Translations under genes and position numbers: made by a program
Notes under the pieces: generated by a model
What the model saw: only the letters and a program-made list of their open reading frames with translations
Told to the model about the DNA's origin: nothing
Database searches by the model: none
Origin: an uncultured Spartobacteria bacterium
Lineage (GTDB): Bacteria > Verrucomicrobiota > Verrucomicrobiia > Chthoniobacterales > UBA6821
Assembly: GCA_903823215.1 (NCBI GenBank)
Contig: CAIJRY010000131.1
Span: 1 to 32,126 of the forward strand
Length of the DNA stretch: 32,126 nucleotides
Reading direction: 5' to 3'
Part shown: positions 1 through 32,126 of the stretch, piece after piece
How positions within the stretch are numbered: the first letter of the stretch is position 1
How the letters are laid out: each line of letters begins with the position of its first letter

Positions 1-315
1 CCGAGGCAGGCCGCCTGGATTGGCTGGGGCGTTCTCATCGGTGCTGCCATCTCCATCGGTCTGAGCATCTGGACGGCCGAGGCAGGTGGACGCATCAGGC
101 ATACCGAGTTCCGCTCCGCGAAAGACACACTCGCTGAACCGCCAGCAGCATCCACTTCCTCAGCAACACCCCTTCCCCTGCCGGTAGCGGCTCCTTCCCC
201 TGAAGCAACTGCAAGCCCGACACCCACGCCCGAAGCGGTACCAGCGGCCACTCCGTTAAGTACCCCTTCCCCTGAAGCATCCCCTTCTGCCCCGGCATCA
301 ACGAATGGGATGTAG
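1..315 (+). CDS. C-terminal part of a membrane-anchored protein with a Pro/Thr/Ala-rich tail (truncated at window start)
   Basis: Frame 1 is open from base 1: PRQAAWIGWGVLIGAAISIGLSIWTAEAGGR...PSPEATASPTPTPEAVPAATPLSTPSPEASPSAPASTNGM*, stop TAG at 313-315. One hydrophobic segment is followed by a low-complexity tail. Confidence 0.6.
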   Translation, partial: PRQAAWIGWGVLIGAAISIGLSIWTAEAGGRIRHTEFRSAKDTLAEPPAASTSSATPLPLPVAAPSPEATASPTPTPEAVPAATPLSTPSPEASPSAPASTNGM

Positions 316-372
316 GTTACCTGATCGGAATGGTGGGTTGGTGCTGTTTTGACAAGCGTTTTTATAGACGCA

Positions 373-462
373 GCAAGATTGGATGGAGATCAAGGAGGAC
401 AAGCGTTAGCCGTAGTAGAGCTACGGCAAGCGCAGTTCAACGCCACTCTCCGCCAATCTCGC
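373..462. repeat. Imperfect long inverted repeat / REP-like hairpin
   Basis: Outer arms GCAAGATTGG (373-382) / CCAATCTCGC (453-462) match 9/10. Inner perfect arms GCCGTAG (409-415) / CTACGGC (421-427) enclose the 5-nt loop TAGAG. It sits 4 bp past the uvrD stop. Confidence 0.65.
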
Positions 463-466
463 AATG

Positions 467-2482
467 TCACTCGCCACGGAGCATGGCTTTCATGCGCGCA
501 AACGCATCTTCGCTTTCCTCGTCGCTCAAGGGCTCGGAAAGAATTCCCTCCATGCTACCGGTTTCCACTCCTTCGCCCTGAAGTTCGAGAAGGAAGGGAC
601 TAGGGCTGCAGGAAGAAACACTTCCAAATTTCCTACGAGTTGAGCAATGCGTGATGGTCAGGCGATGGCGTGCGCGGGTGATGCCCACATAAAGGAGGCG
701 GCGCTCTTCCTCCACGGTTCCTTCGGCCTTGGATCGCTCATGGGGCAGCACTCCATTCTCCGCACCGACGAGCCAGACATCTGGAAATTCCAGGCCTTTG
801 GCAGCATGGAGTGTGATCAGCGTGACTCCATCGCGTTCTTCGGCCTTCTCTTCCTCGCGCTCCTGTTCAAGGGTCAGGCCGTCGAGGAATCCCCGCGCAC
901 CCTCTCGGGGGTGGCGTTGGCAATATCCGGCAAGGGCATTGAGCAGTTCGTGAACATTCTCAGACCGGCCATCAGCTTCAGCCTCCGTTTTACAACTTTT
1001 CTTAAGGTCTTCGTAGTAGCCGCATTCTTCCAGCAATCCACGGAGTAATCCCGCCACATCGACACCCGGTGTCTGAAGCTGGATGCGGTAGGCTCCCCAG
1101 TCCTCCGTAAATCGTTGGATCGCCGCTCTTGTCTTGGAAGAGCTGACAGACAGATGCTCGGGATCATTGAGTATGCCAAGGAGGCTTTTGCGAGTCTTTG
1201 CCCCTGCTTCGGTCGCCAGTTGAAGAGTGGTCTGGCCGATGCCGCGAGGAGGGTTGGCAAGGACGCGCAGCAGGGCATTGTCGTCATCGGGATTGAGCAG
1301 GGCGCTCAGGTAAGCGACCACATCCTTGACCTCACGCCTGTCAAAGAAGCTCTTGCCTCCAACCACACGGTAGGGAATACGCCGTTCCCTCAGCACTTCC
1401 TCAAACTGCCGTGACTGTGCATTCATCCGGTAGAGAATGGCAAAATCAGTCCACGGACGGCTCTTCGCACTCAGCGGTCCGGCTGCCTGAATCTCATCGG
1501 CGATAAATTCCGCCTCCGCCTTGTCATCACCGGCCAGCAGGATGCGCACAGCCTCACCATCCTTGCGATCGCTCCAGAGATTCTTTCCCCGGCGACGTGA
1601 GTTATTACGGATCAGGCGGTTCGCCACCGAGAGGATGACATCGGTGCTGCGATAATTCTGTTCAAGCTTGATGACCTCGGGATTGGGAAAATGCCGTTCA
1701 AATTCCAGCAGGTTGGCCGCTTCGGCGCCACGCCATCCGTAGATACTCTGATCGTCGTCGCCGACCACGCAGATATTGGGGTGGGTCTCACCGGCAAGTA
1801 GGCTGACTAACTCAAGCTGGAGCGCATTTGTATCCTGAAACTCATCCACCATGATGTGCTGGTAGCGAGTCCGCCACTCATCACGGGCCTCAGGATGATC
1901 GCGAAGAAGCGTGCGGGCCTGGAGAAGTAAATCGTCGAAGTCCATCGCATTGAGCGTGCGGAGTTCGTTCTGGTATTTGGAGAAGAGGCTGCCGAGTGCC
2001 GTATCCGTTGTCTCCGGTTCCGCCATGCCGAGATTCTTGGCCTTGCTGATGACGTTCTTTGCAAGATTGGGATCGAGCGGGTCCTGCTTATCGTGGATAC
2101 GGGCAGCGATTTTCTTGATCAGTCCCATTTGATCGCCGTCGTCAAAGATGCTGAAGTTCTCTTTGTAGCCGAGTAACGGAGCATGCTTGCGCAGCAGTCG
2201 TACGCAAAGCGCATGAAAGGTGGAGAGGGTAATCTGCCGGGCCTGTTCGGAAGTCACTGAGGCCGCCACGCGTTCCCTCATTTCCTTGGCGGCCTTGTTG
2301 GTGAATGTGACTGCTAGAATGGAGGCGGGATCAACACCCTGCGACACCAGCCATGCGATCCGGGCGGTTAGCACGCGCGTCTTGCCCGTTCCCGCCCCTG
2401 CAAGAATAAGCATTGGGCCGTCAGGGTGTGTGGCCGCGCGGAACTGCTCTGGATTGAGATCGAAAAGACGGAAGGAGCTCAT
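467..2482 (-). CDS. UvrD/PcrA/Rep-family ATP-dependent DNA helicase
   Basis: Helicase motifs: LNPEQFRAATHPDGPMLILAGAGTGKTRVLTARIAWL, VDEFQDTNALQ, VVGDDDQSIYGWRGA, LEQNYRST, TLHAAKGLEFPDVWLVG, EERRLLYVGITRARHRL. Likely start is MSSFRLFDLN (2482) rather than 2494. Confidence 0.95.
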   Translation of the reverse strand: MSSFRLFDLNPEQFRAATHPDGPMLILAGAGTGKTRVLTARIAWLVSQGVDPASILAVTFTNKAAKEMRERVAASVTSEQARQITLSTFHALCVRLLRKHAPLLGYKENFSIFDDGDQMGLIKKIAARIHDKQDPLDPNLAKNVISKAKNLGMAEPETTDTALGSLFSKYQNELRTLNAMDFDDLLLQARTLLRDHPEARDEWRTRYQHIMVDEFQDTNALQLELVSLLAGETHPNICVVGDDDQSIYGWRGAEAANLLEFERHFPNPEVIKLEQNYRSTDVILSVANRLIRNNSRRRGKNLWSDRKDGEAVRILLAGDDKAEAEFIADEIQAAGPLSAKSRPWTDFAILYRMNAQSRQFEEVLRERRIPYRVVGGKSFFDRREVKDVVAYLSALLNPDDDNALLRVLANPPRGIGQTTLQLATEAGAKTRKSLLGILNDPEHLSVSSSKTRAAIQRFTEDWGAYRIQLQTPGVDVAGLLRGLLEECGYYEDLKKSCKTEAEADGRSENVHELLNALAGYCQRHPREGARGFLDGLTLEQEREEEKAEERDGVTLITLHAAKGLEFPDVWLVGAENGVLPHERSKAEGTVEEERRLLYVGITRARHRLTITHCSTRRKFGSVSSCSPSPFLLELQGEGVETGSMEGILSEPLSDEESEDAFARMKAMLRGE

Positions 2483-2614
2483 GCAAGGAATCAAATAGGG
2501 GGTTGGGATTTTGGTTCAGTGCGATGATGCTGTTCGCTCGCCGTAATACTAAGGCATTCGCTCACGACGCTTTGCAATGACTCCAAACTTCCTGCGCCTT
2601 ACTGTTTTGTTGGA

Positions 2615-3220
2615 TCAGTGATTAGGAAGTTTTGTTTTTCTCAGTCTCTCTGCAAACACACGCACCATCCGGGGGTAGAGTTCATGTTCCGCAGCTTGAA
2701 TCCTGGCATGGAGAGAATGGGCAGTATCGTTTGGAAGTACAGGCACGCGGCTTTGACCGAGGATCTCTCCGGTATCGACTCCCGCATCGACCAGATGCAC
2801 CGTGCAACCTGTTTCAGAAACTCCTGCTTCAAGTGCCTGCCGCCACGATTCCAAGCCGCGGAACAAGGGCAGGAGCGAAGGGTGAATATTGAGGATGCGT
2901 CCCGGGAAGGCTTGTAACAACGGCTCTTTGATGACACGCATGAACCCCGCCAGCACTACAAAATCAACCCCTGCCTCCCTGAGTAGGAGGACAATTTCCG
3001 CCTCGGCCTCGGGTGACATCTTGGTGCGGAAGGGGCCGGGGCAAACAAAGCGACCGGGAATGCCGAATTCACTGGCGAGAGTCAACATGCCCGCATCCTC
3101 CACATCGGATATGACCACGGCTGGCTCGCAGCCGAGAGTCCCGTTCTTGAATGACTCGGCAAGTGCGCGGAAGTTGGAGCCTTTGCCGGAACCGAGTACT
3201 CCAAAGCTGGGCATGGACAT
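2615..3220 (-). CDS. purN: Phosphoribosylglycinamide formyltransferase (GART)
   Basis: MSMPSFGVLGSGKGSNFRAL...VVISD...VDFVVLAGFMRVI...ILNIHPSLLPLFRGLESWRQALEAGVSETGCTVHLVDAGVDTGEIL. The start is placed at 3220 because the ORF extension to 3277 runs through a terminator-like hairpin. Confidence 0.92.
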   Translation of the reverse strand: MSMPSFGVLGSGKGSNFRALAESFKNGTLGCEPAVVISDVEDAGMLTLASEFGIPGRFVCPGPFRTKMSPEAEAEIVLLLREAGVDFVVLAGFMRVIKEPLLQAFPGRILNIHPSLLPLFRGLESWRQALEAGVSETGCTVHLVDAGVDTGEILGQSRVPVLPNDTAHSLHARIQAAEHELYPRMVRVFAERLRKTKLPNH

Positions 3221-3222
3221 GG

Positions 3223-3250
3223 AAAACCCCGGTCTGGGAGAACCGGGGTT
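3223..3250 (-). terminator. Hairpin terminator/attenuator between rpmA and purN
   Basis: Perfect 9-bp stem AACCCCGGT (3225-3233) / ACCGGGGTT (3242-3250) with an 8-nt loop. It is followed on the minus strand by TTTT. Confidence 0.6.
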
Positions 3251-3285
3251 ATTCATCCCTTGCGGGGAGAGACTCAAAGTATTGC

Positions 3286-3555
<270 letters not shown>

Positions 3556-3601
3556 GGTAGGTGATTGTTAAGGGATGGAGGATTGAAGTAAGCAGCAATC
3601 T

Positions 3602-3916
3602 TTAAGCAGCGATCTTTGTGATCTTCAGCTTGGTCAGCTGGCGGCGATGCCCGACGGTGCGGTGATAACCTTTGCGGCGCTTGAATTTGAAGGCGATCAC
3701 CTTCTCATCCTTAAACTGGGAGACGACTTCAGCTTTGACACTCGCTCCTGAAACAAGTGGAGAGCCAAGGGTGATCTTGTCACCATTGACGACTAGGAGC
3801 ACATCGCTGAACGAAGTTTCTGAGCCGGCTTCAACAGCGAGCTTTTCGACATTCAGGATATCTCCCTCGGAGACGCGGTATTGCTTGCCGCCAGTTTGGA
3901 TGATTGCGTAGGACAT
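3602..3916 (-). CDS. rplU: 50S ribosomal protein L21
   Basis: MSYAIIQTGGKQYRVSEGDILNVEKL...VIAFKFKRRKGYHRTVGHRRQLTKLKI. Canonical rplU-rpmA order. Confidence 0.97.
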   Translation of the reverse strand: MSYAIIQTGGKQYRVSEGDILNVEKLAVEAGSETSFSDVLLVVNGDKITLGSPLVSGASVKAEVVSQFKDEKVIAFKFKRRKGYHRTVGHRRQLTKLKITKIAA

Positions 3917-4072
3917 GGGAAATCTTTGGAAAAAGGAGTGGGATATTGCCACAACGGCATTCGCGACACAAGGAAAACTTTCCGGCGATGCCCACCAAAA
4001 AACATTGAGGCGGCGACTTTGCTTTTATCGCTTGCTACCGGGGCTTCTCCTCGTATGATGTGCAGCCCCATT

Positions 4073-4156
4073 GCTCGGGTGGTGAAATGGCAGACACGTG
4101 CGTTTAAGGGGCGCATGCCGAAAGGCATGAGGGTTCGAGTCCCTCCCCGAGCACCA
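4073..4156 (+). tRNA. tRNA-Leu (anticodon AAG by manual folding), CCA encoded
   Basis: Acceptor GCTCGGG / CCCGAGC. D-arm GTG...CAC. Anticodon arm TGCGT-TTAAGGG-GCGCA. Long variable arm TGCC-GAAA-GGCA. T-arm GAGGG-TTCGAGT-CCCTC. Then ACCA. Confidence 0.93.
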
Positions 4157-4160
4157 TCCT

Positions 4161-4190
4161 TTTAACCCGAACTCCGGAGTTCGGGTTAAA
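4161..4190. terminator. 30-bp perfect palindrome, probable bidirectional terminator between tRNA-Leu and the convergent glycosyltransferase
   Basis: TTTAACCCGAACTCC|GGAGTTCGGGTTAAA. It includes the stop codon (4186-4188) of the minus-strand gene. Confidence 0.7.
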
Positions 4191-5172
4191 CACAGACACC
4201 TTCCTTTTTCGAGGGTTGAGGGTCAGTACTGTAGGGATGGGTTTTGGCGATTTTCTTTGTGGCGGCACCCTTTCCACGGAGCAGGGAATCCCATTGGAAC
4301 GCCCTCAAAAACTTTCGGAATTTCAAGTCCTCATACCTTGGTTTCAAGGAGAGCATCGAGGAGACAAACCCCCACCATGAGGCAAGGCTTCCAATCACCA
4401 CGGGACGATGACTCAGGCGGAAAATGCAACTGGCCGTGAGATAGATCAAACTGGTGCCCATGAAATACTGTCCGGCTCCGTGCCTCATCCGACCGGTGAG
4501 GATACCCTTGTAGCTCGACCCCATAGGGCGCATGTGGATGAACTGCAGATCGGGCTCATCCCAACTTCTGGCTCGCCAGCCAAGCATCCGGCACCGATGA
4601 CAGTCGATCCCATCCCACATGACCCCCCTCACAAATCCGCCAATCTCCTTGAAGCAGGAAACGCGGTAGAACTTTGTCATGCCCACGGACATCTCATCGC
4701 CACACTTCTCGCTGGTGAGACGGGGTGGGTTCTGTTTGACGAAGTAAGGTTTGCCGCTACAGGTGCCAAGACGGGGGATGGCCTTCATTTTCTCGATCAG
4801 CTTCTCGAAGTAAACCGTCGGCAACAACAGATCGACATCAAATTTGCAGAGATAATCAAAGTCATCCAGATTGATCGTCTCCAGACCTGCATAAAACGCA
4901 TCGATCACGCCCGGACCGACATGGCGATGTCCTCGATCCGTGCGATGGACCACCCGGATCAAGGGATGTTCCGCGGCGAGTTCATCCAGAATCTCCCCCG
5001 TCCCATCCGTGGAGCCATCGTCGACAAACACCCAGAGAGAGGGGAGGACAGTTTGCTCCAGAACGCTATCGACGGTGAAGCGCACAAATTGGGCCTCGTC
5101 CCTGCATGGGGAGATGAGTACATAGCCACCCGGTCGGCTATTGAGGTAATGGGGGTGGTTCTCTTTAGTCAT
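4186..5172 (-). CDS. Family 2 (GT-A) glycosyltransferase
   Basis: GYVLISPCRDEAQFVRFTVDSVLEQTVLPSLWVFVDDGSTDGTGEILDE, with a downstream KFDVDLLLP acidic motif. Confidence 0.85.
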   Translation of the reverse strand: MTKENHPHYLNSRPGGYVLISPCRDEAQFVRFTVDSVLEQTVLPSLWVFVDDGSTDGTGEILDELAAEHPLIRVVHRTDRGHRHVGPGVIDAFYAGLETINLDDFDYLCKFDVDLLLPTVYFEKLIEKMKAIPRLGTCSGKPYFVKQNPPRLTSEKCGDEMSVGMTKFYRVSCFKEIGGFVRGVMWDGIDCHRCRMLGWRARSWDEPDLQFIHMRPMGSSYKGILTGRMRHGAGQYFMGTSLIYLTASCIFRLSHRPVVIGSLASWWGFVSSMLSLKPRYEDLKFRKFLRAFQWDSLLRGKGAATKKIAKTHPYSTDPQPSKKEGVCV

Positions 5173-5266
5173 GGGAACTTTCCATGAATCGGTAGGGGTG
5201 TCCCTTCCAAATAAGATAAATCAGCGCAGACCGCAACAAGGTAAAATTTGTGATCATGGCGCTTCC

Positions 5267-5857
5267 CTACTGGAGTAGGAGTATTTCGGCCTGCTGATCC
5301 TGAATTCCCGCAATCTGAACGAGTTTTTTGAGCAATAGGAGAGAGGCAATGGCATCAGAGAGGGCCTCATGCCAGCGGAAATCAGTCAGCAGAGTGAGGG
5401 CCTCATTCTCAAGTGCAAGTTTTATGACCAGATCAGAAAGCGCGTAGGAGTCGAGGTTCGGCAGAATTTTCCTGCTCAGGGTCAGGGTATCAACCCAGGG
5501 GCCGAAGCCGTGGAGAGGGAATGCCCGAAGGAAGCGTTTTTCTGTTCCGCTGCCATGGGCCACGACCCAGCGCCCTCCTAGACGGTTTTTTAATTCAGGC
5601 CAGAGCGAGAGCAGGGTAGGGGCATCCATGAGATCATCATTGCTAATCCCATGAATCTGCCGAGCAGCCCAAGTGACCGGCTGATCAGCCCGGAGGTAGC
5701 TGCGGTAAAAGGAGTCCGGTTCCAGCGTCATCCCCCGCATCCCCGCGATGCCGATCTCGATGGGGATCCCAGCTTCATTGGGACGCTCGCCAGCCGATTC
5801 AAAATCAATCGCGGCAAAAGGCAGATCGCAAATCAATCCTGCCACGGGATGGGGCAT
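5267..5857 (-). CDS. DnaQ-like (DEDD) 3'-5' exonuclease
   Basis: FAAIDFESAGERPNEAGIPIEIGIA, WVVAHGSGTEKRFL, WHEALSDAIASLLLL. Start MPHPVAGLICDLP at 5857; the longer ORF to 6091 overlaps the DAHP synthase gene. Confidence 0.8.
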   Translation of the reverse strand: MPHPVAGLICDLPFAAIDFESAGERPNEAGIPIEIGIAGMRGMTLEPDSFYRSYLRADQPVTWAARQIHGISNDDLMDAPTLLSLWPELKNRLGGRWVVAHGSGTEKRFLRAFPLHGFGPWVDTLTLSRKILPNLDSYALSDLVIKLALENEALTLLTDFRWHEALSDAIASLLLLKKLVQIAGIQDQQAEILLLQ

Positions 5858-5864
5858 GAACGGC

Positions 5865-6932
5865 CTACGCCTTGCGGAGCAGGGCGGCGGTGGATTCCCA
5901 ATCAAGACAGGCATCGGTGATCGAGACGCCGTAGAGGAGCTTGGAGGGATCGCCGCCGAGGGATTGAGCCCCGTGTTCGATGTGACTCTCCAGCATGGCG
6001 CCGACGATGTCACGGCGGCCTGCCGCCCGTTGTTCCAGAATGCTCTGCCAGACTTCGGGCTGCCGGGAAGGATCTTTGCCGCTATTGGCATGACTACAGT
6101 CGATCATGATGGAGGAAGGGACTTTGGCAGCCTTGAGTTTCGCCGCCGCATCGGCTGTCTGGTGTGGGTGATAATTGACGCCGTCACGACCACCGCGCAG
6201 GACAAGGTGCACATCGGGATTACCTTCCGTCTTGATGATGCTGGTGAAGCCCTCCTGATCAATGCCCAGAAAACTGTGGCCGTTGCACGAGGAGCGCATG
6301 GCATCAACGGCGGTCTGGACGCTGCCATCGGTGCCGTTTTTGAATCCAACCGGCATCGAGAGGCCACTCGCCATTTCACGGTGTGTCTGTGATTCGGTAG
6401 TGCGCGCACCGATGGCCGACCAGCTGATCAGGTCGGCGATGTATTGGGGGATGATCGGATCGAGTGTCTCTGTCGCTGCGGGGAGTCCCAACGCGGCGAC
6501 ATCCAGCAGAAGCTGCCGGGCTACTTCAATGCCGTGGGCCAGATCACCGGAATCATCGAGATGAGGATCGTTGATCAGGCCCTTCCAGCCGACCGTGGTG
6601 CGGGGTTTCTCAAAATAAACACGCATCACGATGAACAGCCGATCACCGACCTCATTGGAAAGGGCACTCAGGCGTTTTGCATAATCCAGTGCCGAGACCG
6701 TGTCGTGGATCGAGCATGGGCCGACGATGACTAGCAGGCGCGGATCTTCACCTCGCAGAATGCGGCGACAGGTTTCACGATACTCCGCAACCTTGGCCAG
6801 AACCTCGGGACTGGCCGGCCGGCGCTCCTTGACTTCGCGGGGGGAAACCAGACGCGTCACACCACACACCCGAGTGTCTTCGGTGCGGGGTGGGTTCTTT
6901 GCTGGTAGTGATTCTGCTATGGTTGCGCTCAT
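5865..6932 (-). CDS. 3-deoxy-7-phosphoheptulonate (DAHP) synthase, class I (AroF/G/H type)
   Basis: LLVIVGPCSIHDTVSALDYAKRL, MRVYFEKPRTTVGWKGLINDPHLD, PAATETLDPI, IGARTTESQTHREMASGLSMPVGFKNGTDG, LRGG, MIDCSHANSGKD. Confidence 0.97.
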   Translation of the reverse strand: MSATIAESLPAKNPPRTEDTRVCGVTRLVSPREVKERRPASPEVLAKVAEYRETCRRILRGEDPRLLVIVGPCSIHDTVSALDYAKRLSALSNEVGDRLFIVMRVYFEKPRTTVGWKGLINDPHLDDSGDLAHGIEVARQLLLDVAALGLPAATETLDPIIPQYIADLISWSAIGARTTESQTHREMASGLSMPVGFKNGTDGSVQTAVDAMRSSCNGHSFLGIDQEGFTSIIKTEGNPDVHLVLRGGRDGVNYHPHQTADAAAKLKAAKVPSSIMIDCSHANSGKDPSRQPEVWQSILEQRAAGRRDIVGAMLESHIEHGAQSLGGDPSKLLYGVSITDACLDWESTAALLRKA

Positions 6933-7020
6933 GCTGCTCCTGGTGTGCGTCTTTGGGGGAGCTGGTTAACATCCACGGAGAAGAGCGTTTTTGCAATCCA
7001 CAAGTCGCGGATGAAAGGAT

Positions 7021-7112
7021 GAAACTTGAAAGCTGAGACCCGAAAATAAGTGCTGAGCATTCAATATTTGCTCACTTTCAGCTTTCAAGTTTCAAGTTTC
7101 AGCTTTCAACTT
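7021..7112. repeat. Heptad-word tract with inverted arms upstream of yajQ
   Basis: GAAACTTGAAAGCTGA (7021-7036) is the exact reverse complement of TCAGCTTTCAAGTTTC (7078-7093). The right arm parses as CACTTTC AGCTTTC AAGTTTC AAGTTTC AGCTTTC AACTTTT. Confidence 0.75.
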
Positions 7113-7118
7113 TTCCCC

Positions 7119-7607
7119 ATGCCTACATTTGATGTTGTTTCTGAGATTGAGCGGATGGAGATCGAGAATGCGGTGAATCAGGCCGTGAAGGAACTGGCGA
7201 CGCGTTTCGATTTCAAGGGGAGCAATGCCAAGATCGAATTGACCAAGCCGGAACTCATCACCCTCACGGCCAATGACGGCGTGAAACTCAGGGCGCTCCG
7301 GGAGATGATGGTCGGCAAGCTGGCCAAACGGGGTGTGGATCTTCGGAATGTCGATCAGAAAGAACCATCCATCTCGCCTCTCGGACACGCCCGTCAGGAA
7401 TTTGTCATTACGCAGGGACTCGATGGGGATCGCGCCAAGGAGATCATTTCAGCCATCAAGGGGGGAGGATTCAAGGTTGCTTCCTCCCTGCAAGATCGTC
7501 AGGTGCGTGTCAATGGAGCCAAACGAGACGAACTTCAGGCAGTCATTGCCTTTTTACGAAGCAAGGATTTCGGCATCATGCTGAATTTCAAAAATTTCAG
7601 GGATTAA
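7119..7607 (+). CDS. yajQ: YajQ family protein (UPF0234, nucleotide-binding)
   Basis: MPTFDVVSEIERMEIENAVNQAVKELATRFDFKGSNAKIEL...KRGVDLRNVDQKEPS...VRVNGAKRDELQAVIAFLRSKDFGIMLNFKNFRD. Start at 7119, not 7050. Confidence 0.95.
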   Translation: MPTFDVVSEIERMEIENAVNQAVKELATRFDFKGSNAKIELTKPELITLTANDGVKLRALREMMVGKLAKRGVDLRNVDQKEPSISPLGHARQEFVITQGLDGDRAKEIISAIKGGGFKVASSLQDRQVRVNGAKRDELQAVIAFLRSKDFGIMLNFKNFRD

Positions 7608-9036
7608 CCTGCTCTTTTTCAACCGCCGTGATGGCCGGTGCGATGTATCCGAAGAAATGCCGGCTCTTGATGATTTCCGAAACCTTGGGGGGCACCATCG
7701 TTTCCCAGGATGCATTACCTGACTGGATATCGCCGAGGACATTTGATGCGATAATCCCTAGGTACTCAAGTTTGCAGCCCGCCATCGGGACGATGAAGCG
7801 GTTTTCTAGCAGATAGGAGTAGAGAGCCCTCAAGCTGGGCTCCACAGGATAGGAGGCTGCTTCGATGATGTGACCCTTATCGTTTTTTGTGGGATAGACA
7901 TAGAGACGAATCCCCTTTTTGAAGAGTCTGCCAAGCCCTTCCAGAATGCCGCCGTCAAGATGGTTGTAATACTTTTCCTCAAAGATCTCCTGAAGTGTCG
8001 GAACCCCCAGGGGAAGCCCGATGGCACGATCCGTATAGCGGCGGAGATATTGGATCAGGCGGTAATATTCCCCGTAATTGGAGATTAGCACCGTGCGTCC
8101 CAGCGCGCCGAGCATATCGACCCGGTCGAGGAAATCCTGAAGATCCAGCTGACCGCTTCGCATCAGGTGCTTCATGGTGATCTCAAGCACGATTTCCGGC
8201 TGTTCCTCGTCGAGTTCCTCTTCCATGAGAAACATGGTGTGGCCGCATTTGAGCATGTCGTTGGCGACATTGGTGAGGGGACGGAAGCTTCCGCGCTCCA
8301 CGATCAGCGGCTTGTGGTAAAATGCCTCTGCAGCCTGGATCACATCGCCGTCGCCGCGGAAGAGAACTGCCTGGGCAAGCCCCTGGGTGACAAGCTCCAG
8401 ACACATGATGCGATTGTCCACCATCGCAAAGTCCGGGCCGGAAAACCGGATCACATCGATCTCCACGCGGGTCGCATCGAGATCATCCAGCAGGGAAGCG
8501 ATAAAGGCTTTGGGCTCCTTGCGCAAAAAATAGGCCCCATAAATCAGATTCACCCCCATCACGCCGAGGGCTTCCTGTTGGGCCAAATTTTCATCATCCA
8601 GCATCCTCACATGGAGGATGATCTCATTGGGCTGCGAACGGGGGGATGTCTGGAATCGGATGCCCATCCATCCGTGCGACTCATTCTTTGTCTTGTAAGA
8701 ACGGGCCGCCACCGTGTCGGCAAAGGCAAAAAACGTGCGTTCCGTCCCGCACTTTTCATCAAGCCGTTCGATCAGCAATCCATACTCCTTGTCGAGCATC
8801 TCACCGAGTCGCTGACGGCTGACAAAGCGGGAGCTTTTGCCATAGATCGCATCGGAGAAAGTCATGTCATAGGCCGAGATCGTCTTGGCGACTGTTCCCG
8901 CTGCACCCCCCACATGAAAGAACCTGCGCGCCACCTCCTGACCCGCTCCGATTTCGGCAAATGTACCGTACACCGCCTTGTTCATGTTGATCTCGAAGGC
9001 CTTCTTATTGGCCTTCATTTCAAATTGGTTGATCAT
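7597..9036 (-). CDS. Conserved ~480-aa cytoplasmic-looking protein of unknown function (relatives are often labelled 'TonB-dependent receptor')
   Basis: MINQFEMKANKKAFEINMNKAVYGTFAEIGAGQEVARRFFHVGGAAGTVAKTISAYDMTFSDAIYGK...HGWMGIRFQT...ALGVMGVNLIYGAYFL. No signal peptide or beta-barrel-like features are visible. Confidence 0.85.
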   Translation of the reverse strand: MINQFEMKANKKAFEINMNKAVYGTFAEIGAGQEVARRFFHVGGAAGTVAKTISAYDMTFSDAIYGKSSRFVSRQRLGEMLDKEYGLLIERLDEKCGTERTFFAFADTVAARSYKTKNESHGWMGIRFQTSPRSQPNEIILHVRMLDDENLAQQEALGVMGVNLIYGAYFLRKEPKAFIASLLDDLDATRVEIDVIRFSGPDFAMVDNRIMCLELVTQGLAQAVLFRGDGDVIQAAEAFYHKPLIVERGSFRPLTNVANDMLKCGHTMFLMEEELDEEQPEIVLEITMKHLMRSGQLDLQDFLDRVDMLGALGRTVLISNYGEYYRLIQYLRRYTDRAIGLPLGVPTLQEIFEEKYYNHLDGGILEGLGRLFKKGIRLYVYPTKNDKGHIIEAASYPVEPSLRALYSYLLENRFIVPMAGCKLEYLGIIASNVLGDIQSGNASWETMVPPKVSEIIKSRHFFGYIAPAITAVEKEQVNP

Positions 9037-9082
9037 AGTCGGGTTGCTTGTAATGAAATGAAGGGCTGCTGCCTAGGCAAAG

Positions 9083-9095
9083 TAGTGTGACACTA
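9083..9095. promoter_or_regulatory. 13-bp dyad in a divergent promoter region (candidate operator)
   Basis: TAGTGT-G-ACACTA, perfect 6-bp arms, between divergent genes starting at 9036 (-) and 9137/9188 (+). Confidence 0.3.
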
Positions 9096-9136
9096 TTGAC
9101 ATCTTCATCGGTGGAGCAAATCCCGCGCCGTCGCTT

Positions 9137-9754
9137 TTGACCGAGAAATCTGGAAACTTTGCGCGCGATCTGCGAAGAACGGAACCTGTGAAGCGCAAAC
9201 TTCTTCCCCTGCTCGTTTTCTCGCCCTTGCTTTGGCTTGGTGGCTGCGCTCATCCGCTGCCCCGTTACGAGTCTCCGATGCCGAGAGCCGCAGTCCAGAA
9301 GGTGCGCACCACCACCTACACCCAGAGCGAGAGAGACCATCGTCGCTACGGTGCCCGCACCGCCCTCGGTACACCCCTCCGTTACGGTGCCATCAACAGT
9401 GCGGCCGCTGACTGGGCCCGCTGGCCATGCGGCACGGTCTTTCGGATCAGAGCAACAGGGGAACTCTTTGAAGTCGATGACTACGGATTTGCCCTCTCAG
9501 GTCGCAACACCATCGATCTCTACAAACCCACACGGAAACTCATGAACGCATGGGGAGTCCGCCGCGTGACCATCGAGATTTACAAATGGGGAGATCCCTG
9601 GGCCAGCTACCGCAAGATGATCTGTGTCCGCTCTTATCGCCACATCAAGCGCATGATGAATGAGATCCGCTCCTGGTTCAGCCACCACCGCCCACCGGAG
9701 CCTGTCTATCCTCCCGGAGGCATCTGCCCCGCACCTCCACCACCGGCGCGGTAG
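9137..9754 (+). CDS. Lipoprotein with 3D-domain / RlpA-like double-psi barrel
   Basis: LLPLLVFSPLLWLGGCAHP lipobox. VRTTTYTQSERDHRRYGARTALGTPLRYG...WPCGTVFRIRATGELFEVDDYGFALSGRNTIDLY. A GTG start at 9188 is also possible. Confidence 0.75.
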   Translation: MTEKSGNFARDLRRTEPVKRKLLPLLVFSPLLWLGGCAHPLPRYESPMPRAAVQKVRTTTYTQSERDHRRYGARTALGTPLRYGAINSAAADWARWPCGTVFRIRATGELFEVDDYGFALSGRNTIDLYKPTRKLMNAWGVRRVTIEIYKWGDPWASYRKMICVRSYRHIKRMMNEIRSWFSHHRPPEPVYPPGGICPAPPPPAR

Positions 9755-9772
9755 GGATTAGTCTTTAAAGAT

Positions 9773-11575
9773 TCAGGCTTTATCAACCCACTTGTTGTGT
9801 TCCTTGATGAGATCCACCAGTCGATCGACCGCCTCCTCTTCGGGGATGTTGAACTTTACCGCAGTTTTCCCGACATAGAGGTTCACCTTGCCGGGAGCTC
9901 CCCCCACATAGCCGAAGTCAGCATCGGCCATCTCCCCCGGGCCGTTGACGATGCATCCCATGACGGCGATGCGAACACCCTTGAGATGAGCCGTGGAGGC
10001 CTTGATGCGAGCTGTGGTGGATTGAAGGTTAAAGAGCGTTCTCCCGCAGGAAGGGCAGGCGACATAGTCGGTCTTGAAGATGCGGACTCCCGCCGCTTGG
10101 AGAATATTGTAGGCTAGGCGCAGTGATTGGCCCGGTGCCTCCTCGGAGCGGAGCAGGATGGCATCGCCGATCCCATCGCAGAGCAGAGAACCGAGTGTGG
10201 TGGCCGCACTCAAGAGGTGCTCGATAAAGGTGCCGTCAGCGGTTGGATATAGCGTATCCTTGAGTAGGATCGGATGGCGGGCATCGATCCGGGCTGCGAG
10301 CAGGCGAAAGGCAAAAATCGGATCGAGATCGAGTCCCTCCCTGACGGTGGCAAGCCGCACTTCGTCAAAGGCATTGAGAGCGCGAATCTCTTCCTCGGAG
10401 CGCGGATCGATTGCGATAATCGGCAACTCTTCGCAGATCAGTTCCGGCTGATAATCACCAAGGGCTGCCCTCTTATGCGCCACTGCTTCATCAACGCGCC
10501 GGGGGACAGTGACGCTGACGGTTTCTCTCTCTCCGAGGGTGACGGCTCCGGCAATTCCGGGCAGCTCGATTTTCCGGGATAAGCGGCGTTGATACTCAAA
10601 GAGGGGCCATGTCGGCTGCGCCCCTTTACTGGCAACCGGATTGCCTGTATTGCCTGAAAAGGGAGTGACCAAAGCACGCGCAACGGGAATCTCATGCTCG
10701 CTATCCTCGGTCAAGGAGACACGGATGGTATCGCCGATGCCGTCGGAGAGCAGGGAGCCGATGCCGATGGCACTCTTGATCCGTCCATCCTCACCATCGC
10801 CAGCCTCAGTCACGCCAAGATGGATCGGATAGTTCCAATCAGGCCCCTCGGCATTTAACCGCGCCACGAGGAGACGGTAGGCGGCGATCATGACCTTGGG
10901 GTTGGAGGCCTTCATCGAGAAGATCATCTGGTGAAAGTCGAGATCGCGGGCAATCCGCGCAAACTCCAGCGCGCTCTCGACCATGCCAAGCGGCGAGTCT
11001 CCAAAGCGGTTCATGATCCGGTCGCTGAGGGAGCCATGGTTGGTGCCGATCCGCAGGGCAACCCCACGATCCTTACAGAGCAACACCAGAGGGCTGAAGC
11101 GTTCCCTAATGCGTGCCAACTCCGACGCATACTCCGAGTCGTTGTAGTCGCGGATTTTGAATTTCTTGGAGTCCGCGAAATTCCCCGGATTGATCCGGAC
11201 TTTGTCCACCCAAAGGGCCGCTTCCAGCGCGGCTTCCGGCTTGAAGTGAATGTCGGCGACCAGAGGCACCGAGCAGCCAAGGGCCTGAAGCTCGGCGCGG
11301 ATGTTTTTCAGATTGGCCGCATCCTTCACCGTCGGGGCCGTGATGCGGACAAGTTCGCAACCGACCTCAACCAGACGCATTGTCTCCCGGACGCATGCCC
11401 CGGTATCCATCGTGTCACTGGTGATCATCGACTGGATGCGGATGGGATTCTCCCCTCCGAATCCCAATCCCCCGACTGTCACGACCCGGCTGATTCGTCG
11501 TTTGTAGGAAAAAAGATCCGCCGTGTACGAGAGGGGCAATCCTGCACCGGTTGCGGCATGACCCGCATCGTTCAT
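9773..11575 (-). CDS. ispG: 4-hydroxy-3-methylbut-2-en-1-yl diphosphate synthase, long form with central insertion domain
   Basis: VTVGGLGFGGENPIRIQSMITSDTMDT...LVADIHFKPEAALEAALWVDKVRINPGNF...CPSCGRTLFNLQ...GVRIAVMGCIVNGPGEMADADFGYVGGAPGKVNLY. 600 aa. Confidence 0.96.
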   Translation of the reverse strand: MNDAGHAATGAGLPLSYTADLFSYKRRISRVVTVGGLGFGGENPIRIQSMITSDTMDTGACVRETMRLVEVGCELVRITAPTVKDAANLKNIRAELQALGCSVPLVADIHFKPEAALEAALWVDKVRINPGNFADSKKFKIRDYNDSEYASELARIRERFSPLVLLCKDRGVALRIGTNHGSLSDRIMNRFGDSPLGMVESALEFARIARDLDFHQMIFSMKASNPKVMIAAYRLLVARLNAEGPDWNYPIHLGVTEAGDGEDGRIKSAIGIGSLLSDGIGDTIRVSLTEDSEHEIPVARALVTPFSGNTGNPVASKGAQPTWPLFEYQRRLSRKIELPGIAGAVTLGERETVSVTVPRRVDEAVAHKRAALGDYQPELICEELPIIAIDPRSEEEIRALNAFDEVRLATVREGLDLDPIFAFRLLAARIDARHPILLKDTLYPTADGTFIEHLLSAATTLGSLLCDGIGDAILLRSEEAPGQSLRLAYNILQAAGVRIFKTDYVACPSCGRTLFNLQSTTARIKASTAHLKGVRIAVMGCIVNGPGEMADADFGYVGGAPGKVNLYVGKTAVKFNIPEEEAVDRLVDLIKEHNKWVDKA

Positions 11576-13029
11576 GGTTTGGCCGGAGCAGGAGTTGAAG
11601 ACGGGGCCGTGAAGGACATTGCTTCTCCCTTGTCGGGTGTCATCCGGGATTTTCGTCCCATCACCAGATCCCCCACATCAAAGAAGGTGATGTAGAGCAT
11701 CGTGCCGATCAGGAGCATGGCAAAGGCACTCTGAACCATCTCCAGGGTTTTCTGATGAATCGGATGTCCGAGAAATCCCTCGATGAGGGCAAGCAGGATA
11801 TGCCCGCCATCGAGGACGGGTAGGGGCAGGAGATTCATGATGGCAAGGTTCACATTCAGCACGACGCTGAACCAGAGGGCGAGTTGCCATCCCATCGGAC
11901 TCTGGAAGAGAAGGTAGTAGATCCGCATGATGCCCACAGGTCCGCTGAGTTGCTGGACACTGATTTCCGAACGGGGAGCGGTCACCGCAGAAATCGTCTC
12001 CCACATGGTCAGGATGCTTGATTTGATCTGGGAGAGAGGTTTGGGATGGGAAAGCGTCACGAGACCCCTCTGATCCCACTCGATGCCGATTCTTGGCACA
12101 CTCTGTCCGTCGGGAATGCGCGGGGCGATCGTGGAGACAAATTCGCTGCCGTGTCTGCCCCCGCGACGGACAGTGAGAGTGACAGGAGCCCCCTTGGAAG
12201 CACTCAGGATCTCGGCAAGGGGAATCGGGCTGTAAAGCCTCTGATCATTGGCCGCGATCACAAGATCACCGCTGCGCAGACCGGCTTCCGCCGCAGGACT
12301 GTTGGGAACGACCCTGGCTATCATCGGGATCATTGCGGGGGCAACCTGGATCTGTCTGAGATTTTTACGCCGCCATCCGCTGCTGGGTTCGGTGTAGGGT
12401 TCGACTTCGACAGTCTTTTCCTTCCCATGGCGTTCAAAACGGATCGGAATGACCGGAGCATCGCTGGTGGCGACATTCCAGGCCACGGTGTCGCTCATCC
12501 TGCCCATGCCGGTGATGCGCGTCACCCGATGGCCGTTGACGGCAAGAATCCTGTCGCCGGGTTGCAGTCCCGCTTTGGCAGCCGGGCCGCCTTCGGCCAC
12601 ATAGCCGATCACATTCGTGGTTTCGGCCTCACTCACGGGACGCCCCACGACAAAGACCACACAGGCAAACACAAAGGCAAGCCCCATGCTGGCCGCAGGG
12701 CCGGCCAGTGCGACGATGATCTTGTCGAGCGGTCTGGCGAGAGGCAACTGATCGGCTCTCTCATCGCATCCGCCTTCGATGGCATCCATCGGTGCGAGCT
12801 GGGGGATGGCCACAAAGCCGCCGGCGGGAATGCTCCCGAGACGGTACTCCACGCCGCCGATGGTCTTTGACCAAAGCGGCTTCCCAAACCAGATCGCAAA
12901 CTTCTCGACCTTCAGGCCACGCCAACGGGCGGCGGCAAAGTGGCCCAACTCGTGGACAACGATCAGGAGATTGAAAAGCAGCACCACCTCGAGGGCGATA
13001 CCGATGACTTTGAGGGTTTCAAAAAGCAT
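11572..13029 (-). CDS. rseP: RseP-family site-2 intramembrane zinc metalloprotease with PDZ domains
   Basis: HELGHFAAARWRGLKVEKFAIWFGKPLW near the N-terminus. Two PDZ-like segments (GGPAAKAGLQPGDRILAVNG; NSPAAEAGLRSGDLVIAAND). LLPLPVLDGGHILLALIE. Overlaps the ispG start by 4 bp. Confidence 0.93.
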   Translation of the reverse strand: MLFETLKVIGIALEVVLLFNLLIVVHELGHFAAARWRGLKVEKFAIWFGKPLWSKTIGGVEYRLGSIPAGGFVAIPQLAPMDAIEGGCDERADQLPLARPLDKIIVALAGPAASMGLAFVFACVVFVVGRPVSEAETTNVIGYVAEGGPAAKAGLQPGDRILAVNGHRVTRITGMGRMSDTVAWNVATSDAPVIPIRFERHGKEKTVEVEPYTEPSSGWRRKNLRQIQVAPAMIPMIARVVPNSPAAEAGLRSGDLVIAANDQRLYSPIPLAEILSASKGAPVTLTVRRGGRHGSEFVSTIAPRIPDGQSVPRIGIEWDQRGLVTLSHPKPLSQIKSSILTMWETISAVTAPRSEISVQQLSGPVGIMRIYYLLFQSPMGWQLALWFSVVLNVNLAIMNLLPLPVLDGGHILLALIEGFLGHPIHQKTLEMVQSAFAMLLIGTMLYITFFDVGDLVMGRKSRMTPDKGEAMSFTAPSSTPAPAKP

Positions 13030-13089
13030 GAATCGTTAACGATGCCCTGAGCCGTAGAAAAATCAACAACGGAGGTGAAGTGCCTCTCC

Positions 13090-13344
13090 TTATGACTTCT
13101 TTCCCCACCGCCAGCGCGGCTTCTCCCCTTTCCGCCAGCAGATGGCGATCAGAATCAACGAGAGGACGAAGGTGTAACCATAGAAGAAGGGTAGACCATA
13201 CTTGGGGATGATCAATGCAGCTGCCGTGAGCAGGATGATATAGACCCCGAGGACAACCCATCCCTGCCAGCAGCAGGGTGCCCCCCAACCCCAGCCGTAG
13301 CGTTTGGCGGGGAACCAGATTTTCTTCTCAGACGGGTTATTCAT
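13090..13344 (-). CDS. Small two-TM membrane protein of unknown function
   Basis: 84 aa: MNNPSEKKIWFPAKRYGWGWGAPCCWQGWVVLGVYIILLTAAALIIPKYGLPFFYGYTFVLSLILIAICWRKGEKPRWRWGKKS. Two hydrophobic segments and a basic tail. Confidence 0.75.
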   Translation of the reverse strand: MNNPSEKKIWFPAKRYGWGWGAPCCWQGWVVLGVYIILLTAAALIIPKYGLPFFYGYTFVLSLILIAICWRKGEKPRWRWGKKS

Positions 13345-13376
13345 GAAATGGGGGGGGGCTCGGCCGAACCCCTTCT

Positions 13377-13412
13377 CTAAAACTACAGTCTAACAGACTA
13401 AAATGCTAACAG
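13377..13412. repeat. Short degenerate 6-8-bp word tract (CTAAAA/CTACAGT/CTAACAGA/CTAAAATG/CTAACAG)
   Basis: CT(A)xxx words start at 13377, 13383, 13390, 13398 and 13406. Confidence 0.5.
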
Positions 13413-13413
13413 C

Positions 13414-13436
13414 CTCCTTCTCATTTATAGAAGGAG
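13414..13436. terminator. Hairpin at the 3' end of the putative 6S RNA
   Basis: CTCCTTCT (13414-13421) / AGAAGGAG (13429-13436), 7-nt loop. No clear T-run. Confidence 0.4.
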
Positions 13437-13623
13437 AAGGAATGCCCCGCGATGCCGTTAGGTCGCGATCCCGTTCCCAATAAGGTTAGGGTGGAGACCT
13501 CCGCGCGGATCGCTGACTTCCAGTAAAGGCCTGTCATTGTTCCGCCCGGTTTAGCCTCCGGTTTGATCACATCGGATCGGGAGCATACAGACCGAATCCC
13601 GAACACCGCAGGGCAAATTCCTC
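13437..13623 (-). ncRNA. ssrS: Putative 6S RNA
   Basis: On the minus strand the ends pair as GCCCTGCGGTG (13614-13604) with CATCGCGGGGC (13454-13444): 11 bp including two G-U wobbles. An outer GGAA/TTCC extension is possible. The GGTGTTCG...GGCATC context resembles the 6S closing-stem region. A rod-like interior has a terminal arm GCGGA...TGAC...GTCA...TCCGC. Length ~187 nt. Confidence 0.65.
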
Positions 13624-13668
13624 TGATCCGATTTTCACCGGATCGGCCAAAAAATATTCAGAGAGCAA

Positions 13669-16038
13669 TCAGCTGCGGATTTCAGCGCCCGCTTTCTCCC
13701 GCAACTGGGTCATGATTCGCCCGAGGGCCAGATTGACCTCTTCTGTCGTCAAGGTTCGGTCGTTGTGTTGGAAAGTCAAGGCGATCGCGAGGGATTTTTT
13801 ACCCAGGGGAATCTTGATGCCCGAGGGATCAGAGAAGATGTCAAAGGGGGTGATGCCTGTGAGCAGTTCCTCGTTGGTGGCCAGTGCGGCTGCCTCCACC
13901 GCGGAATAAGGAGTTACTTCATCCAAGAGCAACGCAAGATCGCGACGAACAGCTGGGAATTTAGGCAGCTCGCCGAGGATCTTGGGATGTTTTGAAAAAC
14001 CGCCGCCAGAAATTTTCTGCAACGAAGAGATGGCGATTTCTGCAACAAGAATCTGTCCCTGATGTCCCCCGATGGTGATCTCACGAGCCGCAGCGGGGGA
14101 TAGCACGCCAAGAATGCCGGAGGTTTCTCCGCCAATCAGGATATCCAAGTAGAGGACCAGATGGGCGTGAGCCGTGGTGCGGAATTCAATCTTGTCCGTG
14201 CAGGTGCCGAGTCGGGAAATCATCCCTTTCAGATCAAAGAGATCAAGGGTGCGTCGCTCCCCGTTTTTCCAACTCTCCGGCGCGGCATACCCCGTCAGGA
14301 TCAATCCCAAACGGGTCTGTTCTTCGGGCTGTTCCAATTGATAGACGTCGCCGATTTCAAAAAGGGAGACCGTTTCGGCACCCAGACGGAGATTGCGCGA
14401 GCAGGAATCAAGCAGGCCGGGTATCAGGCTGCCGCGGAGCGTGGAATGTTCCTCACCCATCGGGTTGATCACAGCGACACCGCCCATGGAGTAGATGTCC
14501 TGATCACGGTTGCTGGTGAGTGTCCCGTTGCGGGCTTCATGAAAACCCATGCCGCTGAGTCTACGACGGAGACCGCGGGCAAAATCAAAGGCTCTGTCCG
14601 CATCGCTGGAGTGCGAGGGGATACAGGTCAGTCTGGAGACAATATTGCCGATCCCATGAAGTCGTGCGACCTCCTCGATCAGATCAACCTCACGCCTGAG
14701 ATCCGCAGCGCGGAAGCCGGGGATCTCAAAACCAGCTTCCTGTTTTTTTAAGCCCAGTTTTGCAAGCAGCATCGCAATGGTACCGTCGTCCAGATCAATA
14801 CCCAGTAGCGAACGGACGCGTTCCCCACGCAGAGGGATGATGACGGGTGTTGGAACCACTCCGGCCACGACCTGCTCCGACTCAGCCTCGCCACCTGCTA
14901 CCTCAACAATCAGGGAGGCTGCACGCGTCGAGGCCAGGATTGCCGTTTCTGCGTCTGTTCCCCGTTCGAAACGATAGCTGGAATCGCTGGAGATTCCATG
15001 GGCACGACTGGAACGGCGGATCGCGGAGGGATCAAAAACGGCGCTTTCGATCAGTACCGTCGTGGTGGTTTCGGAAACCCCGCTTGTCATGCCTCCCATG
15101 ATACCGGCAAGAGCCTGAACTCCCCTGGCATCGGAGATGACCGCATCATGCGTCGAGAGCGTGTGGGTCGTGCCATCCAGAGCCGTGAATTCTTCACCCT
15201 CGGCTGCAAACTCCACGGCCAGATTACCTGTGATCTTCGCCGCATCAAAGGCATGAAGCGGCTGCGCCGTCTCAAACATCACGAAGTTTGTCACATCGAC
15301 GACATTGTTGATCGAGCGCAGACCGACAGATTCCAGACGCTTGCGTAACCACTCGGGGCTTGGGCCGACCTTGACACCCGTGATCTTGCGAATGCTGTAG
15401 AAGGAGGCCGCCTCCGGTGCTGAGATCCTCGCCACGGATGGATCGAGCTTGGGCACTGGAAGCGGGATGGATTGCTCGATCAGTTCCCCCGCCCCGAATG
15501 CGGCTGCCTCGCAGGCGACACCACGGTGCCCGAGCCAATCGGGCCGGTTTGGCGTGATCTCGATTTCAAAGACCTCCTCGGCGGGAAAGAGTTCGCTAAG
15601 CGGAGTGCCCGTAACCGTCTCCTGCGGTAGAATGAGAAGTCCATCCTCACCTTCGCCGAGTCCGAGTTCCTTGGAACTGCACATCATGCCCTCACTCTCC
15701 ACCCCCCGGAGCTTGCCGACTTTGATCTTGAAATCTCCCGGCATGACGGCACCAGGTTGGGCCAGCGGGACTTTGTCCCCGACTTTGTAATTTTTGGCCC
15801 CGCAGACAATCTGGCGAGGCGAGCCGCTGCCATCATCGACTTTGCAGACACTCAGTCGGTCGGCATTGGGATGCTGGACGGATTCCAGAATCTGCGCGGC
15901 GACGACTTTGGGGATCGCCACGCCCACGCTCTCGATCGTGCCGACTTCGAGTCCCGCATCGGTCAGGATGCGCGCGATCTCAGCAGCTGATTGATCGGTA
16001 CGGAGATGTTCCCGCAGCCAGGAGAGAGAAATTTTCAT
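13669..16038 (-). CDS. pheT: Phenylalanine--tRNA ligase subunit beta
   Basis: MKISLSWLREHL...VVAAQILESVQHPNADRLSVCKVDDG (tRNA-binding domain)...ITPNRPDWLGHRGVACEAAAF...FDAAKITG. Overlaps pheS by 4 bp. Confidence 0.97.
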   Translation of the reverse strand: MKISLSWLREHLRTDQSAAEIARILTDAGLEVGTIESVGVAIPKVVAAQILESVQHPNADRLSVCKVDDGSGSPRQIVCGAKNYKVGDKVPLAQPGAVMPGDFKIKVGKLRGVESEGMMCSSKELGLGEGEDGLLILPQETVTGTPLSELFPAEEVFEIEITPNRPDWLGHRGVACEAAAFGAGELIEQSIPLPVPKLDPSVARISAPEAASFYSIRKITGVKVGPSPEWLRKRLESVGLRSINNVVDVTNFVMFETAQPLHAFDAAKITGNLAVEFAAEGEEFTALDGTTHTLSTHDAVISDARGVQALAGIMGGMTSGVSETTTTVLIESAVFDPSAIRRSSRAHGISSDSSYRFERGTDAETAILASTRAASLIVEVAGGEAESEQVVAGVVPTPVIIPLRGERVRSLLGIDLDDGTIAMLLAKLGLKKQEAGFEIPGFRAADLRREVDLIEEVARLHGIGNIVSRLTCIPSHSSDADRAFDFARGLRRRLSGMGFHEARNGTLTSNRDQDIYSMGGVAVINPMGEEHSTLRGSLIPGLLDSCSRNLRLGAETVSLFEIGDVYQLEQPEEQTRLGLILTGYAAPESWKNGERRTLDLFDLKGMISRLGTCTDKIEFRTTAHAHLVLYLDILIGGETSGILGVLSPAAAREITIGGHQGQILVAEIAISSLQKISGGGFSKHPKILGELPKFPAVRRDLALLLDEVTPYSAVEAAALATNEELLTGITPFDIFSDPSGIKIPLGKKSLAIALTFQHNDRTLTTEEVNLALGRIMTQLREKAGAEIRS

Positions 16039-17069
16039 GCCGGGAATCTTGATAGGAAACGGAGGTCGTTCTCCGTCAGCATTCTAATATCGGAGATGCC
16101 GGTGAGGTTCATGGCAAGGCGGTCAAGGCCGAACCCGAAGGCGAAGCCACTGATGCGCTCAGGATCGTAGGCATCGTCACCCCGCGCCTTGTTCACCTCG
16201 GCAAAGACAGCAGGATCGACCATGCCGCACCCGGCCAGTTCCATCCATTTGCCCCCAAGCGATTCGGTACGGATGTCGATTTCGTAGCTTGGCTCGGTGA
16301 AGGGAAAGAAATGGGGGCGGAAGCGAATTTCAGTGCCGGGACCAAACAGCTCGTGGAAGAAAAATTCAATGGTTCCCTTCAAATCACCAAGGTTGACGCC
16401 GGGGGCCACAGTGAGCCCCTCCATCTGGGTGAACTGAGCAAGGTGTGTGGCATCGACCTCGTCGCGGCGGTAGGCTGCACCGGGAGCGATGATGCGGATC
16501 GGAGGAGGATTGGCAACCATTGTCCTGATCTGGATCGAAGAAGTGTGCGTGCGCAGCAGTCGTCCATCCGGAAGATAGAAGGTATCCTGTTCATTGCGGG
16601 CCGGATGATCGGCGGGTGTGTTCAGGGCATCAAAACAATGCCACTCGGTCTCAATGTCCGGGCCGTCAGCAATCGCAAATCCAAGTCTGCGAAAAATCTG
16701 CACCGCACGATCCACGAGGAGCGTGAGCGGATGAAGCGATCCCGACAGGGAGGCAGTCCCCGGAAGGGAGGTGTCGATGGAGGCGAAAGCAGCGGCATCG
16801 GCAAGAGCCGTGAGAGCAGCCTCCTTCTCATCCAGTGCAGCCGTGACGATGTTTCGCAGTTCGTTAAGAAGCTGTCCGATGCGGGGGCGCTCCTCCTTGG
16901 TGAGGCTCCGCATTCCCTCGCTCAGGAGAGAGATCGAACCTGTCTTGCCAAGAAAGCGGATGCGGGTTTCCTTGAGGGCTTCCTGAGCTGCCTTTGGAGT
17001 CGAAACGGCAGAAGCCACCTCAATGGCTGAGATGGCTTCCTCTTTAAGCTCGGTGATCCGGGATTCCAT
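16035..17069 (-). CDS. pheS: Phenylalanine--tRNA ligase subunit alpha
   Basis: Class II aaRS motifs: HPLTLLVDRAVQIFRRLGFAIADGPDIETEWHCFDALNTPADHPARNEQDTFYL...LLRTHTSSIQIRTM...FGFGLDRLAM. Confidence 0.97.
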   Translation of the reverse strand: MESRITELKEEAISAIEVASAVSTPKAAQEALKETRIRFLGKTGSISLLSEGMRSLTKEERPRIGQLLNELRNIVTAALDEKEAALTALADAAAFASIDTSLPGTASLSGSLHPLTLLVDRAVQIFRRLGFAIADGPDIETEWHCFDALNTPADHPARNEQDTFYLPDGRLLRTHTSSIQIRTMVANPPPIRIIAPGAAYRRDEVDATHLAQFTQMEGLTVAPGVNLGDLKGTIEFFFHELFGPGTEIRFRPHFFPFTEPSYEIDIRTESLGGKWMELAGCGMVDPAVFAEVNKARGDDAYDPERISGFAFGFGLDRLAMNLTGISDIRMLTENDLRFLSRFPA

Positions 17070-17105
17070 GGAGTCTCCAGGGGAAATCCCCGATCCTTTG
17101 ATGAC

Positions 17106-17492
17106 TTAGGCAGCCTTGGCAAGCGCCTGAGACTTGATCTCGAGGGCGGCCTTGGCCTTGGTGACGATCTGGGAAAAGGTTCCTTCGTCCTGAATCGCGA
17201 TGTCCGAGAGGACCTTGCGATCGAGCAGGATATTGGCGGCCTTGAGCCCCTCGATAAAACGGTTGTAGTTCAGACCTTGGGCACGAACGGCTGCATTGAG
17301 ACGAACGATCCAGAGTGAACGCACATTGCGCTTCCGTGTCTTGCGATCACGATAGGCCCAGTACTTGGCCTTCATCCGCGCATCCTTGGCGTAGCGGAAA
17401 AGTTTGGAACGACGACCGCGATATCCTGCGGCCTCTGCGATGACCCGCTTGCGACGAGCGCGACTTGCGGGTGAATTGGTTGCTCTTGGCAT
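17106..17492 (-). CDS. rplT: 50S ribosomal protein L20
   Basis: MPRATNSPASRARRKRVIAEAAGYRGRRSKLFRYAKDARMKAKYWAYRDRKTRKRNVRSLWIVRLNAAVRAQGLNYNRFI. Confidence 0.98.
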   Translation of the reverse strand: MPRATNSPASRARRKRVIAEAAGYRGRRSKLFRYAKDARMKAKYWAYRDRKTRKRNVRSLWIVRLNAAVRAQGLNYNRFIEGLKAANILLDRKVLSDIAIQDEGTFSQIVTKAKAALEIKSQALAKAA

Positions 17493-17632
17493 CTACTTTA
17501 TTCCCACCGCTGTGACACGACGGGCCTCTTCGGGCAGGCTGTTTGTTTGTTCGATCCGGGATCTCACCCGCCCGGGTAGGCTGGGAAACTCCCGGCCAGA
17601 TCCTCGGATCGTATGGTTGACTTCAGACGGTG

Positions 17633-17848
17633 CTATCTCAGACCGAAAGGCAGGTTCAGCTTGATACGGCTCACATCGCTGTCATCGACAACGACCTGTT
17701 TGCCGAGCTTGCGCTTACTCTTGGAGCTCTTGCACTCGAGTAAGTGACGGCGGCCTGCCTTCGACCGAACGACCTTACCCGTAGCCGTGATTTTAAATCG
17801 TTTGGCTACGGACTTCTTGGTTTTGCTGCGGGCGATTGCTTTTGGCAT
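17633..17848 (-). CDS. rpmI: 50S ribosomal protein L35
   Basis: MPKAIARSKTKKSVAKRFKITATGKVVRSKAGRRHLLECKSSKSKRKLGKQ, directly upstream of rplT. Confidence 0.96.
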   Translation of the reverse strand: MPKAIARSKTKKSVAKRFKITATGKVVRSKAGRRHLLECKSSKSKRKLGKQVVVDDSDVSRIKLNLPFGLR

Positions 17849-17890
17849 GGGGGGTGGACTATTTCAGAGAGAATCCGGGTTGGCAACAGA

Positions 17891-18004
17891 AAAGTTGGGG
17901 GAGAGGTAAAAGGTGGGAAGGTGATAAAGTTCCTCGGCTTGCCTACTTTAGTTCTTGGGTCTTCTACTTTGCTTGCCGGACCGTTGCAGCCCACCTTTTA
18001 CTTT
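17891..18004. repeat. Heptad-word tract with inverted arms between protease and rpmI
   Basis: GTAAAAGGTGGG (17906-17917) / CCCACCTTTTAC (17990-18001), 12-bp perfect. CTACTTT at 17943 and 17964 (21 bp apart). AAAGTT at 17891 and 17926 (35 bp apart). Confidence 0.7.
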
Positions 18005-19050
18005 TCACTAGGGGTAGCCTTCGCCTTCGGCAGATGGCGTTTTTTCTTCGGTACCGGAGTTGGAAGAGGAAGGGGATCGTTGGTTCCCGCAGTGGTCAGG
18101 TTGATGATTTCCTCAGAAGCAGTGCATGTGCGGGCGGAAACGATGCCGCTGGCAATCTGAGTATTCTTTGATTCAAGCGAGCCGGAGTCACTGTATTGGT
18201 TGATGCTGGAGACTTGCGCCACGACATTGCCCGAGGCATCGGTCACAGCACCGCCGCTTGATCCCGGGCAGTATTCCGCGGTCACCTCGACATGCAGACC
18301 CGGAGCAGTCTGCGTATCATAGCGTTCACGGCTGATACGAGCCACCTGTCCTGAGGTAAACATGAAGGTGAATCCATCGGGATGACTCATGCACCAGATC
18401 GGTTCGCCTGTCCTGACTCCGGGACGCAGCGGCAAGGGAGGAAGCGTGAGTCCGGGAACACGCACGAGGCATGTGTCACCGCGTTCACTTGAGGCCACGA
18501 TCTGTGTGATGGGGAAGACCTTCCCCTCCTCGGTCACAGCCACGGCCTGAGCATCCCTCATCATCGTCGGATCGATCGTCATCACATGGAGGGAGGTGCT
18601 GAAAATCTCGGGTGCGATGGCAAAGGCGGTGGCGGCGATCTCATAACGCCATTTATCCGCCTTCGCATTCTGGGCTCGCGAGGAGCCTCGGGTGCGTGGT
18701 TCCTGATAACGCAAGCCGATGGCGACGGTGCTGTGTCTAAGCAGATCGGCAAGTTCCGGGGTTGACGGTTGATTGGTCGCTGCCGTTGGGAGTGTCAGGG
18801 CGGAACGGGCCAGCGGAACATGTTTTGCAAGGTACGAGTAATCCGTCAGCCTTCCCTCTTTGGCCAGGCGTTCGACTTGATTTTCCGAGTCTTTCTCAAA
18901 CGCCTCATCATCGACGATAAATCGCTTGTCGGTCACCGGCAGGACAAGGGCGTTTGTCAGCGAGAAAACATTGTCGCCCCGGGCCGGGACTCCTCCCGTG
19001 ATGATGAGAATCGCGAGAGGAACGAGATAGATCTTAATCCACCAGCTCAT
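17998..19050 (-). CDS. Secreted trypsin-like serine protease
   Basis: Hydrophobic N-terminus MSWWIKIYLVPLAILIITGGVPARG. Candidate triad: FSTSLHVM (His), GDTCLVRV (Asp), YCPGSSGGAVTDASGNVVAQVSS (Ser). Start chosen at the internal Met (19050). Confidence 0.8.
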   Translation of the reverse strand: MSWWIKIYLVPLAILIITGGVPARGDNVFSLTNALVLPVTDKRFIVDDEAFEKDSENQVERLAKEGRLTDYSYLAKHVPLARSALTLPTAATNQPSTPELADLLRHSTVAIGLRYQEPRTRGSSRAQNAKADKWRYEIAATAFAIAPEIFSTSLHVMTIDPTMMRDAQAVAVTEEGKVFPITQIVASSERGDTCLVRVPGLTLPPLPLRPGVRTGEPIWCMSHPDGFTFMFTSGQVARISRERYDTQTAPGLHVEVTAEYCPGSSGGAVTDASGNVVAQVSSINQYSDSGSLESKNTQIASGIVSARTCTASEEIINLTTAGTNDPLPLPTPVPKKKRHLPKAKATPSEK

Positions 19051-20131
19051 ACCAGTTGTTGCGGCGGCGCGGGGTGTAACCGGCCTCACGAATCAGCGTT
19101 TCGATTTCGCGGGATTCGAGGCGAAAATTTGCCCCGGCTTTGCTCACGACATTCTCCTCCATCATGACACTGCCAAAGTCATTGGCCCCGTAACGGAGTG
19201 CCACCTGACCGATCTTGGGCCCCTGCGTGACCCATGAGCTTTGCAGATTGGTAAAATTATCTAGGAAGATCCGGGAGAGGGCCTGCATGCGCAGGTACTC
19301 TGCGGAGCCGACAGGCTCGGCGCGGAGTTTGGTATTCTCAGGCTGAAAGGTCCAGCAGATGAAGGCGGTGAACCCCCCCGTCTCATCCTGCTGCCGACGA
19401 AGACGCCCTAGGTGCTCAATGCGATCTTCCACGCTCTCGACATGGCCGAACATCATGGTCGCGCTGGAATTGAGTCCCAGACCGTGCGCCACTTCCATGA
19501 CCTTGAGCCATTGGTCACTGTTGGCCTTGAGCGGCGCGATCCGGTTGCGCACGCGATCCACCAGAATTTCGCCTCCTCCGCCGGGAATCGACCCGAGTCC
19601 CGCCTCCTTGAAGCGGCGGATGATTTCTTCCAGAGGCATTTTGAAAACCTCGGCAAAATGAGTGAACTCCGGGGGGCTGAAGCCGTGGATGTTCACATGA
19701 GGATATTTCTCCTTCATGTGGGAGAGCAGATCGAGATACCAGTCGATGGTCAGCGATGGATGATGCCCTCCCTGAAGCAGCACCTGAATACCACCCGCCG
19801 CAGTCAGCTCGTCCAACTTCTGATCCATTTCCTCGTACGAGATCACATAGCTGTCAGATTCTTTTTCCGTCCGGTAGAAGGCACAGAACTTACAGTAGAC
19901 ATTGCAGATGTTCGTGTAGTTGATGTTCCTGTCGATGATGTAGGTGACAATCTCGTTCCCCTTTCCGTCAAAGGCATCCGTGCGGGCCAGCATTCGGCGG
20001 TGATTGGCAAGCGCCCCGAGTTCCTCAAGCGGGAGGTGGTAGAGTTCGAGCGCTTCTTCGGGCGTGATCCGCTCTCCCTCGATCACACGGTCGCTCAGGC
20101 TTTCAAGTCTGGTGGATGTTATCGTGGACAT
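19034..20131 (-). CDS. mqnC: Cyclic dehypoxanthine futalosine synthase (radical SAM), menaquinone futalosine pathway
   Basis: DRNINYTNICNVYCKFCAFYRTEKESDSYVIS (CxxxCxxC), LLQGGHHPSLTIDWYLDLL, HGFSPPEF, GLGSIPGGGGEILVDRVR, WTFQPENTKL. Confidence 0.95.
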   Translation of the reverse strand: MSTITSTRLESLSDRVIEGERITPEEALELYHLPLEELGALANHRRMLARTDAFDGKGNEIVTYIIDRNINYTNICNVYCKFCAFYRTEKESDSYVISYEEMDQKLDELTAAGGIQVLLQGGHHPSLTIDWYLDLLSHMKEKYPHVNIHGFSPPEFTHFAEVFKMPLEEIIRRFKEAGLGSIPGGGGEILVDRVRNRIAPLKANSDQWLKVMEVAHGLGLNSSATMMFGHVESVEDRIEHLGRLRRQQDETGGFTAFICWTFQPENTKLRAEPVGSAEYLRMQALSRIFLDNFTNLQSSWVTQGPKIGQVALRYGANDFGSVMMEENVVSKAGANFRLESREIETLIREAGYTPRRRNNWYELVD

Positions 20132-20171
20132 AATGGGAAAATAATCGCTCCAGCTATCAATCTGCGCAATC

Positions 20172-20594
20172 TCACTTTTCCAGTGAATCTGATCGGCGCA
20201 CCGCATCGGCGATCACCGAAGCGCCACTCTGGGTCAGTGCTCTCTTCCAAGGCAGCGTCCCCTCAATTTCAATTTCCAACGAGAAAGAGAGGAAGGTTCG
20301 GATCAGGACGATGATGCCGAGGGTGAAGACATTGTCGAGCGTCGGAGCGACCGCCACCGTGCGGATCAAATCACCGGCCACGAGCACTTCCAGCCCAGCC
20401 AGAATCGCGCCGCCAAGAGTTCGCCTCAGAACCGTATAAGCAAGATTTCCATCGCCGGAGTTCTTCCATGTCTTCAACGCGAGATAAGCGGCAAAAAATA
20501 GTCCCGCGACCAGAATTGCCACCCCGATCCCATCCGCTACATGGACAATGACGCCGAGGACTTTGAGATAAGTGTCAGGAGCTTCCATGGGCAC
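20172..20594 (-). CDS. DUF1622-like integral membrane protein
   Basis: VIVHVADGIGVAILVAGLFFAAYLAL...LRRTLGGAILAGLEVLVAGDLIRTVAVAPTLDNVFTLGIIVLIRTFLSFSLEIEIEGTLPWKR resembles DUF1622. Confidence 0.8.
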   Translation of the reverse strand: MPMEAPDTYLKVLGVIVHVADGIGVAILVAGLFFAAYLALKTWKNSGDGNLAYTVLRRTLGGAILAGLEVLVAGDLIRTVAVAPTLDNVFTLGIIVLIRTFLSFSLEIEIEGTLPWKRALTQSGASVIADAVRRSDSLEK

Positions 20595-20671
20595 ATACTA
20601 ACTGAAGCTCCAAACAACAGGAGAAGCTTTAATTTCATGAACCTTGCACACGGCCTCCGGATGAGTCAGAA

Positions 20672-20945
20672 GTGTGCTGATTGGTAAATATCTATACATT
20701 TGTTGCGATCAAAATGGCCCGCCGCCAAGGCGCGACGAGGGAGCGATATCGTTGCATACCGTAACCGAGGAGCAACGCAGGCGCCGGGCTATTTTCATCG
20801 CAACCCTTTGGGCCGGGGGAATATTGGTGTTTTTCTGCGTTGCTCGCTCGGGCAGTATCGCAACGGATACTGCCGCTTCGCTCGCGCCTTGAAAAACACC
20901 AATATTCCCTCCGGCAAATGGATAGCTATTTACCAATCAGCACAC
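20672..20945. mobile_element. 274-bp MITE-like palindromic element with 31-bp TIRs and two internal hairpins
   Basis: TIR GTGTGCTGATTGGTAAATATCTATACATTTG (20672-20702) vs CAAATGGATAGCTATTTACCAATCAGCACAC (20915-20945): 29/31. Hairpin 1: 20702-20726 / 20780-20804 (22/25). Hairpin 2: 20812-20835 / 20891-20915 (near-perfect). Inner stem GGCAGTATC / GATACTGCC. No convincing ORF. Confidence 0.85.
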
Positions 20946-20955
20946 AACCAACCCC

Positions 20956-21516
20956 ATGAACCGGCTCCTCCTTGCACTTCTCATTCTCCCCATTGCTTCG
21001 ATTATGGCTGTACCGATCGATCAGATTCCCTTCAAGACGATGGAGGGGAAGGATGCCTTGCTGAAAGATTACTCGGGCAAGGTGATTCTGGTGGTCAATG
21101 TCGCCTCCCGGTGCGGCAATACCCCGCAGTATGCAGGCCTGGAAAAACTCTACCGTCAATACGGGCCGCAGGGATTCGTGATTCTCGGATTCCCCTGCAA
21201 TGATTTTGGTGCCCAGGAGCCGGGAACCAATGAGGAGATCAAGACCTTCTGCACCTCAAAGTACGAGGTCTCCTTTCCCATCCTTGATAAAATCCATGTG
21301 AAGGGAACCGATCAGGCTCCGCTCTACGCGGCATTGACGGGGCCGGAAGCCAAGTGTCCGGGCGATGTGAAATGGAATTTTGGAAAGTTCCTGATCGGAC
21401 GCAACGGTGAGGTGCTCGCCCGGTTTGAGCCCGGGATGAAGCCCGATAATCCAGCGGTAGTGAACGCGTTGGAGGCGGCGCTGAAAGCACCGCCTGCTAC
21501 TCCAGCTCGAAATTGA
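20956..21516 (+). CDS. Glutathione peroxidase family protein with N-terminal signal peptide
   Basis: MNRLLLALLILPIASIMAVPIDQIPFKTMEGKDALLKDYSGKVILVVNVASRCGNTPQYAGLEKLYRQYGPQGFVILGFPCNDFGAQEPGTNEEI...WNFGKFLIGRNGEVLARF. Confidence 0.95.
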   Translation: MNRLLLALLILPIASIMAVPIDQIPFKTMEGKDALLKDYSGKVILVVNVASRCGNTPQYAGLEKLYRQYGPQGFVILGFPCNDFGAQEPGTNEEIKTFCTSKYEVSFPILDKIHVKGTDQAPLYAALTGPEAKCPGDVKWNFGKFLIGRNGEVLARFEPGMKPDNPAVVNALEAALKAPPATPARN

Positions 21517-22663
21517 TGTTGATCGTGTAACCGTTTGCTCCACCCATCCCCTCGGGAACTGGGGCGATCTTGATCACCTTGCGGGCGGCCTCCATCACCG
21601 ATTCATCCATCACCGGATTGCCGCTGGGATGAGCGAGTGAGAAATCACTGATCGTCCCGTCCCGCTGGATCGTGATCTTGAGTACTGCCGAGAAATCATG
21701 TTTGTGCTCCGTAGGGATGGAGGTCGGCTGCTCCCACTGGCTGAAGAATCGGTCGTGGATCAGGCTCTGGTAGGCATCGATCGTGGAGGGATCGGCACCA
21801 TTGCCACCGGAACCACCTGCTCCCGTGCCGCCCCCCTTGGAGGCCAGGAAGGCTGCTTTGGCGTCGGAATTTCCCTTGCCTTCGCCTTTGCCTGTAGATG
21901 CCTTGTTTGTCTGGGATCCGCTCTTTTTTGAACCAATGTTCGCACTCGACTTGGAACCAGTCGTTGACTTCTCGGCATCGGGAGACTTTTTGGGCTTTTT
22001 GTCCTCCTCATCACGATCTTTTGGCGAAGCTTTGGGAGAGGCATGGGGTGAAGCCTTGGGCTTGGGTTCGTCATCATCCTCCTTTTTGGGTGAGTGATGT
22101 GGTGACGCCTTCGGGGTGGGCTTGGGTGAAGCCTTGGGTTTGGGAGTCTCTTCCGGTTCCGGAGTCGGTTTTGGGGTGGGAGCAGGCGTCGGTGTTGGCT
22201 TCGGCGTGGGTTTCTTTTTTGGCGAAGGAGTGGGGGTGGCCTTTGGGGTGGGTTTTGGTGTCGGTCTGGGCGTGGGAGTTGGGGTTGCGGATGGCTCAGG
22301 TGTTGGAGTAGCGGTGGGTGTAGGCGTCGGTGTGGGAGTTGGAGTCGCAAGAGGAATCTCTGATGCGGCGACAGGTGTCGGTCTGGGCGTGGGCTTAGGC
22401 TTTTCTTCTTCCAGCGGTGGAGGTGTGGGAGCTGGGGTCGCAATCGGCACGGGAGTCGGTTGATCAACAGGAGGACTCTTCAACGCAGGGCTTACTGTGG
22501 ATTCCTGCGGCAGGGAAAAGGAGCCGGTATCCATCCAGGTGAGCTGTCCCGAAGGCTTCCTGATCGGACGGTTGAAGAACCAGAGTAGTCCCGCGATCAA
22601 CAGGATATGGATCAATCCCACAATGATGACCGCTCGGCTGAAGCGGGGCTCGCGGGAACTCAT
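21497..22663 (-). CDS. TonB-family energy transducer with very long P/T/K-rich periplasmic linker
   Basis: N-terminal TM (AVIIVGLIHILLIAGLLWFF), then (TP)n / KPTPKPTP repeats. C-terminal TonB/TolA-like domain (VLKITIQRDGTISDFSLAHPSGNPVMDESVMEAARKV). Downstream of exbD. Confidence 0.87.
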   Translation of the reverse strand: MSSREPRFSRAVIIVGLIHILLIAGLLWFFNRPIRKPSGQLTWMDTGSFSLPQESTVSPALKSPPVDQPTPVPIATPAPTPPPLEEEKPKPTPRPTPVAASEIPLATPTPTPTPTPTATPTPEPSATPTPTPRPTPKPTPKATPTPSPKKKPTPKPTPTPAPTPKPTPEPEETPKPKASPKPTPKASPHHSPKKEDDDEPKPKASPHASPKASPKDRDEEDKKPKKSPDAEKSTTGSKSSANIGSKKSGSQTNKASTGKGEGKGNSDAKAAFLASKGGGTGAGGSGGNGADPSTIDAYQSLIHDRFFSQWEQPTSIPTEHKHDFSAVLKITIQRDGTISDFSLAHPSGNPVMDESVMEAARKVIKIAPVPEGMGGANGYTININFELE

Positions 22664-23106
22664 GGCCGAGTGGCTGCACCTCCCCGGGCACTCCCATCCT
22701 CGGGATGGGTCATGACGCCGACCTTGGTAATGCCAGCCCTGTGAAGAAGATCCATCACCCGGACAAAATTCTGAACAGGCAGATCCTTGTGCGGGCGGAC
22801 AACCACGGCAAGGCCTGGTTGTTCCTGCTTCAGTGCAGTCAGGCGAGCTTCGAGATCCGTCTCGGTAACAACCTGCTCGTTGAGTTTGAGGACATCGTTA
22901 CGATCGATGGCGACAGTCTGGACCTGAGTGGGATTCACTTCCACCATTGCAGTGGAACTGGTCGGGACGACGAGATCCATGCTGTTCTCCAATAGAGGGG
23001 TCGTGATCATGAAAATGATCAGCAGCACAAACGCCAGATCAAGCAACGGCGTGACATTCAGCTCGCTGAGAGTGTGCAGCGCGTTACGGTCTGAGAAGCG
23101 GCGCAT
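22660..23106 (-). CDS. exbD: ExbD/TolR family biopolymer transporter
   Basis: LSELNVTPLLDLAFVLLIIFMITTPLLENSMDLVVPTS...VVVRPHKDLPVQNFVRVMDLLHRAGITKVGVMT. Confidence 0.95.
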   Translation of the reverse strand: MRRFSDRNALHTLSELNVTPLLDLAFVLLIIFMITTPLLENSMDLVVPTSSTAMVEVNPTQVQTVAIDRNDVLKLNEQVVTETDLEARLTALKQEQPGLAVVVRPHKDLPVQNFVRVMDLLHRAGITKVGVMTHPEDGSARGGAATRP

Positions 23107-23116
23107 GGTCGATCCC

Positions 23117-23848
23117 CTAGCTTCTGCCCCCGTGACTCACGAAGCGGTGTTCGATTTCCGAGGAGAGTTCGGCGGCGAAATTGTCACAGGAGACAATCAT
23201 TCCGCGCACGCTGGTGACGAGGAAGTTATAGCCAAACATGGCTGGGATCGCCACGAGAAGGCCGGTGACGGTCGTGATCAGTGCACCGGAGACACCTGGA
23301 GCCATTGCGGCAAGGTTTGCGCTTCCGGAGGCTGCAATGCCACCGAAAGCATCCATCACGCCCCAGACTGTGCCGAGCAGTCCTACGAAGGGAGCTCCGC
23401 TGACCGCGGTCGAGAGAATGATCATTTGGGATTCCAGCTTGAGTGACGATTCCCCGACGGCTCTCTCCATCGCAGCCTGCACGGAACGCATCTGGGCCGG
23501 AGTGATGCGATCGGCGTACTTGAGGCGGGCTTGGAAGGTTTCATCGACCTCGGTTGATCCGAGAACCTGGAAGCAGAGTTCCTCGCACCCTGCCTCATAG
23601 ATTTCAAAGAGAGGCGAGCCTTCAAAATCAAGACCCGTTTCAAAGATGTTCAACGGATCTCGATCCCGACGGAAGAGAGCCATGAACCGCTCCGACTGCT
23701 GCTTGGCAAATCTCAGCGTTCTGATTTTGGTCACCATGACGGACCAGCTGAAAATCGATCCGACAAAAAGAACAAGGAGCACGGCCTTCCCTTCGGGAGT
23801 CGATTCCGTAAAGGCATAAACTATTCCACTGCCAAGAAACATGAGCAT
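23117..23848 (-). CDS. exbB: MotA/TolQ/ExbB family proton channel
   Basis: SAPFVGLLGTVWGVMDAFGGIAASGSANLAAMAPGVSGALITTVTGLLVAIPAMFGYNFL. Confidence 0.95.
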   Translation of the reverse strand: MLMFLGSGIVYAFTESTPEGKAVLLVLFVGSIFSWSVMVTKIRTLRFAKQQSERFMALFRRDRDPLNIFETGLDFEGSPLFEIYEAGCEELCFQVLGSTEVDETFQARLKYADRITPAQMRSVQAAMERAVGESSLKLESQMIILSTAVSGAPFVGLLGTVWGVMDAFGGIAASGSANLAAMAPGVSGALITTVTGLLVAIPAMFGYNFLVTSVRGMIVSCDNFAAELSSEIEHRFVSHGGRS

Positions 23849-23911
23849 TTAACGCATCAATAGAACTCATTCAACCGCTTCCCGCAAGTTCGGGGAGCAT
23901 ACGCGGTTTTT

Positions 23912-24430
23912 TTAATTCCGGGTTAGTGCGGAAATGACCGCCGAGTGCCCGGGAAAGAGATTCAGCAATGCGGCACGGTCCGGCATTTCAAAATCGGCAA
24001 AATCGAAGCCGGGTGCCACCGTGCATCCGGCCAAAGAGAAGCCGTTTTCTCCACCCTGCGGCTTGGCCGCCTGCCAGACTCCAGCCGCAACAACGAACTG
24101 AGGTCTCTGACCTGATGTGATCTCCCGGCCGAGCGTCACTTTCTCCAACACTCCCTCCCGGCTGATCGTTGTGAGTTCCAAGGGATCGCCATCATAGAAA
24201 TGCCAGACCTCATCAGAACTGACCCGGTGCCATGCGGAGAATGCACCGGAAGGCAGCAGGAAATAAATCGCCGTACTTGTGGCCCGCACCCGGCCATCTG
24301 GCAGGGTCTGTTCCAGCGGCGAACGGAATGATTCCACAAAAAAGCCCCCTTCGGGATGGGGGTGCAAACCGAGGCGTGCGATGAACTCTTCCACTGCAGG
24401 GTTGTTTCTCATGTATTCCAAAGATGCCAC
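23912..24430 (-). CDS. Cupin_5 / DUF985 family protein
   Basis: LGLHPHPEGGFFVESFRS...ATSTAIYFLLPSGAFSAWHRVSSDEVWHFYDGDPLEL...AAGVWQAAKP...GCTVAPGFDFADFEM. Possible start at 24412. Confidence 0.92.
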   Translation of the reverse strand: MASLEYMRNNPAVEEFIARLGLHPHPEGGFFVESFRSPLEQTLPDGRVRATSTAIYFLLPSGAFSAWHRVSSDEVWHFYDGDPLELTTISREGVLEKVTLGREITSGQRPQFVVAAGVWQAAKPQGGENGFSLAGCTVAPGFDFADFEMPDRAALLNLFPGHSAVISALTRN

Positions 24431-24515
24431 GCCCTCGCGTGCCGAGTAAATCCACGAACGAGGCTTTTTGCCGCTCGTTGTTGCTTCGGTGCTCTCGGAC
24501 GGCTATCAAGGGAAG

Positions 24516-25424
24516 ATGTCACATATCGGGGTTACTATCATTGTTCTGCTTTTAGCCATGCCGCTTCCTGCGCAGGAGACGAACCCCGTTCCGGCCACCA
24601 ATGGTGGAGGTCAGGGGGGAACAGGCGTGAACGCCCCACCTCCTCCTGGCCCCGCTCCTTCCGAGAACCGCTATGATGTTCTCTCAAAAATGATCACACC
24701 AATGGCCGGCGTCCTGCTTGGCGGGAATCAGACGACCGATCGCGCCCTGACGCTCCGGGCCACTGTGGGGCAGGTTGCCGGAAGACTGCCTGCGGTACTG
24801 CAAGGAGCCTCGTTTGCCGCCAAAATCCAATATCCGGGTTATATCCGTCTCGATGCCCCCGTCCTTGGGCAGACCGTCACCGTCTGCCGCTATGGAGACA
24901 AGGTTTGGGCGAGCCCTGGTTCGAAGATCCAGTTTCTTCTTGGGCAGTTTAAACACAAGCCACGCTCGCAGCATCCCGGCGACACGCCTCTCCAGCTCCC
25001 ATTTACCGCGCAGCAGGCCGTACTGCTTCCCGCCCTGTTTCAGTTGGAGGGGAGTTCGCCAGTTGCCACGATCGGAGGAGCTTCCTGCCGCGTGATTTCC
25101 GGCGGTCTGATGCCTGAGGTCGGCAAGGCTGCGAAAGCGGAGGATTTTTCAGCCAAAATCTGGATCTGTTCCGACTACACGCCGAAGCGCATCGACATTC
25201 GACGGAGTGATTTTGCCCTCTCCTTCATGATCGATGAACTCTCTTATGCACCAAGTTTTCCAGCATCGACATGGCAACCGCCACAAGGAGCAACCGATAT
25301 CTATCGTTGTGATGCAGCCCATATCGAAGAGTTGCTCTATGTTGTCATGAATTCCCTTCAGATGACTCCTGCCGACAAACCGTGGCTGAACGAAGCGGCT
25401 CCTGCTGGCCCCTTCGCCCAGTAG
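24516..25424 (+). CDS. Secreted protein of unknown function
   Basis: MSHIGVTIIVLLLAMPLPAQETNPVPATNGGGQGGTGVNAPPPPGPAPSENRYDVLSKMI...: signal peptide, then Gly/Pro-rich linker and a ~230-aa soluble domain. The Met at 24468 is an alternative start. Confidence 0.72.
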   Translation: MSHIGVTIIVLLLAMPLPAQETNPVPATNGGGQGGTGVNAPPPPGPAPSENRYDVLSKMITPMAGVLLGGNQTTDRALTLRATVGQVAGRLPAVLQGASFAAKIQYPGYIRLDAPVLGQTVTVCRYGDKVWASPGSKIQFLLGQFKHKPRSQHPGDTPLQLPFTAQQAVLLPALFQLEGSSPVATIGGASCRVISGGLMPEVGKAAKAEDFSAKIWICSDYTPKRIDIRRSDFALSFMIDELSYAPSFPASTWQPPQGATDIYRCDAAHIEELLYVVMNSLQMTPADKPWLNEAAPAGPFAQ

Positions 25425-25437
25425 AATCACTAAAGGG

Positions 25438-25509
25438 ATTCTGGAGTAAGGAATCTGGATTCTGGTTCTTCCTTCCGAATCCTTCATCCTGAATTCTGCC
25501 TTCTATTTT
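25438..25509. repeat. Heptad-word tract immediately upstream of the ABC-F gene
   Basis: Parses without indels as ATTCTGG AGTAAGG AATCTGG ATTCTGG TTCTTCC TTCCGAA TCCTTCA TCCTGAA TTCTGCC TTCTATT, abutting the start codon at 25510. Confidence 0.65.
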
Positions 25510-27321
25510 ATGCCTCTTCTCCAACTCCGCCAGATCACCCTTCGCTATACCGACCGGCCATTGCTCGATCAGATCGATCTCCAGGTCGATCCGGGAGAAC
25601 GCGTCTGTCTCGTCGGACGCAATGGCAGTGGCAAGACAAGCCTCATGCGCGTCATTGCCGGGGAGGAGCAACCCAAGGAAGGCGAAATCATCAAGCCCCC
25701 CGGCGTGATCCTGACCCGCCTACCACAGGAAGTGCCGGAGGGTATCACAGGGTCTGTGCTGGAGGTCGTGCGCGAGGGACTTCGACTGGATGGCACCGAG
25801 GAGGAATGGGAGGCCGATGTGCGGCAGGAGGATCTCATGGAGGAGATGAATCTGCCGGAGAGCGCCGACTTCCAGAGCCTGTCGGGCGGGATGAAACGCC
25901 GCGTCCTGCTTGCCCGAGCGCTGGTGGGACAGCCGGATGTGCTCCTCCTCGATGAGCCGACCAACCATCTCGATCTCGAATCAATCCTCTGGCTGGAAGA
26001 GTTTCTGCTCAAGGTCAAGCCGACCCTCTTCTTTGTCACGCACGACCGAGCCTTCCTCCGCAAGCTTTCCACCCGGATCGTCGAGTTGGATCGTGGTCAT
26101 CTGACCAGCTGGGCCTGTGATTTTGAAACTTATCTGGTGCGCAAGGCGGCATGGCTGGAAGCCGAGGAAAAAAACTGGGCGGCCTTCGACAAAAAGCTCG
26201 CGCAGGAAGAAGTCTGGATTCGCCAAGGGGTGAGAGCTCGGCGCACTCGCAATGAGGGACGCGTTCATGCGCTCAAGGCCATGCGGCTCGAACGTACCAA
26301 ACGCCGCACCCGCACGGGATCGGCCAAGATCGAGATTCAGGAGGGAAACAGCTCGGGGCAAAAAGTCATCGAAGCGACCAATGTCTCCTTTGGGTATGAT
26401 TCGCACCCGATTGTGCGCAATCTCACGACCACCATCTGGCGCGGCGATAAAATCGGCATCATCGGTCCCAACGGCAGTGGCAAGACCACCCTGCTCAAGC
26501 TCCTGCTTGGCCAGATCACTCCCACGGAGGGAGAAGTCAAGCATGGGACCAAACTCCAGATCGTCTATCTCGATCAGTTGCGCGATCAGATTGATGATGA
26601 CAAATCACTCGGCCAGAATGTCGCGGGAGAAGCTGAGACTGTGACCTTTCAAGGTCGTCCCCGCCACATCCACAGCTATCTGAAGGACTTTCTCTTCGAA
26701 AGCGACCGCATCCGTATGCCTGCCAGGATGCTCTCCGGTGGTGAGCGCAACCGTCTCCTGCTCGCCCGTCTTTTTCTCCAACCCGCCAATGTTCTCGTGC
26801 TGGATGAACCGACCAATGATCTCGATGCGGAGACACTGGAACTCTTGGAGGAAATCCTCGTCACCTACGAAGGCACTCTCCTGCTTGTCTCGCACGACCG
26901 AGCCTTCCTCGACAATGTGGTGACCGGCACGCTCGTCTTTGAAGGAGATGGGATCGTCACCGAATACACCGGCGGTTATGAGGACTGGGTGCGCCAGCGT
27001 GACATGGTGAAACCAATCATTATTGCTTCTGCACCGGTTGCTCCGAAGATTGAAGCTCCCAAAAATGCCAAGATTGAGAAAGGAAGAAAGTTTCTCAACA
27101 GGGAGCAGAAGGAACTTGATGAACTCCCATCAAAAATCGAGTCCTTGGAAGCCCAGCAAATCTCCCTCACCAACCGCCTCGCCGATCCCGCTCTCTACCA
27201 GAAAAAGGATGGGGAGTTTCAAAAACTGGAAAAAGAACTCCACGACATCCACCAGCAGATCGAACAGTCACTGGCCCGCTGGGAGGAATTGGAGAAATTG
27301 CGAACAGAACTAGCTGGTTAG
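25510..27321 (+). CDS. ABC-F family ATPase, Uup-like with C-terminal coiled coil
   Basis: Two Walker A motifs (GRNGSGKTS; GPNGSGKTT), signatures LSGGMKRRVLLARALV and LSGGERNRLLLARLFL, DEPTNHLDLESI / DEPTNDLDAETL. C-terminal coiled coil KKDGEFQKLEKELHDIHQQIEQSLARWEELEKL. Confidence 0.95.
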   Translation: MPLLQLRQITLRYTDRPLLDQIDLQVDPGERVCLVGRNGSGKTSLMRVIAGEEQPKEGEIIKPPGVILTRLPQEVPEGITGSVLEVVREGLRLDGTEEEWEADVRQEDLMEEMNLPESADFQSLSGGMKRRVLLARALVGQPDVLLLDEPTNHLDLESILWLEEFLLKVKPTLFFVTHDRAFLRKLSTRIVELDRGHLTSWACDFETYLVRKAAWLEAEEKNWAAFDKKLAQEEVWIRQGVRARRTRNEGRVHALKAMRLERTKRRTRTGSAKIEIQEGNSSGQKVIEATNVSFGYDSHPIVRNLTTTIWRGDKIGIIGPNGSGKTTLLKLLLGQITPTEGEVKHGTKLQIVYLDQLRDQIDDDKSLGQNVAGEAETVTFQGRPRHIHSYLKDFLFESDRIRMPARMLSGGERNRLLLARLFLQPANVLVLDEPTNDLDAETLELLEEILVTYEGTLLLVSHDRAFLDNVVTGTLVFEGDGIVTEYTGGYEDWVRQRDMVKPIIIASAPVAPKIEAPKNAKIEKGRKFLNREQKELDELPSKIESLEAQQISLTNRLADPALYQKKDGEFQKLEKELHDIHQQIEQSLARWEELEKLRTELAG

Positions 27322-27404
27322 GATTTTAGCGGTTGAGTCTGCTGGCTACGAACAAGGTGACACTTGCAGTAGCGCGTTTACGGAGACATGGTTCTCGCAT
27401 ATCG

Positions 27405-27704
27405 ATGTCCCGCAAACGCAAATATCTTTGTTTCTGCCTACTGATATTGGCAGGAATTTTTATGACTAGTGGTAGTATGCCCAGGTGTTATTCGATTCTA
27501 GGATCCTCTGAAAAAACAAGGGCAATCATAGTTGATGATGAACTGATCTTTATCTTTAAGATTTTTATTGGCTTTTGGTGCTTCTTGATCGGGTTGTTTC
27601 TCCTTATCTCTGGTTATGTTCGAAGCCGTCCTCGGCAAACTCTCCAACTCGATTCAGGCGCAGGAAGTTTGGATGCTGCGCAAGGCGCGCGAGTGAAGCT
27701 GTAG
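27405..27704 (+). CDS. Small putative membrane protein, hypothetical
   Basis: MSRKRKYLCFCLLILAGIFMTSGSM...ELIFIFKIFIGFWCFLIGLFLLISGYVRS: two hydrophobic segments in an AT-richer patch. Longer ORF starts at 27333. Confidence 0.4.
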   Translation: MSRKRKYLCFCLLILAGIFMTSGSMPRCYSILGSSEKTRAIIVDDELIFIFKIFIGFWCFLIGLFLLISGYVRSRPRQTLQLDSGAGSLDAAQGARVKL

Positions 27705-27708
27705 TCTT

Positions 27709-28779
27709 CTACTGCGAATGAGCAGCAACGCCGCGCTGTGCCAAAATTCCAAGCTTATCACGCACAGCGGGGGCGACACAGGTGCCGAGTAACTCAATTC
27801 CTTTCAATGCTACGGGATGAGGCAAGGTTCCCGGGCTCATCTGGATCGTGATCCTGTCGATGCCGCCAAGGACATCATGATAATGAAGGATCTTTTCTGC
27901 GACCGTGTTGGGATCGCCGATGATCAGCGCACCACCGGGGCCACAGACTGCATCAAACTGAGCGCGGCTAATCGGAGGCCATCCCCGCTCCCTGCCAATC
28001 TGTCCGAACATCAGCGCATAGCCGGGAAAGTATTGATCACCAGCCTGCTTTGTCGTCTCAGCCACATGGCCGAGGGCATGGATGCCAACTTTCAGTTTCT
28101 CCGGTGCATGGCCCGCCTTGGCTCCGGCCTCACGATACGACTCGATCAGCGGACGGAAGCGGTGAGGTTGCCCACCGATTATCGCCACCATCAGGGGCAG
28201 TCCCAGCATCCCTGCGCGGACAAAGGACTGCGGAGTACCACCGACTCCAATCCAGATCGGAAGCGGATTCTGTAAGGGGCGCGGAAAGATGGCCTGGCCT
28301 GTAAGTGGAGCGCGATGTTTTCCTTTCCAAGTCACATGGAGTTCTTTCCGGATTTGAAGCAAGAGTTCCAGCTTCTCAATGAAGAGCGAGTCATAGTCCT
28401 GAAGATCGAGTCCGAAGAGGGGATAGGCCTCGGTGAAAGAACCCCGTCCGACGACGATCTCAGCGCGGCCCTTGGAGAGGAGATCGAGCGTGGAAAAGTT
28501 TTGAAAGACTCGGACAGGATCTTCGGCACTCAGGACAGTAACCGCACTCGTGAGTCTGATCTGCTGAGTCCGTGCTGCTGCGGCGGCAAGGAGAATAACA
28601 GGCGCTGAATCAAGGAACTCCTCTCGATGATGCTCCCCGATGCCAAAGACATCGAGACCCACCCGATCAGCCATCTCTACCTCTTCGAGTAGATTGCTCA
28701 GTCTCACGACCGGATCAACCAGGGTGCCGGTGACGGGATCGGCAAGCGTGGCAACAAAGCTATCGAGTCCGATTTGCAT
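27709..28779 (-). CDS. LLM-class (luciferase-like) flavin-dependent oxidoreductase
   Basis: MQIGLDSFVATLADPVTG...ADRVGLDVFGIGEHHREEFLDSAPVILLAAAAARTQQIRLTSAVTVLSAEDPVRVFQNFSTLDLLSKGRAEIVVGRGSFTEAYPLFG...LPIWIGVGGTPQSFVRAG. Confidence 0.93.
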   Translation of the reverse strand: MQIGLDSFVATLADPVTGTLVDPVVRLSNLLEEVEMADRVGLDVFGIGEHHREEFLDSAPVILLAAAAARTQQIRLTSAVTVLSAEDPVRVFQNFSTLDLLSKGRAEIVVGRGSFTEAYPLFGLDLQDYDSLFIEKLELLLQIRKELHVTWKGKHRAPLTGQAIFPRPLQNPLPIWIGVGGTPQSFVRAGMLGLPLMVAIIGGQPHRFRPLIESYREAGAKAGHAPEKLKVGIHALGHVAETTKQAGDQYFPGYALMFGQIGRERGWPPISRAQFDAVCGPGGALIIGDPNTVAEKILHYHDVLGGIDRITIQMSPGTLPHPVALKGIELLGTCVAPAVRDKLGILAQRGVAAHSQ

Positions 28780-29254
28780 AAAAATATTTGGCCGTCAGTC
28801 CTCCAAACAGACCGATTGATCCCCCGCACAAGGCGGCATACCAGTTCAATGGATTGAGAAAAATGATCCTCACCCAATCCGAGCTACCCGCCACATGAGG
28901 AGTCGAGATTGCAAAAAATACATCCATTACAACCCAGCCAGAGATGGCTCCCACCAGAGTACAGATCGGCCAGCGCCAGAACGGAGATGTCAACGGAACC
29001 TCATGGTATAGAGGCAGAAGTACAGCAAACCACACGACCGAAACAAAAAGTCCGGAAAAAACCGGTAAGATTATGTACCCCTTTTCATTCATCGGTGTTT
29101 TAAAAACAAAATAGGCTAAGGGCACGATATTCAGTACTAGCCAGCCAAAGAACGCAGCCCATGAACTTCCTGCCACGGCACTCCTCCACGACATTTTCAA
29201 TCTCGGGGACTTCTCTGCATCACTCATAGATTGCTGAAGCCGATCAGGCTTCAT
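28760..29254 (-). CDS. Hypothetical integral membrane protein (4 hydrophobic segments)
   Basis: WAAFFGWLVLNIVPLAYFVF, GYIILPVFSGLFVSVVWFAVLLPLY, WPICTLVGAISGWVVMDVFFAI, WYAALCGGSIGLFGGLTAKYF. The annotated ORF start at 29308 lies inside hldD; the internal Met at 29254 is more likely. Confidence 0.65.
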   Translation of the reverse strand: MKPDRLQQSMSDAEKSPRLKMSWRSAVAGSSWAAFFGWLVLNIVPLAYFVFKTPMNEKGYIILPVFSGLFVSVVWFAVLLPLYHEVPLTSPFWRWPICTLVGAISGWVVMDVFFAISTPHVAGSSDWVRIIFLNPLNWYAALCGGSIGLFGGLTAKYFYANRTR

Positions 29255-30236
29255 CTCCAAGATGTTTTCCGGGTACCAGATAATTTCTGACATAGTCGTT
29301 AACGGCATCTTCCAGTTTGGTCGTCGGGGCTGACCAGCCCGTTCTCAGAAGTCGCGATACATCGGCGCAGGTGTGATACTGATACTGGTTGCGGATGTGA
29401 TCAGGCATGTCGATGAACTCGATCTTGGGTTTGCGATCCAGCGCGGCAAAGAGAGCATTGGTCAGATCGATCCATGTGCGAGGGGTGCCAGTGCCGATGT
29501 TGAAGAGGCCGTGAGCCGAAGGGGTCTCTGCCAGATGGATGGTCATGGCGACGGCATCCTTCACATAGACGAAATCGCGCATCTGCTCGCCATCGCGGAA
29601 CTCGGGCCGATGGCTGCGGAAGAGGCGGACTTTGCCCGTCTCCACGATCTGCTCGTAGGCCTTGGAGACGAGGCTTCTCATTTCTCCCTTATGCCCCTCG
29701 TTGGGACCGTAGACATTGAAGTATTTGATCCCGACTATCTGATCGAGCCATCCGTTGCGCTTGGCATGGAGGTCGAAGAGGTGCTTGGAATAGCCGTAGG
29801 CATTGAGTGGCCGCAGTGAGTCGAGGTGGTCTGTGCTGTCATCCATCCCACGAGTCCCATCGCCGTAGGTGGCGGCGGAGCTGGCATAGACAAAGCGGAT
29901 GCCGCGCTGGAGCGCCCACTGGGCAAGGATCTTCGTATAGCCGTAGTTGTTCTCCATCAAGTAGCCCACATCGCGTTCTGTCGTGGCCGAGCAGGCGCCG
30001 AGATGGTAGATCGTCCGGATCGAATTCAGGGCATCGGGATTGCATTCAAGCAGATCGAGAAAAGCATCGGCCTGGAGATAATCGTCGAATCGAAGAGGGG
30101 AGAGATTCTTCCACTTCATCTCCTCTCCAAGCACATCGGTAACAAGGATGTCTTCTCGCCCTTTCTGATTGAGGGCATGAATGAGTGCGCTACCGATGAG
30201 TCCGGCGCCGCCGGTGACTAGGATGGATGCTGGCAT
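29244..30236 (-). CDS. hldD: ADP-L-glycero-D-manno-heptose 6-epimerase
   Basis: SILVTGGAGLIGSALIHALNQKGREDILVTD...YHLGACSATTERD...NNYGYTKILAQWAL...RFVYASSAATYGDG...LNAYGYSKHLFD...GIKYFNVYGPNEGHKGEMRSL...RDFVYVKDAV. Confidence 0.95.
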   Translation of the reverse strand: MPASILVTGGAGLIGSALIHALNQKGREDILVTDVLGEEMKWKNLSPLRFDDYLQADAFLDLLECNPDALNSIRTIYHLGACSATTERDVGYLMENNYGYTKILAQWALQRGIRFVYASSAATYGDGTRGMDDSTDHLDSLRPLNAYGYSKHLFDLHAKRNGWLDQIVGIKYFNVYGPNEGHKGEMRSLVSKAYEQIVETGKVRLFRSHRPEFRDGEQMRDFVYVKDAVAMTIHLAETPSAHGLFNIGTGTPRTWIDLTNALFAALDRKPKIEFIDMPDHIRNQYQYHTCADVSRLLRTGWSAPTTKLEDAVNDYVRNYLVPGKHLGDEA

Positions 30237-30277
30237 GGTAAACTTAGCGATTTGGGCTTTTTAGGCTGTGGGTGAAA

Positions 30278-30961
30278 TCAATGGGAGGAGGTCAGGCCGC
30301 TTTCATCGAGTTCCTGTTGAAAGATGTCGGTTTTATCGCCGTAAACATTTCTGGCAACTTCAAGATACTTGGCCGCTTCTTTAGGATCACCTTTTTTGTA
30401 GAGGCGGGAAGCTTTGGCATAATACCAGGCGGGGGTGTTCGTGGGGAGATCAGTGGCAAAGAGTTTGGCTTGCAATTCGGAATCGGCATTCTGATGAAGC
30501 AGCAGGAGAAGGAGCTTATATTCCACAAGTTCATTGTTGGGCTGTTCGATGAGCAGGTTGCGGTAATAATCAATCGCCTCCTCCCATTGCTGACGCAGGG
30601 CAAGCAGGGCCCCGATGTTGTAACGGGCAGGAAAGAAACCTGGCGAAGATTTCAATGCCTGATTGTAGCAGGCTAGGGCCTCGGCATATTTTTGCTGCTT
30701 GGTCAGGATGGCACCCTTGAGATTGAGAGCCTCGGCATTCTGCGGGTCTGCCAGAAGTGCTGGGGCGAGATCATCAAGAGCCTTGTCGTAGGCCTTTCTG
30801 TTAAAATCGACCAATGCCGACTGCACTGCTGCCGCCCCCCGCATGGCTTCAGCAGCTCCATGGGAGAGGCCCGTTTTGGCAAAAAATAATGCCAGAAAAA
30901 CAACGGAAACTCGAAAGTGCTTGGGAAGGAGGGAAAGCATGGTCAAGAATCCCACCAGCAT
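30278..30961 (-). CDS. Secreted/exported TPR-repeat protein
   Basis: Hydrophobic N-terminus, then TPR units: NAEALNLKGAILTKQQKYAEALACYNQALKSSPGFFPARYNIGALLALRQQWEEAIDYYRNLLIEQPNN. Confidence 0.85.
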   Translation of the reverse strand: MLVGFLTMLSLLPKHFRVSVVFLALFFAKTGLSHGAAEAMRGAAAVQSALVDFNRKAYDKALDDLAPALLADPQNAEALNLKGAILTKQQKYAEALACYNQALKSSPGFFPARYNIGALLALRQQWEEAIDYYRNLLIEQPNNELVEYKLLLLLLHQNADSELQAKLFATDLPTNTPAWYYAKASRLYKKGDPKEAAKYLEVARNVYGDKTDIFQQELDESGLTSSH

Positions 30962-31769
30962 GAAGAGCAGGCACCAACGAAGGCAACAAGAACTTCCTGG
31001 AGAACGAAGGAGTCTCCTTCTCCTGGGGACGGTCTTTGCCGTGATGGGGTTGATCTTTCAACGCGTCGAAGCTCAGGATCGCGCGCAGGAAAGCATCGCT
31101 TCGGTCTCGGCAACAAATGCCGTGCAAGCGTGTCGGTTTGCCGTGGCTTTGCCAGAGATGGAGGGGCCCTTGACGCTCGGGATTTTTTCCCCGGAGGGAA
31201 ATCTCGTCAGGCTTCTTTATCGTGATGCACCGATCGACTCGATTCCGGCAGGTTTAAACGGCTTGCTGATCAGTTGGGATGGGAAGGATGATCGTGGCGC
31301 GGAGGTCCCTGCCGGCATCTATCGGGCCAGGGGTCTCGTACATGGAAGGATTGCGGCCTCGGCGATTGCCAACACCACAGATGACTGGCCGGGAAGTTAT
31401 TTGCGCACAGAGCAGGAATGGGCTCCTTTTTTCTTCAGTACCCTCGTGCCAAAAAATAGAATGCTGCTGCTGTCCGCCCGCGATGCCTTGCTCGAGAGGA
31501 GGTCCTATCTCTCAATCTCAGCTCAATGGGAGCAAGGGAAGGTTGTGCTTACGGCAGAGGGATTGCCGCTTCTTGAGGTGGAGTCCTCACACGCTCCATC
31601 GGGGATCCCAACGAACCCAGGGATCGAACTGCATCCGGGCAGTCGTGAGGGAACGGCGGAACTGACTTTGATTTCTGATGAGGGAAAGAAATCGTATCTG
31701 ATCACCGGGTTGGATCAGTTAGTGCCCCTTGATGCGGGGGCCTTGCCATTTCCTCCGAGTCCTCATTAG
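30960..31769 (+). CDS. Secreted protein with FlgD-like Ig / gliding-motility-type domain
   Basis: Signal-like RRSLLLLGTVFAVMGLIFQRVEAQD, then GPLTLGIFSPEGNLVRLLYRDAPIDSIPAGLNGLLISWDGKDDRGAEVPAGIYRARGLVHG (FlgD-Ig-like motif). ORF Met at 30843 is too far upstream; 30939 or 30960 are plausible. Confidence 0.72.
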   Translation: MKSRHQRRQQELPGERRSLLLLGTVFAVMGLIFQRVEAQDRAQESIASVSATNAVQACRFAVALPEMEGPLTLGIFSPEGNLVRLLYRDAPIDSIPAGLNGLLISWDGKDDRGAEVPAGIYRARGLVHGRIAASAIANTTDDWPGSYLRTEQEWAPFFFSTLVPKNRMLLLSARDALLERRSYLSISAQWEQGKVVLTAEGLPLLEVESSHAPSGIPTNPGIELHPGSREGTAELTLISDEGKKSYLITGLDQLVPLDAGALPFPPSPH

Positions 31770-31817
31770 CCTTCTTGTCCGAACGGTCTCCATGCGATTC
31801 AATCAGCGCTTCTTTAA

Positions 31818-32093
31818 ATGACCGCCTTTAGATTTTCAAGTCTCCCGAATTTCATGTGTGTGGCCTTACTGGTCGTTACCGTTGGCGAAATCTTCTTTGG
31901 CTTACCGGTGCTGGCACAGCAAACAGGGGCCAGTGAAATCAAGGTTCCTTATTCGATGAGTTGGGGAGACAGTATTGAGAAGCTACGCGGGATGATTGCA
32001 GCGGTGAAAGCTCATGAAATTTCCTGTAGTCAGAAGCATAGCCTTCAACTGTCGTGGGTGTGGCGTGGGCCTTACGAGTATTCAAATAGCTGA
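31818..32093 (+). CDS. Hypothetical secreted protein (short; possibly interrupted)
   Basis: MTAFRFSSLPNFMCVALLVVTVGEIFFGLPVLAQQTGASEIKVPYSMSWGDSIEKLRGMIAAVKAHE...: signal peptide-like start, 91 aa, stop TGA at 32091. Confidence 0.45.
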   Translation: MTAFRFSSLPNFMCVALLVVTVGEIFFGLPVLAQQTGASEIKVPYSMSWGDSIEKLRGMIAAVKAHEISCSQKHSLQLSWVWRGPYEYSNS

Positions 32094-32126
32094 AATACTC
32101 TTTATAAGGCGACATGGTTAGAAGCG

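Follow-up and report, generated by a model that had tools for sequence, protein, structure and literature searches.

A cloverleaf-shaped MITE-type element beside a glutathione peroxidase gene belongs to a family of elements in Verrucomicrobia that share an interior and differ in their ends

Introduction

MITEs are usually regarded as remnants that decayed from a single transposon, whose ends define them. Bacterial MITEs with a TA target include Correia/NEMIS, RUP (with IS630-Spn1) and ERIC, listed at about 100–200 bp; they encode no protein, carry terminal inverted repeats (TIRs) and a terminal TA, lie between genes and form strong stem-loops (PMC2229807). TIMEs, miniature elements derived from Tn3, are described with Tn3-type ends and target duplications of 5–6 bp; they are about 262 bp long, non-autonomous, and contribute to mosaic elements (PMC4133298). 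REP/REPIN palindromes, reported also from Verrucomicrobia, measure 20–40 bp, are tagged with GTAG or CGTC and are linked to RAYT transposases (PMC3733652). The IS5 group (NF033581) and its MITEs have GGAA-type ends and YTAR target duplications.

Here we describe a 274-bp element in a stretch of 32,126 nucleotides (the window) from an uncultured Spartobacteria bacterium. It resembles Correia/NEMIS, RUP and ERIC in the features named above, but each of those families has one set of ends, whereas here a fixed two-armed cloverleaf of ~274 bp occurs with several kinds of ends; beyond this general plan, the TA target is the only feature in common with Correia-, RUP- and IS630-type MITEs. TIMEs are alike in size and in being non-autonomous, but are not known to combine a single interior with several unrelated ends (PMC4133298). 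Like REP/REPIN sequences, the element is multi-copy hairpin DNA, but with its 274 bp, its TIRs and the target duplications of its relatives it differs from them in size and architecture (PMC3733652). The window copy has other ends than the IS5 group (GTGTGCTG, TA), and neither GGAA-type ends nor a YTAR duplication, while relatives in its own genome have both. An IS5-family element of a congener shares its ends with this YTAR class; only the outer ~18 bp are in common, and the interior of the class is not IS-derived. No description of this cloverleaf family was found in the open-access literature.

Results

The element occupies positions 20672–20945, and its coordinates and make-up agree with a preliminary description of the window. 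Its left TIR (GTGTGCTG type, 20672–20702, forward strand) pairs with the right TIR (20915–20945, reverse strand) at 29 of 31 positions (self-BLAST E 2.5e-9). Two long palindromes, likewise described before, lie between them. Arm A, a hairpin of 103 nt at 20702–20804 (forward strand), is seen in the fold and as a palindrome and is conserved across end types; its outer stem (20702–20726 with 20780–20804) pairs 22 of 25 positions. Arm B, a hairpin of 104 nt at 20812–20915 (forward strand), is seen in the fold, as a palindrome whose outer stem is near-perfect by self-comparison, and by the covariance model of arm B (R2; 81.7 bits, E 7.8e-21). The arms are separated by a small CCTTTGG hairpin of 7 nt in the fold (20805–20811, forward strand), whose CCC/GGG is kept across end types. 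Folded as single-stranded DNA the element reached -90.5 kcal/mol compared to -42.9 kcal/mol for shuffles (z -12.2), and as RNA -150 kcal/mol (z -12.6, dinucleotide shuffles); none of 200 shuffles folded as well.

The two arms also resemble each other in inverse orientation, with a local score of 22.5 against a maximum of 12.5 among 200 shuffles. The likeness had been read as growth by inverted duplication of a smaller unit; the sequences of four copies, that in the window among them, support this, but in more diverged classes it is undetectable. As had been noted, the element contains no credible transposase: the longest open reading frame touching it (20700–21203, 167 aa) corresponds on inspection to no known protein. 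A search of Rfam 15 gave nothing beyond a miRNA match at chance level, whose 17.3 bits fell short of the cut-off of 94. At 274 bp, non-coding and bounded by TIRs, the element has the make-up of a MITE. It is flanked by AA on both sides (20670–20671 and 20946–20947), possibly a 2-bp duplication, although such a match arises by chance 1 time in 16; the TA duplication found in relatives with the same end type (L002, G007:C45) is absent here in its usual form.

The element lies between two divergent genes, both outside it: a DUF1622 protein gene on the reverse strand (20172–20594; PF07784, E 3.6e-20) and, on the forward strand, a glutathione peroxidase family gene, gpx (20956–21516; PF00255, E 5.6e-39), whose ATG begins 10 bp after the right end of the element. 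From this proximity it had been proposed that the outward right end may supply the promoter or leader of gpx; the strong fold would also fit such a role. In the congener G007, however, the orthologous DUF1622–gpx pair (90% and 81% protein identity, respectively) lies 92 bp apart from start codon to start codon and lacks the element, while the spacing in the window is 367 bp, or 93 bp minus the 274, as counted from the sequences. The window copy is therefore an insertion. Relatives of the element adjoin unrelated genes, no Rfam family matches it, and a promoter scan of 20560–21000 revealed no sigma-70-like or other promoter-like site. A promoter role in gpx thus has no support, and a reading of the element as a conserved structured leader or promoter of this gene is very improbable. 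In G007 the gpx ATG is closely preceded by AGAAGGA, and in the alignment the insertion falls beside the corresponding CAGAA; judging from this one congener, the insertion may have displaced the ribosome-binding site from the gpx start codon. The element is a real MITE-type insertion, mobile and non-autonomous, and not a peroxidase leader.

Searching the genome of the same organism (G000; 2.3 Mb, 260 contigs, 95.9% complete) with the element DNA gave at least 22 matches, including self-matches of the ends; copy counts derived from such searches are lower bounds. The element is thus not single-copy. A second copy with GTGTGCTG ends was found in this genome (C227:288–547) and a third with window-type ends in the congener (G007:C45, L152). 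When the species-genome collection was scanned for exact matches to the window-type end, only the G007 contig (DKEN01000103.1) was found. The majority of the relatives in G000 bear other ends, GGAAVCGCTGATTTAATC (YTAR type), which occur there at 55 sites at least with up to 2 mismatches (reversed control 0). One TA-flanked copy, in L007, is nested in a YTAR-type element of known intact form and so provides a filled and empty pair, with the TA duplicated. Spread by phages or plasmids found no support, as no match was obtained in phage records, plasmid records or viral contigs.

The window holds two further traces on the reverse strand: a solitary YTAR (IS5-type) end beside a gene start at 31782–31813, probably the remnant of a second element, and a weak match to arm B only at 27658–27754 (E 0.028), which overlaps the end of a predicted open reading frame and is possibly a solo arm. 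Five YTAR-class copies (L006, L013, L029, L036, L045) lie within 1 bp of the stop codon of a neighboring reading frame; as YTAR contains TAA or TAG, insertion of this class restores the stop codon. Extra hairpin modules, each recurring, are inserted in the arms of several copies (L002, L068 and G007:C45 [L152]; L017, L082 and L128; L004), and the resulting mosaic elements reach 577 bp. Palindromes that consist of ends only were also seen, two of 27 bp adjoining YTAR (L042 1492–1518, L048 1501–1527) and one of 65 bp with a 3-bp duplication (L245 1502–1566); they are perhaps elements pared to their ends through hairpin deletion. In other families of the order, IS5-type ends occur on MITEs of ~138–151 bp with a different interior (L110, L112, L116, L119, L133, L150).

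Beyond the genus the same blueprint recurs in the order: an end stem of ~30 bp, arm A of ~104 nt, a tiny CCC/GGG hairpin and arm B of ~104 nt. R2 detected arm B at E ≤ 1e-4 in at least 44 of 197 genomes and at least 10 of 45 genera of the order, with no more than 20 candidates per genome scored, and at E ≤ 1e-6 in 8 of the 388 genomes of a phylum-wide sample. Outside the order, the full architecture was confirmed for G382 only, from the same class (L281, L289), and G290 carries solo arms. Many contigs of G112 and G025 start or stop within a copy, the elements being frequent enough in these two genomes to break the assemblies.

At least eight end types were found on the full architecture: GGAAVCGCTGATTTAATC, GTGTGCTG, GTGTCCTGTC, GTG(T/C)ACCGTC, GTGTTGTGTAACC, GGAGGCTGTTGAAATAC, GAACCTGTGAAATAATT and GGGTGAGTTTTAATAC. 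A further type, GGGAGCCGTTTCAGAAATC, sits on a related interior (L078), and another, GAGCGTTTT, on the one-armed forms L007 and L015. Thirteen representatives of the eight types were folded, and 12 of them gave the same order: an end stem of ~30 bp, then arm A, the small hairpin and arm B. The arms measure 96–106 nt and lie at a nearly constant distance from the ends. The interior of the window copy is 64–84% identical to other full-length interiors across classes (shuffled 55–60%), and arm A aligns with arm A and arm B with arm B. The TIRs of most classes, in contrast, are near the shuffled level when compared with each other, with moderate likeness among some TA-type ends.

Target-site duplications, expected of a MITE, were seen among the relatives in each end class examined. 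The YTAR class shows an exact 4-bp flank duplication in 20 of 51 copies and the G112 class an exact 3-bp duplication (TNA) in 10 of 10. TA (2 bp) flanks 18 of 26 copies overall (10/14, 6/10 and 2/2 in three classes), although, TA being palindromic, flanking TAs alone cannot tell a duplication from a fixed target. Scanning lengths from 2 to 9 bp revealed no other duplication length in any class. Among DDE transposons, different duplication lengths imply different transposases.

A partner was found for the YTAR class. The congener G010 contains an element of ~1,234 bp with the ends GGAAACGCTGATTTAATC and GGAACCGCTGATTAAAGC, which encodes an IS5-family transposase of 325 aa (NF033581, E 1.7e-102); copies or fragments of it occur in G015 and G016. 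This IS5 element is likely the motor of the YTAR class. The G000 assembly contains neither the element nor a DDE_Tnp_1 or IS5 protein; repeats are often lost from assemblies of this kind. For the end type of the window copy and for the TNA type no autonomous partner was found, and inspection by eye of the reading frames on the inner side of unpaired ends in G112 and G025/G051 revealed no transposase. The earlier classification as MITE-like is thus borne out: the element is multi-copy, its orthologous site in the congener is empty, relatives show target duplications, and the sister end class has an IS5 partner.

To assess conservation of the fold, 25 elements of the YTAR class were aligned with the window copy, and the structure was taken from one member. 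In this alignment 93.4% of the cells were paired, compared to 37–44% when the structure was slid, and both sides had changed in 46 of 106 stem pairs (22.7 in shuffles). This shows that the fold has been kept among the elements. Such covariation in a palindrome can be attributed to fold-back repair without selection as well as to selection. Conservation did not differ between unpaired and paired positions (p 0.78), whereas a protein-binding loop would predict stronger conservation of the unpaired ones.

Discussion

We hold with good confidence that the window element is a cloverleaf-shaped, non-autonomous transposon of MITE type from a large family of Verrucomicrobia; movement in trans, exchange of ends within the family and the lack of a role as gpx promoter are inferred parts of this reading. 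In the unit of ~274 bp the TIR end stem of ~30 bp closes arm A, the tiny hairpin and arm B, and a transposase encoded elsewhere would act on the TIRs; for the end type of the window copy this would be a TA-duplicating transposase. Co-resident copies might swap ends by recombination through the shared interior, and fold-back repair of the palindrome may afterwards make both ends alike.

The tree of interiors bears on how one interior came to carry several ends. The window copy clusters with TA-type copies of other families in the order, separately from the YTAR copies in G000, and seven end groups require 8 changes on the tree where 6 is the minimum possible. In an ordinary MITE family the ends would have slowly co-diverged with their transposases, and the interior would be there by descent, with no role and no exchange. 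A loose CTG...AAAT theme common to several end types fits this course, as does the YTAR class, which is one clade on a tree that needs only two changes of duplication length. The duplications of 2, 3 and 4 bp, however, imply different transposases, and the interiors rise above the shuffled level, to which the TIRs of most classes stay close. Moreover, GTGTCC ends are interspersed with GTGTAC ends on the tree, and two elements with TA on both sides have a left and a right end of different types (L261 55–327 in G025 and L262 165–456 in G051), resembling products of an exchange. By inspection the two halves of arm A in L261 seem to stem from different parents, which recombination inside the shared interior would produce. 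Exchange between related TA-type ends is supported, with direct evidence limited to two such ends; one old change would be enough to account for each of the YTAR and TNA types. We consider co-divergence without exchange a serious reading, though the less probable one.

The arms themselves might instead have been mobile in the manner of REPINs and have invaded unrelated MITEs independently, and one-armed or solo-arm forms do exist (L007, L015, L083, L282, L290 and the weak match at 27658–27754 of the window). These may be deletions, however, and the near-constant arm lengths and distances from the ends, together with the alignment of each arm with its own kind across classes, fit descent from a single ancestral element with two arms. 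Independent invasion by mobile arms is therefore improbable.

An interior shared by elements with different ends had not been foreseen in the preliminary description, and the occurrence of a conserved non-coding cloverleaf with several transposition systems is the new point of this work. The interior seems to have outlived several of these systems. More tentatively, and with the balance tilted against it, the interior might be a selected functional device, a folded DNA or RNA recognized by the host or the transposition machinery, which persists through changes of its ends and is spread by successive host transposases from at least three transposition systems. In this family the inside stays while the ends change. 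If this is true, both the maintenance of a non-coding transposon for its own fold and the way in which small elements switch transposase would become testable.
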